Assembly: GCF_036898465.1 (NCBI RefSeq)
Contig: NZ_JARUMJ010000001.1
Span: forward strand, 3,968,001 to 4,032,000
Source: Streptomyces sp. B21-105
Lineage (GTDB): Bacteria; Actinomycetota; Actinomycetes; Streptomycetales; Streptomycetaceae
DNA length: 64,000 nt
Direction of reading: 5' to 3'
Below are positions 1 to 64,000 of the stretch, in pieces (position 1 is the first letter of the stretch; the number at the start of each line of letters is the position of its first letter). The notes below the pieces were generated by a model that made no database searches, was not told where the DNA came from, and worked only from the letters and a program-made list of their open reading frames with translations. The translations under genes and the position numbers were made by a program.

Positions 1-149
1 CCGCGACTCTCCATCCGTACCCCGGGCCCGCGGACCCGGATCGGTACACCTAGCGAAGCATCAAACAGAACCGAACACATAAAACCATAAACCCCCACGC
101 GAGTCATCGTCACAACCAAACAAAGAACACCAAGCGAAGCGAGCAGTGC
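1..149. promoter_or_regulatory. A-rich leader upstream of the symporter gene
   Basis: This stretch has no gene and is unusually A-rich for this chromosome between about 60 and 135. It should hold the promoter and leader of the symporter gene that starts at 150. I see no good Shine-Dalgarno sequence just before 150 and no clear -10/-35 pair. In some Streptomyces a similar symporter gene lies next to the galactose operon, but nothing to the left of base 1 is visible here. Confidence 0.35.
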
Positions 150-1829
150 ATGCGAACCCCCACCTACCTGGCGGCAGAGCTACGGCTCCCCACGAACTGG
201 CTCGACTACACGATCCTCGGCATCTACTTCGTCGTGGTCCTCGGTATCGGCTTCGCCGCCCGGCGCTCGGTGAAGACCTCCCTCGACTTCTTCCTCTCGG
301 GCCGCTCGCTGCCCGCCTGGATCACCGGTCTCGCGTTCATCTCGGCGAACCTGGCCGCCACCGAGATCCTGGGCATGGCCGCGAACAGCGCGCAGTACGG
401 CGCGTACACCGTGCACTGGTACTGGATCGGCGCCATCCCGGCGATGGTGTTCCTCGGCCTGGTGATGATGCCGTTCTACTACGGCAGCAAGGTCCGCTCG
501 GTGCCGGAGATGCTGCTGCTGCGCTTCGACAAGGCGGCGCACCTGCTGAGCTCGGCCCTGTTCGCGTTCGCCGCGATCCTGATCGCCGGGGTGAACCTGT
601 ACGCGCTGGCCATCGTCGTCGAGGCGCTGCTGGGCTGGCCGCAGTGGGTGGCGATCGTGGTGGCCGGGTTCTTCGTGCTGGCGTACATCACGCTCGGCGG
701 CCTCTCCTCGGCGATCTACAACGAGGTCCTCCAGTTCTTCGTGATCCTGGCGGCCCTCATCCCGCTGTCGGTGCTGGGCCTGAAGAAGGTGGGCGGCTGG
801 GACGGCCTCACCGACAAGCTGACCGCGTCCCACGGGGACGACTTCGTCACCGCCTGGGGCGGCACCGGCATCGGCAGCGCCAACCCGCTGGGCGCGAACT
901 GGCTGACGATCGTGCTGGGCCTCGGCTTCGTGCTGTCCTTCGGCTACTGGACGACCAACTTCGCGGAGGTGCAGCGCGCGCTGTCGGCGAAGAACCTCTC
1001 GGCGGCGCAGCGCACCCCGCTCATCGCGGCCTTCCCCAAGATCTTCATCGTGTTCCTGGTGATGATCCCGGGCCTGGTGGCGGCGGTGCTGGTGCCGAAG
1101 ATCGGCACCGCCGACTCCGACCTCCAGTACAACGACGCCATCCCCTATCTGATGGAGCAGCTGCTGCCGAACGGCGTGCTGGGCATCGCGGTGACGGGCC
1201 TGCTGGCCGCGTTCATGGCCGGCATGGCGGCGAACGTCTCGTCCTTCAACACGGTGTTCACCACCGACATCTGGGCGAAGTACGTGGTGCGGGGGCGGGA
1301 GGACGCGTACTACGTGCGCTTCGGCCGGCTGATCACGGCGATCGGGGTGGCGGCCTCGGTGGGCACGGCGTTCCTGGCGTCGTCCTTCTCGAACATCATG
1401 AGCTACCTGCAGACGCTGTTCAGCTTCTTCAACGTGCCGATGTTCGTGGTCTTCGTCGTCGGCATGTTCTGGAAGCGGGCGTCGAAGAAGTCGGGCTTCT
1501 GGGGGCTGCTCGCGGGCACCACGGCGGCGATGGTGAACTACTTCGTCCTCTACAAGCAGGACGTCATCGGCATCCCCACCGACCAGGGCGCCAACTTCGT
1601 CTCCGCGATCGCGGGCTTCGTGGCGGGCGCCGTCGTGATGGTGGCGGTGTCGCTGTTCACGGCCCCCAAGACGGACGAGGAGCTGCAGGGCCTGGTCTAC
1701 GGCACCGTCTCCCCCGGGATGGCCGAACCGCCCGCGGCGGGCGACGACGCCTGGTACCGCCGGCCCGCGCTGCTGGGCTGGGGCGCGGTGATCCTGGCCG
1801 CCCTGTACTACATCCCGTTCTCGTTCTGA
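150..1829 (+). CDS. sodium:solute symporter (SSF/SGLT family)
   Basis: The 559-residue protein is an integral membrane secondary transporter that should couple inward Na+ flow to uptake of an organic solute. It is hydrophobic throughout, with about 13 predicted helices beginning near residue 19. It carries SSF hallmarks: the DFFLSGRSLPAW segment after TM1, the AATEILG segment in TM2, and the late MFWKRASKKSGFWGLL segment. Its length fits SGLT-like sugar symporters. The substrate cannot be read from sequence; galactose or another sugar is a guess from remembered synteny with gal genes in other Streptomyces. The ATG at 150 is the first start in frame but lacks a clear ribosome binding site. A small membrane protein gene follows after 34 bases and is probably cotranscribed. 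Confidence 0.88.
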   Translation: MRTPTYLAAELRLPTNWLDYTILGIYFVVVLGIGFAARRSVKTSLDFFLSGRSLPAWITGLAFISANLAATEILGMAANSAQYGAYTVHWYWIGAIPAMVFLGLVMMPFYYGSKVRSVPEMLLLRFDKAAHLLSSALFAFAAILIAGVNLYALAIVVEALLGWPQWVAIVVAGFFVLAYITLGGLSSAIYNEVLQFFVILAALIPLSVLGLKKVGGWDGLTDKLTASHGDDFVTAWGGTGIGSANPLGANWLTIVLGLGFVLSFGYWTTNFAEVQRALSAKNLSAAQRTPLIAAFPKIFIVFLVMIPGLVAAVLVPKIGTADSDLQYNDAIPYLMEQLLPNGVLGIAVTGLLAAFMAGMAANVSSFNTVFTTDIWAKYVVRGREDAYYVRFGRLITAIGVAASVGTAFLASSFSNIMSYLQTLFSFFNVPMFVVFVVGMFWKRASKKSGFWGLLAGTTAAMVNYFVLYKQDVIGIPTDQGANFVSAIAGFVAGAVVMVAVSLFTAPKTDEELQGLVYGTVSPGMAEPPAAGDDAWYRRPALLGWGAVILAALYYIPFSF

Positions 1830-1863
1830 GCCCTCACGACACCTGCGGGAGGATGGAGACACC

Positions 1864-2271
1864 ATGTCCGAGCAATTCGACCGGTCCGAGCAATTCGACC
1901 CGTCCGAGCGCGACGAGGCCGCCGAGCGGCTGCGGCGGGCGGGCTGGTCCGAGGCCGACGTCCAGCGCGAGGTCACGGAGCTCGAGGAGAAGTCCGCGAC
2001 CGCGGCCCGCATCTTCGACCTGCGCCGCATCATCGGCGGCCTGTTCGTCCTGTACGGCGTGGTAGTCGCGATCGCCGGCCTCACGGACGGCGACGCGGCG
2101 ATCGACAAGGCCCAGGGGATCAACATCAACCTGTGGACGGGGCTCGGGATGCTGGCCCTCGGCCTGTTCTTCCTGGCCTGGCTGAAGCTGCGGCCCGCGG
2201 CGCCGGTCACCCCGAAGCTCCCGCCCGAGGCGCCCGAGGCAGTGGAGGGGGACCAGCCGCGAGGCGGGTAG
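1864..2271 (+). CDS. small two-TM hypothetical membrane protein
   Basis: The 135-residue protein has a charged N-terminal half (residues 1-58, rich in Glu and Arg, with the duplicated element SEQFD), then two hydrophobic segments at about 60-78 and 95-113, and a proline-rich acidic tail. GGGAGGA lies a few bases before the ATG, supporting the start. It follows the symporter by 34 bases on the same strand and ends just before a strong terminator, so the two form a probable operon. I recognise no family. A role as an accessory subunit of the symporter would be inference from position only. Confidence 0.7.
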   Translation: MSEQFDRSEQFDPSERDEAAERLRRAGWSEADVQREVTELEEKSATAARIFDLRRIIGGLFVLYGVVVAIAGLTDGDAAIDKAQGININLWTGLGMLALGLFFLAWLKLRPAAPVTPKLPPEAPEAVEGDQPRGG

Positions 2272-2333
2272 CGGCGGGGCGGGTAGCGGCGGGGCTGCGG
2301 CCCGCCGGTCGTGCCGGTCATGCCGGTCGCGCA

Positions 2334-2381
2334 GTGGGGCGGCTCCGGGATCCCAGCTTGCGGAACCCGGAGCCGCCCCAC
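2334..2381. terminator. bidirectional intrinsic terminator
   Basis: A perfect 16-bp inverted repeat (2334-2349 and 2366-2381) with a 16-base loop sits between the plus-strand small membrane gene ending at 2271 and the minus-strand secreted-protein gene ending at 2410. It can terminate both. Confidence 0.85.
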
Positions 2382-2409
2382 GTCATGGCCGTGCCCGGCC
2401 GGACCTGTC

Positions 2410-2682
2410 CTAGTCGTCCCGCTCGGCGACGTTCACGTTGACGGCGTCGTCGCCGTTGTTGCAGATCTGCTGGGTCGCCGTCTGGTTCGACGTGCCGCCG
2501 AAGAGGGGGAGGTTCAGGTTCGGGATGTTGATGAGACCGAACGAGACGTTCTCCGCGTGGTTGGTGCACTGCCGGGAGTCCCCGTCCGAGCCGGAGACGC
2601 CGGCGGAGGCGATCCCGGCCCCGGCCATGCCGAGACTGGCGATCATGGCGGCCACGAGAACGGTCTGGTGAAGCTTGCGCAT
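2410..2682 (-). CDS. small secreted protein with two cysteines
   Basis: The 90-residue product begins with a Sec signal peptide (MRKLHQTVLVAAMIASLGMAGAGIASA, probable cleavage after ASA near residue 27). The mature part of about 60 residues has one Cys in RQCTNH and one in QQICNN, which could form a disulfide, and Asn-rich hydrophobic stretches such as INIPNLNLP and VNVNV. Small extracellular Streptomyces proteins of this style include surface-active chaplins and rodlins, but I see no chaplin domain and only weak similarity in character to rodlins, so no function is assigned. It is monocistronic, ending at the bidirectional terminator. Confidence 0.7.
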   Translation of the reverse strand: MRKLHQTVLVAAMIASLGMAGAGIASAGVSGSDGDSRQCTNHAENVSFGLINIPNLNLPLFGGTSNQTATQQICNNGDDAVNVNVAERDD

Positions 2683-2808
2683 TGCATTCCCTTTTCGGCT
2701 GAGTGGCGTGTTTCGTCACTTCGCGACGCCATTCCGTCACTGAACGAAACGGTACGGTTACACACCGTATGCGGTATTTGTCCGATACGCACCTCAGTCA
2801 CCGGCGAG

Positions 2809-3573
2809 TCAGCTCCGTTCGAAGCAGTGCGAGCGGCCGACGACACGGAAACCGCGACGCTCGTACCAGTGGCGGGGCCAGTCCGCCTCGTCCGCCGTCA
2901 GGAACCGGGTCCCGCAGCCCTGGTCGGCGGCCATGCGCAGGGCGGTGCTCAGAACGGCGTCGCCGTGGCCGCGCCTCAGGTGGGCCTCCGAGGTGACCAG
3001 GTCCTCGATCTGGGCCGTGCCGGCCGCCGGGTCCATGTAGAGGTCGGCCCACGAGGCGACCTCGCCCTCCTGGGTACGGGAGCAGAGGAACCGGACGACG
3101 TCGGCCCCGCGGCGACGCGCCTCGCGCCGGTCGACGAGGTGGCGGACGACCTCGTCGTCGGCGTCCGGGAGGAAGCCCCGCCAGCGCCGGGCGAGGGGGA
3201 CGCGGAGGGCGTCGAGGTCCACCTCCCGCGCCGCTCCGCCGTCGGTCGGCACCGGGCCCGTGTGCAGCATGACCAGCAGGGTGGAGTGGGTGTACCCGGC
3301 CCGGGTCAGCGGCTCCACGCACGCGCCGGCGACGTCGTCGTCGAGGACGGAGACCATGCGGAACGGCAGATGCCCCAGAGCCCGCTCCGCGAGGGCGGGC
3401 ACCGCCTCGGGGTCGACGGCCGCGTCGATGACGACCTGGTTGTCCGCGTGGGAATGCGCGAAGGAGTCGTCGTACACGGCGAACCCGCCCGGGAGGTCGA
3501 CGACGCGCGCCGCCTGGCGGCGGGCGAAGGCCGACATGAAGGCGGTGATCCGCTGCATTTCCTGGGTGGGCAT
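2809..3573 (-). CDS. GNAT-family N-acetyltransferase
   Basis: The 254-residue protein has a C-terminal GNAT fold. The segment QIEDLVTSEAHLRRGHGDAVL (about residues 189-208) corresponds to the acetyl-CoA binding motif A, and the ending RHWYERRGFRVVG is the usual GNAT motif B. The N-terminal half is also GNAT-like but degenerate, a pattern seen in tandem-GNAT proteins. The acceptor substrate is unknown. The gene is on the minus strand, 126 bases upstream of the small secreted protein gene. Confidence 0.8.
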   Translation of the reverse strand: MPTQEMQRITAFMSAFARRQAARVVDLPGGFAVYDDSFAHSHADNQVVIDAAVDPEAVPALAERALGHLPFRMVSVLDDDVAGACVEPLTRAGYTHSTLLVMLHTGPVPTDGGAAREVDLDALRVPLARRWRGFLPDADDEVVRHLVDRREARRRGADVVRFLCSRTQEGEVASWADLYMDPAAGTAQIEDLVTSEAHLRRGHGDAVLSTALRMAADQGCGTRFLTADEADWPRHWYERRGFRVVGRSHCFERS

Positions 3574-3613
3574 GGAGAAAGCCTAGACAGCCGCGGACGG
3601 GGACCGCCCCGAA

Positions 3614-3880
3614 TTACCCCGCGCCCGGGCCCCGTATGGGCGGCGGGGGTCCGGGCGCCGGCACGAACAGGCTCAGCCGGTACGCGGTGGGACGGTCCGA
3701 CCGGCCGCACAGCGTGTCGACCCGCACCGCCGCCGCGTCAACGCACGGCTGCTCCGCACGCATGCGCAGCAGCGTCGCGCGCAGCTCGGACGGGTCCCGC
3801 GTCTCGAGCAGCACGTCCCAGCGGCCGTCAGTGCGCGGCGCCGGCGCCGCGCTCCGCTTCCGTTTCCGCTGACCCGGCAT
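3614..3880 (-). CDS. small basic hypothetical protein
   Basis: An 88-residue protein starting at ATG 3880 with a very basic N terminus (MPGQRKRKRS) and a proline-rich C terminus. Two Cys residues (EQPCVD and DTLCGR) are present. I recognise no family. Its start overlaps the last 53 bases of the upstream membrane protein gene (3828-4355), so it appears to be the third member of the regulator operon. GC3 pattern supports this frame, but the long overlap lowers confidence. Confidence 0.5.
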   Translation of the reverse strand: MPGQRKRKRSAAPAPRTDGRWDVLLETRDPSELRATLLRMRAEQPCVDAAAVRVDTLCGRSDRPTAYRLSLFVPAPGPPPPIRGPGAG

Positions 3881-4355
3881 CGTCCCTCGCCCCGCTCGTC
3901 GTCGCATCTGTGCCGTACCCGGCGATCTCACCGCTTCGCGCGGCCGCGACCAGGGCGATCGTCAGGATGACCGCCCCGTCGACGAAGTGCGTCGACAGCG
4001 GGTAACTCGCCAGCGTGTAGCCGCCTCCGGTCAGGAAGGCGACGTGCAGCGCCGCGACCGGCAGCCCCGCGGTGAGCGCCGCCAGCAGGCCGCGCAGCGG
4101 AGCCCGCACCAGCAGGCCGCGCGGGGCGATCGCCAGGGCGAGACCGGTGGCCGTGCCCAGGGCGACGCCCACCGCCATGCTCCCCAGCGCCGCGTACACG
4201 CCCGCGGTCGTCAGCGCCCACGCAGTCCCGTAAAGGCCGCCGGTCAGGAAGACGAACGCCGCCACCAGGCACAGAACGCCGACCGCCCCCGCGGGCCATG
4301 CCCCGATGAGCACCCCGAGCCGCGCGCCCCGTCCGATGACCGTGCGTGCTCGCAC
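3828..4355 (-). CDS. hypothetical integral membrane protein
   Basis: The 175-residue protein has about four to five hydrophobic segments between residues 14 and 136 (for example GVLCLVAAFVFLTGGLYG and AVILTIALVAAA), followed by a soluble Asp/Glu/Ala-rich tail. It starts with GTG at 4355, three bases after the stop of the LuxR-type regulator gene, so it is probably cotranscribed and may be coupled. No catalytic motif is visible. A sensory or accessory role for the regulator would be speculation. Confidence 0.7.
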   Translation of the reverse strand: MRARTVIGRGARLGVLIGAWPAGAVGVLCLVAAFVFLTGGLYGTAWALTTAGVYAALGSMAVGVALGTATGLALAIAPRGLLVRAPLRGLLAALTAGLPVAALHVAFLTGGGYTLASYPLSTHFVDGAVILTIALVAAARSGEIAGYGTDATTSGARDDAGSAETEAERGAGAAH

Positions 4356-4358
4356 GCC

Positions 4359-5063
4359 CTACTCCGCTTCCGTCGCCCGGTCGCGGGACGTGTGCGGCAA
4401 CGGCCCGGCGCGGTCCAGCAGACCCGTGCGCGCCGCGAGTGCGGCCGCCTCCAGGCGGGAGCCCACGCCGAGCTTCATCAGGACCCGCTGGACGTGGGTG
4501 CGGGCCGTGGAGGGGGCGATGCCCATGCCGGCGGCGATCAGCCGGGTGTCCTCGCCGTCGGCGACCCGGACCAGGACCTCCACCTCCCGCGGGGTGAGCA
4601 TCTGCAGCAGCCGCTGCCCCTCGTCGTCGGGCTGGGCGGCCGGGTTCAGCAGTTCGCCGAACGCGCCTTGCAGCAGCTGCGGCGCCACCGCCGCCTCGCC
4701 CGCCCGCGCCTTCATGATGGCCCGCTCCACGCCCTCTATGCGCTCGTCGTGGCGTACGTAGCCGGAGGCGCCCGCCGCAAAGGCCGCGGCGATGCCGCGC
4801 GGGCTCGGCACCGGTCCGAGGACCAGGACCGCCACCTGCGGGCGCTCCCGCTTGATGCGGACCACCGGGTCGAAGACGCCCGGTTCGGCCGGGGCAGCCG
4901 TGCCCAGCAGGCACACCTCGGGGGCGCGGGTGATCACCAGTTCCGCCGCCCCCGCGGCCGGCGCCGCCGCGGCGAGCACCCGGTGCCCCCGCAGTTTGAG
5001 CGCCGAGGCCAGCGCCTCGGCGAGCAGGCGGTGGTCGTCGACCACCATCAGCCGCACTCCCAT
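4359..5063 (-). CDS. orphan LuxR/NarL-type response regulator with degenerate receiver
   Basis: The 234-residue protein (ATG at 5063, MGVRLMVVDDHRLL) has a CheY-like receiver at about 3-125 and a LuxR-type HTH near 160-220 (LTPREVEVLVRVADGEDTRLIA, then AGMGIAPSTARTHVQRVLMKLGV). It should bind DNA as a dimer and act on transcription. The acidic pair DDH is kept, but the strand-3 phosphoacceptor Asp is replaced by Gly (EVCLLGTAAP), the conserved Ser/Thr position reads VLVLGPV, and the conserved Lys becomes His (GYVRHDE). It therefore cannot use normal Asp phosphorylation, and no histidine kinase gene is adjacent. An earlier in-frame start at 5123 would add 20 residues unlike the family. Confidence 0.85.
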   Translation of the reverse strand: MGVRLMVVDDHRLLAEALASALKLRGHRVLAAAAPAAGAAELVITRAPEVCLLGTAAPAEPGVFDPVVRIKRERPQVAVLVLGPVPSPRGIAAAFAAGASGYVRHDERIEGVERAIMKARAGEAAVAPQLLQGAFGELLNPAAQPDDEGQRLLQMLTPREVEVLVRVADGEDTRLIAAGMGIAPSTARTHVQRVLMKLGVGSRLEAAALAARTGLLDRAGPLPHTSRDRATEAE

Positions 5064-5084
5064 CGAGCAACCCCCCAGTCCCCC

Positions 5085-5150
5085 CGTGGATGCCCACACG
5101 GATCCACGCGGACCCACACGCACCCACGCAGACCCACGCGGACGAACAAA
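5085..5150. repeat. decamer-type tandem repeat upstream of the regulator gene
   Basis: About six imperfect units of 8-12 bases with the theme GACCCACGCG follow each other directly upstream of the regulator start at 5063. They lie in the leader or promoter region of that gene and could be regulatory or simply a slippage-prone tract. Confidence 0.55.
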
Positions 5151-5295
5151 GGGCGCCCCCCGGCACCCCTGTCTTCATGCCCCCGGAAGCTACACGCTTG
5201 TTCGACGTTGCGCTCCCCCTACCGGCGAGAACTGCCCGGATCGCCGAAATTCCCGTCACGAGGGCGACGTTGGCGATATTGGCGATAAATGAGCG

Positions 5296-5335
5296 GGCCC
5301 CGCCCCTGAGCGGACATCGACTCGGGGGCGGGGCC
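5296..5335. terminator. intrinsic terminator of the first PQQ-propeller gene
   Basis: A perfect 11-bp GC stem (5296-5306 with 5325-5335) lies 19 bases beyond the stop of the minus-strand gene 5355-7445. A 9-bp direct repeat TTGGCGATA in two adjacent copies (about 5270-5288) flanks it. Confidence 0.7.
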
Positions 5336-5354
5336 GGCAGGACGCTCGGTACGG

Positions 5355-7445
5355 TCAGCCGGCCGCGGCGCCGAACCCGACGGCGAGGTACTCCGGGTCG
5401 CCGCCCGAGGTGGCGTTGTCGTCGGCGTACACCTCCGACATGTACAGGCGTCCCTGGCCGAAGACGACCTCGGAGTACTCCGGGGACAGGCTGATCTCCA
5501 GGTCGTGCACCTCGTCCGTGGCCGCGTTCTCCAGCAGCACGGTCTGCTTGAACGTACCGCCGTCGACGCTGACGACCTGTCCGCCCTTGTCGTACGGCGG
5601 CCGCTTGTAGGCGATCAGGTTGCCGCCGTCCATCCGCAGCGGGTAGATCGTGTAGCCGTCGCCCGCGTCCGCGCGCTGGCCGGTCTGCTTGCCGGTGGCC
5701 AGGTCGAAGGCGACGACCTCGTTCGTCCTGCTGTAGGTGCCGCTGCCGTCGTGCTCCTCGGTGGGCACGTAGATGCGGTCGTTGCCGACGGCCAGGCCCG
5801 TGCAGGCCTCGACCTTGGTGATGCCCTCGCAGTCGGCCGCGTACTCGGCGCCCGGCACCGAGATGCGGGTGCGCAGCTTGCCGGTCTTGTTGTCGATGGA
5901 GAAGAAGTCCGAGATGCCGCTGCCGTCCCCGGCGCTGTCGCCGACGTCGGCGGCCACCACCAGGGGGTCGCTGGAGACGACGGACGCGTAGTCGATGCCC
6001 GTGGCCAGCTTGTACTCGGAGAGCACCTTCCCGGAGACCGGGTCGATGGTCTGGATGTGCAGCTCGGGGTTGTCGTACGCCCCGCACTTGCGCACCGCCA
6101 CCAGCTTGGGCCCGCCGCCGTAGCCGGCGTCGTGGCAGGTGTCGGCCGGCTTCGGCGACCACAGCACCTTGCCGGAGTCGATGTCGAATGCGGCGCCGCC
6201 GTCCGAGCTGCCCACGGCGACCGTGTTCGCGCTGACCGTGACGTTGTCGAAGTCGATCACGTAGTCGCCGGAGGTGACCGTCTTCTTCCACAGCTGCTTG
6301 CCCGCGGCGAGGTCGATCGCCGCGATCTGGTCGCAGCGTGCCGTCTCGGCGGCGCTCGCCTGGAAGACGATCGCGGTGCGGTGGTCGTCGGTGGCGAACC
6401 TGCTGGCCTCGCACACCGGGCCCGGCAGCGCGATCGTCCAGAGCTTGGTGCCCTTGACCTGGTCGTAGCCGGTGATCCCGTCGACGCCGGTCTTCACGTA
6501 CGCCTTGTCGGTCAGCCAGGAACCCCGGACGCCGACGCTGTCGTCCTTCTTGACCACCGGCATCGGCAGCTTGAAGAGCACGTCGGAGGACGGGTCGGCC
6601 GGCGCCTTCTCGCTGCCGCCGGAGGTCTTGCCGCCGGTGCCCCCTCCCGTGTCGCCCTTGTCGCCCCCGCCGCCGTTCGCGCCGCCGGAGCTCGCCTCCT
6701 CCTTCTTCTTGCCGCCGCTGTCGGAGTTCGCGTACCAGACGCCGCCGCCGACGATCAGCGCGATCGCGACGACCGCCGCGACGATGATCGCCACCTGCGC
6801 GTTGATTTTCCGGCCGGAACCCGCCGAGCCGCCGCCCGCGACGACCTGCGGCTGCATGGGCATGGTCGGCTGCCCCGGGTAGCCGTACCCGGGCTGACCC
6901 GGCTGACCCGGCTGACCCGGCTGACCCGGGTAGCCGTAGCCCGGCTGCTGGCCGTAGGCCGTGCTCTGCTGGCCGTAAGGGTTGGGCTGCGGCTGACCGT
7001 AGGGGTTCGGCTGCGGCTGGCCGTACGCCGACGGGGCGGGGGCGGGAGCCCCCGGCTGCGCCGGATAGCCGTAGCCGGGAGCGCCGGCCGGGGGCGCGGC
7101 GGGCTGGCCCGGCCCGTCGGCGGCCTGCGGGTAGCCGTAGCCCGGCTGAGGCTGCGGCGGCCCGGACGGAGCCGACGGCGGCGGAGTCGTCGGAGGAGTC
7201 GGCGAAGCCTGCGGCACCTGCCCTGGGGCCGGCGCCTGGGCCGGGGGCTGGGGCGCAGACTGCGGCCCGGGGGCCTTCGACAGGTCCGGCGCGTGCGGCT
7301 GCGGCGGAGCGTCCTGCGGGACGGCGTCCTGGGGAACGGCGTCCTGCGGCGTCGCGTCCTGCGGCGGCTGAGGCGGGCCGAAGCCGCCCTGCTGCGGGGG
7401 CTGGTTCGGCGGCTGGCTCGGCGGTTGGTTCGGGGGCTGGGTCAT
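5355..7445 (-). CDS. proline-rich single-TM protein with PQQ-like beta-propeller
   Basis: The 696-residue protein has a long Pro/Gln/Gly-rich N-terminal region (about 1-210) with PQPNPYGQ and GQP repeats, one TM helix (about 217-237, VAIIVAAVVAIALIVGGGVWY), a Ser/Gly linker, and an extracellular PQQ/WD-like beta-propeller with repeated ...DLATGKQ... and ...D.SGKVLW... blades. This is the architecture of propeller sensor domains on Streptomyces Ser/Thr kinases, but no kinase domain is present. Cofactor binding cannot be judged. It lies downstream of a paralogue (7583-9364) on the same strand with a 137-base gap, pointing to a tandem duplication. The 9-bp repeats coding GQP (about 6890-6926) may vary in copy number. 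Confidence 0.85.
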   Translation of the reverse strand: MTQPPNQPPSQPPNQPPQQGGFGPPQPPQDATPQDAVPQDAVPQDAPPQPHAPDLSKAPGPQSAPQPPAQAPAPGQVPQASPTPPTTPPPSAPSGPPQPQPGYGYPQAADGPGQPAAPPAGAPGYGYPAQPGAPAPAPSAYGQPQPNPYGQPQPNPYGQQSTAYGQQPGYGYPGQPGQPGQPGQPGYGYPGQPTMPMQPQVVAGGGSAGSGRKINAQVAIIVAAVVAIALIVGGGVWYANSDSGGKKKEEASSGGANGGGGDKGDTGGGTGGKTSGGSEKAPADPSSDVLFKLPMPVVKKDDSVGVRGSWLTDKAYVKTGVDGITGYDQVKGTKLWTIALPGPVCEASRFATDDHRTAIVFQASAAETARCDQIAAIDLAAGKQLWKKTVTSGDYVIDFDNVTVSANTVAVGSSDGGAAFDIDSGKVLWSPKPADTCHDAGYGGGPKLVAVRKCGAYDNPELHIQTIDPVSGKVLSEYKLATGIDYASVVSSDPLVVAADVGDSAGDGSGISDFFSIDNKTGKLRTRISVPGAEYAADCEGITKVEACTGLAVGNDRIYVPTEEHDGSGTYSRTNEVVAFDLATGKQTGQRADAGDGYTIYPLRMDGGNLIAYKRPPYDKGGQVVSVDGGTFKQTVLLENAATDEVHDLEISLSPEYSEVVFGQGRLYMSEVYADDNATSGGDPEYLAVGFGAAAG

Positions 7446-7582
7446 GGTGTGGGTACCTCAGGAGAAAGCTCGGGAAGCCTGGGAAAGCGGAGAGGGCGGG
7501 GAAGCCCGCGGAAGGCGGGCCCGGACGGCGGCGGAAGCCGGAGCCGGCGGAACGGCGCGAGCCGGGAGGACGGCGGCTCGCC

Positions 7583-9364
7583 TCACTTGCCGTAGGCGAG
7601 CATCAGCTTCTCCTTCGTGTCGTCGTTGCCCGTCAGCCGGGTGGTGGAGAGGTAGAAGCGCCCGCCGACCCAGTCGACGGCACGGGAGTAGATGCCGCTC
7701 TCGATCTTGACCGTGCTCTCGGGCAGCTGGAGCAGCTTCGTGGGCGTGTGCGCGGAACCCGCCGTGGGGATCGTCACCACCTGACCGGGCGCGTCGTACG
7801 ACGGCTGGACGTACGCCACGAGGTTCCCGCCGTCGATCCGCATCGGCTGCATGGCCTCGTCGGCCGGCGACTTCACCCGCCACTTCTCCTTGCCGGTGGC
7901 CAGGTCGATCGCCACGATCTCGTTGGGCCCGCTCTTCGCGTCGGTCGGCAGGTAGAGCGTGTCGGCGTCGGACGCCGTGCCCTGGCAGCCGGTGAGGTTG
8001 CGCTGCAGGAAGCCGGAGTCGCAGTCGGGGGCGAAGTCCTCGTCGAAGCCGACCTGCGAGCGGTAGGAGCCGTTCGCCTTGAACGTCGAGATGTTCCAGG
8101 AGTTCTTGTCCTCGTTGGTGCTGTAGACGACCAGCGGGTCGACGGAGTACGTCTTGCGGACGCTCCACCCCTTGTCGAACTTCTGGGTCCACTTGACCTT
8201 GCCGGTGGCCGGGTCCAGCTCCTGGATCTCGTCGTGCTCGGTGGTCTTGGTCGCGTCGCAGGACGCCACCGAGATGAGCCGGGTGCCGCCCGCGAACGCC
8301 GTCGGGAAGCACGCGTCGCCGTACTTCTGCTTGTCGTACAGCTTCTTGCCCGTGCGGACGTCGTACGCCGTCCCGGACTGCGAGCGGCCCACCATCAGCG
8401 TGTTGCCGGCCAGCGACAGCTCGATGCTGATCGCGCTGTCGAACAGCGCGCCGTCCGCGACCACGCCCGTCCAGCCCTTGGCGCCGGTGCCGAGGTCGAC
8501 CTGCTGGAGCTGGTTGCACTTGGCGCGGCTGCTGGTGCCGCTCATGTACGCGACGACGACCTTGTCGTCGGCCGTGCGCTGCGAGGTGACCGCGCAGATC
8601 TTCTGCGGGAAAGTGAGGGCGGGCCAGGTCGGCCTGCCGTCCGCCACGTTGTACGCGACGAGCTGCTTGTAGGCCGCCTTCACGGCCGCCTTCGAGGTGA
8701 TCCACATGCCGGGGGCCTCGGCGCCGGAGGCGGGCGCGTCGGGCGCCTCCTTGTACCAGAGCACCTTCGCCTCACCGGCCCCCCGGCCCGCGTTGAAGTC
8801 CTGCTCGTCGGCGCCGTCGCCGTCGCCGTCACCGGGGTTGACCGGGGCCGCGCTCGTGGCCTTGTCGTCGCCGCTCGGTCCGGCGACGGGCTTCTTCGGG
8901 TCCTTGTCGTCGCCGTTCGTGACCGCGAACACCACGCCGCCGATCATCAGCAGCGCCGCGACCGCGGCCCCGACGACCAGCGCGGGCCGCCCCTTGAAGG
9001 GGTTGCGTCCGCCCGCCGGGGCGCCGGGCGCGCCGGGGAACTGGGGCTGCTGCGGGTAGCCGTAGCCGGGCTGCGGGGCGTAGGGGCCGGCGGGCTGCCC
9101 GTACGGTCCCTGCTGCCCGTAGGGGCCGGGCTGCGGGGGCTGTTGCGCGTACGGGCCGGACTGCTGGGGCTGTTGCCCGTAGGGGCCGGGCTGCTGCGGG
9201 TAGCCGTAGCCGGCCTGCGGCGGCTGGGCGGGCGGACCCTGGAGCGGCTGCGGCGGCATCTGCGGAGCCGCGAAGCCACCCTGCGGCAGCGGCTGCTGCT
9301 GCGGCTGGTCCTGCGGTGCTCCGAAACCGCCGGGCTGCGGCGGCTGACTGGGCGGCTGGGCCAT
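7583..9364 (-). CDS. proline-rich single-TM protein with PQQ-like beta-propeller (paralogue)
   Basis: The 593-residue protein shares the layout of its neighbour: a Pro/Gln-rich N terminus with PYGQQ and PQPGPYGQ repeats, one TM helix (about residues 126-148), an acidic linker, and a beta-propeller with KLYDKQKYG, DPATGKVKWTQKF and DLATGKEKWRV blade signatures. The start at ATG 9364 is preferred over 9385 because AGGGGG lies 7-8 bases upstream and MAQPPSQPPQ matches the paralogue's MTQPPNQPPS. Function is unknown; a cell-surface sensing or scaffold role is inference. Confidence 0.85.
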   Translation of the reverse strand: MAQPPSQPPQPGGFGAPQDQPQQQPLPQGGFAAPQMPPQPLQGPPAQPPQAGYGYPQQPGPYGQQPQQSGPYAQQPPQPGPYGQQGPYGQPAGPYAPQPGYGYPQQPQFPGAPGAPAGGRNPFKGRPALVVGAAVAALLMIGGVVFAVTNGDDKDPKKPVAGPSGDDKATSAAPVNPGDGDGDGADEQDFNAGRGAGEAKVLWYKEAPDAPASGAEAPGMWITSKAAVKAAYKQLVAYNVADGRPTWPALTFPQKICAVTSQRTADDKVVVAYMSGTSSRAKCNQLQQVDLGTGAKGWTGVVADGALFDSAISIELSLAGNTLMVGRSQSGTAYDVRTGKKLYDKQKYGDACFPTAFAGGTRLISVASCDATKTTEHDEIQELDPATGKVKWTQKFDKGWSVRKTYSVDPLVVYSTNEDKNSWNISTFKANGSYRSQVGFDEDFAPDCDSGFLQRNLTGCQGTASDADTLYLPTDAKSGPNEIVAIDLATGKEKWRVKSPADEAMQPMRIDGGNLVAYVQPSYDAPGQVVTIPTAGSAHTPTKLLQLPESTVKIESGIYSRAVDWVGGRFYLSTTRLTGNDDTKEKLMLAYGK

Positions 9365-9553
9365 CGGCGTGTTCCCCCTGGTCACTGATTTTTAGCCACG
9401 CCTCCGGGCCAGTGACCACCCGGAGCCGTCCTCAGAAGGTTCTCGGACGGCTCTTTCTATCACCCGGCACCGACGGCGCCCGGGGCTGCTCCACCCCTGT
9501 TCCCAAGGGAGGACCGCCCCGTGATGCCGTCGTTATGCGCCTTCACGCACCCT

Positions 9554-11362
9554 TCACGCGTCCTCGGCGAGATCCAGCCATCGCAGCTCCAGTTCCTCGC
9601 GCTCACCGGCCAGCGCGCGCAGTTCGGCGTCGAGTTCGGCCACCTTCGCGAAGTCGGTGGCGTGGGCGGCGATCCGCTCGTGCAGTTTGGTCTCCTTCTC
9701 GGCGACCTTGTCCAACTGCCGCTCGATCTTCTGCAGTTCCTTCTTCGCGGCGCGCTGGTCGGCGGCGCTCTTCTCGGGCGCGGCCTTCTGCGCGACCGCC
9801 GGGGCGGCGGAGGCGGCCGCGGCCTCCTCCATGCGCTGACGGCGCTCGATGTACTCGTCGATGCCGCGCGGGAGCATCCGCAGCGCGGCGTCGCCGAGGA
9901 GGGCGAAGACGCGGTCCGTGGTGCGCTCGACGAAGAAACGGTCGTGGGAGATGACGATCATCGAGCCGGGCCAGCCGTCGAGGAGGTCCTCGAGCTGGGT
10001 GAGGGTCTCGATGTCCAGGTCGTTGGTGGGCTCGTCGAGGAAGAGGACGTTGGGCTCGTCCATCAGCAGCCGCAGGATCTGCAGCCGGCGGCGCTCGCCG
10101 CCGGACAGGTCGCCGACCGGCGTCCACTGCTTGTCCTTGTTGAAGCCGAACGTCTCGCACAGCTGCCCGGCGGTCATCTCCCGGCCCTTGCCGAGGTCGA
10201 CGCGTTCGCGTACCTGCTGCACGGCTTCCAGCACCCGCAGGTTCGGGTCGAGTTCGGCGACCTCCTGGGAGAGGTAGGCGAGCTTGACGGTCTTGCCGAC
10301 GACGACCCTGCCTGCCGCCGGCTGGGTCTCGCCCTCGGTGCGCGCGGCCTCGGCCAGGGCCCGCAGCAGGGAGGTCTTGCCGGCGCCGTTGACGCCGACC
10401 AGGCCGATGCGGTCACCGGGGCCGAGGTGCCAGGTGATGTGCTTCAGCAACACCTTGGGGCCGGCCTGCACGGTGACGTCCTCGAGGTCGAAGACCGTCC
10501 GGCCGAGCCGCGAGGAGGCGAACTTCATCAGCTCGCTGCTGTCGCGCGGCGGCGGCACGTCCGCGATGAGCTCGTTGGCTGCCTCGACGCGGAAGCGCGG
10601 CTTGGACGTGCGCGCGGGCGCGCCGCGGCGCAGCCAGGCCAGCTCCTTGCGGACCAGGTTCTGCCGCTTGGTCTCCTCCGTCGCGGCGATGCGCTCACGC
10701 TCCGCGCGCGCGAAGACGTAGTCGGAGTACCCGCCCTCGTACTCGTGGACGGCGCCGCGCTGCACGTCCCACATGCGGGTGCAGACCTGGTCGAGGAACC
10801 AGCGGTCGTGGGTGACACAGACGAGCGCGGAACGGCGCTCGCGCAGGTGCCGGGCGAGCCAGGAGATGCCCTCGACGTCGAGATGGTTGGTCGGCTCGTC
10901 CAGGACGATGAGGTCCTGCTCCTCGATCAGCAGCTTGGCGAGCGCGATACGGCGGCGCTCACCACCGGAGAGCGGGCCGATGACGGTGTCCAGGCCCTGC
11001 GGGAAGCCGGGCAGGTCGAGCCCGCCGAAGAGCCCGGTGAGCACGTCCCGGACCTTGGCGTTGCCGGCCCACTCGTGGTCGGCCATGTCCCGGATGACCT
11101 CGTGGCGGACGGTCGCGGTCGAGTCGAGCGAGTCGTGCTGGGTGAGCACGCCGAGGCGCACCCCGCCGGAGTGCGTGACCCGGCCGGAGTCCGCCTCCTC
11201 CAGCTTGGCGAGCATGCGGATCAGCGTGGTCTTCCCGTCGCCGTTGCGGCCGACGACCCCGATCCGGTCCCCTTCCGACACGCCGAGCGAGATGCCGTCG
11301 AGCAGCGCACGGGTCCCGTACACCTTGCTGACGTTCTCGACATTGACCAGATTGACGGCCAT
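9554..11362 (-). CDS. ABC-F family ATPase (Uup-like)
   Basis: The 602-residue protein has two ABC cassettes and no TM helices. Cassette 1 has Walker A GRNGDGKTT (about 38-46), LSGGERRR and LIVLDEPTNHLD; cassette 2 has GVNGAGKTS, LSGGERRR and VLFLDEPTNDLD. An inter-domain linker and a C-terminal charged coiled coil (about 500-600) resemble Uup. ABC-F proteins act on the ribosome or in DNA-related processes rather than as transporters; Uup-type members are housekeeping, but some Streptomyces members give antibiotic resistance. The start is set at ATG 11362 by GGAG six bases upstream and the family N terminus MAVNLVNVENVSKVYG. The gene is divergent from the Uma2-like gene. Confidence 0.92.
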   Translation of the reverse strand: MAVNLVNVENVSKVYGTRALLDGISLGVSEGDRIGVVGRNGDGKTTLIRMLAKLEEADSGRVTHSGGVRLGVLTQHDSLDSTATVRHEVIRDMADHEWAGNAKVRDVLTGLFGGLDLPGFPQGLDTVIGPLSGGERRRIALAKLLIEEQDLIVLDEPTNHLDVEGISWLARHLRERRSALVCVTHDRWFLDQVCTRMWDVQRGAVHEYEGGYSDYVFARAERERIAATEETKRQNLVRKELAWLRRGAPARTSKPRFRVEAANELIADVPPPRDSSELMKFASSRLGRTVFDLEDVTVQAGPKVLLKHITWHLGPGDRIGLVGVNGAGKTSLLRALAEAARTEGETQPAAGRVVVGKTVKLAYLSQEVAELDPNLRVLEAVQQVRERVDLGKGREMTAGQLCETFGFNKDKQWTPVGDLSGGERRRLQILRLLMDEPNVLFLDEPTNDLDIETLTQLEDLLDGWPGSMIVISHDRFFVERTTDRVFALLGDAALRMLPRGIDEYIERRQRMEEAAAASAAPAVAQKAAPEKSAADQRAAKKELQKIERQLDKVAEKETKLHERIAAHATDFAKVAELDAELRALAGEREELELRWLDLAEDA

Positions 11363-11438
11363 TTCACTCCTGCGCATCGGGGTCGGACAGCCTTTAAGCC
11401 TACGGCCTGACGGGTGAGGCACCGGGCGCGAGGGTCCC

Positions 11439-11453
11439 ATCACTCTTTGTGAT
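11439..11453. promoter_or_regulatory. small dyad in the ABC-F/Uma2 divergent region
   Basis: ATCAC and GTGAT arms separated by five bases lie in the 157-base intergenic region between two divergent genes. It is a possible operator; no known regulator is assigned. Confidence 0.3.
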
Positions 11454-11519
11454 GACCGGTTCGGCATCGGGCCGCTACCGTGGAGGTCGGGCAGCAGGAT
11501 CCCGTCCATGGGAGGAACC

Positions 11520-12113
11520 ATGACCGCCGAGTCCGTCAAGCGCCGCGTCCAGTGGCCGGTGCCGCCGCAGGACGGCTACACCGTGGACGACCTGTTCACG
11601 CTGCCTGATCTCCCGCCGCACACCGAGCTGATCGACGGGAGCCTGGTTTTCGTGAGTCCGCAGCGCCGCTTTCACGGCAACATGATCGACTTGCTGGTCT
11701 GGGGCCTGCGCACGGGACTGCCGTCCGAGCTGAAGGTCAGCCGCGAGATGACCATCGTCCTCGACACCCGTAACGGCCCCGAACCGGACGTCAGCGTGAT
11801 CCGCGCCGACGCGGTCACCGGGCCGGATCAGACGAGCTACCGGGCCGAGGACGTGCTCCTCGCCGTGGAGGTCGTCTCACCGGACTCGGAATCCCGGGAC
11901 CGCACGACCAAGCCACAGAAGTACGCGGCCGCCGGAATCCCGAATTTCTGGCGCGTCGAGCAGAGCGGGACCAACAACAGGGCTCTCGTCCATGTGTACG
12001 AGCTGGACCCGCTCACCCAGGCGTACGTTCACACAGGGATGCATCGGGACCAGGTCAAGGTCGACAAACCCTACGACATCGTCATCGACCTGACCGCCAT
12101 CGACGAACTCTGA
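11520..12113 (+). CDS. Uma2-family (DUF820) putative restriction-fold nuclease
   Basis: The 197-residue protein has the Uma2/DUF820 layout: a HTELIDGSLVFVSP segment near the N terminus, then GPEPDVSVI and LLAVEVVSPDS, which supply the PD-(D/E)xK catalytic acids of a restriction-endonuclease-like fold, followed by KYAAAGIPNFWRVE. Family members are abundant in Streptomyces and cyanobacteria; their physiological role is not established. The start at 11520 is favoured by GGGAGGA just upstream. It converges with ispE with a 13-base gap. Confidence 0.85.
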   Translation: MTAESVKRRVQWPVPPQDGYTVDDLFTLPDLPPHTELIDGSLVFVSPQRRFHGNMIDLLVWGLRTGLPSELKVSREMTIVLDTRNGPEPDVSVIRADAVTGPDQTSYRAEDVLLAVEVVSPDSESRDRTTKPQKYAAAGIPNFWRVEQSGTNNRALVHVYELDPLTQAYVHTGMHRDQVKVDKPYDIVIDLTAIDEL

Positions 12114-12126
12114 CCGCAGCCACCCC

Positions 12127-13026
12127 TCAGCGCACCGTCGCCCCCGCCGCCGGCGCCGACGCCACCCGCGCCGCTCGGCAGGTGCCGGAGGCGCGCAGGG
12201 CCTCGGCCACTGTCTCCGCCGCCCCCGGATCACGGACGAGGAACGCCGTCGTCGGCCCCGAGCCCGAGACCAGCGCGGCCAGCGCTCCCGCCGCGTGCCC
12301 CGCCGCCAGGGTGTCGGCGAGTTCCGGGAAGAGGGACAGCGCGGCGGGCTGGAGGTCGTTGGAGACGGTGGCCGCGAGGGCGTCGGGGTCACCTGCGGCG
12401 AGGGCGTCCAGGAGCGCGTTCGAGGCGACCGGCTCGGGGACGTCCGTCCCCTCGGTGAGCCGGTCGAACTCCCGGAACACCGCCGGCGTCGACAGCCCCC
12501 GCCCGGCCATCGCGAACACCCAGTGGAAGGCGCCGCCGGTCTCCAGGACCGTCAGCTTCTCGCCGCGCCCGGTGCCGAGGGCCGCCCCGCCGACCAGGCT
12601 GAACGGCACGTCGCTGCCCAACTCGGCGCAGATGTCGAGGAGTTCGCCCTGGGTGGCGCCGGTGCCCCACAGCGCGTCGCAGGCCAGCAGCGCACCCGCG
12701 CCGTCCGCGCTGCCGCCCGCCATGCCCCCGGCGACCGGGATGTCCTTGGCGATGTGCAGATGCACGTCGGGGGTGCGGCCGTACCGCTCGGCGAGGGCGA
12801 TCGCGGCCCGCGCCGCCAGGTTCGTACGGTCCAGGGGCACCTGGCCGGCGTCCGGGCCCTCGCAGGTGACGCGGAGCGCGTCGGCCGGGGTCACCGTGAC
12901 CTCGTCGTACAGGCCGACCGCCAGGAACACGTTGGCCAGGTCGTGGAAGCCGTCCGGGCGGGCCGCGCCCACCGAGAGCTGCACATTCACCTTGGCGGGC
13001 ACCCGCACGGTGACGCGGGCGCTCAC
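12127..13026 (-). CDS. ispE: 4-diphosphocytidyl-2-C-methyl-D-erythritol kinase
   Basis: The 299-residue GHMP kinase phosphorylates CDP-methylerythritol in the MEP isoprenoid pathway in the cytoplasm. The N terminus [16 protein letters not shown] and the glycine-rich ATP loop [19 protein letters not shown] (about residues 96-113) are diagnostic, with the C-terminal motif [11 protein letters not shown]. The start overlaps the ksgA stop by four bases (ATGA type), so the two are translationally coupled, as in many actinobacteria. Confidence 0.95.
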
Positions 13027-13898
13027 GCGGGGTCCTGCCGCCGGTGCTCGGCGATCCGGGCGAACTCCTCGACGGTGAGGGCCTCGCCGCGCGCCTGCGG
13101 GGACACCCCGGCGGCGACCAGGGCCGTCTCGGCGGCGGCCGCCGAGCCCGCCCAGCCGGCGAGCGCGGCCCGCAGGGTCTTGCGGCGCTGGGCGAAGGCC
13201 GCGTCGACGACGGCGAAGACCTCGCGCCGGGACGCCGTGGTCCTGATCGGCTCGGACCGCCGCACCAGCGAGACCAGCCCGCTGTCCACGTTCGGCGCCG
13301 GCCAGAAGACGTTGCGGCCGATCGCGCCGGCCCGCTTGACGTCGGCGTACCAGTTCGCCTTCACGGACGGCACGCCGTACACCTTCGAGCCGGGGCCCGC
13401 GGCGAGCCGGTCGGCGACCTCCGACTGGACCATGACCAGGGTGCGTTCGATGCTCGGGAACGTCTCCAGCATGTGCAGCAGCACGGGCACGGCCACGTTG
13501 TACGGCAGGTTCGCGACGAGCGCGGTGGGGGCGGGGCCCGGCAGCCCGGTCACGTGCATCGCGTCGGAGTGCACCAGCGCGAACCGCTCGGCGCGCTGCG
13601 GCATGCGGGCGGTGATCGTCGCGGGCAGCGCGCCGGCCAGGACGTCGTCGATCTCGACGGCCGTGACCCGGTCGGCGACCTCCAGCAACGCGAGGGTGAG
13701 CGAGCCGAGCCCGGGGCCGACCTCGACGACCACGTCGTCGGGCCGGACGTCCGCGATGCGCACGATCCGGCGGACGGTGTTCGCGTCGATGACGAAGTTC
13801 TGGCCGCGCTGCTTGGTGGGCCGCACGCCGAGGACGGCCGCCAGCTCACGGATGTCGGCGGGGCCCAGAAGGGCGTCGGAGGGGGGGCTGCTGCTCAC
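13023..13898 (-). CDS. ksgA: 16S rRNA (adenine1518/1519-N6) dimethyltransferase
   Basis: The 291-residue enzyme dimethylates two adjacent adenines in helix 45 of 16S rRNA during 30S maturation. It shows [11 protein letters not shown] near the N terminus, SAM-binding motif [19 protein letters not shown], motif [12 protein letters not shown], and the catalytic [12 protein letters not shown] (NLPY). It sits between rpfB and ispE on the minus strand, the conserved actinobacterial rpfB-ksgA-ispE order, and overlaps ispE by four bases. Confidence 0.95.
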
Positions 13899-13981
13899 GG
13901 GACAAGGGTACGGGGCGGCAGGGACGCCCCCGCACCGCCGCCGTGCGAGGCCGTGCGGCGGTGCGAGGCCGTGCGACGCGG

Positions 13982-15397
13982 TCAGCCGTGCAGGCGTCGT
14001 CCGCAGTGCGGCCAGGGGCTCGCGCCGCGGCGCACGTACAGCTTCTTCGCGCGGTGCGTCTGCTCGGCCGCCGGAGCGTCCTGGGGCCGTCCGCTGCCGC
14101 CGAGGCTCTGCCAGGTGCGGGTGTCGAACTGGTAGAGCCCGCCGTAGGTGCCCGAGGGGTCGACCGCGCCGGGCCGGCCGCCCGACTCACAGGCCGCGAG
14201 GCTGCGCCAGTTCAGGCCGTCGGCTCCCTGCACCGACGACGGCAGCGGCTTCGTCCCGACCTTCACCCGCTGCTCGCGCGGCTCGCGCACGATCTCCTCG
14301 CGGATCCGCCGGGGCTTCTGCCGCACGCCGTTGACGGAGCGCAGGGCGTAGGTGATGCGCCGCAGTCCGGGCTGTCCGGGCCGCTCCACCACCTCCGTGC
14401 CCTGGAACAGCGACGGGTCCTCGGTACGGCGCACGGCGAACGGGATCTGATCCTCGCGGACCTCCTCGGAGCCGGTGATCCGCAGCACGGTGACCGTCTG
14501 GCCGTCGCGCGGGAAGCTGCCGGGCGGGGCGGAGGTGGTGTCCTCGCCGCGCAGGGTGATCCCGGCGGCCGCGACCGCCTCGCGCACGGTCGCCGCGTTG
14601 GTGCGGATGGTGCGGGCCCGGCCGTCGGCCATGACGGTGAAGGAACGTTCGGTGCGCACGGCCAGCTCGAGCCCGGCGCGTCCGATGCGCTGGGAGCGCG
14701 ACACGGACATGTACGCGCCCTCCGCCCGCACCCCGAGCTGCCGGAGCGCCTCCTCGACGGTGTGCGCGGTCGTCCACCACTCGTGCCGCTGCCCGTCCAG
14801 GGTGAGCCGGACGGGCCGCCCGTAGTGGACGGTGATCTCGTCGCCGCTCGCCAGGTCGGTGCCCGGGGCGGGCGCCACCACGTCGTGCTCGCCCACCCGC
14901 ACGCCCTCGTCGGCGAGGAGTTCGCCCACGTCGTCGGCGAACGTGTGCAGGGTGCGCGGCTTGCCGTCGACGGTCAGCTCCACCGCCTTGTCGTCGGCGA
15001 CGAACGCGGTGGTGCCGCCGGCCAGGAACGCGACGACGAGCGCCTGCGGGAGCAGCCGGCGCATCGCGGACTCCGGGCGCTCGGCATCGCGTGCCCGGCG
15101 CCGGCGCTCGGCCCGCCGCCCCACGCCCTGTGCCTGTGCCTGTTCGTGGGCCTGTGCCTGTGCCTGTGCCTGTGAGGGCAACGGCGGTGCGTCGTACGGC
15201 TCGTGCGGCTCACGCGGGCCTTGCAGGTCGTGCGGCTCGTAGGGCGGCTGCTCGTACTCCTCGTACGAGGGGCGGTACGTGTCGTCGTACGTCCCGGGCG
15301 CCGCGTACACGCCGTACGCGACCGTTTCGGCGGTGTGCAGGTCGCCCTGCGTCCCGCCGCCGTACGGCCCGTACTCGAGGTACTGCGAGTTGCTCAC
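13982..15397 (-). CDS. rpfB: resuscitation-promoting factor, lytic transglycosylase
   Basis: The 471-residue protein has a Tyr/Pro/Gln-rich cytoplasmic N terminus (with a QAQAQ repeat), a TM anchor at about 112-130, three DUF348 repeats (about 131-300), a G5 domain (about 310-385), and a C-terminal lysozyme-like Rpf domain (about 392-465: [36 protein letters not shown]). The Glu in ACESGG is the expected catalytic acid. It cleaves peptidoglycan outside the cell and promotes germination or regrowth. The long N-terminal extension of about 110 residues before the membrane anchor is longer than in mycobacterial RpfB. Confidence 0.93.
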
Positions 15398-15509
15398 GCC
15401 GACACTCCAGGGGTGGGGTCCGGATCGGGCCCCCAGAACCTAGCGGAGCGACGGTCACTCTCCAAAGTGGCGCGGCTACCGAGCGTTGTGTTCGATGCGC
15501 GTGTGCGGG

Positions 15510-16430
15510 TCAGTACCCGAACGCGCGTGCCGTGTTGGCGGCGAGAGCGGTGGCCAGGACCTCCTCGTCGACGCCCCGCACGGCGGCCATGGCGCGCACG
15601 GTGACGGGGATGAGGTAGGGCGCGTTGGGCCGTCCGCGGTAGGGCGCCGGGGTCAGGAACGGGGCGTCGGTCTCCACCAGGAGCAGTTCCGCGGGGGCCA
15701 CGGCGACGGCGTCCCTGAGGTTCTGGGCGTTTTTGAAGGTGACGTTGCCGGCGAAGGACAGGAAGTAGCCGGCGCGGGCGCAGATCTCGGCCATCTCGGC
15801 GTCGCCGGAGTAGCAGTGGAAGACGGTCCGCTCGGGGGCGCCCTCCTCCTTCAGGACGCGCAGGACGTCGGCGTGGGCGTCGCGGTCGTGGATGACCAGG
15901 GCCTTGCCGTGCCGTTTGGCCATCTCGATGTGGGCGCGGAAGGAGCTCTCCTGGGCTTCCTTGCCCTCGGGGCCGGTGCGGAAGAAGTCGAGGCCCGTCT
16001 CGCCGACGCCCTTGACGTGCGGGAGCGCGGCGAGGCGGTCGATCTCGGCGAGCGCCTCGTCGAGCGCCGCCGTGCCTCCCGCCGTCCGCGCACCTTGCCG
16101 CGACCAACCTCCCCCAGCCCCTGGGGGCTGGGAGGTGCCCCCAGCATCTCCGTGCACGATCCGCGGCGCTTCGTTCGGGTGCAGGGCGACGGCGGCGTGC
16201 ACGCTGTCGTGCGCCGCCGCCGTCTCGGCCGCCCACCGGGAGCCGCGTACGTCGCAGCCGACCTGGACGACCGTGGTCACGCCGACCGACGCGGCTTTGG
16301 CGAGGGCCTCGTCCACCGTGCCCGACTGCATGTCGAGGTGCGTGTGGGAGTCCGCGACCGGCACCCCGAGGGGGGCCGGAAGCGGCGGCGCGGCACTCTT
16401 GTCGGCGCGGTCGGCGGAGTTCGAAGACAT
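15510..16430 (-). CDS. tatD: TatD-family metal-dependent hydrolase/DNase
   Basis: The 306-residue TIM-barrel enzyme carries the metal ligands of the family: DSHTHLD near the N terminus, GETGLDFF, VIHDRDAHADVL, and VETDAPFLTP. TatD enzymes are 3'-5' DNases and may edit D-aminoacyl conjugates. The segment IVHGDAGGTSQPPGAGGGWSRQG (around 16090-16160) contains an in-frame insertion coded by a GC palindrome (16107-16136) that I do not expect in this family; the frame and catalytic residues remain intact. It lies in the rsmI-tatD-rpfB-ksgA-ispE run. Confidence 0.92.
   Translation of the reverse strand: MSSNSADRADKSAAPPLPAPLGVPVADSHTHLDMQSGTVDEALAKAASVGVTTVVQVGCDVRGSRWAAETAAAHDSVHAAVALHPNEAPRIVHGDAGGTSQPPGAGGGWSRQGARTAGGTAALDEALAEIDRLAALPHVKGVGETGLDFFRTGPEGKEAQESSFRAHIEMAKRHGKALVIHDRDAHADVLRVLKEEGAPERTVFHCYSGDAEMAEICARAGYFLSFAGNVTFKNAQNLRDAVAVAPAELLLVETDAPFLTPAPYRGRPNAPYLIPVTVRAMAAVRGVDEEVLATALAANTARAFGY
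16107..16136. repeat. palindromic repeat inserted in frame within tatD
   Basis: Arms ACCTCC(CC)CAGCCC (16107-16120) and GGGCTGGGAGGT (16125-16136) form a stem with a two-C bulge. The sequence style matches dispersed palindromes common between genes in Streptomyces, but here it is inside a coding region and kept in frame. Confidence 0.65.
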
Positions 16431-16474
16431 GCCCCGATCCTACGGAAGGGGCCGCCCTCCCCGGCCGGCCCGGA

Positions 16475-16894
16475 CTAGCTCGCCTTGCGGAAGGGGTGCA
16501 GCAGGTCGGACAGGTGCCAGTGGTGCTGCGGCTGTCCCTCCGGGGCCCCTTCGGCCTGCCCCTCGGCCGCCGTCACCGGCGCCTGGACCGGTCCGGCCGG
16601 GGGCGCCGTGCGCTGACGGGCCGCGCTCAGCACCGAGGAGACCTGCCCCGCCCGCATGATGCGCACAAGGTGCCCGTCGCAGTTCTGGCAGGTCGGCCGG
16701 CTCAGCGGCGACGGCACGACACGCCCGTCCGCCACGTACAGGACGAACTCGTGGCCGTCGGCGTCGGTGTGGTGCTCGATCTCGTACGACTGTTCCCAGC
16801 CGTGCCCGCAGCGCATGCAGGCGAAGGAGTACGACTCGTTGACGACGGCGCTCGCACCGCCGCGGAGGCCGGTCTGCCCTGTGAAGTCACTCAT
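16475..16894 (-). CDS. hypothetical protein with zinc-ribbon-like cysteines
   Basis: The 139-residue protein starts at ATG 16894 (MSDFTGQTGLRGG). Two Cys pairs, SFACMRCGHGW (about residues 26-29) and PTCQNCDGH (about 69-72), resemble a treble-clef or zinc-ribbon fold, likely binding one Zn. A Pro/Gly/Gln-rich stretch and a His-rich end (QPQHHWHLSDLLHPF) follow. Function is unknown. It sits 44 bases upstream of the tatD start on the same strand. Confidence 0.8.
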   Translation of the reverse strand: MSDFTGQTGLRGGASAVVNESYSFACMRCGHGWEQSYEIEHHTDADGHEFVLYVADGRVVPSPLSRPTCQNCDGHLVRIMRAGQVSSVLSAARQRTAPPAGPVQAPVTAAEGQAEGAPEGQPQHHWHLSDLLHPFRKAS

Positions 16895-17163
16895 GGCCGC
16901 TCCCGTGGTCCGCTGGTGGGACGCTTCACGTCCCGTCGTCCAGTGGACGCCTCCCCCGCGGCGAATGCACTCGACCTGTGCACTGTTGAAGGCGATTTGG
17001 GTGTCCCTTGCCCCAGGGGCCGGGGTCCTTTGCCCGCGCATGGGGCGCACGCTCAGACGACATGCGCCCTGCTCAGAGTGGGTGTGAGCCCCTTCACACC
17101 ACCCGGGTAACAGCCGTCACAGCGCACGCCGGACAGCCGTCACGGCACAAGCCCGGGCAGCCG

Positions 17164-18036
17164 TCACAGCGCGCCGGAGTTCTTGGCCGCCACCACCGCG
17201 TCGAACACCTCGCGCTTGGGCAGTCCGGCCTCGGCCGCGACGGCTGCGATGGCCTCCTTGCGGCGCTCGCCCGCCTCCTCGCGCACCTGTACGCGCCGCA
17301 CCAGTTCCGCCGCGTCGAGTTCCGCGGGCCCGCGCTGCGGCGCGCCGGTGACGACGACGGTGATCTCGCCCCGCACGCCCTCGGCCGCCCACTCCGCCAG
17401 TTCGCCGAGCGGGCCGCGCTTGACCTCTTCGTACGTCTTGGTCAGCTCGCGGCAGACGGCGGCCCGCCGGTCCGCACCGAACACCTCGGCCATCGCGGCG
17501 AGGGTGTCGTCGAGGCGGTGGGGGGCCTCGAAGTAGACGAGGGTGCGGCGCTCGTCGGCGACGTCGCGCAGTCGCGACAGCCGTTCGCCCGCCTTGCGCG
17601 GCAGGAACCCCTCGAAGCAGAACCGGTCGACGGGCAGCCCGGACAGGGCGAGCGCGGTGAGCACCGCGGACGGGCCGGGGACGGCGGTGACGCGGATGTC
17701 GCACTCCACGGCGGCGGCGACCAGCCGGTAGCCGGGGTCGGAGACCGAGGGCATCCCGGCGTCGGTGACCAGCAGCACCCGTGCGCCGCCGACGAGTTCC
17801 TCGACCAGCTCGGGTGTGCGGGCGGACTCGTTGCCCTCGAAGTAGGACACCACCCGTCCCTTGGGCGTCACACCCAGGGCCTGGGTCAGCCGGCGCAGTC
17901 TGCGGGTGTCCTCGGCGGCGATGACGTCGGCGCAGGCCAGTTCGTCGGCGAGGCGCGGCGGGGCGTCCGCGACGTCGCCGATCGGCGTGCCGGCGAGGAC
18001 GAGGACTCCGGGGGCGGTTCGGGGCGTGGCTGTCAC
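17164..18036 (-). CDS. rsmI: 16S rRNA (cytidine1402-2'-O)-methyltransferase
   Basis: The 290-residue tetrapyrrole-methylase-fold enzyme methylates the ribose of C1402 in 16S rRNA using SAM. Signatures are LVLAGTPIGDVADAPPRLAD near the N terminus, VIAAEDTRRLRRL, VSYFEGNE, LVTDAGMPSVSDPG and ITAVPGPSAVLTALALSGLP-like text, with FEGFLPRKAGER. It is divergent from pmt, with 63 bases between the two starts. Confidence 0.94.
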   Translation of the reverse strand: MTATPRTAPGVLVLAGTPIGDVADAPPRLADELACADVIAAEDTRRLRRLTQALGVTPKGRVVSYFEGNESARTPELVEELVGGARVLLVTDAGMPSVSDPGYRLVAAAVECDIRVTAVPGPSAVLTALALSGLPVDRFCFEGFLPRKAGERLSRLRDVADERRTLVYFEAPHRLDDTLAAMAEVFGADRRAAVCRELTKTYEEVKRGPLGELAEWAAEGVRGEITVVVTGAPQRGPAELDAAELVRRVQVREEAGERRKEAIAAVAAEAGLPKREVFDAVVAAKNSGAL

Positions 18037-18099
18037 GTTTCCATCCTCGCAGGGGGAGAGACACGGGATTCACACAGAGGTGTTCCCTACGATGGCGCG

Positions 18100-19743
18100 G
18101 TGACCAGTACCGCGTCCTCCATGGACTCCACGGACTATCGGCAGGGCCCGGCGCCGCACGACCGGCGGCCGTCGTGGCAGCAGCGGCTGCGCCGTTTCGG
18201 ATACCCGGCGCAGTCCTCGGCCGATGTCCGCGAGCGTCTGCTGCCGCCGTTCGCGCAGCCCAGCCCGCGGCTGTGGCAGGCGCTCGGCGTGCCGTACGGG
18301 TGGGCGGACCGGATCGTCCGCTGGTCGTCCTGGCTGGGGCCGCTGCTGGTCACACTGCTGGCGGGGGGCTTGCGGTTCTGGCACCTGGGCAGCCCCAAAG
18401 CGGTGATATTCGACGAGACGTACTACGCGAAGGACGCGTGGGCGCTGGTCCATCGCGGGTTCGAGGTCAACTGGGACAAGAACGCCAACAGCGCCATCCT
18501 CTCCTCGGGCGGTCATGTCCCGATCCCGGGGGACGCGGCGTACGTCGTGCATCCGCCGGTCGGCAAGTACGTGATCGGGCTGGGCGAACTGCTCTTCGGG
18601 TTCGATCCGTTCGGCTGGCGGTTCATGACGGCGGTGCTCGGCACGCTCAGTGTGCTGATGCTGTGCCGGATCGGCCGCCGGCTCTTCCGGTCCACGTTCC
18701 TCGGCTGTCTCGCGGGCGCGCTGATGGCGGTGGACGGCCTGCACTTCGTGATGAGCCGTACGGCGCTGCTCGACGGGGTGCTGATGTTCTTCGTGCTGGC
18801 GGCGTTCGGCGCTCTGGTGGCCGACCGGGACTGGGCCCGCGCGCGGCTCGCCGCGGCGCTCGAGCCGGACGCCGACGGCCGTTACCGGCCGGACGCGCAC
18901 GTCGCGGAGACGACGCGCATCGGGTGGCGTCCGTGGCGCTGGACGGCGGGCCTGATGCTGGGCCTGGCCATCGGCACGAAGTGGAACGGCCTGTACATCA
19001 TGGTCGCGTTCTGTGTGATGGCGGTGTTGTGGGACGTCGGCTCGCGCAGGGTGGCGGGCGCCCGGCAGCCGTACCTGGCGGTGCTGAAGCGGGACACGGG
19101 CCTCGCGTTCCTGGCGACGGTGCCGGTCGCGCTGGTCACGTACCTGCTGTCGTGGACGGGCTGGATCCTGTCCGCCACGGACGGCAAGGGCGGCTACTAC
19201 CGCAACTGGGCGGCCACCGACGGCAAGGGCGGCAGCTGGACGTGGCTGTTCCCCGACTGGTGGCGCAGCCTGTGGCACTACGAGCACGAGGTGTACGAGT
19301 TCCACACCCATCTCACGTCGCCGCACACGTACCAGTCGAACCCGTGGAGCTGGCTCGTCCTCGGCCGGCCGGTCTCCTACTTCTACGAGTCCCCGGCGCC
19401 CGGCGTGGACGGCTGTCCGACGGACGCGGGTGAGAAGTGCGCGCGTGAGGTGCTGGCCATCGGCACCCCGCTGCTGTGGTGGGCTGCCTGCTTCGCGGTG
19501 CTGTTCGTGCTGTGGCGCTGGCTGTTCCGGCGTGACTGGCGGGCGGGCGCGATCGTCTGCGCCGTCGCGGCGGGCTACCTGCCGTGGTTCATGTACCAGG
19601 AACGCACGATCTTCCTCTTCTACGCCGTCGTCTTCCTGCCGTTCCTGTGTCTGGCCGTGGCCATGATGATCGGCGCCCTGGTCGGCCCCCGGGCTCCAGC
19701 GACACCCGCCGGGTGGCAGGCGCCACAGGCGCGGGCGTCCTGA
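18100..19743 (+). CDS. pmt: polyprenyl-phosphate-mannose protein O-mannosyltransferase, 3' frameshifted
   Basis: Pmt transfers mannose from polyprenyl-phosphate-mannose to Ser/Thr of secreted proteins at the membrane. The open frame from GTG 18100 gives 547 residues with many TM helices. The first-loop acidic motif VIFDETYYAKD, needed for catalysis in the family, is present. After VG (codons at 19681-19686) the frame runs into 19 unrelated residues and stops at 19743, while the expected C terminus continues in the next frame to 19850 (GVLILLIAWNFVYFF...WLDTWV). One extra C in the five-C run at 19686-19690 would restore a protein of about 583 residues. The loss removes the last helix, so the gene is either broken, phase-variable, or mis-sequenced. 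It diverges from rsmI. Confidence 0.88.
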   Translation: MTSTASSMDSTDYRQGPAPHDRRPSWQQRLRRFGYPAQSSADVRERLLPPFAQPSPRLWQALGVPYGWADRIVRWSSWLGPLLVTLLAGGLRFWHLGSPKAVIFDETYYAKDAWALVHRGFEVNWDKNANSAILSSGGHVPIPGDAAYVVHPPVGKYVIGLGELLFGFDPFGWRFMTAVLGTLSVLMLCRIGRRLFRSTFLGCLAGALMAVDGLHFVMSRTALLDGVLMFFVLAAFGALVADRDWARARLAAALEPDADGRYRPDAHVAETTRIGWRPWRWTAGLMLGLAIGTKWNGLYIMVAFCVMAVLWDVGSRRVAGARQPYLAVLKRDTGLAFLATVPVALVTYLLSWTGWILSATDGKGGYYRNWAATDGKGGSWTWLFPDWWRSLWHYEHEVYEFHTHLTSPHTYQSNPWSWLVLGRPVSYFYESPAPGVDGCPTDAGEKCAREVLAIGTPLLWWAACFAVLFVLWRWLFRRDWRAGAIVCAVAAGYLPWFMYQERTIFLFYAVVFLPFLCLAVAMMIGALVGPRAPATPAGWQAPQARAS

Positions 19744-19850
19744 TCCTGCTGATCGCCTGGAACTTTGTCTACTTCTTCCCCTTGCACACGGGCCAGGCGA
19801 TCCCGATCGACGACTGGCGTTCACGGATGTGGCTGGACACATGGGTCTAA
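19691..19850 (+). pseudogene. pmt: displaced 3' end of pmt
   Basis: In the frame shifted by one base, translation from about 19691 reads a proline/glycine linker followed by LLIAWNFVYFFPLHTGQAIP and IDDWRSRMWLDTWV, the usual last helix and tail of actinobacterial protein mannosyltransferases, ending at TAA 19848-19850. No independent start or ribosome binding site precedes it, so it is the orphaned end of pmt. Confidence 0.85.
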
Positions 19851-19976
19851 CGATTGCGGAAACTCTTGCCCCGCATGCCCTGGGAGCGCTTACTGTGAGG
19901 CTGAGCGCAGATTTCTGAACGCGTTCAGAAAGGGCCCGCGAGGGTCGCCACGGGGAGGACGGGGAGGGCGCGGACC

Positions 19977-21614
19977 ATGCGCAAGGGTGCCAAGGCGGCG
20001 ATCGTGGGCTCGGTGTTCGTCGTGATGGTGGGCGGGGCCGGCTACGGAGCGTTCAACATCGTGAACGCGTTGAGCGACACCGGCGGGAGCGGCGGGCCGG
20101 GAGGCGCCGAGCCGGTGGCCGTGAAGAGCGGACCGCCGAGCGACTCCGAGGTGAAGAAGACCAGCGCCGCGTTCTTCGCCGCCTGGGAGAAGGGACAGGC
20201 CGCGGCCGCCGCCGACCTCACCAACAACGCGGAGAAGGCCGGGCCGCTGCTGACCTCGTACGGCCAGGCCGCGCACATCACCGGCGTGAAGATCACACCG
20301 GGCAACGCCGTCGGCGACACCGTGCCCTTCTCCGTGAAAGCCACGGTGTCCTTCGACGGGAAGTCCAAGCCGCTCGCCTACCGGAGCCGGCTGACGGTCG
20401 TGCGGGGCGTCAGCACGGGCAAGGCGCTGGTCGACTGGCAGCCGTCGGTCGTCCATCCCGCGCTGAAGAACATGGACGACACCCTGGTCACAGGCGACTC
20501 GTCGGCGCCGTCGATCGAGGCCGTGGACCGGGACGGCAAGGTGCTGACAAAGGAGAAGTACCCCTCCCTGGGGCCGGTCCTGGACCAGCTGCGCACCAAG
20601 TACGGGGCGAAGGCGGGCGGGACGCCGGGCATCGAGCTGGCGATCCGGCACGCCACCCCCGACACCGCCGACACCTCGCTGCTGACGCTCGCCGAGGGCA
20701 AGGCGGGCAAGCTGCCCACCACGCTCAGCGCGAGCGTGCAGGCGGCGGCGGAGAAGGCGGTCCAGAAGTACCCCGAGTCCTCGGTGGTGGCGATCAAGCC
20801 GAGCACCGGCGAGGTGCTGGCGGTCGCCAACAACCGCACCGACGGCTGGAACGCCGCGTTCCTGGGCGAGGTCGCGCCCGGCTCCACCATGAAGATCATC
20901 AGCGCGGCCACCCTCATCGACAACGGGCTCACCACCGCGAACGGCCCCGCGCCCTGCCCGTCCTCGGCCGTGTCCGAGAGCCAGACCTTCAAGAACATCA
21001 AGGGCATGAAGCCCAACGAGGGCGCGACCCTCTCCGAGAGCTTCGCCCGCTCCTGCAACACGGCGTTCGTGAAGTTCGCGGACGAGGTGAAGGTCGACTC
21101 GCTGACGAACGAGGCCCGGGACCGCTTCGGGATCGGCCTCGACTGGCAGACCGGCATCCCCTCGTTCGACGGCTCGGTCCCGGCCGCGGGCGGCCCGGAC
21201 ACCGCGGCCGGCCTGATCGGCCAGGGCAAGGTCCAGATGAACCCGCTGAACATGGCGTCGGTGACGGCGACCGCGATGACCGGCGTCTTCCGGCAGCCGG
21301 TGATCGTGCCGCTGAGCCTCGACGACCGCGACCCGGCCCACGCGAAGGGGCTGTCGTCGAGCACCGTCCAGCAGTTGCGCTCCATGATGAACCGGACCGC
21401 GACCAGCGGCACCGCGGCCGAGGTGATGGCCGGGCTGAGCGGCTCCCGCATCGGCGCGAAGACCGGCTCCGCCGAGGTCGACGGGCAGGCCCGGTCCGAC
21501 AGTTGGTTCACTGGCTACCGCGGCGACGTCGCGGCCGCCGCGATGACCCAGGACGGCGGCCACGGCGTCGACGCGTCGGGGCCGATCGTCGTGCGGGTGC
21601 TGCAGGCCGGCTGA
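19977..21614 (+). CDS. penicillin-binding protein, transpeptidase with MecA_N domain
   Basis: The 545-residue membrane-anchored protein has a TM anchor (about 7-27), an NTF2-like MecA_N domain (about 47-160), and a class B transpeptidase domain. Active-site motifs are complete: S303-T-M-K306, S359-C-N361 and K495-T-G497. It should cross-link peptidoglycan outside the membrane and bind beta-lactams. MecA_N-bearing PBPs in other bacteria include low-affinity types, so reduced sensitivity is possible but not shown. A close paralogue follows at 21824. Confidence 0.93.
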   Translation: MRKGAKAAIVGSVFVVMVGGAGYGAFNIVNALSDTGGSGGPGGAEPVAVKSGPPSDSEVKKTSAAFFAAWEKGQAAAAADLTNNAEKAGPLLTSYGQAAHITGVKITPGNAVGDTVPFSVKATVSFDGKSKPLAYRSRLTVVRGVSTGKALVDWQPSVVHPALKNMDDTLVTGDSSAPSIEAVDRDGKVLTKEKYPSLGPVLDQLRTKYGAKAGGTPGIELAIRHATPDTADTSLLTLAEGKAGKLPTTLSASVQAAAEKAVQKYPESSVVAIKPSTGEVLAVANNRTDGWNAAFLGEVAPGSTMKIISAATLIDNGLTTANGPAPCPSSAVSESQTFKNIKGMKPNEGATLSESFARSCNTAFVKFADEVKVDSLTNEARDRFGIGLDWQTGIPSFDGSVPAAGGPDTAAGLIGQGKVQMNPLNMASVTATAMTGVFRQPVIVPLSLDDRDPAHAKGLSSSTVQQLRSMMNRTATSGTAAEVMAGLSGSRIGAKTGSAEVDGQARSDSWFTGYRGDVAAAAMTQDGGHGVDASGPIVVRVLQAG

Positions 21615-21693
21615 AACCGCAACCGGAGCAGCGGGCCGCTGAAACCGCAACCGGAACGGGAGCGAGGGGGGCCGGCTGAAACCGAAATCGGAG
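21607..21693 (+). repeat. triple direct repeat spanning the PBP stop codon
   Basis: Three copies of a 20- to 23-base unit containing GGCTGAAACCG(C/A)AA begin at about 21607, 21635 and 21671. The first copy holds the stop codon of the first PBP gene, so the 3' end of the gene appears to have been duplicated into the intergenic space. Confidence 0.7.
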
Positions 21694-21823
21694 TGGCCGA
21701 CGTCACCTATGACGTCAAACCCACAGGACGGGACTCTAGGCTGTTGCCGTCGTTGGGGTCGGTGAGGGCAACGAGGGCAGTGGGGCGGGGGGAAGCCCCT
21801 GGGGATCCGGAGGATCGCACGCA

Positions 21824-23482
21824 GTGGGCAAGAGAAGGCGCGTCGAAGAGCAGCGCGGCAAGCGGCGTCCCGTCGTGGCCGGCGGCATGATCGCCGTCGT
21901 GGTCGCGGGCGCCGGCTTCGGCGTCTACGCGCTGTACGTCGGCGGGGCGGCGGCCGACGACGGCAAGCAGGCGCTGTGGATCCGGACCGACCCCCCGTCG
22001 GCGGCCGAGGCCAAGACCGTGGCCGAGCGGTTCCTCACGGCCTGGCAGGGGGGCAAGGTGGCCCAGGCGGCCGCCGCCACGGACGACGCCGCGGCCGCCT
22101 CCGCCCTGCTGACCGGCTACGCCAAGGACGCCCATGTCACCGGCGTCGCCCTCAGCGCCGGCCAGGCCACGGGCGCCAGGGTCCCGTTCTCGGTGAAGGG
22201 CACCGTGACGTACAAGGACGTCAGCAAGCCGCTGTCGTACACCGGCTCGCTCACCGTGGTCCGCAACCCGAAGAACGGCAAGGCGCAGGTCGACTGGCAC
22301 GCGTCGGTCGTCCACCCGGATCTGCAGGACGGCGACCGGCTCGTCACCGGCCCGGCCGGCACCCCGCCGGTCAAGGCCGTCGACCGCGACGGCGGAGAGC
22401 TGACGACCGCGAAGTACCCCTCGCTGGCGCCGGTGCTGGACGGGCTGCGGGAGAAGTACGGCAAGAAGGCGGGCGGCAAGGCGGGCGTCGAGCTCCAGGT
22501 CGTCCGCGGCAAGGCGGCCAAGGCCAAGAAGGTTTCCGACAAGACGCTGCTGGAGCTCAGCAAGGGCACTCCGGGCACCGTGAAGACCACGCTGAGCCCG
22601 GGCCTCCAGGCGGCCGCCGAGCAGCAGGTGGCGAAGACCGCGAAGTCGTCGGTCGTCGTACTGCGCCCCTCCACGGGCGAGATCCTCGCGGTGGCCAACG
22701 CCGGTCACGGCTTCAACACCGCGTTCAACGGCGCGCTGGCGCCCGGCTCCACGATGAAGGTCATCACGTCGTCGCTGCTCATCGAGAAGGACCTGGCGTC
22801 GGCGGACAAGACGCACCCCTGCCCCAAGACCTTCACCTACGGCGGCTGGAAGTTCCACAACGACGACGACTTCGAGATCACCGGCGGCACGTTCAAGGCG
22901 AGTTTCGCGCGCTCCTGCAACACCGCCTTCATCAGCCAGGCGCCGGAGCTGAACGACGACAGCCTGACCAAGCAGGCGCAGCAGGTGTTCGGTCTGTCGA
23001 TGAACGACTGGGCGATCGGCGTGCCGTCCTTCGACGGTTCGGTGCCGGTGCAGTCGAAGGCGCAGATGGCGGCCTCGCTGATCGGGCAGGGCGGGGTCCG
23101 GATGAACCCGCTGAACATGGCGTCGGTCGCCGCGACCGTGAAGTCGGGCTCCTTCCACCAGCCGTACCTGGTCGCCCCGTCCGTGGACGACCGCACGCTG
23201 GCGAAGGCCTCCCGCACGATGTCGGCGTCCACGCTGTCCCAGCTGCGGGAGTTGATGAACTACACCGCCGCGGCCGGCACCGCCGCCGAGGCGATGTCGG
23301 GCCTCGGCCCCGACTACGGCGCCAAGACGGGTTCCGCGGAGGTCGACAACCAGGACAAGCCCAACGGCTGGTTCACCGCCTATCGGGGCGACCTGGCGGC
23401 CGCGGGCGTCGTCCAGGCGGGCGGCCACGGCGGGGACACGGCCGGTCCGATCGTCGCGTCGCTGCTGCGTCTGGGCGGCTGA
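21824..23482 (+). CDS. penicillin-binding protein, transpeptidase with MecA_N domain (paralogue)
   Basis: The 552-residue protein starts with GTG (VGKRRRVEEQRGKRR), has a TM anchor at about 17-39, a MecA_N NTF2-like domain, and a transpeptidase domain with S309-T-M-K312, S364-C-N366 and K501-T-G503. The last block, YGAKTGSAEVDNQDKPNGWF, is nearly the same as in the preceding PBP, so the pair arose by tandem duplication. GGATCCGGAGGATCG upstream gives a good ribosome binding site. Next to ssgE it suggests a role in growth- or sporulation-linked wall synthesis. Confidence 0.93.
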   Translation: MGKRRRVEEQRGKRRPVVAGGMIAVVVAGAGFGVYALYVGGAAADDGKQALWIRTDPPSAAEAKTVAERFLTAWQGGKVAQAAAATDDAAAASALLTGYAKDAHVTGVALSAGQATGARVPFSVKGTVTYKDVSKPLSYTGSLTVVRNPKNGKAQVDWHASVVHPDLQDGDRLVTGPAGTPPVKAVDRDGGELTTAKYPSLAPVLDGLREKYGKKAGGKAGVELQVVRGKAAKAKKVSDKTLLELSKGTPGTVKTTLSPGLQAAAEQQVAKTAKSSVVVLRPSTGEILAVANAGHGFNTAFNGALAPGSTMKVITSSLLIEKDLASADKTHPCPKTFTYGGWKFHNDDDFEITGGTFKASFARSCNTAFISQAPELNDDSLTKQAQQVFGLSMNDWAIGVPSFDGSVPVQSKAQMAASLIGQGGVRMNPLNMASVAATVKSGSFHQPYLVAPSVDDRTLAKASRTMSASTLSQLRELMNYTAAAGTAAEAMSGLGPDYGAKTGSAEVDNQDKPNGWFTAYRGDLAAAGVVQAGGHGGDTAGPIVASLLRLGG

Positions 23483-23493
23483 CGGCCACAGCC

Positions 23494-23883
23494 CTAGGGG
23501 CTGACGGGCTGCTGGCGCGCCGAGGCCTTGGCCGAGGCCTTGGCGGCGGTGGCCGTGTAGGTGCGGCGCAGGAACCGCACCAGCGTCTTCGACTCGAACT
23601 GGACGACCGAGACGCCGTGCTCGGAGTGGAACTCCACGATGGCCTGGACGCGTCCGCACGGCCACACGCGCACGTCTCCGGTGCCGGCCGGGGCACGCAG
23701 GCCCTGTTCGAGAAGCTTGCGGGAGAACGTCCACTCGTGCCGGTCGGGCAGTCCGACCCGCACCGAGCGGGGGTCGCTGTCCGGGTCGTAGCGCAGGACG
23801 ACGGGAACGGCCGTCCGTTCCTCCTCGACCTGGTCGGCGTCCGTGACGATATGGGCTCGCGCGTACTGTTCGACTACAGACAT
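23494..23883 (-). CDS. ssgE: SsgA-like sporulation/cell-division protein
   Basis: The 129-residue protein is a member of the SsgA-like (SALP) family, confined to morphologically complex actinomycetes. Characteristic text includes VPVVLRYDPDSDPRSVRVGL, WTFSRKLLEQGL, GDVRVWPC and VVQFESKTLVRFLRRTY. SALPs recruit or time wall enzymes and division proteins during sporulation. The position after two PBPs and next to a cobalt/nickel transporter is where I recall ssgE in Streptomyces coelicolor, whose product affects spore dissociation; the paralogue assignment rests on that synteny and on the Lys/Ala-rich tail. Confidence 0.85.
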   Translation of the reverse strand: MSVVEQYARAHIVTDADQVEEERTAVPVVLRYDPDSDPRSVRVGLPDRHEWTFSRKLLEQGLRAPAGTGDVRVWPCGRVQAIVEFHSEHGVSVVQFESKTLVRFLRRTYTATAAKASAKASARQQPVSP

Positions 23884-24076
23884 CGGCCAACCCTCTCACG
23901 CAGCGTTACCTGTGCGGAAGCTGTGCGTCCACTCCCCTCCAATGTCCCATATTTTCCGCATTACGCCCCTCCGGGCGTGTCTACCTCATCTGCGCGATGC
24001 GGCGCGGCACACCGTGACGCACCGCAACACACCGCCACGCGTTGCAGCGCGCCGGCGATGCACAAGCTTCTCGCTC

Positions 24077-24093
24077 TTGCGAATCGTTCGCAT
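24077..24093. promoter_or_regulatory. candidate Nur-type operator upstream of cbiMN
   Basis: TTGCGA-N5-TCGCAT has the spacing and core (TTGC...GCA) of the Streptomyces Nur box, which I recall as tTGCaa-N5-ttGCAa. It contains a perfect TGCGAA-TCG-TTCGCA dyad at 24078-24092. Nur is a Ni-responsive Fur-family repressor, which fits a Ni/Co importer downstream. The first half can also serve as a -35. Confidence 0.5.
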
Positions 24094-24101
24094 CAAGCCA
24101 C

Positions 24102-24107
24102 TATCAT
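24102..24107 (+). promoter_or_regulatory. candidate -10 element giving leaderless cbiMN mRNA
   Basis: TATCAT lies six bases before the GTG start at 24114, so transcription would start at or next to the start codon. No ribosome binding site is visible, which fits a leaderless message. Confidence 0.4.
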
Positions 24108-24113
24108 CGTCGG

Positions 24114-25184
24114 GTGCACGTACCCGACGGATTCATCGACGCCCCGACCTCCGCCGTGACCGGTGTGGTCGCCGCCGGCGCCATCGCCGTGAGCCTGCGC
24201 GGCGCGCGCCGTGAGCTCGACGACCGGACCGCGCCACTGGCCGGCCTCGTCGCGGCCTTCATCTTCGCCGTCCAGATGCTCAACTTCCCCGTCGCGGCGG
24301 GGACCAGCGGCCATCTGCTCGGCGGTGCGCTCGCCGCGATACTCGTGGGTCCCTTCACGGGGATCCTCTGCGTGTCCGTCGTCCTGCTCATGCAGGGCGT
24401 GCTCTTCGCCGACGGCGGGCTCACCGCCCTCGGCGTGAACATCACCGACATGGCCATCGTGACGACGGTCGTCGCGTACGCCGTCTTCCGCGGCCTGGTG
24501 AAGGTGCTGCCGCGCGGCCGCCGGTCCGTCACGGCCGCGTCCTTCGTCGCCGCCGTGCTGTCCGTGCCCGCCGCCGCCGTGGCCTTCACGTTCCTGTACT
24601 GGATCGGCGGCACCACCGACGTCGCCATCGGCAAGGTCGCCACCGCCATGATCGGCGTGCATGTGCTGATCGGCGTCGGCGAGGCCGTGATCACCGCGCT
24701 GACCGTGGGCGCCGTGCTCGCGGTGCGGCCGGACCTCGTCCACGGCGCCCGCGATTTGCGGCAGACACTGCGGCTGCGGGTGAACGGCGAACTCGTCGAC
24801 GCGCCCGCGGCCGACGGGGCGCGCGGCGGGCCCGTCGCCCCGGTGGCGGCGCGCACGTCCCGGCGCACGCTGTGGGCGGCGGGTCTGGTCACCTCCCTCG
24901 TGCTGGCCGGGTTCGTCAGCTTCTACGCCTCCGCGAGCCCCGACGGCCTGGAGAAGGTCGCCGCCGACAAGGGCATCGACGCGAAGACCGAGAAGCACGC
25001 CGCCTCCGACTCCCCGCTCGCCGACTACGGCGTCAAGGACGTGACGAACGCCCGCCTGTCCGGCGGCCTCGCCGGCGTCATCGGCGTCGGCGTGACCGTC
25101 GTCGGGGGCAGCGCCGTGTTCTGGACGGTGCGCAGGCGGCGCGGCGCGGACGACGCGTCGCCCACGGTCGCAGAGAACGTCTGA
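24114..25184 (+). CDS. cbiM: cobalt/nickel ECF transporter substrate component, CbiM-CbiN fusion
   Basis: The 356-residue membrane protein starts VHVPDGFIDAPTSAVTG. His2 directly after the initiator is the family's N-terminal metal ligand and fixes the GTG start at 24114. CbiM-type helices run to about residue 210. After a linker, a C-terminal part with PDGLEKVAADKG between two TM helices is a CbiN/PDGLE module, so this is a fused CbiMN (or NikMN) S-component. It confers Ni2+ or Co2+ specificity, which sequence alone cannot separate. CbiQ and CbiO genes follow in a tight operon. Confidence 0.92.
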   Translation: MHVPDGFIDAPTSAVTGVVAAGAIAVSLRGARRELDDRTAPLAGLVAAFIFAVQMLNFPVAAGTSGHLLGGALAAILVGPFTGILCVSVVLLMQGVLFADGGLTALGVNITDMAIVTTVVAYAVFRGLVKVLPRGRRSVTAASFVAAVLSVPAAAVAFTFLYWIGGTTDVAIGKVATAMIGVHVLIGVGEAVITALTVGAVLAVRPDLVHGARDLRQTLRLRVNGELVDAPAADGARGGPVAPVAARTSRRTLWAAGLVTSLVLAGFVSFYASASPDGLEKVAADKGIDAKTEKHAASDSPLADYGVKDVTNARLSGGLAGVIGVGVTVVGGSAVFWTVRRRRGADDASPTVAENV

Positions 25185-25189
25185 CGGCC

Positions 25190-25951
25190 ATGGGAGCAGG
25201 CCACGCCCACCGGCTGTATCTGCACGGACACTCGCCCGTGCACGGTCTGCCGCCGCACACCAAGCTCGCCGCCGTCCTCGCGTTCGTGGTCGTCGTGGTG
25301 TCGACGCCCCGGGAAGCGATGTGGGCGTTCGGCCTGTACGCGCTGCTGCTGGCCTTCGTCGCGCATCGCGCGCGCGTGCCCGCCCGGCTCCTGCTGAAGC
25401 GGCTGCTGATCGAGGCGCCGTTCGTGGCGTTCGCCGTGCTGATGCCGTTCGTGGCGGAGGGCGAGCGGGTGGACGTCCTCGGACTGCCCCTCAGCGTCGA
25501 CGGACTGTGGGGCGCCTGGAACGTGCTTGCGAAGGGCACCCTGGGCGTCGCCGCGTCCGTGCTGCTGGCGTCCACCACCGAACTGCGGGAGCTGCTGCTC
25601 GGTTTGCAGCGGCTGAAACTGCCGCCGCTGCTCGTGCAGATCGCCTCCTTCATGATCCGTTACGGCGACGTCATCGCGGACGAGATGCGGCGCATGCGGA
25701 TCGCCCGGGAGTCACGCGGCTTCGAGGCCCGCGGGGTGCGGCACTGGGGAGTGCTCGCGAAGTCGGCGGGCGCGCTGTTCATCCGCTCCTACGAGCGCGG
25801 CGAACGCGTGCACCTGGCCATGATCAGCCGGGGGTACGCCGGATCCATGCCGGTGATCGACGAGGTGACCGCGTCCCGGGCCCAGTGGTCGTACGCGCTG
25901 ACCCTCCCGTTCGCCGCCCTCGTCGTCTGCGTGTTGGGATGGACGCTGTGA
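25190..25951 (+). CDS. cbiQ: ECF transporter T component CbiQ
   Basis: The 253-residue transmembrane coupling protein starts at ATG 25190, five bases after the cbiMN stop. It has the CbiQ helices and the two cytoplasmic coupling motifs with Ala-Arg-Gly character: RIARESRGFEARG and HLAMISRGYAG, which contact the ATPase subunits. It transmits ATP hydrolysis by CbiO to the CbiMN substrate component. Its end overlaps the start of cbiO. Confidence 0.92.
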   Translation: MGAGHAHRLYLHGHSPVHGLPPHTKLAAVLAFVVVVVSTPREAMWAFGLYALLLAFVAHRARVPARLLLKRLLIEAPFVAFAVLMPFVAEGERVDVLGLPLSVDGLWGAWNVLAKGTLGVAASVLLASTTELRELLLGLQRLKLPPLLVQIASFMIRYGDVIADEMRRMRIARESRGFEARGVRHWGVLAKSAGALFIRSYERGERVHLAMISRGYAGSMPVIDEVTASRAQWSYALTLPFAALVVCVLGWTL

Positions 25952-26778
25952 CTGATGTGACGCCCTCGCCCGACCTGACGGCCTCCCCCGACGGGCCGGC
26001 CTCCCCCGACGGGCCGGCCTCCCTCGACGGGCCGGCCTCCCTCGAGGTGGCCGGTCTGGCCTTCGCCTACCCCGACGGCCACCAGGCCCTGTTCGGCGTG
26101 GACTTCTCCGTCGCGCGCGGGGAGCGGGTCGCGCTGCTCGGACCGAACGGCGCCGGCAAGACGACGCTCGTGCTGCACCTCAACGGCATCCTGACCGGCG
26201 GAACCGGCGCCGTGACGGTGGCCGGACTGCCCGTGGGCAAGCGGCACCTGGCCGAGATCCGGCGCAAGGTCGGCATCGTCTTCCAGGACCCGGACGACCA
26301 GCTGTTCATGCCGACCGTCCGCGAGGACGTGGCGTTCGGACCGGCGGCGGCCGGACTGAAGGGGGCTGCCCTCGAGGCGCGGGTCGACCACGCGCTCGCG
26401 CAGGTCGGCATGGCGGAGTTCAAGGACCGTCCGCCGCACCATCTCTCCTTCGGGCAGCGGCGCAGGGTGGCCGTCGCGACGGTCCTCGCGATGGAGCCGG
26501 AGATCCTCGTCCTGGACGAGCCGTCCTCCAACCTCGACCCCGCCTCGCGCCGCGAACTGGCCGACATCCTGCGGGCGTTGGACGTCACGGTGCTGATGGT
26601 CACGCACGACCTGCCGTACGCCCTGGAGCTCTGCCCGCGCGCCCTGATCCTCAGCGAGGGCGTGATCGCGGCGGACGGCCCGACGGGCGAGCTGCTCGCC
26701 GACGACACCCTCATGCGCGCCCACCGGCTGGAGCTGCCCTTCGGGTTCGACCCGCGCTCCGCGACAATGGGCGCGTGA
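25948..26778 (+). CDS. cbiO: ECF transporter ATPase CbiO
   Basis: The 276-residue ATPase has Walker A GPNGAGKTT, Q-loop FQDPDDQLF, signature LSFGQRRR, Walker B ILVLDEPSSNLD and H-loop MVTHDL. GTG at 25948 overlaps the cbiQ stop (GTGA), with GGGA at suitable distance; ATG 25939 is an alternative. Before the cassette there is a 30-residue low-complexity leader made of PDGPAS/LDGPAS repeats coded by 15-base tandem units (about 25978-26045), which is unusual for CbiO and probably unstructured. Confidence 0.92.
   Translation: MTDVTPSPDLTASPDGPASPDGPASLDGPASLEVAGLAFAYPDGHQALFGVDFSVARGERVALLGPNGAGKTTLVLHLNGILTGGTGAVTVAGLPVGKRHLAEIRRKVGIVFQDPDDQLFMPTVREDVAFGPAAAGLKGAALEARVDHALAQVGMAEFKDRPPHHLSFGQRRRVAVATVLAMEPEILVLDEPSSNLDPASRRELADILRALDVTVLMVTHDLPYALELCPRALILSEGVIAADGPTGELLADDTLMRAHRLELPFGFDPRSATMGA
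25978..26045 (+). repeat. 15-bp tandem repeat inside the cbiO leader
   Basis: Four adjacent imperfect units with the core GACGGGCCGGCCTCC code for repeated (P/L)DGPAS in frame before the ABC domain. Unit length is a multiple of three, so copy-number change would not break the gene. Confidence 0.7.
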
Positions 26779-27245
26779 CTGACGAGGAAACCGCCGCCGA
26801 CCGCTCGCTGCTGCTCCTCGACGAGCAGCTGTGCTTCGCGCTGTACGCGGCCCAGCGCGCGGTGACGGCCGCCTACCGGCCGCTGCTGGACGAGCTGGGC
26901 CTGACCTACCCGCAGTACCTGGTGCTGCTGGTGCTGTGGGAGCGCGGCGAGACGAGGGTCAAGGACCTGGCGTCGGCGCTGCGGCTGGACTACGGCACGA
27001 TGTCGCCGCTGCTGAAGCGCCTGGAGGCGGCGGGGCTGGTGCGCCGGGAGCGCTCGGCGCAAGACGAGCGCTCGGTCCTGGTGGCGTGCACCGGCCCCGG
27101 CGAGGAGCTGAAGGGGCGTGCGGAGCGCGTCCCCGGGGCGCTGCTGGCGTCGACGGGGCTGGAGACGGCGGAGGTCGCGCGGCTGCGCGACGAGCTGTGG
27201 GGCCTCGCGGAGCGGGCGCACCCGACGGCGGAGCGGGCCCGCTAG
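26775..27245 (+). CDS. ohrR: OhrR-type MarR-family organic-peroxide sensor repressor
   Basis: The 156-residue winged-helix protein matches OhrR closely: LLDEQLCFALYAAQR with the peroxide-sensing Cys20, PLLDELGLTYPQYLVLLVLWE, and LDYGTMSPLLKRLEAAGLVRRERSAQDERSV for the wing. Oxidation of Cys20 releases DNA. Its GTG overlaps the cbiO stop (GTGA), so peroxide sensing is transcriptionally joined to metal import. The ohr gene follows 146 bases later with its own operator-like sequences. Confidence 0.92.
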   Translation: MTDEETAADRSLLLLDEQLCFALYAAQRAVTAAYRPLLDELGLTYPQYLVLLVLWERGETRVKDLASALRLDYGTMSPLLKRLEAAGLVRRERSAQDERSVLVACTGPGEELKGRAERVPGALLASTGLETAEVARLRDELWGLAERAHPTAERAR

Positions 27246-27333
27246 TACCGGCCCTGTCCGGCCGGCCGGACAGCTCCGCGGCCCCACACAGAGTTACCGC
27301 GGGTTACTTGCCCCTGCCCCGGACACGCCTACC

Positions 27334-27361
27334 TACCGGCCGGTACCTTGTGCACGATGTA
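27334..27361. promoter_or_regulatory. candidate OhrR operator upstream of ohr
   Basis: A perfect 12-bp palindrome TACCGGCCGGTA (27334-27345) overlaps a second dyad TACCTTGTGCACGATGTA (27344-27361). The second has TAC...GTA ends like OhrR sites. Both lie 31-58 bases before the ohr GTG start. Confidence 0.5.
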
Positions 27362-27391
27362 ATCGGGGAAGATGTTTGGGGAGGGACCGCC

Positions 27392-27895
27392 GTGACAGAG
27401 GGCGCCGCAGTCGGCACGACGACCGAGACCGCCGGGGCGAACGAGGCCGCCGGGACGAACGGCATCGCCGACACCCGGCCGACGAAGATCATGTACGTCG
27501 CCGAGGCCACCGCGCACGGGGGCCGCGACGGGTTCGTGACCAGTCAGGACGGCCAGATCGAACTGAAGGTGGCGATGCCGCCGCAGCTGGGCGGCGACGG
27601 CAACGGCACCAACCCGGAGCAGCTCTTCGCGGCCGGCTACAGCTCCTGCTTCCACAACGCGCTGATCCTGGTCGGCAACCGGGCGGGCTACGACCTCGCG
27701 GGGTCGACGGTGGCGGCCAAGGTCGGGATCGGCCCCAACAGCAGCAAGGGCTACGGGCTCGCGGTGGCGCTCAGCGTCTCGCTCCCCGTCCTGGACCCGG
27801 GCCTCGCGGAGAAGCTGGTCGCCGCGGCGCACCAGGTGTGCCCGTACTCGAACGCCACCCGCGGCAACATCGACGTAACGATCCTTCTCGGCTGA
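27392..27895 (+). CDS. ohr: organic hydroperoxide reductase Ohr
   Basis: The 167-residue OsmC/Ohr-family thiol peroxidase reduces fatty-acid and other organic hydroperoxides. Catalytic cysteines are C86 (AGYSSCFHNAL) and C150 (HQVCPYSNATRGNI). The start at GTG 27392 has GGGAGGG six bases upstream. Ohr proteins are usually about 140 residues; the extra 27 N-terminal residues are Thr/Ala/Gly-rich and probably disordered, so a later start near the residue 33 region is possible but lacks a better signal. Confidence 0.9.
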   Translation: MTEGAAVGTTTETAGANEAAGTNGIADTRPTKIMYVAEATAHGGRDGFVTSQDGQIELKVAMPPQLGGDGNGTNPEQLFAAGYSSCFHNALILVGNRAGYDLAGSTVAAKVGIGPNSSKGYGLAVALSVSLPVLDPGLAEKLVAAAHQVCPYSNATRGNIDVTILLG

Positions 27896-27940
27896 CGTGG
27901 CGCAGGAATCACAGGCTCGCCCCGGGCGTTCCCCGAGGAG

Positions 27941-27972
27941 TTGAAGGCGATGTGACGTCGCTTGAAGGCGAT
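27941..27972. repeat. two TTGAAGGCGAT copies spaced 21 bp, upstream of the serine hydrolase gene
   Basis: Exact 11-bp copies at 27941-27951 and 27962-27972 have a period of two helical turns, as expected for a tandem operator. They lie 21-52 bases before the start at 27993. A single further copy occurs at 16985-16995, about 90 bases before the start of the zinc-ribbon gene. Confidence 0.55.
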
Positions 27973-27992
27973 CTGCGAGAGGGCGTGCGGGC

Positions 27993-29153
27993 GTGGACGT
28001 GAACGGTGCGGTGGCCGAGGGCTTCGAGCCGGTCCGGGAGGCGTTCGCACGGAACTTCGAGGTCCTCGGCGACCGGGGCGCGGCGGTCGCCGTCTACCGG
28101 GACGGCCGCAAGGTCGTCGACCTCTGGGGCGGCACGAAGGACGTCGACGGCACGGCCCCCTGGGAGCGGGACACCGCCCAGATCGTGCGCTCGGCGACCA
28201 AGGGCGTGGTCGCCGCCGGCCTCCTGCTGCTGCACCAGCGCGGCGAGCTGGACCTGGACGCGCCGGTGGGAACGTACTGGCCCGAGTACAAGGCGGCCGG
28301 CAAGGAGCGCACCCTCGTGCGGCACGTCCTCGCGCACCGCGCGGGCGTGCCGGTCCTCGACCGGCCGCTGACGCCCGCCGAGGCCACCGACCCCGACCTC
28401 GGCGCGGCGGCGGTCGCGGCGCAGGCGCCGGCCTGGGAGCCCGGGACGGATCACGGCTACCACGCGCAGACCTACAGCTGGCTGACGGGCGAGCTGGTGC
28501 GGCGGATCACCGGACGGCCGGTCGGCGAGTGGATCGCCGACGAGATCGCCGGGCCGGTCGGCGCCGACCTGTGGCTCGGACTGCCGGCGGCACGGGGCGG
28601 GCGTGCGGGGCGCGTGGGGAAGGTGGCGGCCCCGGCGCAGACCGGCGCGCTGAAGACCCGGCCCAAGCCCGCCGTCACCGCCGCCTACGCCGATCCGGCC
28701 TCCCTCACCCGCCGCGCCTTCGCCGCGATCACCCCGCTGCCCGACGAGAACGACGCCGCGTACCGGGCCGCCGCCCTGCCCGCCTCCAACGGCATCGCGA
28801 CCGCCGACGGCCTGGCCCGCTTCTACGCGTCGCTGATCGGCGAGGTGGAGGGCGGGGTGCGGCTGCTGCGGCCGGAGACGGTGGAACTGGCGCGCGGCGA
28901 GCAGTCGTCGGGGCCGGACCGGGTCCTGGTGGTGCACACCCGGTTCGGCCTCGGCCCGATGCTGCACGGCGCAGCCTCCCCGCTGCTGTCCCCCCGCGCC
29001 TTCGGCCACCCGGGCCGCGGCGGCGCCCTCGGCCTCGCCGACCCCGAGTCGGGGATCGCCTTCGCCTATGTCACCAACGGTTTCCGATCGAGCGTGACGG
29101 CGGACCCGCGGGCACAGGCGCTGCTCCGGGCACTGCGGACGGCGATGGCGTGA
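27993..29153 (+). CDS. beta-lactamase-fold serine hydrolase/esterase
   Basis: The 386-residue protein belongs to the class C beta-lactamase-like/esterase family (EstB type). The nucleophile motif is SATK (IVRSATKGVVAAGLLLL, about residue 68), followed by YHAQTYSWLTGELVRR with the likely general-base Tyr, and GHPGRGGALG near the C terminus in place of a KTG box. No signal peptide is seen, so it is probably a cytoplasmic esterase or carboxypeptidase-like hydrolase. Substrate is unknown. Confidence 0.85.
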   Translation: MDVNGAVAEGFEPVREAFARNFEVLGDRGAAVAVYRDGRKVVDLWGGTKDVDGTAPWERDTAQIVRSATKGVVAAGLLLLHQRGELDLDAPVGTYWPEYKAAGKERTLVRHVLAHRAGVPVLDRPLTPAEATDPDLGAAAVAAQAPAWEPGTDHGYHAQTYSWLTGELVRRITGRPVGEWIADEIAGPVGADLWLGLPAARGGRAGRVGKVAAPAQTGALKTRPKPAVTAAYADPASLTRRAFAAITPLPDENDAAYRAAALPASNGIATADGLARFYASLIGEVEGGVRLLRPETVELARGEQSSGPDRVLVVHTRFGLGPMLHGAASPLLSPRAFGHPGRGGALGLADPESGIAFAYVTNGFRSSVTADPRAQALLRALRTAMA

Positions 29154-29162
29154 CGGCGACGT

Positions 29163-29450
29163 CTACACGTTGATCGAGTGCGACGTCCGTCCCGAGGCGT
29201 CGTCGATCTCGGTGTGCGCCTTGGTCAGCAGCTGCATGGCGATGTCGTTGAGCGCCCGGGCGCCGGCGATCTCCTCGCCGACCCGTGGCTGGTCGGCGTC
29301 CACGGTGTGCCGGCTGGCGTGGCCCTGGGACCGCACCTCGGTCCCGTCGGGCAGCCGTACCAGCGCGGCCGCGCGCGTGTGCCGGTCGTTTTCCTCGAAC
29401 TCCAGCTCGACATGCCAGCCGACTGCGGTGCGCGTTGCGGTGCGGGTCAT
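29163..29450 (-). CDS. DUF1876 domain protein
   Basis: The 95-residue protein starts at ATG 29450 with GGAGGTGAC upstream. MTRTATRTAVGWHVELEFEE, TRAAALVRLPDGTEVRSQGHA and a short C-terminal helix match DUF1876, a small actinobacterial domain that looks like a dsRBD-type or similar alpha-beta fold; function unknown. It converges with the serine hydrolase gene at a 9-base gap. Confidence 0.82.
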   Translation of the reverse strand: MTRTATRTAVGWHVELEFEENDRHTRAAALVRLPDGTEVRSQGHASRHTVDADQPRVGEEIAGARALNDIAMQLLTKAHTEIDDASGRTSHSINV

Positions 29451-29665
29451 GACGGTCACCTCCGAAGCCTCTGCTTCCAGGGTGCTCCTCGGAGCGGGCG
29501 ACCGCACCCAGCGGGCGGCCCGCGCCGCTCGTAGCCCCGTCGGCTCAGCAGGCGCATGCCGTCCGGCACGGCGACGCCGACCGCCTTCAACCGAAGCCGT
29601 CACGATCGCCCGCCGTGCCGGCCTGCCGCCCTCACCCTGCTGCTCCGTGCGGCACGCGCACCGTC

Positions 29666-30937
29666 CTACCGTTGCGCAGGAACAGCCTCGGCGACCGACG
29701 CCGGGACCACTCGCCTGCCGATCACCGGAACGGGGCCATTCCTGTCGTGACGGTCCTTGCCGAAGCGGAGGTCTTTCAGTCGCATGGCCGGGCGTTCGAC
29801 GAGGTGCCAGGACGCAACGGCGAACAGCAGGGTGACGACCAGGGTCAGGGAAAGATAGGCAGGCATACCCCACCGGTTGTAGCCGAGCATGGCAAGAGTC
29901 TGCTGGACGAGAAAGCCGTATATGTAAATTCCGTACGAGTAGTCGTTGCGGGCACCGACGCGCCGGAAGGAAGCGGGCAGGCGGATGGCGAGCCACACCA
30001 AGAGGTAGGCGAAGGCCGGAATGCCCACTGTGAAGAGGTAGCCGTAGTGGAGACTGCCGAGCAGGACGGCCAGGGAAGCGAAGCCCAAGGGATCGCTGAC
30101 AGGTATCCGTTCGCGATAGACCTCGATGAGCGCGCCCAGGGCGAAGGCGAAACCGAGATAGATGACGAATGACGTGCCGAACGGCGCGAAGGGGAAAATG
30201 TGGATGTCTTGCAGGTAGCGGGCATCGTACGGGCCGGCCCAGTAGCGGCCCGTGCTTGCCTGACGTACGACCAACCAACCGAGCACCACCGTTATCAGCA
30301 AGACGGCTCGGCGGGCCCGCGTCAGGATGCCGGCGAATGCGAGGGTGGCCACGGCGAGGTAGCAGAGGAATTCATACCGCAGACTCCACAGCGCCCCGTT
30401 GAAGGCTGTGTTGTGGACCTGGCCGGCTGAGCGCGCACGGGTCATTATGTCTGCTACGTCATATTGGTTCGTCGAGACGGCCCAGTTGACCCGTATGTAG
30501 TCGAGTGGGCCGCGGGGTCCGTTGAAGCCGTTGAGCGTGGAGTGGACACGCCAGTACAGGTACGGGGCTATGACGAAGGCGGCGACCAGAAGGCAAACCC
30601 AGAACCCCGGCAGGATGCGCAGGACCCGGTGCCAGAGGAAGCGGCCGACAGGGAGGCGGCCACCGCTGCGAGTGACGAGGATCCCGGAGAGCACGAAAAA
30701 GCCGTAGACCGCGAGTTTGCCGAGGTCGGCCTGGCCTCCACTGAAACTGTGAAGGTATTCCTTCCCGCCGTAGCCGAGGACGCGGGCGTGCGATAGGACC
30801 ACGGCCAGCGCCAGGCACAGCCTCAGCAGGCCCAGGCTGTTGTTGCGGCCGGTGAGCAGCTCACCGACGCTGCCGTGGGACCAGCGCAGCGTGAAATCGC
30901 CAGGCATGAGATTCCCTGATTTTGTTGAGACAGTCAT
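29666..30937 (-). CDS. acyltransferase-3 family membrane O-acyltransferase
   Basis: The 423-residue protein has about ten TM helices and the OafA-like layout: SLGLLRLCLALAVVLSHA at the start (the His in LSHA is the expected catalytic residue), YGFFVLSGILVTRS, RFLWHRVLRILPGFW, NGALWSLRYEFLCYL, and YSYGIYIYGFLVQQ. Such enzymes acylate surface polysaccharides, lipids or secondary metabolites. Codon use is less GC3-biased than its neighbours and it sits next to an IS remnant, suggesting transfer. The gene has no obvious operon partner. Confidence 0.88.
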   Translation of the reverse strand: MTVSTKSGNLMPGDFTLRWSHGSVGELLTGRNNSLGLLRLCLALAVVLSHARVLGYGGKEYLHSFSGGQADLGKLAVYGFFVLSGILVTRSGGRLPVGRFLWHRVLRILPGFWVCLLVAAFVIAPYLYWRVHSTLNGFNGPRGPLDYIRVNWAVSTNQYDVADIMTRARSAGQVHNTAFNGALWSLRYEFLCYLAVATLAFAGILTRARRAVLLITVVLGWLVVRQASTGRYWAGPYDARYLQDIHIFPFAPFGTSFVIYLGFAFALGALIEVYRERIPVSDPLGFASLAVLLGSLHYGYLFTVGIPAFAYLLVWLAIRLPASFRRVGARNDYSYGIYIYGFLVQQTLAMLGYNRWGMPAYLSLTLVVTLLFAVASWHLVERPAMRLKDLRFGKDRHDRNGPVPVIGRRVVPASVAEAVPAQR

Positions 30938-31226
30938 TCAATAGGCCAAGCGAGCCAACGGTATCCTGCTTCATCGCGGGAGCCGCACGGCGACGGGCGG
31001 GCGCAGCGGAGCCGGGAGACATGTGCCTCGCACTGTGCGCCGACCAGCCGCCCGAATGGCACTGATGCTCCGTCACTGCCGGTCTTCTGTAGGTTCGCTG
31101 ACCCCTGGTAGGACTGGGGCAGTTCGTTGTAATGGTGCGTGTCCTGCGGACAGAGTGTGATGTTGACCTCATGTGTTCAGCCGGGAAGGTGAGCTGACGC
31201 CCTGACAGCACAAGGGCGCCTCCCAT
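30938..31226. other. low-GC intergenic stretch with decayed sequence
   Basis: I see no convincing gene in these 289 bases. GC is lower than average near 30938-30960 and 31090-31175, and the stretch leads into the IS1380-type remnant, so it may be part of a decayed mobile element. It should also carry the acyltransferase promoter. Confidence 0.4.
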
Positions 31227-31279
31227 TTGCGACGGTCTGGACTGTCCAGATCAAAACCGTCGTCAGGGAGAGGCGCCCT
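31213..31279. repeat. 67-bp nested palindrome
   Basis: Three nested inverted repeats share nearly one centre: outer AGGGCGCCTCCC/GGGAGAGGCGCCCT (31213-31224, 31266-31279), middle GACGGT/ACCGTC (31231-31236, 31256-31261), and inner TCTGGAC/GTCCAGA (31236-31242, 31244-31250). It could form one long hairpin and overlaps the IS1380-type remnant. Confidence 0.75.
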
Positions 31280-31553
31280 CGGAGGGAAAGTCACCAGCTG
31301 GGACAGTCGGCTCGCGGGGCGGGCCGACGGCAGGAATCTGGTCGGGCAGGCGGGCGTCGTGCTGCTGCGGAAGGTCGCCGACCGGCTCGGTCGTGCCCAC
31401 GCGCCGGCCGCCGCGCTTCGCGTGGGCAGCGGGCCGGGACGGTGGGACCGCGACCCCTGTCCGGTCTCCGACACCGGCTGGGCCGTCGACACCGCGGACG
31501 AGCGGGCCATCGCCCTGCTGCCAGAGAAGGTGTACATCACCTTCACCGGCTGA
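31227..31553 (+). pseudogene. truncated IS1380-type transposase remnant
   Basis: The frame reads GRGALGGKVTSWDSRLAGRA and then DGRNLVGQAGVVLLRKVADRLG, which resembles the N terminus of IS1380-family transposases (WD.RL..RADG..LV.HAGVVLLR.LADR.GL). After about 80 residues similarity stops and an unrelated 30-residue end follows, with no DDE domain. No terminal inverted repeats enclosing a full element are visible. The open frame is probably not expressed. Confidence 0.6.
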
Positions 31554-31560
31554 GCACGGG

Positions 31561-31619
31561 CCGCGGGCGGACCCGCGGCATGACACGGCGACGCGCCCGC
31601 CCCGGAAGGGGTCGGGCGC
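31561..31619. terminator. two hairpins beyond the lamin-tail gene
   Basis: A perfect CCGCGGG-CGGA-CCCGCGG hairpin (31561-31578) and a second with GCGCCCG/CGGGCGC arms (31593-31619) lie just beyond the stop of the minus-strand gene 31641-32195. Confidence 0.55.
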
Positions 31620-31640
31620 GCCGCGCGCGGTGGGACCGGA

Positions 31641-32195
31641 TCAGCGGTGGTCGTTGCCGTGGTGACGGTCGTTGCCGTGGTGACGGTCGTTGCCGTGGTG
31701 ACGGTCGTTGCCGTGGCGGTCGTTGCCGTGGTGACGGTTGTGGCCCCACGACTCCTGGTCCACCTGGCGGCGGTGGTCGTCACGCAGGGTGGCGGTGCCG
31801 GCGCGGTTGTCCCACACCTCGCGACGGCGGTCCTGGTACAGGTCGCTGCGGGTGTCGCGGCCCACGCCGGTGTGGACGCGGACCGTGGCGCGCGGGGCCA
31901 GCCGGTAGTGGCGGAACGTGTACTTGTCGCCGCGGTTGTCGGAGAGCGTCCACCCGTCCATGTTCACGGAGTGACGGGTGGTGTTGGTGAGCTCCACCCA
32001 CTCCTTGTTCAGGGAGAAGGCCGAGCGGTCGTCCCGACCCGGTGCGTCGTAGTGCACGGCGCTGATCTCCACCTGCGGCCGGCTCGGACGCGAGGCTGCG
32101 GTGGCCGACGCCGGCAGTGTCGCCGCCCCGGTCACAGCGGCGGCGACGATCGCGACGGCGGTGAGACGACGGGCGGAAACAGAGGAAACGGACAC
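31641..32195 (-). CDS. secreted lamin-tail-domain protein with His-rich repeat tail
   Basis: The 184-residue protein has a signal peptide (to about residue 33, ASATA), one lamin-tail (LTD) domain at about 40-120 (VEISAVHYDAPGRDD, NKEWVELTNTTRHSVNMDGWTLSD, YTFRHYRLAPRATVRVHTG) and a C-terminal tail of HHGNDR repeats coded by 18-base units (31645-31735). The tail could bind metal ions or nucleic acid. LTD proteins in bacteria are often extracellular and linked to nucleases; no nuclease is adjacent. Confidence 0.85.
   Translation of the reverse strand: MSVSSVSARRLTAVAIVAAAVTGAATLPASATAASRPSRPQVEISAVHYDAPGRDDRSAFSLNKEWVELTNTTRHSVNMDGWTLSDNRGDKYTFRHYRLAPRATVRVHTGVGRDTRSDLYQDRRREVWDNRAGTATLRDDHRRQVDQESWGHNRHHGNDRHGNDRHHGNDRHHGNDRHHGNDHR
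31645..31735 (-). repeat. 18-bp tandem repeat coding (HHGNDR)n
   Basis: About five adjacent units, with one shortened unit (HGNDR only), code for the His/Asn/Asp-rich tail of the lamin-tail protein. The unit is in frame, so length variation would be tolerated. Confidence 0.8.
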
Positions 32196-32440
32196 AAGGT
32201 CTCCTTGCTTGGTGCGGTGTGCGGCCCCTCGGCCGCAGAACCAGAGTGACCCAGCCGGCCCGTCCCAAGTGGCTCAATACCGCTGCACGTTACGAATCAT
32301 GCACATTCCGGTGACAGTAGCCTTCCATGTCCATCTATGTCCTGAAGGCGCCGGACCCGTTGGGGCACCGGCCCCGTCCGGCCCGAGCACGGGAGGCCGT
32401 CACCCGATAGTGGGTCACGACCGGAAGCGCGCATAAAAGG
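32196..32440. other. intergenic region upstream of the lamin-tail gene
   Basis: No gene is evident. The part nearest 32195 should carry the promoter of the minus-strand lamin-tail gene; I cannot pick a convincing -10/-35 pair. The region near 32280-32330 is lower in GC than the surroundings. Confidence 0.4.
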
Positions 32441-32480
32441 GCCGGTGAGGGCGCCCCGTCCCCACGGAGCCCTCACCGGC
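32441..32480 (-). terminator. intrinsic terminator of the MMPL gene
   Basis: A perfect 12-bp stem GCCGGTGAGGGC/GCCCTCACCGGC (32441-32452, 32469-32480), followed on the minus strand by CCTTTT, lies 23 bases beyond the MMPL stop. Confidence 0.85.
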
Positions 32481-32503
32481 GGTCTTTCAGGCGGTCCGAC
32501 GCG

Positions 32504-34723
32504 TCAGACGCGGACCAGTTCGCGGTCCTCTTCGCCCGCGTCGGAGGGGGTGCGCAGTCCCTCGCCCTCGACGTCCACGTTGGGCAGGGCGCGGTCCAGC
32601 CACTTCGGCAGCCACCAGGCCCGCTTGCCGAGCAGCGCGAGCACCGCCGGGACGATCGCCATGCGGACGACGAACGCGTCGAAGAAGACGGCGATCGCGA
32701 GGCCGAAGCCGATCATCTTGATCATCGACTCGCTGGAGCTGATGAAGCCGCCGAACACGGCCATCATGATGATCGCGGCGGCGGCCACCACCTTGGCGCT
32801 GTGCCGGAAGCCGGTGACGACGGCCTGGCTCGGGCTCTCGCCGTGGACGTACGCCTCCCGCATCCGGGTCACGAGGAACACCTCGTAGTCCATCGCGAGG
32901 CCGAAGACCACGCCCACCATGAAGATCGGCATCATCGACATGATCGGGCCGGTCTCCTCGACGCCGATCAGACCGCCGAGCCAGCCCCACTGGAAGACCG
33001 CGACGACGGCGCCGAGCGCGGCGAGCACGCTGAGCAGGAAGCCGAGGGCCGCCTTCAGCGGGACCAGGACGGAGCGGAAGACCACGATCAGCAGCAGGAA
33101 GGCCAGCCCGACGACCAGGCCCAGGTACGGGATCAGCGCGTCGTTGAGCTTCTGCGAGAAGTCGATGTTCATCGCGGTGGTGCCGGTGACCAGGACCTGC
33201 GCGCCGGTGTCGGCCCTGACGTCGGCGCCCTGGTCGCGGATGGCGTGCACCAGGTCCTCGGTCTGGGCCGAGGACGGCTTGGAGCCGGGGATCACGGTGA
33301 TCGTGGCGGTGTCGCCGGTCTTGTTGAAGACCGCCGGGGTGACCGTCGCGACGTCCCCGAGCTTCTTGATCCCGTCGGTCACCGAGGTGGCCGCGGCCTT
33401 GGGGTCGTCGCTGTTCTGGGCGTCGACCACGATCAGCAGGGGACCGTTGAACCCGGGTCCGAAGCCTTCCGACAGCAGGTCGTAGGCCCGGCGCTGCGTC
33501 GTGGACGTCGGCTGCGAGCCGTCGTCGGGCAGACCCAGTTCCAGCCGGGTGGCCGGGACGGCGATCGCGCCGAGACCGACCACGCCGAGCAGCAGCACGG
33601 CGGCCGGACGGCGGATCACGAAGCTCGCCCACCGCACGCCCAGCCCGGGCTTGGCGGTCTCGGCCTGCCCGGACTGCTCGCCCTTCGCGGCGGCCGCCCC
33701 GCGCTTCTCACCGGTGGGCCTGATCTTCTTGCCCGCGTAGCCGAGCAGCGCCGGGATCATGGTCAGCGCGATGAGGACGGCGACCACGACCGTGCCCGCC
33801 GCGGCGAGGCCCATCTTGGTCAGCATCGGCACGTTGACGACGGCGAGGCCCGCGAGGGCGATGACGACCGTGAGACCGGCGAAGACCACGGCCGAGCCGG
33901 CGGTGCCGGCGGCACGGCCGACGGCCTCCTCGCGGTCGCGGCCCTCGGCGAGCTCGCTGCGGTAGCGGGAGACGATGAACAGCGCGTAGTCGATGCCGAC
34001 GGCGAGGCCGATCATCAGCGCGAGGGTGGAGGTGGTGTCGCCGAGGTCGAGCGCCTTGGCGAGGGCGGTGATGGTGGAGACGCCGATGCCGACGCCGATG
34101 ATCGCGGTGAGCAACGGCAGTCCGGCCGCGACCAGCGAGCCCAGGGTGAGGACGAGGACGACGGCGGCGATCGCGAGACCGATGACCTCGCCGATCGCAC
34201 TGGGGTCGGCCCCGGCCTGGAGGGCGTCGCCTCCGACGTCGACGGTCAGTCCGGTGGCCCGGGCAGACTCGCCGGCCGCCTCGAGGGCGTCCCGGGTGGA
34301 GTCCTTCAGCTCCATGCCGGGGACGTCGTACTTCACGGAGGTGTAGGCGACCGTCCCGTCCTTGCTCACCGCGTTCGTGGTGAAGGGGTCGGTGACGGAG
34401 GCGACCTCGGAGCCGTCCTGGAGGGCCTTGACGGCTCTGTCGACGGTCGCCTTGTTGGCGGCGTCGGTCATCTTCTGGCCCTCTGGCGCCTTGAAGACGA
34501 TGCGCCCGGTCCCGCCGTCGGCGCTGGCTCCCGGGAAGCGCTGTTCCAGCAGGTCGAAGGCCTTCTGGGCCTCGACTCCGGGTATGGAGAAGGAGGTTGT
34601 CCCGGCTGCGGGCGCGGAGGCGGCGCCGACGCCTGCGAGGGTCAGCAGCGCCACCCAGACGAGGGCGACGAAGTGGCGGCGGCGGAAGGCGAGCCGGCCC
34701 AGTCGATAAAGGAACGTGGCCAC
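32504..34723 (-). CDS. MMPL-family RND transporter
   Basis: The 739-residue membrane protein has the MMPL/RND duplicated layout of 12 TM helices with two large extracytoplasmic loops. Proton-relay type motifs appear in each half: GLAVGIDYALFIVSRYRSELAEG and GLAMDYEVFLVTRMREAY. Such proteins export lipids, siderophores, or drugs. The GTG at 34723 (VATFLYRLGRLAFRRRH) has GGGAG eight bases upstream; an ATG at 34798 is an alternative. A TetR-family gene lies upstream on the same strand and probably controls it. Confidence 0.9.
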   Translation of the reverse strand: MATFLYRLGRLAFRRRHFVALVWVALLTLAGVGAASAPAAGTTSFSIPGVEAQKAFDLLEQRFPGASADGGTGRIVFKAPEGQKMTDAANKATVDRAVKALQDGSEVASVTDPFTTNAVSKDGTVAYTSVKYDVPGMELKDSTRDALEAAGESARATGLTVDVGGDALQAGADPSAIGEVIGLAIAAVVLVLTLGSLVAAGLPLLTAIIGVGIGVSTITALAKALDLGDTTSTLALMIGLAVGIDYALFIVSRYRSELAEGRDREEAVGRAAGTAGSAVVFAGLTVVIALAGLAVVNVPMLTKMGLAAAGTVVVAVLIALTMIPALLGYAGKKIRPTGEKRGAAAAKGEQSGQAETAKPGLGVRWASFVIRRPAAVLLLGVVGLGAIAVPATRLELGLPDDGSQPTSTTQRRAYDLLSEGFGPGFNGPLLIVVDAQNSDDPKAAATSVTDGIKKLGDVATVTPAVFNKTGDTATITVIPGSKPSSAQTEDLVHAIRDQGADVRADTGAQVLVTGTTAMNIDFSQKLNDALIPYLGLVVGLAFLLLIVVFRSVLVPLKAALGFLLSVLAALGAVVAVFQWGWLGGLIGVEETGPIMSMMPIFMVGVVFGLAMDYEVFLVTRMREAYVHGESPSQAVVTGFRHSAKVVAAAAIIMMAVFGGFISSSESMIKMIGFGLAIAVFFDAFVVRMAIVPAVLALLGKRAWWLPKWLDRALPNVDVEGEGLRTPSDAGEEDRELVRV

Positions 34724-34875
34724 GGAGGCGTACTCCCGGTCAGGTCGTGGTGTGGGGGCCGCGGTTGTCGGCGCGGGCCCGGGGGCAGGGTTGACCACCC
34801 CGGCGGGGAGGCAGGGGTGATCGGCCCGACGACGTGAGCGGTGACGTCAGGTGGTGGGGAGGACCGTGGGGACGG

Positions 34876-35484
34876 TCAGGTGGAGGGGTTCGGCGCGCAG
34901 AGGGCGGGGAGCACCACGGCGTCGATGTACGAGAGGAGGAACTCCTGCGTCGGGGGCTGCTCGTCGAGCAGTGTGCGGGCCGCGAACGCGCCGATCATCA
35001 TGTGCATCACGAACTCGGTCGCGGGGTTGTCCGCGCGGACTTCCCCCCGGTCGATCGCCCGTGCCAGCACCCGGCGGAACGCGGCCAGCTCCGGTTCGAT
35101 GAGGTGTTCCCTGAACGCCTTCAGCAGGTCAGGGTTCTCGTGGACGGCCATGGCCAGCCCTCGCATGAGCGCGGAGTTCTGCTCCATCTGGCAGTCGTCC
35201 GAGCGCAGGGTGAGGGCGTGCATGTCGCCTTTGAGCGACCCGGTGTCGATCGCGTCGAGGGAACCGCCCGGCTTGCTGTGACGGACCGCCTTCGCCACCA
35301 GCTCGGGCTTGCCGCCCCACTGGCGGTAGAGCGTCGCCTTGCTGGATCTGGTGCGGGCGGCCACGGCGTCCATGGTGAGGGCGTCGTAGCCGACCTCGCG
35401 GAGCAGTTCGAGCACGGCCTCGTACAGCTCGGCCTCGCGCTCGGGAGTGATGCGGCTGCGACGCGCCGTTGCGACCTCGGTCAT
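34876..35484 (-). CDS. TetR-family transcriptional repressor
   Basis: The 202-residue protein has an N-terminal TetR HTH (ITPEREAELYEAVLELLREVGYDALTMDAVAARTRSSKATLYRQWG) and a C-terminal ligand domain of the TetR_C type. The start at ATG 35484 has GGAAGGG upstream and gives the usual length; an earlier frame start would add 16 residues. It probably represses itself and the downstream MMPL exporter in response to a small molecule. A perfect dyad lies 76-90 bases upstream. Confidence 0.88.
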   Translation of the reverse strand: MTEVATARRSRITPEREAELYEAVLELLREVGYDALTMDAVAARTRSSKATLYRQWGGKPELVAKAVRHSKPGGSLDAIDTGSLKGDMHALTLRSDDCQMEQNSALMRGLAMAVHENPDLLKAFREHLIEPELAAFRRVLARAIDRGEVRADNPATEFVMHMMIGAFAARTLLDEQPPTQEFLLSYIDAVVLPALCAPNPST

Positions 35485-35559
35485 TCCGCTCACCCTTCCA
35501 CTCCGCACCGCCACAGTCTCCTGTTCGTACACGCCGAATGTAGCGCATCCAGCTTCGAA

Positions 35560-35574
35560 ACGAAACTGTTTCGT
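35560..35574. promoter_or_regulatory. candidate TetR operator
   Basis: ACGAAAC-T-GTTTCGT is a perfect 15-bp dyad in an AT-richer patch (GAAACGAAACTGTTTCG) typical of TetR operators, upstream of the TetR gene start and between it and the divergent tricorn gene. Confidence 0.65.
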
Positions 35575-35725
35575 ACGTGTCCTGGCTCACCCGGCGGCCC
35601 ATCCGGTCGCCCACCCGGTCCCCGGCGCGCTCGCCGCGCGATCGCCACGTGATCGCCGCGTGATCGTTCGCGACGCGCCTTTGCCATAAGTTGCTCCGTT
35701 CCATCCCCCGGAAAAGCATGGGGAG

Positions 35726-38700
35726 GTGAGCTATCTGCGTCTGCCCCATCTCAGCGGTGACCTGTTGTGTTTCGTGGCCGAGGACGACCTCTGGCTGACC
35801 CCCCTCGACGACCCCCGGCGGGCCTGGCGGCTCACCGTCGACCGCACCAAGGCCGGACACCCCCGCTTCTCCCCCGACGGCCGCCACATCGCGTACACGA
35901 GCTGGCGCAGCCTCGTCCCGGAGATCCACGTGCTCCCGGTGGACGGCGGCCCGGGTCGGCGCCTCACGTACTGGGGCAGCTCCGACACCCAGGTCCGCGG
36001 CTGGACGCCCGCCGACCCGGACGGGAACGCCGACATCCTCGCCGTCGCCTCCCACGGCGAGCCGTTCTCCTACTTCACCTGGTCCTACAAGGTCCCCACC
36101 GACGGCTCGCCCGGCAGCAAGCTCCCCTGGGGCCCGGTCTCCGACCTCCAGGTCGCCGACGTCGACGGCGAGCGCCGCACCCTCCTGCTCACCGGCACTC
36201 CCCCGCACGAGCCGGCCGCCTGGAAGCGCTACCGCGGCGGCGCCACCGGACGCCTGTGGCTGCACGGGCGGCGCCTGCTGGAAGGCCTCGACGGACACCT
36301 CGCGTGCCCGCTCTTCGTCGGCGACCGCATCGCCTTCCTCTCCGACCACGAGGGCGTCGGCAACCTGTACTCCTGCGCCCACGACGGCTCCGACCTGCGC
36401 CGGCACACCGACCACGACGCCTTCTACGCCCGGCACGCCGCCGGCGACGGCACCCGCGTCGTCTACCAGTGCGCCGGCGAGCTGTGGATCGTCGACGACC
36501 TCGCCGCCGGCTCCGCGCCGCGCCGCCTCGACGTGCGCCTCGGCGGGCCGCGGGCCGGGCGGCGGCCCTACCAGATCCCGGCGGCCCAGCACGTGGACGG
36601 CATCTCCGTCGACGAGACCGGACGCGCGAGCGCCGTCGTCGTCCGCGGCAGCCTCTACTGGCTGACCCACCGGGACGGGCCCGCCCGGACGATCACCGAC
36701 ACCCCCGGGGTGCGGGTGCGGCTGCCGGAGATGCTCGGCCCCGGCGGCCAGGTCGCCTACGTCACCGACGCCGACGGCGAGGACGCCGTCGAGATCGCCT
36801 ACCTGCCGCGGGCCAGCGGCGACCGCGCGCCGCGCCGGCTGGCCTCCGGACGGCTCGGGCGGGTCCTCGAGATGGTGTGCGACCCGGAAGGCGAACGGCT
36901 CGCGATCGCCTCGCACGACGGCCGGCTGCTGCTCGTCGACGTGAGCCGGAACCCCGAGGACGGCTCCCTCGGGGAGCCCGGGGAGCCCGGGGAGCCCGGG
37001 GAGCCCGGGGAGCCCGGGGAGCCCGGGGAGCCCGGGGAGCCCGCGGAGGACGAGGTCACCGAGCTGATCGCCTCGGTCAACGGGCCCGTCCGCGACCTCG
37101 CGTTCTCACCGGACGGCAGCTGGCTGACCTGGTCGCACCCGGGCATCGGCCGCTCCCTGCGGCAGATCAAGATGGCCCGCGTCCCCGGCACGGCGAACGG
37201 TGAACGGCTGATCGTCGACGTCACCGACGGCCGGTTCGAGGACGAGAACCCGGTCTTCACCCGGGACGGCCGCTACCTCGCGTTCCTGTCCTGGCGCGGC
37301 TTCGACCCGGTGTACGACGTGCACACCGGCGACCTGTCCTTCCCGCTCGGCTGCCGCCCGTACCTGGTGCCGCTGTCCTCGGCCACCCCCTCGCCCTTCG
37401 CGCTGACCCCGGAGGGCCGTCCGGCCGCCGGCGGGCTGGACCCGCTGCAGGACGGCGAGGGCGGTGAGACGGGCGACGGGACCGTGACCGTCGAGGCCGA
37501 GGGGCTGGAGAGCCGGGTCACCCCCTTCCCCGTGCCGGCGTCCAAGTACTCCGCGATGTACCCCGTCGCGGGCGGCGGACTGGTGTGGCTGCGCTGGCCG
37601 ATCTCCGGCGCGCTCGGCGAGACGTTCGCCAACCCGGACGACACCAGCGGCCGGCCGACGCTGGAGCACTTCAGCATCGGCAAGGCCAGGAAGTCCGAAC
37701 TCGTCGACCACCTCGACTGGTTCGCCCTCAGCGGTGACGGCACCCGGCTGGTCGTCGTCGACGAGGGCGACCTGCGGGCGGTGCCGTCGGCCGAGACCGG
37801 GGACCCCGACTCCACCGTCTGGATCGACCTGCGGCGCATCCTGCACGAGGTGGACCCCGGCGCCGAATGGCGACAGGCGTACGAGGAGGCCGGCCGGCTG
37901 ATCCGCGCCTACTTCTGGGACCCCGGAATGTGCGGCATCGACTGGGACGCGGTGCTCGACCAGTACCGCCCGCTCGTCGAACGCGTGGCGTCCCCCGACG
38001 AGTTCGCCGACCTGCTGCGCGAAGTACTGGGCGAACTCGGCACCTCCCACGCCTACGTCACCGCCGCCCGCCGCAACGAGGGGCCGCCGCACTACCAGCG
38101 CCTCCAGGGCCTGCTGGGCGCCAACCTCGTGCGCCGGGACGCCGGCTGGGCCGTCCGCCGGATCCTGCCCGGCGACTCCTCCGACTCCAAGGCCCGCTCA
38201 CCGCTGGCCGGCACCGGCATCCGCGAGGGCGCGGTGCTCACCCACGTCGACGGCCGGCCGGTCGATCCGGTGACCGGCCCGTACCCGCTGCTGGCCGGGG
38301 CCGGCGGTACCACGGTCGAGCTCACCTTCGCCCCGGCCGAGGGCGAGGCGGGCCGGGCACGCCGGGTGGCCGTCGTCCCGCTCGTCGACGAACGCCCCCT
38401 GCGCTACCAGGACTGGGTCGCCAAACGCCGGGCCGTCGTCCGCGCGTTGAGCGGCGGCCGCTGCGGCTACCTGCACATCCCCGACATGGGCGGCTCGGGC
38501 TGGGCCCAGTTCAACCGCGACCTGCGCATGGAGGTGTCCAGGCCCGCGCTGATCGTGGACGTGCGCGGCAACGCGGGCGGCCACATCAGCGAGCTGGTCG
38601 TGGAGAAACTGACGCGCACGATCCTCGGCTGGGACCTCACCCGAGGCGCCCAGCCGGTGTCGTACGCCTCGAACGCGCCGCGCGGGCCGGTGGTGGCGCT

Positions 38701-39100
38701 CGCCGACGAGGCGACCTCCTCGGACGGCGACATGATCGCGGCCGCCTTCAAACTGCTGAAGCTGGGCCCGGTGGTCGGCCAGCGCACCTGGGGCGGCGTG
38801 GTCGGCATGACCGGCCGCCACCAGCTCGGCGACGGCACCGTCATCACCGTCCCGATGAACGCGGCCTGGTTCGACGCGTACGGCTGGTCGGTGGAGAACC
38901 GGGGCGTCACCCCCGACCTGGAGGCCCTGCGCACCCCGCTCGACTGGGCGGAGGGCCGCTACGCCCAACTCGACGACGCCGTACGGCTGGCCCTCGACCT
39001 GCTCACCGTCACGCCCCCGGCGAGCCCGCCGGACCTCACCGTCGTCCCCGACCGGTCCCGGCCGCCACTGCCGCCGCGCGGCACGGAGAGCAGGAGTTGA
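35726..39100 (+). CDS. tricorn protease
   Basis: The 1124-residue cytosolic peptidase trims peptides produced by the proteasome or other proteases. It has a six-bladed propeller (about 1-330), a seven-bladed propeller (to about 690), a PDZ domain (about 790-880) and a serine-protease core. Expected active-site residues are S774-H775 (LGTSHAYV), S999 (EATSSDGDM) and E1057 (SVENRGVTPD). The GTG at 35726 is preceded closely by GGGGAG. A collagen-like run of eight GEP repeats (codons 36971-37042) is inserted between blades, which is absent from the archaeal enzyme as I know it. Divergent from the TetR gene. Confidence 0.93.
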   Translation: MSYLRLPHLSGDLLCFVAEDDLWLTPLDDPRRAWRLTVDRTKAGHPRFSPDGRHIAYTSWRSLVPEIHVLPVDGGPGRRLTYWGSSDTQVRGWTPADPDGNADILAVASHGEPFSYFTWSYKVPTDGSPGSKLPWGPVSDLQVADVDGERRTLLLTGTPPHEPAAWKRYRGGATGRLWLHGRRLLEGLDGHLACPLFVGDRIAFLSDHEGVGNLYSCAHDGSDLRRHTDHDAFYARHAAGDGTRVVYQCAGELWIVDDLAAGSAPRRLDVRLGGPRAGRRPYQIPAAQHVDGISVDETGRASAVVVRGSLYWLTHRDGPARTITDTPGVRVRLPEMLGPGGQVAYVTDADGEDAVEIAYLPRASGDRAPRRLASGRLGRVLEMVCDPEGERLAIASHDGRLLLVDVSRNPEDGSLGEPGEPGEPGEPGEPGEPGEPGEPAEDEVTELIASVNGPVRDLAFSPDGSWLTWSHPGIGRSLRQIKMARVPGTANGERLIVDVTDGRFEDENPVFTRDGRYLAFLSWRGFDPVYDVHTGDLSFPLGCRPYLVPLSSATPSPFALTPEGRPAAGGLDPLQDGEGGETGDGTVTVEAEGLESRVTPFPVPASKYSAMYPVAGGGLVWLRWPISGALGETFANPDDTSGRPTLEHFSIGKARKSELVDHLDWFALSGDGTRLVVVDEGDLRAVPSAETGDPDSTVWIDLRRILHEVDPGAEWRQAYEEAGRLIRAYFWDPGMCGIDWDAVLDQYRPLVERVASPDEFADLLREVLGELGTSHAYVTAARRNEGPPHYQRLQGLLGANLVRRDAGWAVRRILPGDSSDSKARSPLAGTGIREGAVLTHVDGRPVDPVTGPYPLLAGAGGTTVELTFAPAEGEAGRARRVAVVPLVDERPLRYQDWVAKRRAVVRALSGGRCGYLHIPDMGGSGWAQFNRDLRMEVSRPALIVDVRGNAGGHISELVVEKLTRTILGWDLTRGAQPVSYASNAPRGPVVALADEATSSDGDMIAAAFKLLKLGPVVGQRTWGGVVGMTGRHQLGDGTVITVPMNAAWFDAYGWSVENRGVTPDLEALRTPLDWAEGRYAQLDDAVRLALDLLTVTPPASPPDLTVVPDRSRPPLPPRGTESRS
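36971..37042 (+). repeat. eight 9-bp tandem repeats coding (Gly-Glu-Pro)8 in tricorn
   Basis: Eight exact copies of GGGGAGCCC in frame give a Gly-Glu-Pro run in the second propeller region. Perfect copy identity indicates recent expansion, and copy number is likely to vary among strains. Confidence 0.9.
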
Positions 39101-39119
39101 GAGCAAGGGTCGAGACGCG

Positions 39120-39154
39120 CTCGGGGCGCCCTTCCGGAAGAAGGACGCCCCGAG
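39120..39154. terminator. bidirectional intrinsic terminator after tricorn
   Basis: A 15-bp stem with one mismatch (39120-39134, 39140-39154) and a five-base loop separates the tricorn stop (39100) from the convergent small gene ending at 39186. Confidence 0.85.
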
Positions 39155-39185
39155 TCGCCGGCCTGGGCCGGCAGATCAGCGGTGA

Positions 39186-39473
39186 CTACATGTCGTAGTC
39201 CTGCGCGAGACGATCGTCGTCCTCGCGCCGCATCCGCTCGTTCTCCTGGCCGGCACGCTCACCGGGACGCTCACCGGGACGCTGACCGGACCGCTCGCCC
39301 GGACGCTCACCGGGACGGTCGCCGGAGCGGTCCGCGGGCCGCTCGCCGGGGCGCTCGCCCGGACGCTGCTTGCCGCCACGCTGCTGGACCTGCTCCTTGG
39401 CCTGCTGGGCCTTCTGCTTGGCCTGCTGCTGCCACTGTTCGGTCTGGTCCTGGAACTTGTCCTTCATACCCAT
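39186..39473 (-). CDS. small hydrophilic repeat protein
   Basis: The 95-residue protein starts MGMKDKFQDQTEQWQQQAK, with an amphipathic Gln/Lys/Ala-rich helix (about 5-35), then a PGER/SGQR-type repeat region (about 36-75) and an acidic end (REDDDRLAQDYDM). It is highly charged with no hydrophobic core, typical of disordered stress-associated or CsbD-like small proteins. AGGAGTGAA upstream gives a good ribosome binding site. Function unknown. Confidence 0.75.
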   Translation of the reverse strand: MGMKDKFQDQTEQWQQQAKQKAQQAKEQVQQRGGKQRPGERPGERPADRSGDRPGERPGERSGQRPGERPGERAGQENERMRREDDDRLAQDYDM

Positions 39474-39565
39474 GTGGGTTCACTCCTGTAGGAGATGAGA
39501 GGGGTCGAGGCCCCGTGGTGGGGCCTCGACCAGACTCACACGGGCGGTCACGCCCCGCATGTCGA

Positions 39566-40450
39566 TCAACTACGCTGCGTAGCCCTCGACTCCTCGTCAG
39601 CGGCGCCGCCCGCGCCCACCAGGCCCGTCCGCATCCCCTGCAGCCGGGGCGCGAACCGCCGCATCTCGCGCTGCCCGACGGTACCGATGAGCGCCGGCAG
39701 ATATCCGCGCACTCCCTGCATGCCGCGCAGCCATCCCTGCCCGTACACGTGCGCCGAGCGCCGCTCGATGCCGGCCACGAGCCGGTCGACGGCCGGACCG
39801 AGCGGGTACGTCTTGTTCGCCGGCCACGGCAGCCGCTGCCGCAACTCCCGCATCACCTCGTCCTGATCGGCCCCGCGCACCATGTCGGTGTCGGTCCACG
39901 ACAGATAGCCGACGCCCACCCGCACGCCCTGGTGGCCGACTTCGGCCCGCAGACAGTGCGCGTACGCCTCCACGCCCGCCTTGGACGCGCAGTACGCGGT
40001 CATCATCGGCGCCGGCGTGATCGCGGCCAGCGAGGCGACCTGCAGGAGATAGCCGCGGCTCTCCTTCAGCAGCGGCAGGAAGGCGCGCGCGGTGACCGCC
40101 GAGCCGATCAGGTTCACCTCGACGACCCGGCGCCAGGACTGCGGATCGGAGTCGGCGAACGGGCCGCCGCCCGCGACGCCCGCGTTGGCGACCACGATGT
40201 CCACCTTGCCGAAGCGCTCCTTCACCTCCGCCGCGACCCGGACCATCGCCTCGTGGTCGGTGACGTCGGCGTACCAGTGGTCGCTGTCGCTGTGCAGCCG
40301 CTCGGAGACCCGCTTGAGCGCGTCCGGCTCCAGCCCGACCAGAGCGACCTTCGCGCCCCTCGCGGAAAGCTTGCGGGCCAGCAGCTCGCCCACGCCGCGC
40401 GCAGCCCCCGTGACGACGGCGACCTGTCCCTCGAGGCTCACCCTGCTCAT
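39566..40450 (-). CDS. short-chain dehydrogenase/reductase
   Basis: The 294-residue classical SDR has the Rossmann motif VVTGAARGVGE (residues 11-21), NAG (VVANAGVAGG), and the catalytic YCASK with upstream Ser (LQVASLAAITPAP). It should interconvert an alcohol and ketone with NAD(P). Its ATG at 40450 overlaps the stop of the hydrolase gene by four bases; it is the last gene of a translationally coupled cassette with a flavin monooxygenase and an alpha/beta hydrolase. Confidence 0.92.
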   Translation of the reverse strand: MSRVSLEGQVAVVTGAARGVGELLARKLSARGAKVALVGLEPDALKRVSERLHSDSDHWYADVTDHEAMVRVAAEVKERFGKVDIVVANAGVAGGGPFADSDPQSWRRVVEVNLIGSAVTARAFLPLLKESRGYLLQVASLAAITPAPMMTAYCASKAGVEAYAHCLRAEVGHQGVRVGVGYLSWTDTDMVRGADQDEVMRELRQRLPWPANKTYPLGPAVDRLVAGIERRSAHVYGQGWLRGMQGVRGYLPALIGTVGQREMRRFAPRLQGMRTGLVGAGGAADEESRATQRS

Positions 40451-41322
40451 GCGCCCTCCTTCAACTGCGAGTAAGTGGTGACGAGTTCCCGGATCCGGCC
40501 GGTGACCAGCTCGGGCGCCTCGACCGGCGTCATATGGCCGAGGCCGGGCAGTTCGGTGACGCCGAGGCAGTGCGGCAGCGCCGCGGCTATCCGGTGCGCG
40601 TGCACCGGCGGGGTGAGCCGGTCGCCGGTGCCGACGATCACCGCCGTCGGCACGCTCAACTCCCGTACCCGGTGGTCGAGGTCGAGCAGGCGCAGCACGT
40701 GCGACCAGGCGTGCCGCACCTTGCGCGGACAGGCGTGCACGATGCGGGCGCACGCGTCCACCATGTGCGGGGCGGAACCGGCGCCCATCGTGGCGTACTT
40801 GAGGATCCGCTTCGCGACGGGCGTGACCGGTCCGAGGGGCGCCCTGGAGCCGAGGACGTGCCCGGTCAGCCAGGTCCGCAGCCGGCCCGGCCGCAGGGGC
40901 AGCACGGTGGACTCGGCGACCAGCCCCGAGGTGCCGGTGCTGCACAGCAGGACCGCAGCCGCATGCTCCCTCAACGCGTCCCTGGCAGCCGCCGCGATGA
41001 CCGTCATGCCGCCCATGGAGTGCCCGGCGATCACCGCTTTCTCACCGGGCGCGAGCGTCGCCGTGAGCACCGCCTCCAGGTCGTCGGCGAGCGTGTCCGT
41101 GCTGCACGCCGGGCTCGCCGGGGTGCGGCCGTGGCCGCGCTGGTCGTAGGCGATGACACGGTGGTCGGCGGCGAGGTCCCGGATCTGGTCCGCCCAGAAC
41201 GCGGTCGAGCAGGTCCAGCCGTGCGCGAGGACGACCGCGGGCGCGCCCTTGGGGCCGTGCACCTCCACGTGCAGGGACGTGCCGTCGGCGGAGACCGCGG
41301 TCAGGTCGCGGCGGGCACTCAC
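40447..41322 (-). CDS. alpha/beta hydrolase
   Basis: The 291-residue protein is an alpha/beta-hydrolase: oxyanion-loop VVLAHGWTCS, nucleophile elbow IAGHSMGGM (Ser around residue 98), acid in IVGTGDRLTP and general base in LPGLGHMTPVE. It is suited to ester or lactone hydrolysis. GTG 41322 overlaps the monooxygenase stop (GTGA), and its stop overlaps the SDR start. In the cassette it could cleave esters made by the monooxygenase. Confidence 0.92.
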   Translation of the reverse strand: MSARRDLTAVSADGTSLHVEVHGPKGAPAVVLAHGWTCSTAFWADQIRDLAADHRVIAYDQRGHGRTPASPACSTDTLADDLEAVLTATLAPGEKAVIAGHSMGGMTVIAAAARDALREHAAAVLLCSTGTSGLVAESTVLPLRPGRLRTWLTGHVLGSRAPLGPVTPVAKRILKYATMGAGSAPHMVDACARIVHACPRKVRHAWSHVLRLLDLDHRVRELSVPTAVIVGTGDRLTPPVHAHRIAAALPHCLGVTELPGLGHMTPVEAPELVTGRIRELVTTYSQLKEGA

Positions 41323-42839
41323 GCCGTCACCTCGCTGTCCGCCGTGCGCGGGCCGGCCGGGGCGGCCGGGGCCGTGGGCGCTCGCAGGACCTCGTACTCG
41401 GCGAGGTCCACCCGCCGCGCCGCACGCCGGAACTCGGAGGTGGTGCCCGGCCAGACGGTGGTGTTGCGGCCGTTCGCGTCCAGGTACCAGCTGGTGCAGC
41501 CGCCGGTGTTCCACACCGTGCGCCGCATCCGGTCCTGCACCCGGCGGTTCCAGGCGTGCACGGCGCTCGGGCGGGCGTCCAGGGCCGCCCTGCCTCCGAG
41601 GACGTCCAGCTGGCGCAGATAGTCGGCCAGGTAGTTCAGCTGGGACTCGATCATGAGGATCATGGAGTTGTTCCCGAGGCCCGTGTTGGGGCCGATGATC
41701 GTCATCCAGTTCGGGAAGCCGGCGGCGGAGGCGCCGCGCAGGGCCTCCATGCCGTCCTTCCAGCTCTCCGCCAGCGTCCGCCCGTCGGCGCCCACCACCC
41801 GGTCGGCGATCGGCATGTCCGTGACGTGGAACCCGGTCCCGAAGACGATCACGTCCGCCTCGGCCTCGGTGCCGTCGGCGGCGACCAGCGTGGACCCGCG
41901 CACCTCGCTCAGTCCGCTCGCGACGACGTCCACGTTGGGCTGCGCGAGGGCCGGATAGTAGGCGCTCGACAGCAGGATCCGCTTGCAGCCGATGCGGTAG
42001 TCCGGGGTGAGCTTGGCCCGCAGCACCGGATCCTTGATGACACGGGCCATGTTCTGCCGGGCGAGCTTCTCGACGAAACCGAGCTGGTTCGGCCGCTTGG
42101 TGAACGCCTGGACCTGCAGCTCCCGGATGCCCCACAGCAGCCCGCGGCGCGCCTGCGCGGTGACCGGCAGGGCCCGGTGCAGGGCGCGCTCCGCGCCGCT
42201 GATCGCCCGGTCGACGCGGGGCATCACCCACGGCGGGGTGCGCTGGAACAGCGTCAGCCGGGACACGTCGGGCTGCAGGGCGGGCACGATCTGGATGGCG
42301 GAGGCACCGGTGCCGACCATCGCGACGCGCTGCCCCGCCAGGTCGGCGTCGTGGTCCCAGCGGGCCGAGTGGAAGACCTTGCCGGGGAACGAGTCCAGGC
42401 CCGGGATCTGAGGGATCCTCGGGTCGGACAGCGGCCCGGTGGCCGACACGACGACGTCGGCGAAGTAGCGTCCCGCGCTCGTCTCGACGTCCCAGCGCAG
42501 TTCCCGCGCGTCCCAGGTCATCCGCAGCACCTCGGAGTCCAGCCGCAGGTGCGGCCGCAGCCCGAACACGTCCGTGACGTGCTCCAGGTAGGCGCGGATG
42601 TGTTCCTGCCCGGAGAAGGTGCGCGGCCAGTCGGGGTTCGGGGCGAAGGAGAAGGAGTACAGGTGGGAGGGCACGTCGCAGGCGCACCCGGGGTAGCTGT
42701 TGTCCCGCCAGGTCCCGCCGACGCTGCTCGCCCGCTCGAGGATCACGAAGTCGGTGATCCCCTCCCGGCGCAGCCGCACGGCGGCCCCCAGCCCGCCGAA
42801 GCCGGACCCGATCACCGCCACCCGTACGTGTTCGGTCAT
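41319..42839 (-). CDS. flavin-containing / Baeyer-Villiger-type monooxygenase
   Basis: The 506-residue enzyme has an FAD-binding GSGFGGLG (residues 11-18), a second nucleotide motif GTGASAIQ for NADPH, and the fingerprint F151-P-G-K-V-F-H157-S-A-R-W161-D, matching the BVMO pattern FxGxxxHxxxW. It should insert one oxygen into a ketone to give an ester or lactone, or oxidise a heteroatom. It heads the coupled cassette and is divergent from a MerR gene, with a perfect palindrome between them. Confidence 0.92.
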   Translation of the reverse strand: MTEHVRVAVIGSGFGGLGAAVRLRREGITDFVILERASSVGGTWRDNSYPGCACDVPSHLYSFSFAPNPDWPRTFSGQEHIRAYLEHVTDVFGLRPHLRLDSEVLRMTWDARELRWDVETSAGRYFADVVVSATGPLSDPRIPQIPGLDSFPGKVFHSARWDHDADLAGQRVAMVGTGASAIQIVPALQPDVSRLTLFQRTPPWVMPRVDRAISGAERALHRALPVTAQARRGLLWGIRELQVQAFTKRPNQLGFVEKLARQNMARVIKDPVLRAKLTPDYRIGCKRILLSSAYYPALAQPNVDVVASGLSEVRGSTLVAADGTEAEADVIVFGTGFHVTDMPIADRVVGADGRTLAESWKDGMEALRGASAAGFPNWMTIIGPNTGLGNNSMILMIESQLNYLADYLRQLDVLGGRAALDARPSAVHAWNRRVQDRMRRTVWNTGGCTSWYLDANGRNTTVWPGTTSEFRRAARRVDLAEYEVLRAPTAPAAPAGPRTADSEVTA

Positions 42840-42877
42840 CCCGAAGCCTCCTGCCGTGCGGCTCTCGCCACTCTCGC

Positions 42878-42905
42878 CACTGCGCCAGTGAACACTGGCG
42901 CAGTG
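42878..42905. promoter_or_regulatory. perfect 28-bp palindrome between merR and monooxygenase
   Basis: Arms CACTGCGCCAGTG (42878-42890) and CACTGGCGCAGTG (42893-42905) are exact inverted copies around AA. It lies 38 bases upstream of the monooxygenase start and 81 bases upstream of the MerR gene start, and is the clear candidate operator for the MerR protein. Confidence 0.8.
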
Positions 42906-42985
42906 GGAGCGTAGAGCAGGTCCGTACCGATGGGTAGGGCCCGGGGGGAAGGAAAGTTACCCGCGGTACAACATAGGCTTCGGCC

Positions 42986-43660
42986 GTGACGGAGAAGAGG
43001 GAGTACCGAACGGAGGAGCTGGCCGCGAAGGCCGGCATCACGGTGCGCACCCTGCGCTTCTACCGCGAACGCAAACTGCTCGCGCCGCCCCGCCGCGAGG
43101 GCCGCATCGCCTGGTACGACGACCATCACCTGGCCCGGCTGCGCACCATCGCCGCCCTGCTGGAACGCGGCCACACCCTCACCGGCATCGCGGAGCTGGC
43201 GGACGCCCTCGACCAGGGCCGCGATGTCGCCGACCTCATCGGCGTCGGCGGCCCCACCGAGGAGGAGCCGGTCCGCCTCACCCCCGAGGAGCTCGCCGCC
43301 CGCTTCGAGGGCCAGGCCACCCCCGAGAACCTCGCCGCCGCCCTCGAACTCGGCTACCTCGGCACCGACGGCGACGAGATCGTCCACATCAGCCGCCGCC
43401 TGCTGGACGTCTCCACCGCCCTGGTCCGCGAGGGCATCCCGCTCGCCGAGGTCCTCGCGGCGGGCGTCCGCGTCCGCGCCCACGCCGACGCCCTCGCCGA
43501 ACTCTTCACCGACCTCATCCTGCGCCACGCCACCGAACAGGAACTCCCCCGCCTGCGCCCCCTGGCCCGCAGCGTCGTCGAGGCGGAAGTCTCCCTCGCC
43601 ATGGACCGCCGGCTGCGCAACGACAAGGACAAAGACGAGGAGGAGGACGAGGACAACTGA
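42986..43660 (+). CDS. MerR-family regulator
   Basis: The 224-residue protein has the MerR winged HTH (YRTEELAAKAGITVRTLRFYRERKLLAPPRREGRIAWYDDHHLARLRTIAALLERGHTL, residues 7-65), a linker helix, and a C-terminal helical domain of about 120 residues without the Cys ligands of metal sensors, so it likely senses an organic compound. The tail is highly acidic (KDKDEEEDEDN). GTG 42986 follows TAGGCT by seven bases, which may give a leaderless message. It is divergent from and probably controls the monooxygenase cassette. Confidence 0.88.
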   Translation: MTEKREYRTEELAAKAGITVRTLRFYRERKLLAPPRREGRIAWYDDHHLARLRTIAALLERGHTLTGIAELADALDQGRDVADLIGVGGPTEEEPVRLTPEELAARFEGQATPENLAAALELGYLGTDGDEIVHISRRLLDVSTALVREGIPLAEVLAAGVRVRAHADALAELFTDLILRHATEQELPRLRPLARSVVEAEVSLAMDRRLRNDKDKDEEEDEDN

Positions 43661-43688
43661 CGGGGCCGCGGCGGTCACGGGGGGCCGT

Positions 43689-44492
43689 CTACAGGTCGAA
43701 GGCCACCGTCACCGGGGCATGGTCCGACCAGCGTTCGCCGTGCGTGGCGGCCCGCTCCACCAGCGCCTTGACGGCCTTGGCCGCGAGACCGGGCGTCGCC
43801 ACCTGAAGGTCGATCCGCCAACCTGAATCATTGTCGAAGGCACGGCCCCGGTACGACCACCAGGTGTACGGGCCCGTCGTCTCCGGGTGGAGTTCGCGGA
43901 CGACGTCGACGTAGCCGCCGTCCGTCGCGGTGAGGACCTGACCGAGCCAGGCGCGCTCCTCGGGGAGGAAGCCGGAGCTCTTGGCGTTGGCGCGCCAGTT
44001 CTTCAGGTCCGCCTGCTGGTGGGCGATGTTCCAGTCGCCGCAGACGAGGACCTCGCGGCCGTCGGCGGCGGCCCGGGCCCGCAGCTCCTTGAGGTACGCG
44101 AGGAACTCGCCCATGAAGCGGAGCTTCTCGTCCTGCCGTTCGGTGCCGACCTCGCCGGAGGGCAGATAGAGGGAGGCGACCGTCACACCGGGCAGGTCGG
44201 CCTCCAGATAGCGGCCGGACCCGTCGAACTCCGACGAGCCGAAGCCGACGCGGACGGCGTCCGGCTCACGGCGGGTATAGAGGGAGACGCCGGCGCGGCC
44301 CTTGGCGGCGGCCGGGGCATGGGTGACGTGCCAGCCCTCGGGGGCCCGGACCGTCTCCGGCAGCTGCTCCGGCTCGGCCCGCACCTCCTGGAGGCACAGC
44401 ACGTCGGCGGAGGTGTCCGCGAGCCACTCGACGAAGCCCTTCTTCGCGGCGGCGCGGAGTCCATTCACGTTCACGGAGGTCACGGTCAGCAC
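43689..44492 (-). CDS. xthA: exodeoxyribonuclease III
   Basis: The 267-residue enzyme is an AP endonuclease/3'-5' exonuclease of the ExoIII family in base-excision repair. Signatures are VTSVNVNGLRAAAKKG, LCLQEVRAE (catalytic Glu), LYLPSGE, VCGDWNIAHQQADLKNW and WSDHAPVTVAFDL. GTG 44492 is chosen since the frame upstream lacks family similarity. It is divergent from the next GNAT gene. Confidence 0.93.
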   Translation of the reverse strand: MLTVTSVNVNGLRAAAKKGFVEWLADTSADVLCLQEVRAEPEQLPETVRAPEGWHVTHAPAAAKGRAGVSLYTRREPDAVRVGFGSSEFDGSGRYLEADLPGVTVASLYLPSGEVGTERQDEKLRFMGEFLAYLKELRARAAADGREVLVCGDWNIAHQQADLKNWRANAKSSGFLPEERAWLGQVLTATDGGYVDVVRELHPETTGPYTWWSYRGRAFDNDSGWRIDLQVATPGLAAKAVKALVERAATHGERWSDHAPVTVAFDL

Positions 44493-44597
44493 CCGGGCAC
44501 GATACCGGCCGCCGGGCGCCGCCCCGGACCGGGTCCCGTTCCCGGCCGTACAGGGGACGCCGAAGGTTCGGTTGTGCCTACACGTACTGTGTTCGGC

Positions 44598-45080
44598 GTG
44601 AGAATACGTCCGGTCCCCTTCGACCATCCCGACGCGGTCAAGCTCAACGACGACGTCCAGGCCGAGTACCACGAGCGCTACGGCGACGGCGGCGACGCCA
44701 CCGTCCTCGCGCCGTCCGACTTCCAGCCGCCGTACGGTGTCTATCTCATCGCCTACGACGAGAGCGACCGCCCGGTCGCCACCGGCGGCTGGCGCAGCCG
44801 GGACGAGAACGGCGAGGGCAACCAGGACGGCGACGCCGAACTGAAGCGGATGTTCGTGGTCCGGGACATGCGCGGGCGCGGTCTGGCACGCCGGATGCTC
44901 ACCGCGCTGGAGGAGAGCGCCCGGGACGCGGGCCGTGTCCGGATGGTGCTGGAGACCGGCACCGAGCAGCCGGAGGCCATCGCCCTGTACACCTCCAGCG
45001 GCTACGAGCCGTGCACGAAGTTCGGCTACTACCGCGCCTACCCCGAAAGCCGCTGCTTCGCCAAGCCGCTCGCCCCATAA
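44598..45080 (+). CDS. GNAT-family N-acetyltransferase
   Basis: The 160-residue protein is a compact GNAT: ELKRMFVVRDMRGRGLARRMLTALE holds the acetyl-CoA pyrophosphate loop (RGRGLA), followed by VLETGTEQPEAIALYTSSGYEPC. Substrate unknown. GTG 44598 is likely; GTG 44589 is an in-frame alternative. TACTGT at 44585-44590 ends seven bases before 44598, so a leaderless start is possible. Confidence 0.88.
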   Translation: MRIRPVPFDHPDAVKLNDDVQAEYHERYGDGGDATVLAPSDFQPPYGVYLIAYDESDRPVATGGWRSRDENGEGNQDGDAELKRMFVVRDMRGRGLARRMLTALEESARDAGRVRMVLETGTEQPEAIALYTSSGYEPCTKFGYYRAYPESRCFAKPLAP

Positions 45081-45087
45081 GGCCGCC

Positions 45088-45458
45088 GGGGCCCCCTGAG
45101 GCCGCTCGCCTCCTCGGACTTCTCAGCGCCTGAGGCTGCTCACACGGCCTCAGGCCCCGCCCAGGAAAGCCCTCCCCCCAGCCCGGCGCAACCGGCAGTG
45201 CCAACGCGTCAAGAAGCCGTCCAAGAACACCCTCGAGGTCCGTCAACGGGACCGCCCTCGCACACCCAGTGACGTCCACTGCACACTGAGGGCCGCCAAG
45301 CGCCCCATCTGACCTGCACTGGATGCCCTAACGCACCGGCATTGCGCGTCTGAAGCACCCTTTCTCCACAAGGTGACCGACCGTCAAAGAACCGCCAGGT
45401 TCTGTGAATTCGTCAGGTAAGATGACATATATAGCTCGGTCACGGGGGTGTCCACGCA
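45088..45458. other. 378-base gap: long hairpin, then a promoter region
   Basis: GGGGCC...GAGGCC near 45088-45103 can pair with GGCCTC.GGCCCC at 45146-45158 around an inner CTCAG/CTGAG hairpin, a likely terminator for the GNAT gene. The rest has no convincing gene. The AT-rich part from about 45400 to 45435, with TAAGAT at 45418-45423, is the likely promoter of the glycosyltransferase gene. Confidence 0.45.
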
Positions 45459-47081
45459 ATGACCACTTCGCCCATTCCTACAGTTTCTGTGGTTGTCCCG
45501 GTCTACAACGCGATGCCCTACCTGGAGCGGACCCTCGCGTCAGTGGCGCAGCAGAGCATCGGTGCGGACGCCATCGAGGTCATCGCCGTGGACGACGGCA
45601 GCACCGACGGCAGCGGCGAGTTCCTGGACACCTGGGCCGACCAGAGCGCATTCCGGATGGAGGTCATCCACCAGGAGGCGTCCGGCGGGCCGAGCCGGCC
45701 GCGCAACGTCGGCCTCGACCACGCGAGCGGCACCTACGTCTTCTTCCTCGACGGTGATGACTGTCTCGGGCCGCAGGCCCTGGAGCGGCTGGTCGCCATG
45801 GCCGAGAAGAACGGCTCGGACACCGTACTGGCCAAGCTCATCGGCGTGGGGCGCAAGGTGCCCAAGCAGTTATTCGCCAAGAACGTCGACAAGGTCGATC
45901 TTGCCAAGGGCGACGTCTATTACAGCCTGATGCCGTTCAAACTGTTCCGCCGGGACATGATCGAGACGCATCAGATCCGCTTCCCGGAGCACATGCGGAT
46001 CAGCGAAGACCAGTACTTCGTCGCTCAGGCCTACCTCCACAGCAAGGTCATCTCCATCGTCGGCAACTACGACTGCTACTACGTAGTCAAGCGCGGGGAC
46101 GACGGGAACATCACCGCCGGCGGCCTCGACTACAGGATCATCGTCGAGCAGGCGGCACAGATGGTCGACCTGATCACCCAGCTGACCGGGCCCGGGGCGC
46201 TCCGCGACCAGCTCGTACGCCGCCACGTCCACGTCGAACTGCTGGGCCGCTTCGACCGCCGTTACCTCGACGCGGACGGCACACTGCGCGCGGAGTACGT
46301 CACCCTCGCCCGGCCCTACGCCCAGGCGTGGGTCAGCCCGGCGATCCTCGCCCAGCTGACTCTCGCCCAGCGGCTGCGGGTGCACTGCCTGCGCGAAGGG
46401 CTCGTCGACGAACTCGCCTCGGTCATCGCATGGGATCTCGCGGGCCAACCGGGCAAGGCAGAGGTCCGCGACGGCAAGCTCTACGCGGCGGCCCCCTTAC
46501 CCCCCGCCGCCTACACCGAGCTGTGCGACATCACCGCCTGCGCCATCGGCGCCAGCCCCCGACGCCGCGTGGAACACCTCGCCTGGCACGGCGGCCGGAT
46601 CGAGCTCTCCGGATACGCCTACCTCGACCAGGTCGACACCGACGACCTCACCACCGAAGTCATCCTGCGCCACACCGGCACCGGCCGCGAGATCACCCTG
46701 CCTGCCGAACCCATCGAGACCCCCCATCTGAGCGTCAGCCGCGGCAAGGAAACCTACGACTACGGCCGCGCCGGCTTCCGCGCCACCATCGACCTCGCCA
46801 CCGCCTCCGGCAGCCAGCCCCTCGACAACGGCGCCTGGCACCTCTCCCTGCGCTGCACCGCACACGGACTGACCGCCCGCGGCAACCTCGGCAGCGCGCT
46901 CGGCCCCGATGTACCCCGCCGCCCCCTCCGGCACAGCATCCCCGGAAGCCGGCGCAGCATGAGCATAGGCCCGCGCGACGGACAGCTCAGCCTGCAGATC
47001 GGCGCCGTCTCCTCGGCCGTCTCCAGCCTCCGCCGCAACCTCGGAAAGGCCATACGCCTGATGCGCGACACCGACAACTGA
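45459..47081 (+). CDS. family 2 glycosyltransferase with C-terminal extension
   Basis: The 540-residue protein has a GT-A domain at about 8-220: VSVVVPVYNAMPYLERTLASV, AVDDGSTDGSGEFL, and the metal/sugar DxD-type FFLDGDDCLGP. Late in the domain SEDQYFVAQ fits the catalytic base region. The C-terminal 250 residues form a beta-rich part like those in wall- or teichoic-acid glycosyltransferases. No TM helix is clear. It should add sugar to a surface polymer or teichoic-acid-like backbone. Codon bias is weaker at the 5' end, and it lies in an accessory patch beside a mobile element. Confidence 0.9.
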   Translation: MTTSPIPTVSVVVPVYNAMPYLERTLASVAQQSIGADAIEVIAVDDGSTDGSGEFLDTWADQSAFRMEVIHQEASGGPSRPRNVGLDHASGTYVFFLDGDDCLGPQALERLVAMAEKNGSDTVLAKLIGVGRKVPKQLFAKNVDKVDLAKGDVYYSLMPFKLFRRDMIETHQIRFPEHMRISEDQYFVAQAYLHSKVISIVGNYDCYYVVKRGDDGNITAGGLDYRIIVEQAAQMVDLITQLTGPGALRDQLVRRHVHVELLGRFDRRYLDADGTLRAEYVTLARPYAQAWVSPAILAQLTLAQRLRVHCLREGLVDELASVIAWDLAGQPGKAEVRDGKLYAAAPLPPAAYTELCDITACAIGASPRRRVEHLAWHGGRIELSGYAYLDQVDTDDLTTEVILRHTGTGREITLPAEPIETPHLSVSRGKETYDYGRAGFRATIDLATASGSQPLDNGAWHLSLRCTAHGLTARGNLGSALGPDVPRRPLRHSIPGSRRSMSIGPRDGQLSLQIGAVSSAVSSLRRNLGKAIRLMRDTDN

Positions 47082-47414
47082 CCCGAGGTTTTCATCGATC
47101 AGGGAACCGGTCTCGGTGGTGCCGTCTTCTTCGACTGCGCTGAGCACGGGCGTGCCTTCCCGACCCGCGTTCGCAGCGCGGGCGTACTCGGTGACTTGTC
47201 GATCACTCACTCGGGGAGGAACGCCCTTCGCGCGTCCTTCACAGGAGCTGATCCCCAAGTACTGAGCATTGCTCGTCAGTTCCCGCGGCGGCACGCTGCG
47301 GCCCCGTCCTCCGGTCATGCGGATGCGCTCCTGACGGTTGCGGGGCGCAGTCACGAACGCGTCGCCCCAACACTCCTGGCCGCCATCGCCGTCATGGTCG
47401 AGAACATCACGGAA
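47082..47414. other. gap between glycosyltransferase and TnpB element
   Basis: No gene is convincing here. Short frames exist on both strands (for example a 79-codon plus frame from 47196), but none has a ribosome binding site and protein-like composition together. It could be debris from earlier insertions. Confidence 0.4.
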
Positions 47415-47520
47415 TTGACATCCTCCCCCTCTTAAAAGAGAGGGATTCCAACCCATATGGGCTGAGGTTCACGGACGCTCGACCCCTTGGGGGGTGTCAT
47501 CCTTCCGGCACCGGCTGATC
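47415..47520 (-). ncRNA. candidate omegaRNA region at the TnpB right end
   Basis: By analogy with characterised TnpB systems, the guide-bearing RNA is transcribed from the 3' end of tnpB through the right end of the element, here running leftwards to about 47415, with guide sequence taken from the flank below 47415. The imperfect hairpin at 47427-47443 and the GGATGTCAA end fit. The 5' limit is not determinable by eye. Confidence 0.4.
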
Positions 47521-48715
47521 GCCGGGGGCGGGGAATCCCGCCCTGTCCTGCCGCGACGTTGATACTGGCGTTGGTGTCCGCGTTGCAGGTGAAGCCGCAG
47601 GAGGAGCAGACGAACTCGGCTTGGCTCTTGCGCGAGTTCTTGTCGATCCATCCGCAGGCACTGCACCGCAGACTCGTGTAGGGGGCGGGCACGTCTTCGA
47701 CGCGGCCGGGGGCCTTGTGCTCGGTGCGCTGCCGCAGAAGACCCCAGCCCTGGGCGAGGATCGCCCGGTTCAGGCCGGACTTCTGAGCGACGTTCTTGCC
47801 GGGCTGCTCGACGGTCCCCTTCGCCGAGCGGGTCATCGTCTTGACGTTCAGCTTCTCGAACCGCACCAGGTCATACGAGCGGGCGAGCATCGTCGAGGTC
47901 TTCTCGCACCAGTCCTTGCGCCGGTTCGCCTCACGGGCCTTGAACTTGGCGGCCTTGGCGTACTCGGCCGTCTTCTCGGGGCTGCCCTTCTTCGCCCGTG
48001 CCGCGCGCCGCTCGTGCTTGCGGACCTGGGCACGTTCCTTGACAGTGAGCTGCGGGCAGTTGAGGGTGCGGCCGTCGGACAGGGCGGCGGTGATCTTCAC
48101 GCCCCGGTCGATGCCGATGACCTCGCCCGTGCCCGGGGCGTCGATCGGCTCGGGGATGACGGCGAACGCAACGTGCCACTGGCCGTTCCTGAACGTGACC
48201 CGGAACGTCTTCGCGCTGGGCAGGTCGCGGGTGAGGCGGAAGCGGACCCAGCCGCAGCCGGGCACCTTCACCTGGGCCCAGCGCCGGTTCAGCTTCTGCA
48301 CCACGACGGAGCGGCCCATGACCTGCTTGCCGGTCTTCGTGTTCAGCTTCGGCGAGCCGTCCTCGTTGCACTCGGGCACGCGGTCGGTGCCGATGACGCG
48401 GAAGCCTTCGTGACGGAACTTTTTGCGCCAGGTCGGCTCGCCGAACCCTGAGGTGAAGCGGGCGTTCTTGGCCTTGGCGAAGTCCTTGAGGGCCTGCTGC
48501 TGTACGTCGGCGTTGCCCGTGCCGAGCCATTCGTTGTCGTGTCGGGCTTCGGTGAGCCGGCGGCACTGCTCGGCGAAACCGGGGGCGGACTTGCGCCACC
48601 TGCGCCAGTGGGAGTGCTGCTCGACGGCGAGGTTCCAGACGTACCGGGCGTGCGCGCAGTGCAGCAGCATCTGCTCCGCCTGCTCGCGCGTCGGGTACAT
48701 CCGGAAACGACTCAT
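47432..48715 (-). CDS. tnpB: TnpB RNA-guided nuclease (IS605 OrfB family)
   Basis: The 427-residue protein retains the RuvC catalytic triad: D203 (VIGIDRGVK), E287 (VRFEKLNVK) and D380 (CNADTNASIN), with a zinc ribbon C351-C354 and C370-C373. It starts MSRFRMYPTREQAEQML, typical of Streptomyces TnpB, and has full length, so an active nuclease is likely. TnpB uses an RNA made from the element's right end (here the low-coordinate end, overlapping the gene's 3' part) and cuts at sites next to a short motif, helping retain the element. No tnpA is adjacent. Confidence 0.92.
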   Translation of the reverse strand: MSRFRMYPTREQAEQMLLHCAHARYVWNLAVEQHSHWRRWRKSAPGFAEQCRRLTEARHDNEWLGTGNADVQQQALKDFAKAKNARFTSGFGEPTWRKKFRHEGFRVIGTDRVPECNEDGSPKLNTKTGKQVMGRSVVVQKLNRRWAQVKVPGCGWVRFRLTRDLPSAKTFRVTFRNGQWHVAFAVIPEPIDAPGTGEVIGIDRGVKITAALSDGRTLNCPQLTVKERAQVRKHERRAARAKKGSPEKTAEYAKAAKFKAREANRRKDWCEKTSTMLARSYDLVRFEKLNVKTMTRSAKGTVEQPGKNVAQKSGLNRAILAQGWGLLRQRTEHKAPGRVEDVPAPYTSLRCSACGWIDKNSRKSQAEFVCSSCGFTCNADTNASINVAAGQGGIPRPRRSAGAGRMTPPKGSSVREPQPIWVGIPLF

Positions 48716-48760
48716 GGTCCCATCATAGCTTCACATTGGAGCCGATGTCAGAATGGGACC

Positions 48761-48967
48761 ATGACGAAGCATGTGAACCTCCGCCTTCCCGACGACGTGC
48801 ACGCACTCGCCGTGGCTGCTGCTGCGGCTGACGACCGCTCTCTGAACTCATGGCTGATCTCCGTAGTGCGACGTGCTACCGAAGCCTCCGGGACGCCGGA
48901 TCGCCCTGACGGCGATCCGGCTTCTCCTGCCCCGCTACGCGGGAAACCGGATTCACCCCCGGCCTGA
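48761..48967 (+). CDS. ribbon-helix-helix (Arc/HicB-like) DNA-binding protein
   Basis: The 68-residue protein starts MTKHVNLRLPDDVHALAVAA, the usual RHH beta-strand and first helix, followed by DDRSLNSWLISVVRRA, then a Pro/Asp-rich tail read through hairpin sequences. It is divergent from tnpB with 45 bases between starts, so it probably represses tnpB and itself. Annotators often call such genes toxin-antitoxin components, but no toxin is present. Confidence 0.82.
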   Translation: MTKHVNLRLPDDVHALAVAAAAADDRSLNSWLISVVRRATEASGTPDRPDGDPASPAPLRGKPDSPPA

Positions 48968-48976
48968 AGGCCGGGG
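48895..48976 (+). repeat. three consecutive hairpins at the right boundary of the element
   Basis: Perfect stems occur at 48895-48905/48911-48921 (11 bp), 48931-48935/48939-48943 (5 bp) and 48957-48965/48968-48976 (9 bp). They overlap the last 25 codons and the stop of the RHH gene. They may be the element's subterminal palindromes or a structured RNA. Confidence 0.7.
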
Positions 48977-48980
48977 CACC

Positions 48981-49309
48981 CTTCGGCCTGTCCGGTGGAA
49001 TGCTTCCTCATTGCCGGCAAGAAAGGGCTCGGACCGGCCTCGACCTCGAACCCGGCGAGGACCTGCTCCCCCACCCCCCGGCCCGGGAAGCATCCACGCC
49101 CGCCCCGCAAGGCGTAAGCCGCAGCCCCTGAGACCGTGCACGCCCCGCAATTGAAGATCGACATGTCGCAGGACCGCAGGAACCCGCCTCCACGCCTGCG
49201 GTTCCCGCGGCATGCCCACGTCTCCACCCTCGATCCACCCGACCAGGGAAACCACACTTCCCAGCGGCGGCCCGATGGACTGAACTCCGTACTCACCGCA
49301 GCCCAAACG
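48981..49309. other. non-coding stretch between element and tRNA-Ala
   Basis: No gene with good coding character is seen. Short frames on both strands lack ribosome binding sites. The stretch may be remnant DNA downstream of the tRNA; I could not recognise an integrase fragment or an attachment-site duplication. Confidence 0.4.
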
Positions 49310-49352
49310 ACGAGATCCCGGTCAGACGATGACCGTCTGACCGGGATCTCGT
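49310..49352 (-). terminator. strong intrinsic terminator of tRNA-Ala
   Basis: A perfect 19-bp inverted repeat (49310-49328, 49334-49352) with a five-base loop lies 48 bases beyond the 3' end of the minus-strand tRNA gene. Confidence 0.85.
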
Positions 49353-49399
49353 GAACCCTTCGCGAGCTAACCCGCGAACGGCCCTGTAGTGCAGTGCAG

Positions 49400-49473
49400 T
49401 GGACCTGTGGGGATTTGAACCCCAGACCCCCTCGATGCGAACGAGGTGCGCTACCAGACTGCGCCACAGGCCC
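49400..49473 (-). tRNA. tRNA-Ala (anticodon CGC)
   Basis: Read on the minus strand, GGGCCTG at the 5' end pairs with CAGGTCC at the 3' end, with discriminator A. The anticodon stem CCTCG/CGAGG encloses loop TTCGCAT, giving anticodon CGC, which reads GCG. The T-arm GGGTTCAAATCCC is present. The gene is 74 bases and CCA is not encoded. A strong terminator follows. Confidence 0.95.
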
Positions 49474-49553
49474 TTGCAACGAGTGAAACTCTAGCATCCC
49501 CTTCGGCGTGCTTGGAAATCCGTTCCCCGAGGCCGGAGGCGGGGCGCCGGAGA

Positions 49554-50906
49554 TCATTCGTTGGCGGCCCGCGGGCGCTCGCCGTCCTCGTACTGGTCGA
49601 ACAGCGGGGTGCGTCCGCGCTCGCGGGAGCGCCGGGCCGAGGCCGCGCGGCGGGCGTCGCTGCGTTCGCCGTCCTCCGTGTCCCTGTCCGCCGCCGCCGC
49701 GTCGTCCCGCGCACCGTCGGCGTCGTCCGGCCCGGTGGCCGTCGCGTCCCCCGCGTCCGCCGTGTCGTGCTCGGGGGCGACCGAGCTGGAGCGGGCCGAG
49801 CTCCAGGCGTCCGCCGCTCCGAGGTCCACGTCGGAGGTGGCCCGGGGTGCGACGGGGGCGGTCACGTACGTCGGCAGGGGCACCGGGACGGGGTCCCAGC
49901 TGTCGCCGTGGCCGGGGCGTCGCTGCCGCTCGCGCTGCTGGTCGATCCACTCCGCGTGGTCGGTCTGCTCGACGAGCGCCCTGCGGTCCGCGGCGAGCGC
50001 CAGCAGGCCGGGGTCGGTCTGCGGTTCGGGGTCCGCGTGCGGTTCCTCTGGACCGGCGTCGGGGCCGGGGTCCGCGGACGGCGCGTTCGCCGGCGCGGGC
50101 GCGCGCCGGCGAGGCTGACGCTCCCGCAGCCGCTGCGCGGCGACCTCGGCGCGCCTGCGGTCCATCTGGAACGCGAAGCGGCGGCGCTCCTGGGCGCGCA
50201 GATACCCGATGTATGCGCTGAGCAGGACGGCGGGCACGGCGGGCGCCCAGAGGAACGCCAGGCCGCCGACCGCCGCGACGACCGCGCCGATCGTGAAGGC
50301 GAAGAACAGCATCACGGTGGTGCGCCGGCGGCGGGCGAGCGACTTCGAGCGCTGGGCGCGGGCGGCGGCCGCCTGCGCGGAGGCCGCGCGCCGGGCGTCC
50401 GGCACCCGCCTGCCCGCGGCGGCCTGGGCGCCGGAAGCGAGGGCGGCGGGCGTGTGACCCGCGGGCGCCTGGTCGTGCGGCGGGCGGGCGGTCTGGTCGC
50501 GGTGCTCCCGCGCGGGCCTGCCCGCCGGTTCACGCGCCGGTTCGCGCGCGTGCTCGCGCGCCGGTTCACGTACTTGTTCCCGCGCCGGTTCCGGGCGGCC
50601 CGGCGCTCGCTCCGCCGTCACCTGCGGACGGGTCGGGGGCATGGCGAAGGACCGGACGTCCACCGAGTCGGTGACGGCGTCCGAGGCGTCGGCGACGGGC
50701 TCCCCCTCCTGGGTGGAGCGCGCCTTCAGGTCCTTGGCATACCGGCGCTCCATGCCCGCCCGTCCGGACAGCAGCCGGATGGCGGTGCTGAAGCGTTCCG
50801 TCGGACGGGCCTCGTTCAGCTCGTCCTGCCTACGGAGCCACATAGGCACCAAGTAGGCGGCCCAGGCCCCGACGATGACTGCGTAGATGAGGCCGCTGCT
50901 GCTCAC
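49554..50906 (-). CDS. sepX: divisome membrane protein SepX/GlpR
   Basis: The 450-residue protein starts MSSSGLIYAVIVGAWAAYLVPMWLRRQDEL, with one N-terminal TM helix and a basic-acidic segment, then low-complexity Pro/Arg repeats (AREPAREHAREPA, about residues 95-130), a two-helix membrane hairpin (about 195-240: MLFFAFTIGAVVAAVGGLAFLW and AVPAVLLSAYIGYL), and a long charged tail. The TM1 signature and location beside rimJ-mogA-moaC-moeA-galU-fthC, as in mycobacteria, identify the actinobacterial SepX/GlpR family, which acts with FtsZ at septa. Confidence 0.85.
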   Translation of the reverse strand: MSSSGLIYAVIVGAWAAYLVPMWLRRQDELNEARPTERFSTAIRLLSGRAGMERRYAKDLKARSTQEGEPVADASDAVTDSVDVRSFAMPPTRPQVTAERAPGRPEPAREQVREPAREHAREPAREPAGRPAREHRDQTARPPHDQAPAGHTPAALASGAQAAAGRRVPDARRAASAQAAAARAQRSKSLARRRRTTVMLFFAFTIGAVVAAVGGLAFLWAPAVPAVLLSAYIGYLRAQERRRFAFQMDRRRAEVAAQRLRERQPRRRAPAPANAPSADPGPDAGPEEPHADPEPQTDPGLLALAADRRALVEQTDHAEWIDQQRERQRRPGHGDSWDPVPVPLPTYVTAPVAPRATSDVDLGAADAWSSARSSSVAPEHDTADAGDATATGPDDADGARDDAAAADRDTEDGERSDARRAASARRSRERGRTPLFDQYEDGERPRAANE

Positions 50907-51185
50907 GACTCACACGGTAGAGGGGTTTGCGTGAGGCCATCCGCCAATTGAGTCGGTGTGTCGCACGATCCGGCTGATATTTCGAACTTTTTTTGTGACC
51001 GATGCGATCAGCAGGCCGCCGAGGGGGCGAATTCCCCGCCTCAGACGGTCAACCTCCGATCATTTTCGAACACTTATTCAATTTCCCGGACTGCGGACAC
51101 GCGAGGCGATTCCCGCCGGCATTCCCGGGGTGTCGCGGCGTCAGGTGCTCAGGCATCAGATGCTCAGGCGTCAGGCGTACCGGTG
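50907..51185. other. gap upstream of sepX with short direct repeats
   Basis: The part at 50970-51090 is low in GC (including a run of T at about 50990) and probably carries the sepX promoter. From 51133 to 51190 there are four to five copies of a 9-11 base theme CAGGCGTCAGG/CAGGTGCTCAGG, just beyond the rimJ-like stop. No gene is visible. Confidence 0.4.
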
Positions 51186-51806
51186 TCAGGCGTTCTTGTG
51201 GTCGCGGGGGAGGCTGGTGGAGCGGGTGCGCCGCCAGCGGCTCAGCAGGCCTTCCGGGATCTCCTCCGACGTCAGCGCGAACACGAGGTGGTCCCGCCAG
51301 GCCCCGTCGATGTGGAGATAGCGCGGCCGCAGCCCTTCCTCGCGGAATCCGAGTTTCTCCACCACGCGGCGGCTGGGCCCGTTCTCGGGTCGAATGCAGA
51401 CCTCGATGCGGTGCAGTCCGACGGTGCGGAAACAGTGGTCGACGACAAGCGCCACGGCGGTCGGCATCACTCCGCGGCCGGCCACCGATTCGTCCACCCA
51501 GTAGCCGACGTGCCCGGAGCACATCGATCCCCAGGTGATCCCCGCGACCGTCAACTGCCCGACGAGCCGCCCCTGGTACTCGATGACGAACGGCAGCATC
51601 CGACCGGCGTGCGCCTCGGTGCGCAGGTGCCGGACCATCTGGCGGTATGTCGGCCGGTGCGCGATCGGCCCGCTCGGCGCGGGCGGCGGGATGGTCGCCT
51701 CCCAGGGGCGCAGCCAGTCCCGGTTGCGTCGGTTGACCTCGCGCCAGACCCGCTGGTCGCGCAGCTTTATCGGCCGCAGGACGACGTCGCCCTCCACCAG
51801 TTCCAC
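51186..51806 (-). CDS. RimJ/RimL-type N-acetyltransferase
   Basis: The 206-residue GNAT has the RimJ-like layout: VVLRPIKLRDQRVWREVNRRNRDWLRPWEAT, FVIEYQGRLVGQLTV, GYWVDESVAGRGVMPTAVALVVDHCF (acetyl-CoA loop AGRG), and GLHRIEVCIRPENGPSRRVVEKLGFREEG. It may acetylate a ribosomal or other protein N terminus, or a small molecule. It begins 17 bases after the mogA stop, in the same operon, matching the mycobacterial order beside moeA and galU. Confidence 0.9.
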   Translation of the reverse strand: MELVEGDVVLRPIKLRDQRVWREVNRRNRDWLRPWEATIPPPAPSGPIAHRPTYRQMVRHLRTEAHAGRMLPFVIEYQGRLVGQLTVAGITWGSMCSGHVGYWVDESVAGRGVMPTAVALVVDHCFRTVGLHRIEVCIRPENGPSRRVVEKLGFREEGLRPRYLHIDGAWRDHLVFALTSEEIPEGLLSRWRRTRSTSLPRDHKNA

Positions 51807-51823
51807 GGGCCAGGACGGGCTGT

Positions 51824-52405
51824 TCAGCTCGCACCTCCCTGGCTCGGTCCGGGGTGGTCGCCGCCCCGGATCTGGTCGACGGTGTGGATCAGCAGGGGAC
51901 CCAGGACGGCGAGGCCGTCCTTCACTCCGCCGGTGGAGCCCGGCAGGTTGACGATCAGCGTGGCGCCCGCCACGCCGGCCAGGCCGCGGGACAGCGCCGA
52001 GGTGGGCACCTTGTCGCGGCCGTACGCCCGGACGGCCTCGGCGATGCCCGGGATCTCCAGGTCGAGCACCGCGCGGGTCGCCTCCGGTGTGCGGTCGGTG
52101 GGCGAGACGCCGGTGCCGCCGGTGGTGACGATCACGTCGTAGCCCGCCTCGACGCCGGCCCGCAGCGCGGCCTCGACCGGGTCGCCGTCCGGCACGACCT
52201 GCGGACCGTCGACGGTGAAGCCGAAACCGCGCAGGCCCTCGGCGACCAGCGGGCCGCCCCGGTCCTCGTAGACGCCGGCGGCCGCGCGGTTGGACGCGGT
52301 GACCACCAGCGCGCCGTACGGCGCGAGCAGCGCCGACCCTGCGCCGTCGGCCGGCACGCCGGCGGACGCGCCGGGGGTCGTGCCGGGGGGCGCGTCCTGT
52401 GTCAT
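51824..52405 (-). CDS. mogA: molybdopterin adenylyltransferase
   Basis: The 193-residue MogA/MoaB-family protein activates molybdopterin by adenylation before metal insertion. It shows [22 protein letters not shown], the binding loop [20 protein letters not shown], and [17 protein letters not shown] 27-residue Pro/Ala-rich leader precedes the domain. Its ATG (52405) overlaps the moaC stop (ATGA). moeA and moaC upstream complete the cofactor set visible here. Confidence 0.93.
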
Positions 52406-52881
52406 GTCCGGCTCCAGTCGCCCGACTTGCCGCCCGTCTTCTCCTCCACGCGCACGTCCGTGATGACCGCTCCCTTGTCGACCGCCTTGACCATGTCGAT
52501 GACGGTGAGCGCGGCCACGGAGACCGCGGTGAGGGCCTCCATCTCGACGCCCGTGCGGTCCGTCGTCTTCACCGTGGCGGTGATCTCCACGGCGTCGTCC
52601 GCGACCGACAGGTCCAGTTTCACACCGGAGACGGCGAGCGGGTGGCACAGCGGGATCAGGTCGGGAGTGCGCTTGGCGCCCATGATGCCCGCGATCCGCG
52701 CGGTGGCCAGCGCGTCTCCCTTGGGGACTCCCTCGCCGCGCAGCAGCTCGACCACGCGGGGCGAGACGAGGACGCGTCCGCTGGCCCGTGCGGTGCGGGA
52801 GGTGACGTCCTTGCCGGAGACGTCGACCATGCGGGCGGCGCCCGCGTCGTCGATGTGCGTCAGTCGGTCCTGCGTACTCAT
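52402..52881 (-). CDS. moaC: cyclic pyranopterin monophosphate synthase
   Basis: The 159-residue MoaC converts the MoaA product to cyclic pyranopterin monophosphate, an early step in molybdenum cofactor synthesis. Signatures are [38 protein letters not shown], and [23 protein letters not shown] with [20 protein letters not shown]. It starts at ATG 52881, 86 bases after moeA, and overlaps mogA. Confidence 0.96.
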
Positions 52882-52967
52882 GATCGTGTGGCGCTCCCGG
52901 TCCGGGCCCGGCGCGGTGCGGCGCGGGGGCCTGTTGTGCGCGACACGGTACTCCCAACCAGGAGGTC

Positions 52968-54293
52968 TCAGCGGAGGAGGACCACCTCGACGTCGGCGCC
53001 CGGCTCGACGGACTCCGTGTCCTCGGGGACGACGATCAGCGTGTCGGCGTGCGCGAGGGCGGCGACCAGGTGGGAGCCGGCGCCGCCGACCGGGCGGACG
53101 GCTCCGTCGGCGTACGTGGCGCGCAGGAACTGTCTGCGGCCCTTGGGCGAGGTCAGCGCCGCGTCGGCGGTCAGCTTCGCGCGCGTGGTGGGCCGGTGGA
53201 CGTCCTCGAGTCCCATGAGGGTGCGGATGACGGGCCGCACGAAGAGCTCGAAGGAGACATACGACGACACGGGGTTGCCGGGCAGGGCCAGCAGGGGGGT
53301 GTGGTCGGGGCCGACGGTGCCGAAGCCCTGGGGCTTGCCGGGCTGCATGGCGAGCTTGCGGAACTCGACGCCGCCGCCCTCCTCGTCCTCGTCGCCGACG
53401 TGCTCCAGGGCCTCCTTGACCACGTCGTACGCGCCGACGCTGACCCCGCCGGTGGTGACCAGGAGGTCGGCGCGCACGAGCTGGTCCTCGATGGTGGAAC
53501 GCAGGGTGTCGGCGTCGTCGGCGACCGCGCCGACCCGGTAGGCGATGGCCCCGGCGTCGCGGGCGGCGGCGGTGAGGGCGAAGCTGTTGGAGTCGTAGAT
53601 CTGGCCGCTGCCGAGCTGCTCGCCGGGCTGGACGAGTTCGCTGCCGGTGGACATCACGACCACGCGCGGGCGCGGGTGCACGCGCACCGAGCCGCGGCCG
53701 ATCGCGGCGAGCAGGGCGATCTGGGGCGGGCCGAGGACGGTGCCGGCTTCGAGGGCCCGGTCCCCCGCCCGCACGTCGCTGCCCTTCGCGCGGACGTGCG
53801 CGCGTGCCTCGGCGGGCCGGTACACGCGCACCTGTCCGGAGGCCTGCTCGGGGGCGAGGCTGCGGGCCCGCATCCCGCCGACCGGGCCCTCGCCGAGCCC
53901 GCCGTCGGTCCACTCCACGGGAACGACGGTCTCCGCGCCGCCCGGCAGCGGGGCGCCGGTCATGATCCGGGCGGCCTGGCCGGGTCCCACGTGCAGCAGG
54001 TCGGCCTGGTGTCCCGCCGCGATGTCCCCCACGACGTCCAGAGCGGCGGGGAACTCCTCGCTGGCGCCCGCGATGTCCGCGACCCGTACCGCGTAGCCGT
54101 CCATGGAGCTGTTGTCGAAGGGCGGCAGCGCGACCGGCACCATGACGTCCTCGACGAGCACGCAGCCCTGGGCGTCGGGCAGTTGCAGCTCGATGGGCTC
54201 CAGCGGGCGGACGGCGGCGAGGATGTCGTCCAGATGCTCGTCCACCGACCAGAGACGGTCCTGGCCGGCGGGGCGGGGCGCGGCGGTGCTCAA
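52968..54293 (-). CDS. moeA: molybdopterin molybdenumtransferase
   Basis: The 441-residue MoeA inserts molybdate into adenylated molybdopterin. It shows [61 protein letters not shown] with [28 protein letters not shown] and [19 protein letters not shown]. Its start overlaps the galU stop by four bases (ATGA), coupling it to nucleotide-sugar synthesis, an arrangement shared with other actinobacteria. Confidence 0.95.
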
Positions 54294-55201
54294 GGTTGCT
54301 GCAGCTCCTCGGTGACGTAACGGCGAAGCCAGGACCGGAAGTCCGGACCCAGATCTTCACGTTCGCACGCGAGTCTGACAATGGCCCGCAGATAGTCGCC
54401 GCGGTCGCCGGTGTCATAGCGGCGGCCCTTGAAGACGACGCCGTGGACCGGGCCGCCCACCTTCTCGTCCAGCGCGAGCTGCTGGAGGGCGTCGGTGAGC
54501 TGGATCTCGCCGCCGCGGCCGGGCTCGGTCTCGCGCAGCACGCCGAACACGCCCGGGTCGAGCACATAGCGGCCGATGATGGCGTAGTTCGAGGGGGCGT
54601 CCGCCGGGTCCGGCTTCTCCACGAGGCCGGTCACCTTGACGACGTCGCCGTCCACGGTGGTCTCCACGGCTGCACAGCCGTAGAGGTGGATCTGCTCGGG
54701 GGCGACCTCCATGAGGGCGACGACGCTGCCGCCGTGCTGCTCCCGTACCTCGATCATGCGCTGGAGCAGCGGGTCGCGGGGGTCGATCAGGTCGTCGCCG
54801 AGCAGGACGGCGAACGGCTCCTGTCCGATGTGCGGGGCCGCGCACAGGACGGCGTGGCCGAGGCCCCTGGGGTCGCCCTGGCGCACGTAGTGCATGGTCG
54901 CGAGGTCGCTGGACTGCTGGACCTTGGCGAGCCGCGCGGCGTCGCCCTTCTTCTGCAGGGCCGACTCGAGTTCGTAGTTGCGGTCGAAGTGGTCCTCGAG
55001 GGGGCGCTTGTTGCGGCCGGTGACCATGAGAACGTCGTCGAGACCGGCGGAGACGGCCTCCTCGACCACGTACTGGATAGCAGGCTTGTCCACGACCGGC
55101 AGCATCTCCTTGGGAGTGGCCTTGGTCGCCGGCAGGAACCGGGTGCCGAGACCGGCTGCGGGGATGACAGCCTTGCTGATCCGTGGGTGTGACGTAGTCA
55201 T
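54290..55201 (-). CDS. galU: UTP-glucose-1-phosphate uridylyltransferase
   Basis: The 303-residue enzyme makes UDP-glucose from UTP and glucose-1-phosphate for wall polymers and sugars. The N-terminal [24 protein letters not shown] and [17 protein letters not shown], then [12 protein letters not shown] and [22 protein letters not shown], are diagnostic. It heads the galU-moeA-moaC-mogA-rimJ operon and is divergent from fthC. Confidence 0.96.
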
Positions 55202-55337
55202 GACGGCAACTCTACCCGGTGGCTTTGAGAGGAATCTGCAACTCTGCTCAATTCATGACCATATGAACATATTGAAGCTGTCGGGAGTGCCGCGGGAGCG
55301 GTGCGCGAGCGGTGCGGGAACAGTGCGGGAGTGACAC

Positions 55338-55952
55338 ATGAGCCATCTCGAAGGCGAACCGGAGCCTGACAAACGTACGTTGCGGCGCGGCTTCCTCGCC
55401 GTGCGGAACGCGTTGACGACCGACGACGTGCGTACGGCGGGCGTCGCCCTGGCCGAGCGCGCGGGAGAACTGCCCGAGTTGGCGCACGCGCGCACGGTGG
55501 CGGCGTACGTCTCCGTCGGCAGCGAACCCGGCACCCTGACGCTGCTGGACGCGCTGCACGCGCGGGGCGTGCGCGTCCTGCTCCCCGCACTGCTGCCGGA
55601 CAACGACCTGGACTGGGGCGCCTACGCCGGGCAGGGCTCGCTCGCGCCGGTCCGGCACGGCGGCCGGACGGCCCTGCTGGAGCCGGCCGGCGAGCGCCTC
55701 GGCCCGGACGCGGTGACGGGCGCCGACGTGGTGCTGCTGCCCGGCCTCGCGGTCGACGCGCGCGGTATGCGGCTGGGGCGCGGCGGCGGTTCGTACGACC
55801 GCGTGCTGGCCCGGCTGGCGGCCTTTGGCGCGCGTCCCTCGCTGGTGGTGCTCCTGTACGACGGCGAGGTCGTCGACCGTCTGCCGGCGGAGGCCCACGA
55901 CCGGCCGGTGCACACGGTGGTCACGCCGTCCGGGGTGCGTCGCTTCGCCTGA
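55338..55952 (+). CDS. fthC: 5-formyltetrahydrofolate cyclo-ligase
   Basis: The 204-residue enzyme converts 5-formyl-THF to 5,10-methenyl-THF with ATP. It shows KRTLRRGFLAVRNALT, VAAYVSVGSEPGTLTLLDAL, the late phosphate-binding segment LLPGLAVDARGMRLGRGGGSYDRVLARL, and the C-terminal VDRLPAEAHDRPVHTVVTPSGV. Actinobacterial order with galU divergent is kept. It is monocistronic with a terminator directly after the stop. Confidence 0.95.
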   Translation: MSHLEGEPEPDKRTLRRGFLAVRNALTTDDVRTAGVALAERAGELPELAHARTVAAYVSVGSEPGTLTLLDALHARGVRVLLPALLPDNDLDWGAYAGQGSLAPVRHGGRTALLEPAGERLGPDAVTGADVVLLPGLAVDARGMRLGRGGGSYDRVLARLAAFGARPSLVVLLYDGEVVDRLPAEAHDRPVHTVVTPSGVRRFA

Positions 55953-55955
55953 GAC

Positions 55956-55997
55956 GACGACGGGCCCGCCACGCGCGTGCGCGGCGGGCCCGTCGTC
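55956..55997. terminator. bidirectional intrinsic terminator after fthC
   Basis: A perfect 15-bp inverted repeat (55956-55970, 55983-55997) starts three bases after the fthC stop and lies before the convergent penicillin-acylase gene end. Confidence 0.88.
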
Positions 55998-56008
55998 CGC
56001 CTGGTCGG

Positions 56009-56064
56009 TCAGGGTTCGAGCGTCAAGGTTTCGACCATCAAGGCTCGAGCGTCAGGGTGTCGAC
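56009..56064 (-). repeat. tandem duplication of the penicillin-acylase 3' end
   Basis: The last 27 bases of the acylase gene, stop codon included (56038-56064), are repeated with five changes at 56009-56035, two bases downstream. The two copies read VDTLTLEP-stop and VETLTLEP-stop. Confidence 0.75.
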
Positions 56065-58824
56065 GGTGCTGCCGTCGACCGCCTTCTTGCCGAAGGACCA
56101 GTCGAGCAGCTCACCGTCGGCCCACTTGTCCGTCTGGTCGGTGTAGTGGGCGCTGAAGGCATGCCCCGAGGCGCCGGTGAGGTTGATCCACTTCGACTTG
56201 TCGAGGTCGTCGAGGTTGACCACCATCCGCATCGACGGCACCCACACGACGCCGTAGCCGCCGGCCGCGTTCCAGCCGGTCGCGTCGACCGTCGCCTCGC
56301 CGCCGCCGAGCTCCCAGGGGCCCCTGTTGAGGATGTACTGCAGGAAGCCGGGTCCGCTGGTGCCCAGGGTCTGGTTGTTCAGGAACAGGCGGTGCAGCCG
56401 GCCCCAGCTCCAGGTGTCGATGTCCTTGCCGAGCTTGGCGGTCAGCTCCCAGCGTGCGTCGATCATGGCCCGCTCGAACAGCTTGTCCCGGTCGTTGACG
56501 GCCGCGGGGCGGGTGCCGACGGCGGGCGTCGTCCACCACGGGCTGTCCTTCTTCTCGACGAGTGCGCGCACCACCTCGAACCAGCGGTCGCCGCCGTCCG
56601 GCTGCGCCTGGTCGGCGTCGCGCTGTCCGCACTCGCGGACCTTGTCCGTGTCGTCGACGGGACCGGTGGTGTTGACAGGGTCGACCCACAGGCACTGGTC
56701 CTCGACGCGCAGCTCCTTGGGCAGTTTGTTGCCGAACGCCAGCTTCAGGATGTTGCGCCATACCGCGTTGAAGTAGGCGGCGGCCGCCGAGTCGGCGTCC
56801 TGGCTGTAGTCCCAGCCCTGCAGGAGGTCCTGCGCCTCACGGACGTCGGGGTCCTTCAGGTTGATCTTCAGCAGGTACGGCCGGAGCAGCTTCGCGATCT
56901 GGCTGTCGTCGTCCAGCTGCATCTGGCGCATGTCGTCCGTGGAGATCTTGCCGCCGCCCTTGATCTTGCCCTTGATCAGGTCGGTGATCCGCTGGCTGCG
57001 CGCGCCGTAGCCCCAGTCCGTGGTGAGCGTGTAGGGGTACTTGTCCTTGTCGATCACGGCCTGGTTGGCGGTGACGATGTACCCGCGCGCGGGGTCGTAC
57101 TCGTAGGGCAGCTCGTCGAACTTGATGTACTGCCGCCACCGGTACCTGGAGTCCCAGCCCTCCGCCGGGACCGAGCCGTCGACGCCCTTCGCGCGCGTGG
57201 GGATCTTGCCGGGCAGCTGGTAGCCGATGTGGTTCTGGGTGTCGGCGTAGACGAGGTTCTGCGAGGGGACGTCGAAGAGCTCGGCCGCCTTGCGGAAGTC
57301 CTTCCAGTCCTTCGCCCTGTTCATGGCGAAGACGGCGCTCATGGTGGTGCCCGGCTCCAGGGCGGTCCACTTCAGGGCGACGCCGTAGCCGTCGCCTCGG
57401 TCGGGCGCCTCGCCCTCAACGGTGGCCTTCTTGCCGACGTCGACGAGTTCGTCGTCACGGTCGGACAGCAGGGGCATCCCGTCCTCGGTCTGCCGGACGA
57501 CGATCTTCTTGGAGTCGCCGCCGGCGACCCTGATGGTCTCCTCGCGCGTGACGAACGGCTTCACCTTGCCGTCGTACTGGTAGCCGTCGTCCCCGGACAG
57601 CTTCTCCAGGTAGAGGTCGGTGACGTCGACGCCGGAGTTGGTCATGCCCCAGGAGATGTCCGCGTTGTGGCCGATGACGACGCCGGGCATCCCCGCGAAG
57701 GTGTAGCCGGCGACGTCGTACTGGCAGGTGCTGGAGACCTTCCGGCAGTGCAGACCCATCTGGTACCAGACGGAGGGCAGCGACGCCGACAGGTGCGGGT
57801 CGTTGGCCAGCAGCGGCTTTCCGGTGATCGTGTGCGCGCCGCCGACGACCCAGCTGTTGGAGCCGATGCCGTTGCCGTTCACGCCGACGGCGGTGGGCAG
57901 GTCGTCCAGGACGTCGTAGAGGCCCGCGAGCTGGCTCTGCAGGGCCGACCCGGAGCCGCCCGAGGTGTCGCCAGAGCCGCTGCCGTCGCCGGAGCCGCTG
58001 TCGCCGTCGTTGCCGTCGTTGCCGTCGTTGCCGTCGCTCTGCTCGAACGTCTTGGTCAGCTCGTCGTACTGCCCTTCCTGGACGATCGGCTGGTTGGTCC
58101 CGTAGGGGTACTGCGGGTACAGGTCGGCGATCTGCTGCGGGCCGAGGCGGCTGGTCATCAGGGCGCGGTCGATCTCGTCCTGCATGTTGCCGCGCAGGTC
58201 CCAGGCCATCGCCTTCAGCCAGGACACCGAGTCGACCGGGGTCCACTCGGCGGGCTTGTAGTCGTTGGTGAACCCCAGGGCCGCGTACTCCAGGGAGATG
58301 TCCGCGCCGTCCTTGCCCTTGAGGTAGGCGTTGACCCCCTGGGCGTACGCCTGGAGGTACTTCCTGGTGTCGGCCGACAGCTTGGTGTCGTACTCCGTCT
58401 TGGCGATCCGGTCCCAGCCCAGGGTGCGCAGGAACTCGTCGTTGTCGATCTGGCTCTTGCCGAACATCTCGGACAGCCGCCCGGAGGTCATGTGCCGGCG
58501 GACGTCCATCTCGTAGAACCGGTCCTGGGCCTGTACGTAGCCCTGCGCCATGAACAGGTCCGCGTCGGAGTCCGCGTAGATCTGCGGGATGCCGTAACCG
58601 TCCCGCTGGACGCTCACCGGTCCGGAAAGGCCCTCGAGCTTGATCGAACCCGTGGTCTGCGGGAAGGACGCGCGGACCGTGCTGATGGACCAGTAGGCGC
58701 CGTAGGCGATGCCTCCGATGATCGCCAGCACCAGTACAAGAACGATCAAACGGGCTTTGCGCCCCTTCTTCCTGCCGGACTTGACGGGCTTGTCACCCGA
58801 TGTGGCGGTGGTGTTGGGGGGCAT
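56038..58824 (-). CDS. penicillin acylase family Ntn-hydrolase precursor
   Basis: The 928-residue precursor has an N-terminal basic region and TM anchor (about 26-48), an alpha part (VQRDGYGIPQIYADSDADLFMAQGYVQAQDRFYEMDVRR), an acidic DGN/GSG-rich spacer (about 275-305), and a beta part beginning at S322 in NGIGSNSWVVGG, the expected autocatalytic nucleophile. The family cleaves amide bonds of beta-lactams, acyl-homoserine lactones or lipopeptides; the substrate here is unknown. ATG 58824 has AAGGA at suitable distance; GTG 58845 is an alternative. 9-bp repeats coding GND/DGN (58005-58040) lie in the spacer. Confidence 0.9.
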   Translation of the reverse strand: MPPNTTATSGDKPVKSGRKKGRKARLIVLVLVLAIIGGIAYGAYWSISTVRASFPQTTGSIKLEGLSGPVSVQRDGYGIPQIYADSDADLFMAQGYVQAQDRFYEMDVRRHMTSGRLSEMFGKSQIDNDEFLRTLGWDRIAKTEYDTKLSADTRKYLQAYAQGVNAYLKGKDGADISLEYAALGFTNDYKPAEWTPVDSVSWLKAMAWDLRGNMQDEIDRALMTSRLGPQQIADLYPQYPYGTNQPIVQEGQYDELTKTFEQSDGNDGNDGNDGDSGSGDGSGSGDTSGGSGSALQSQLAGLYDVLDDLPTAVGVNGNGIGSNSWVVGGAHTITGKPLLANDPHLSASLPSVWYQMGLHCRKVSSTCQYDVAGYTFAGMPGVVIGHNADISWGMTNSGVDVTDLYLEKLSGDDGYQYDGKVKPFVTREETIRVAGGDSKKIVVRQTEDGMPLLSDRDDELVDVGKKATVEGEAPDRGDGYGVALKWTALEPGTTMSAVFAMNRAKDWKDFRKAAELFDVPSQNLVYADTQNHIGYQLPGKIPTRAKGVDGSVPAEGWDSRYRWRQYIKFDELPYEYDPARGYIVTANQAVIDKDKYPYTLTTDWGYGARSQRITDLIKGKIKGGGKISTDDMRQMQLDDDSQIAKLLRPYLLKINLKDPDVREAQDLLQGWDYSQDADSAAAAYFNAVWRNILKLAFGNKLPKELRVEDQCLWVDPVNTTGPVDDTDKVRECGQRDADQAQPDGGDRWFEVVRALVEKKDSPWWTTPAVGTRPAAVNDRDKLFERAMIDARWELTAKLGKDIDTWSWGRLHRLFLNNQTLGTSGPGFLQYILNRGPWELGGGEATVDATGWNAAGGYGVVWVPSMRMVVNLDDLDKSKWINLTGASGHAFSAHYTDQTDKWADGELLDWSFGKKAVDGSTVDTLTLEP

Positions 58825-58966
58825 CGCTGTCCTTGCTGTCCTCACACTAGCGGCAGGCGGGCTGTCCTTCGATTGAGTGCTGGAGCAACCATAGGCGCAG
58901 GGGTTCGCGCGACTTGACGCGGAGTCGAGTACTGGCGCGGAAGGATGTTCGACCTCACGTCGCGGA

Positions 58967-58999
58967 GTGTCAAGAAATCGTCAAGAGTTAGGTAAGGTA
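58967..58999 (+). promoter_or_regulatory. 11-bp spaced direct repeats in the acylase/antiporter intergenic region
   Basis: GTCAAGA occurs at 58969-58975 and 58980-58986 with an 11-base period, and a third weaker unit continues to a TAAGGT at about 58992-58997 that could be a -10. The 11-bp period is like PHO boxes or other head-to-tail response-regulator sites. The region separates divergent genes. Confidence 0.4.
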
Positions 59000-59100
59000 A
59001 TGAAGTACTTGGATCCGGGGCGCTCAGCTTCGTGTCCGATGTGACCAGTGCACATGTGCGCCCGTGCCCGAGGCGCGCGCGCCGGTGAAGGGAACGGCCG

Positions 59101-60600
59101 CTGACTGTCCACCACCTCAACCAGCTCCTGCTCGCCTGCTCCCTCGTCCTGCTCGTCGCCGTGGCAGCGGTCCGGATCTCCTCGCGCAGCGGGCTCCCCA
59201 GCCTGCTCGTCTACCTGGGGATCGGCATCGCCATGGGCCAGGACGGCATCGGCGACATCCACTTCGACAGCGCCGAACTGACCCAGGTCATCGGCTACGC
59301 CGCCCTGGTCGTGATCCTCGCCGAGGGCGGCCTGGGCGCGAAGTGGAAGGAGGTCCGGCCGATCCTGCCCTCCGCCACGGCGCTGGCGCTGGCCGGGGTC
59401 GCGGTGAGCGTCGGCGTCACGGCCACGGCCGCGCACTTCGTGACGGGACTGGAATGGCGGCAGGCGCTGATCATCGGCGCGGTGGTGTCCTCGACGGACG
59501 CGGCGGCGGTCTTCTCCGTCCTGCGCAAGATCCCCCTGCCCGCGCGCGTGACGGGCACCCTGGAGGCCGAGTCCGGCTTCAACGACGCCCCGGTGGTCAT
59601 CCTGGTCGTCGCCTTCTCCACGGCCGGCCCCGTCGAGCACTGGTACCTGCTGCTGGCCGAGATACTCCTGGAGCTGGCGATCGGCGCCGCCATCGGCCTC
59701 ACGGTCGGCTGGCTGGGCTCCTGGGGCCTGCGGCACGTGGCACTGCCCGCCTCCGGCCTCTACCCGATCGCCGTCATGGCGATCGCGGTCACCGCGTACG
59801 CGGCCGGCTCGCTGGCACACGGCAGCGGCTTCCTCGGCGTCTACCTCGCCTCGATGGTGATGGGCAACGCCAAGCTGCCGCACTGGCCCGCCACGCGCGG
59901 GTTCGCCGACGGCCTCGGCTGGATCGCCCAGATCGGCATGTTCGTGCTGCTCGGCCTGCTGGTCACCCCGCACGAGCTCGGTGACGACGTACTGCCCGCG
60001 CTCGTCATCGGCCTGGTGCTCACCATGGTCGCCCGCCCGCTCAGCGTCGTACTGTGCCTGACCCCGTTCCGGGTCCCCTGGCAGGAGCAGACGCTGATGT
60101 CCTGGGCCGGGCTGCGCGGCGCCGTGCCCATCATCCTGGCGACGATCCCCATGGTGAACGGCGTCGACGCCAGCCGCCGCATCTTCAACATCGTCTTCGT
60201 CCTGGTCGTCGTCTACACCCTGGTCCAGGGGCCGACACTGCCCTGGCTGGCGCGCACGCTGCGGCTGGGCGGCGACCCCGAGGCCGCCGACCTGGGCGTC
60301 GAGTCGGCGCCGCTGGAGCGGCTGCGCGGACACCTGCTGTCCGTGGCGATCCCCGAGGAGTCGAAGATGCACGGCGTCGAGGTCGACGAACTGCGGCTGC
60401 CGGCCGGGGCCGCCGTCACCCTCGTCGTACGCGACGGGACCTCGTTCGTGCCGCTCCCGGCGACCGTCCTGCGGCACGGCGACGAACTCCTCGTCGTCGC
60501 CACCGACCCCGTCCGGGACGCGGCCGAGAAGCGGCTGCGCGCCGTCGCGCGCGGCGGCAAGCTCGCCGGCTGGCTGGGCACCGGCGGCGACACCCGTTGA
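59101..60600 (+). CDS. CPA1-type K+(Na+)/H+ antiporter with C-terminal TrkA-C domain
   Basis: The 499-residue protein has about 12-13 TM helices, with GIAMGQDGIG, the ion-binding core region VVSSTDAAAVFSVLRKIPLP and AESGFNDAPVVILV (Asp pair), and a cytoplasmic TrkA-C/RCK_C-like domain (about 415-490: GVEVDELRLPAGAAVTLVVRDG, LPATVLRHGDELLVVATDP). The start is unusual: the frame is closed by TGA at 59086, and no ATG, GTG or TTG occurs until GTG 59161, which would remove TM1. CTG at 59101 is preceded by GAAGGGA and gives the normal N terminus (TVHHLNQLLLACSLVLLVAV). A CTG start is therefore favoured. Confidence 0.88.
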   Translation: MTVHHLNQLLLACSLVLLVAVAAVRISSRSGLPSLLVYLGIGIAMGQDGIGDIHFDSAELTQVIGYAALVVILAEGGLGAKWKEVRPILPSATALALAGVAVSVGVTATAAHFVTGLEWRQALIIGAVVSSTDAAAVFSVLRKIPLPARVTGTLEAESGFNDAPVVILVVAFSTAGPVEHWYLLLAEILLELAIGAAIGLTVGWLGSWGLRHVALPASGLYPIAVMAIAVTAYAAGSLAHGSGFLGVYLASMVMGNAKLPHWPATRGFADGLGWIAQIGMFVLLGLLVTPHELGDDVLPALVIGLVLTMVARPLSVVLCLTPFRVPWQEQTLMSWAGLRGAVPIILATIPMVNGVDASRRIFNIVFVLVVVYTLVQGPTLPWLARTLRLGGDPEAADLGVESAPLERLRGHLLSVAIPEESKMHGVEVDELRLPAGAAVTLVVRDGTSFVPLPATVLRHGDELLVVATDPVRDAAEKRLRAVARGGKLAGWLGTGGDTR

Positions 60601-60675
60601 GTGCGCGTTTCACACCGTTCACGCCCCCGCATTTCCGAGGGCGCCCGACTCCGCGGTGCTCCTTTTCACAGGTGG

Positions 60676-60710
60676 AGTGCGCTTTGATCCCTGTACGATG
60701 AAGGCGCACT
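60676..60710. promoter_or_regulatory. dyad around a candidate -10 upstream of the MFS gene
   Basis: AGTGCGC (60676-60682) and GCGCACT (60704-60710) are inverted copies flanking TACGAT (60694-60699). Adjacent direct repeats with TTTGATC (about 60682 and 60710) add further structure. It is a likely promoter/operator for the MFS gene. Confidence 0.45.
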
Positions 60711-60878
60711 TTGATCGAACCAACTCTGCCTGACGCAGAGCTGGCGCGACCGTATGGCGGCCGGGACACCCCTCGCAGCGGAGACCGGCATCTACCGCAG
60801 CACGCGCAAGAGGACAGCTCTCGGCGCCCCCGCTCTCCGGACGGGGCCGCGCTACCAGGCGGCAGAAAGGCACGGGCC

Positions 60879-62198
60879 GTGGCATCCACGGTCACCACCG
60901 ATCCGTCGAAGGACTCGCCGGCACCCGCCCGCCCGGGGCACTCGCCGGCATCCGTCCGCCCGGGATACGGGCAGCTGCTGCGCACGCGCGGCGCCTGGAC
61001 GTTCCTGCTGCCCGGCTTCGCCGCCCGCCAGCCGTTCGCGATGCTCACCCTGTCCATCGTGCTGCTGGTGCAGCACACCACCGGCTCGTACGGCGCGGCC
61101 GGCGCCGCCGCGGCCGTCACCGGTGTCTCCATGGCGCTGTTCGCGCCCTGGAGCGGCCGTCTCGCCGACCGTTACGGGCAGCGCGCCGTGCTGGTCCCCG
61201 GCGTCCTCGTGCACACCGTGTCGGGCCTCGCGCTCACCTCCCTCGCCCTCGCGCACGCGCCGCTGTGGGCGGTGTTCGCGGCGGCCGTGCCCACGGGCGC
61301 CTCGGTGCCCCAGGTCGGCCCCATGGTGCGGGCCCGCTGGGGCGTGCGGCTCAAGGGCTCGCCCCTGATGACCACCGCGGCGGCCTTCGAGTCCGTCACC
61401 GACGAGCTCACCTTCGTCTTCGGCCCGCTGCTCGCGACCGCCCTGTGCACCGCCGTGCACCCGGCCGCGGGGCTGCTCACCGAGGCCTCGCTGACCCTGC
61501 TCGGCGGGCTGCTGTTCGCCGCGCAGCGCGGCACGCAGCCCCAGATCGCCGCCGCCGGGCACGCGCGCGTGGAGCACTCCTCGGCGCTGCGCGTCCCCGG
61601 TGTGCGCGTGCTGGTCGTGACCTTCCTGGGCATCGGCTCCGTCTTCGGCGGCATGCAGGTCTCGCTGGCCGCGTTCACCGAGTCGATCGGCGAGCCCGGC
61701 CTCAACGGCGTCCTGTACGGCACGTTCGCCGCGGGCAACATGCTCTCCGGCCTGGTCTGCGGGGCCGTCGCCTGGAAGGCCGCGCCGCAGCGGCGGCTGG
61801 TCGTCGCCTACGCCGCGCTTGCGCTCGTCGCCTCCGGTCTGTGGGCGGCGCACTCGGTGCTCGTGCTGGCGGGCCTCGGCCTGCTGGTCGGCATGTGCAT
61901 CGCGCCCGCGCTGATCACCGGCTACACCCTGGTCGACGGCCTGGTCCCGGCCGGCGCCCGCACGGAGGCGTTCACCTGGCTGACCGGCGCGGTGGCGCTC
62001 GGCCAGGCGGCCGCCGTCACGATCGCCGGACAGCTCGAGGACCGCCTGTGGGGCGGCTCCGGTTTCCTTGTCCCGATGGGCGGCACGATGCTGGCCCTGA
62101 TCACCCTGCTGGCCCTGCGGTCGCGGCTGGCGGCACGCCCCCGCGAACGCACCGTCGCACGTGGCGTCGGTCACCGCGTGCCGGTGACAGTGGACTGA
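60879..62198 (+). CDS. MFS transporter
   Basis: The 439-residue protein has 12 predicted TM helices and the MFS A-motif GRLADRYGQR between TM2 and TM3. It resembles drug- or metabolite-efflux MFS proteins of actinobacteria (the WTFLLPGFAARQPFAMLTLS start is common in Streptomyces). GTG 60879 has AAAGG 11 bases upstream; a longer frame back to 60711 reads low-quality sequence and is unlikely. A dyad with a candidate promoter lies 170-200 bases upstream. Substrate unknown. Confidence 0.88.
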   Translation: MASTVTTDPSKDSPAPARPGHSPASVRPGYGQLLRTRGAWTFLLPGFAARQPFAMLTLSIVLLVQHTTGSYGAAGAAAAVTGVSMALFAPWSGRLADRYGQRAVLVPGVLVHTVSGLALTSLALAHAPLWAVFAAAVPTGASVPQVGPMVRARWGVRLKGSPLMTTAAAFESVTDELTFVFGPLLATALCTAVHPAAGLLTEASLTLLGGLLFAAQRGTQPQIAAAGHARVEHSSALRVPGVRVLVVTFLGIGSVFGGMQVSLAAFTESIGEPGLNGVLYGTFAAGNMLSGLVCGAVAWKAAPQRRLVVAYAALALVASGLWAAHSVLVLAGLGLLVGMCIAPALITGYTLVDGLVPAGARTEAFTWLTGAVALGQAAAVTIAGQLEDRLWGGSGFLVPMGGTMLALITLLALRSRLAARPRERTVARGVGHRVPVTVD

Positions 62199-62228
62199 TC
62201 CCGTGGAATGCGTCAAGATAGACCGTCG

Positions 62229-62255
62229 TTAGCACTCACTGAGTGAGAGTGCCAG
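62229..62255 (+). promoter_or_regulatory. CIRCE-like HrcA operator upstream of fmdB
   Basis: TTAGCACTC-N9-GAGTGCCAG matches the HrcA binding site CIRCE (TTAGCACTC-N9-GAGTGCTAA) with a perfect left arm, exact nine-base spacing, and a right arm differing at two outer positions in a way also seen in actinobacterial CIRCE half-sites. It overlaps the ribosome binding site AGGAGGA and ends 10 bases before the GTG start at 62266. Confidence 0.75.
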
Positions 62256-62265
62256 GAGGAAGACA

Positions 62266-62601
62266 GTGCCGACCTACCAGTACCAGTGCACCGAGTGCGG
62301 CGAGGGCCTCGAGGCGGTGCAGAAGTTCACCGACGACGCCCTGACCGAGTGCCCCGACTGCGGTGGCCGCCTCAAGAAGGTGTTCTCCGCCGTCGGCATC
62401 GTCTTCAAGGGCTCCGGTTTCTACCGCAACGACAGCCGCGGCTCCTCGTCGAGCAGCTCGCCGGCGTCGTCGTCCTCGAAGCCGTCGACGTCCGGTTCCG
62501 ACACGAAGTCGTCGAGCACGAGCCCCTCGTCGTCCTCGTCGTCCTCGGACTCCAAGTCGTCGAGCAGCGGCACCTCCGCCGGCAGCAGCTCCGCCGCGTA
62601 G
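62266..62601 (+). CDS. FmdB-family zinc-ribbon protein with Ser-rich tail
   Basis: The 111-residue protein has a CxxC...CxxC zinc ribbon (CTECG at about 8-12; CPDCGG at about 30-34), then KVFSAVGIVFKGSGFYRND, the usual FmdB core, and a 55-residue Ser-rich tail (about 56-111). FmdB-type proteins are small and of uncertain role. It begins with GTG and good AGGAGGA. A CIRCE-like site overlaps the leader, suggesting heat-shock control by HrcA. Confidence 0.9.
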   Translation: MPTYQYQCTECGEGLEAVQKFTDDALTECPDCGGRLKKVFSAVGIVFKGSGFYRNDSRGSSSSSSPASSSSKPSTSGSDTKSSSTSPSSSSSSSDSKSSSSGTSAGSSSAA

Positions 62602-62710
62602 GGCGCTTTTCGGACGCCTTCCGGGGCGCCTTTCGCCAGTTCTTACGGGACCCTGTCGTCGTCCGACGGCGGGGTCCTCGGCGTTTCCCCGTGCGGTTAG
62701 GGTGCGACGC

Positions 62711-63553
62711 ATGGCGAACAAGGCGAACGCAGAGATCGGTGTGATCGGCGGCTCCGGCTTCTACTCGTTCCTGGACGACGTGACCGAGCTCCAGGTCGAC
62801 ACCCCCTACGGGCCGCCCAGCGACTCCCTCTTCCTCGGCGAGGTGGCCGGCCGACGCGTCGCCTTCCTGCCCCGGCACGGACGCGGCCACCATCTGCCGC
62901 CGCACCGCATCAACTACCGGGCCAACCTGTGGGCGCTGCGCTCGGTCGGCGTGCGTCAGGTCCTCGGTCCGTGCGCGGTGGGCGGTCTGCGCCCCGAGTA
63001 CGGGCCCGGCACGCTCCTCGTGCCCGACCAGCTGGTCGACCGCACCAAGTCGCGGACCGGGACCTACTTCGACGGACTGCCGCTGCCCGACGGCACGGTG
63101 CCCGAGGTGGTGCACGTGTCGCTGGCCGACCCCTACTGCCCCACCGGACGGGCGGCGGCTCTCAAGGCGGCGCGCGACCGGCAGTGGGAACCGGTGGACG
63201 CGGGAACCCTCGTCGTGATCGAGGGGCCGCGGTTCTCCACCCGTGCCGAATCGCTGTGGCACCAGGCGCAGGGCTGGTCGGTGGTGGGCATGACGGGCCA
63301 CCCGGAAGCCGCGCTGGCGCGTGAACTCGAGCTCTGCTACACATCGTTGACCCTGGTCACCGATCTGGACGCGGGCGCCGAGAGCGGCGAGGGCGTCTCC
63401 CACGAGGAGGTGCTGCGGGTGTTCGCGGCGAACGTGGACCGGCTGCGGGGCGTGCTGTTCGACGCCGTGGCCGCGCTGCCGTCGACGCAGGACCGCGACT
63501 GCCTGTGCAGGAACGCGCTGGGCGGACTCAACCCGGGGTTCGAGCTGCCGTAG
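62711..63553 (+). CDS. mtnP: S-methyl-5'-thioadenosine phosphorylase
   Basis: The 280-residue MTAP/PNP-family enzyme phosphorolyses methylthioadenosine (or related purine nucleosides) in salvage of sulfur and adenine. It shows IGVIGGSGFYSFL, FLPRHGRGHHLPPHRINYRANLWALRSVGV, VIEGPRFSTRAESLWH, VGMTGHPEAALARELELCYTSLTLVTDLDAG and the late segment EEVLRVFAANVDRL. ATG 62711 follows TAGGGT (62698-62703) by seven bases without a ribosome binding site, consistent with a leaderless mRNA. Confidence 0.9.
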   Translation: MANKANAEIGVIGGSGFYSFLDDVTELQVDTPYGPPSDSLFLGEVAGRRVAFLPRHGRGHHLPPHRINYRANLWALRSVGVRQVLGPCAVGGLRPEYGPGTLLVPDQLVDRTKSRTGTYFDGLPLPDGTVPEVVHVSLADPYCPTGRAAALKAARDRQWEPVDAGTLVVIEGPRFSTRAESLWHQAQGWSVVGMTGHPEAALARELELCYTSLTLVTDLDAGAESGEGVSHEEVLRVFAANVDRLRGVLFDAVAALPSTQDRDCLCRNALGGLNPGFELP

Positions 63554-63766
63554 GCGGGGGTGGTGCGGGGGTGGGGTGTACGGGGTGGCGGGTGCTGTTA
63601 CTCCGGCGGGTGAGGCGGGAGTAGCGGGTGTGGCGGAGCGGCCGGGGGCGGAACTCCTCGTTCGGGTGAGGGAGTTGTCCACAACCCGTGGGTGGTCCAC
63701 CGGTTCCGGCGGGGGACGGCGCGAAGGCCCATCGTGGCTGTGCAAGCCCGTCCCTCGTCGCAGGTG

Positions 63767-64000
63767 GTGACCCCTTCGTGTCTTTCTCGCCTCTCTCCGC
63801 TCCCCTGTCTTGCGCACCCTTCCCCGCCAGGCCCGTCCGCCGCCCCGGGGCTCCCCCGGCGGATCCGTCACCCTCCCGCCCGTTCTTCTCCGGCGCGGAG
63901 GCGCCCGCCAACCGGGAGGTGCCGCCCTTCTCTCCGGTGCGCGTCCGATGCGGGCGGTACCGGCTGAGTCCGGTGGGCAGGCTGGCCCGAGGTCGTAGGC
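63767..64000 (+). CDS. partial gene running off the window, possibly SAF-domain protein
   Basis: A frame without stops runs from GTG 63767 to the end of the window (78 codons), reading a Pro/Ser-rich start and then REVPPFSPVRVRCGRYRLSPVGRLARGR. A short proline-rich leader followed by such a basic RGGRYRL segment resembles the start of Streptomyces SAF-domain (FlgA-like) proteins that I recall next to the MTAP gene, but the SAF domain itself would lie outside the window. The exact start is uncertain. Confidence 0.4.

Follow-up and report, generated by a model that had tools for sequence, protein, structure and literature searches.

A single missing base in the pmt gene of Streptomyces sp. B21-105 is probably a residual assembly error, and the 3' end of the gene is a predicted attachment site

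Background

Protein O-mannosyltransferases of the GT39/Pmt type carry an Asp-Glu motif in the first outer loop (PMC11727336). The mycobacterial enzyme is described as having eleven helices, with its C terminus outside the membrane (PMC12331936). For the Pmt of Streptomyces coelicolor, it is reported that very conservative substitutions may cause misfolding and degradation (PMC11727336, citing Holman 2021). S. coelicolor pmt mutants are viable and resistant to phage phiC31, and their sensitivity to vancomycin and beta-lactams is increased; the association of pmt loss with phiC31 resistance and cell-wall antibiotic sensitivity, on which the initial annotation of the DNA described below had drawn, is in print (PMC5882110, PMC6593405). 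DT1025 is a laboratory pmt frameshift mutant of S. coelicolor (PMC5882110). When membrane proteins are blotted with concanavalin A, pmt and ppm1 mutants of S. coelicolor show no bands (PMC6593405). Streptomyces also harbors integrative elements, for which 36 sites in tRNA genes and 14 in protein genes are reported (PMC9513070).

The window, that is, the whole stretch of 64,000 nucleotides from Streptomyces sp. B21-105 that was analyzed, belongs to a contig of 9.15 Mb (9,152,429 bases) in a genome of 9.21 Mb and three contigs. It includes a pmt gene whose reading frame is broken near the 3' end. One-base indel errors occur in assemblies of high-GC genomes.

The pmt gene as assembled

The features of the locus are listed in Table 1. 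As assembled, pmt starts with GTG and encodes 547 residues up to a TGA at 19741-19743; an ATG at 18121 is a possible alternative start. The Asp-Glu motif of the first outer loop is present in the product (FDETYY), and D98 and E99 are invariant in 47 sequences. The upstream neighbor is presumably rsmI-like, and the downstream neighbor is taken to be a penicillin-binding protein.

Table 1. Features of the pmt locus in the window (positions are those of the window)
Feature	Position	Strand	Basis
pmt (protein O-mannosyltransferase, GT39 type), early end	18100..19743	+	ORF list; Pfam PMT, PMT_2, PMT_4TMC
C5, site of the frame break	19686..19690	+	Alignments: one base fewer than in aligned intact relatives
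17 foreign codons and TGA stop caused by the break	19690..19743	+	Translation
Normal Pmt C-terminal part in the neighboring frame, TAA end at 19848-19850	19686..19850	+	Exact match to residues 523-576 of P0001
Divergent upstream neighbor, 290 aa	17164..18036	-	ORF list
Usual downstream neighbor, 545 aa, directly after pmt	19977..21614	+	ORF list
Predicted vacant attB core at the pmt 3' end, 32 bases, 3 mismatches to the common core	19815..19846	+	Pattern search

Translation confirms what the initial annotation had described: the frame leaves its expected course at the run of five Cs and stops at 19743, and the normal C terminus is open in the neighboring frame to 19850. The foreign tail comprises 17 residues, not the 19 that had been counted. 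The last helix was said to be lost, and indeed the last predicted transmembrane stretch (residues 532-550 by hydropathy) falls beyond the break. The tail, which ends in WRSRMWLDTWV, contains neither a stop nor a further indel in the alignments. The same split is seen with Pfam profiles. The first frame matches PMT with 60 bits and PMT_4TMC with 49.5 bits, and the remainder of PMT_4TMC is found in the next frame with 26.7 bits, which is below the cut-off. Profile positions 2-118 and 158-202 of PMT_4TMC lie in two frames in the window genome, whereas positions 2-202 lie in one in G013, a sister genome. A complete C-terminal module in a single frame is therefore absent from the assembled gene.

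The part beyond the break is conserved. In the 47 sequences, 28 of the 53 residues after position 523 are invariant, compared with 238 of the 523 before it. Just past the break the window and G013 differ at 13 of 120 positions, compared with 2-10 per 120 elsewhere in the gene, and the residue changes in this part are also found in P0001, an intact protein from another assembly that is described below.

No second pmt was found in a profile search of the window genome. A second, diverged paralogue exists in the sister (G013:C1:468264-468842), and diverged paralogues are also carried on the large plasmids NZ_CP108366, NZ_CP109481, and NZ_CP108303. A sequence search of solved structures with Pmt gave one distant match, a Pmt4. 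An AlphaFold model of P0001 was set aside as too poor (mean pLDDT 52).

Which base is missing

Among 113 relatives, the longest run of Cs at the site is six in nine, five in four, and four or fewer in 100, and a conserved slip-prone tract is not found there. G134 and G400 read GGC CCA CCG at the site. G013 and G250, which are the closest species by protein identity among the best 150 of 389 matches, both read GGT CCC CCG, with a T before five Cs, in frame. Deletion of the T from this sequence leads to the window sequence in one step, while deletion of a C from a run of six would need a prior change of T to C. Since the closest species have T followed by five Cs in frame, it may be a T that is missing. 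The initial proposal that one extra C restores the frame thus stands in that the sequence is one base short, but a missing T is another reading.

The pmt frame across the genus

Almost every genome of the genus has the gene. A pmt match at E 1e-60 is found in 389 of 392 genomes, and the assemblies of the three without one (G074, G123, and G300) all have more than 1000 contigs. The 150 best-scoring rows were inspected one by one. Because such a list favors complete genes and is biased against truncations, 160 further genomes were inspected. Row-by-row coverage of the 392 genomes consists of 150 + 160 + 14, with 68 outside it. Residue 576 is reached in 307 of the 310 genomes inspected in this way (149/150 of the best-scoring, then 78/80 and 80/80 of the others). 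The three exceptions are the window genome, in which the match ends at 525, G087, and G143. In G087 the cause is a stretch of Ns in the assembled sequence. G143 has a one-base break elsewhere in the pmt tail (L268, G143:C49:4201-4450); it is a draft of 460 contigs and 90% completeness. Ten genomes have pmt in two or three pieces, nine of them in a single open frame; in G399 (55% complete) the pieces lie in several frames. G222 and G074 have the pmt end piece only, and no match at all was obtained in G123 and G300.

At the level of loci, the normal end is found in one frame at 109 of 111 pmt loci, the 109 being pooled from two sets that possibly overlap, and the remaining two are the window's own locus. 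Related strains that share the early stop, a case raised in the initial annotation, were looked for, and none exists among the 109 loci. Recurrent natural loss of pmt is not evident.

Frame breaks in the window assembly and its sister

The frames of 1.2 Mb of the window genome were compared with those of 1.16 Mb of G013, at more than 85% identity. The 571 G013 genes matched gave 17 frame-split flags (in 16 genes) in the window assembly. By inspection, three of these are mid-gene breaks. They lie in the genes of Pmt, of a Zn alcohol dehydrogenase, and of an oxidoreductase taken to be LLM-class, and in each case a single base is lacking. The latter two breaks lie at G000:C1 near 4197891 and 4626983. 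Most other flags reflect over-extended N termini, intergenic stretches, or changes in G013, and two flags of a single base close to N termini (440 and 747) were assigned to neither class. Note that the mid-gene breaks were chosen by eye and that such frame-split lists are rich in false positives at over-extended N termini. No broken essential gene was found in the 1.2 Mb of the window assembly that was compared.

In the reverse comparison, 599 genes gave 22 flags, with one site counted twice. Within these 599 genes, the frame of G013 is broken mid-gene by a single base in at least eight places, for example opposite 41319-42839 and 56038-58845 of the window. Both assemblies thus carry one-base breaks at a low rate, which fits residual errors without proving them. 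A survey of in-frame stops (39 and 26) was dropped, as these fell mostly in over-long or wrong-frame predicted ORFs.

Intact proteins from other assemblies

Protein searches were made with Pmt, with the dehydrogenase, and with a fast-evolving neighbor (5355-7445), and the best 120 matches of each were considered. P0001 is a one-frame protein of 576 residues from another assembly, and the one contig listed for it has 51,061 bases (the window contig has 9,152,429). The first frame of the window gene agrees with it at every residue up to 523, and the neighboring frame at every residue from 523 to 576. P0002 (Logan) is also an intact Pmt, with a few differences. For the dehydrogenase, the intact P0128 is identical to the two frames of the window genome at 143 of 144 and 203 of 206 residues. 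The best match of the fast-evolving neighbor among those listed, P0241, is identical at only 679 of 699 aligned columns, which indicates that the assembly behind P0241 is of a different strain. The strain of P0001 may be the same as that of the window or merely of the same species.

The pmt 3' end as a predicted attachment site

In Streptomyces, the last codons of pmt very probably serve as an attachment site for tyrosine-integrase elements, judging from repeats and integrase genes near this gene in other genomes. The first sign was extra short matches to the last pmt codons a few kb downstream in several species. A 23-base core matches with up to 3 mismatches in 118 of 131 genus genomes. Two copies of the core within 25 kb on one contig occur in nine of the 131, always on the same strand and never on opposite ones. 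The reversed pattern gave 29 matches in the same 131 genomes, a rate at which less than one chance pair is expected near pmt. G023 and G283 have second copies too, more diverged. Altogether, a second copy is found 1.2-19 kb downstream of pmt in 11 genomes. In seven of these (G015, G019, G023, G034, G064, G110, and G283) a tyrosine integrase gene (PF00589) ends 0.14-0.83 kb before the second copy. In G089 the integrase is degraded to a piece with a stop, and a PF00589 search found no integrase near the second copy in G016, G099, and G148. The 11 genomes have 6 to 22 PF00589 matches each in total, so an integrase less than 1 kb from the copy is unlikely by chance. At L070 the second copy continues in frame into a further stretch without a Pfam match, which presumably resembles an integrase end.

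At L070 and L099 the gene that normally lies downstream of pmt comes after the second copy. Within the 1.5-2.8 kb examined, this gene is absent at 20 of the 109 loci, some of which may be ordinary rearrangements. In the window, the core is present as a single copy (up to 3 mismatches) and the usual neighbor comes directly after pmt, and the site is therefore predicted to be vacant.

Copies of the pmt tail were also sought outside chromosomes. A 93 kb IMG/VR contig (L262:3069-3110) encodes 13 of the last 14 Pmt residues with no pmt gene in the 7.7 kb examined, and this copy is possibly an attP or a prophage end. No match to the pmt tail was obtained in phage records. Tail matches on plasmids comprise nine records, of which four (H1, H3, H5, and H6) were opened. 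L263, L264, and L265 (H1, H3, and H5) turned out to be full paralogues rather than orphan tails, and L266 (H6) a decayed pmt paralogue, and plasmids were therefore dropped as support for the attachment site.

The genes directly downstream were scanned with Pfam for 16 of the 20 loci (16 genes), ten of them also with PADLOC. Two genes match GajA/OLD-like profiles and one a type IV restriction profile; a fourth has SRA and HNH domains with no PADLOC match. The remaining genes are transposon-related, ordinary, or unknown. These defence-like genes (GajA/OLD-like ATPases, an HNH type IV restriction-like gene, and SRA-HNH) lie directly behind pmt at L038, L095, L025, and L090. In G034 (L025), pmt is followed directly by the restriction-like HNH gene, then by the integrase and, 16.6 kb on, by the second copy, which is the complete layout expected of an attachment site at the pmt 3' end.

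It is tempting to combine these observations into a larger picture, in which the pmt 3' end is a genus-wide dock for tyrosine-integrase elements that replace the last codons of the gene, some of them with anti-phage genes, so that a gene needed by phages such as phiC31 would host defence against them, and in which the window would show the dock empty and Pmt knocked out. As a whole this picture is tentative and, on balance, unlikely. The predicted attB is located some 125 bases downstream of the break and leaves the break unexplained.

Assembly error or real mutation

The base is missing from the window assembly, is present at every relative locus examined, and is followed by an undecayed tail. 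We consider it probable (roughly 60%) that the loss of the pmt base is a residual assembly error. The base would have been lost in sequencing or consensus calling, outside the cell, and the living strain would then make a full-length protein O-mannosyltransferase. The break is private to the window genome and is shared by neither G087 nor G143. It affects the sole pmt of the genome, in a genus in which nearly all genomes have the gene. For two of the three broken genes, intact proteins exist elsewhere, residue-identical for pmt (P0001) and nearly so for the dehydrogenase (P0128). Sequencing error had been named at the outset as the main alternative, and it gains support from P0001, from the 109 intact loci, and from the one-base-short form of the breaks. 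On the other side, real pseudogenes could also plausibly account for three breaks in 571 genes, the break in G143 means that breakage of the pmt tail is not unique, whatever its cause, and divergence from G013 is higher just past the break than in the remainder of the gene.

The serious competitor, although a doubtful one, is a real loss-of-function mutation that arose recently in the sequenced isolate and is private to it. Phage selection or laboratory passage could be its cause, and precedents exist in the phiC31-resistant laboratory pmt mutants of S. coelicolor, which include a frameshift mutant (PMC5882110); as such mutants live, loss of pmt is viable. Several observations would suit a mutation. 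There is no second pmt to mask its effect, the lost part is rich in invariant residues, the window assembly is otherwise poor in frame breaks, and G143 shows a one-base break in the tail as well. However, the window break is found in no other of the 310 genomes, that of G143 is at another position and in a draft of many contigs, and an intact residue-identical copy exists elsewhere. In addition, all three mid-gene breaks are one base short, as expected of deletion-type errors, which with three cases is a weak argument.

If the break were real, the truncated Pmt is predicted to have a null effect, given the conservation of the lost part, the position of the C terminus in the mycobacterial enzyme, and the possible misfolding of substituted S. 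coelicolor enzyme. Glycosylation would likely be lost, and resistance to phiC31-like phages and sensitivity to cell-wall antibiotics would be expected. The opposite view, that the truncated enzyme is tolerated or the break bypassed by ribosomal or transcriptional slippage, so that the strain is Pmt-positive as written, can appeal to an enzyme that is nearly whole up to residue 523, and is very improbable given that the early end occurs at none of the 109 relative loci, that the lost tail is strongly conserved, and that relatives do not share a slippery run at the site.

The break could also be imagined as the scar of a mobile element formerly integrated at the pmt 3' end, which is very probably an attB of the genus and is preceded in the window by the more diverged stretch past the break. 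We give this hardly any credence, as the break precedes the repeated core by about 125 bases, a second copy of the core was not found in the window genome (up to 3 mismatches), the usual neighbor directly follows pmt, and the repeats of all measured pmt elements stop well short of the break. Five Cs are short for a contingency tract. A phase-variable switch, suggested in the initial annotation, in which slippage of the C run toggles Pmt within the population, would fit the location of the break at a C run and is otherwise hardly credible, since the run is not conserved in the 113 relatives and the T before five Cs in G013 and G250 means that the lost base was possibly a T.

The distinction has practical consequences. 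If the missing base is an error, annotation pipelines would wrongly call this strain Pmt-negative, phage-resistant, and antibiotic-sensitive; if the loss is real, it is a natural Pmt-negative Streptomyces. As for the attachment site, a landing site in pmt would tie an enzyme that decorates a phage receptor to elements able to carry restriction-type defence, and Streptomyces genetics would gain the pmt 3' end as a further integration target.

Comparison with known systems

The preferred reading, a residual assembly error, resembles the indel errors of high-GC genomes in that a single base is missing at a C run, the frame is otherwise undecayed, and the assembly has a few more breaks of this type. 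Among described mutants, S. coelicolor DT1025 (a frameshift) and DT2008 concern the orthologous pmt and are linked to phiC31 resistance, and in both DT1025 and the window the frame is broken. The frameshift of DT1025, however, begins far earlier, at A121 (PMC5882110), whereas in the window only the last helix and the tail would be lost, and the window break is probably not real.

A full-text literature search gave no report of pmt as an integration target in the titles or abstract starts among the matches listed. The term 'mannosyl' is absent from the main texts of PMC9513070, PMC10023795, and PMC12924846, whose supplementary tables may list pmt. The elements predicted at the pmt 3' end share end repeats, an integrase, varied cargo, and decayed forms with the AICEs, ICEs, and prophages described for Streptomyces (PMC9513070). 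They differ from these known elements in their target, which would be pmt.
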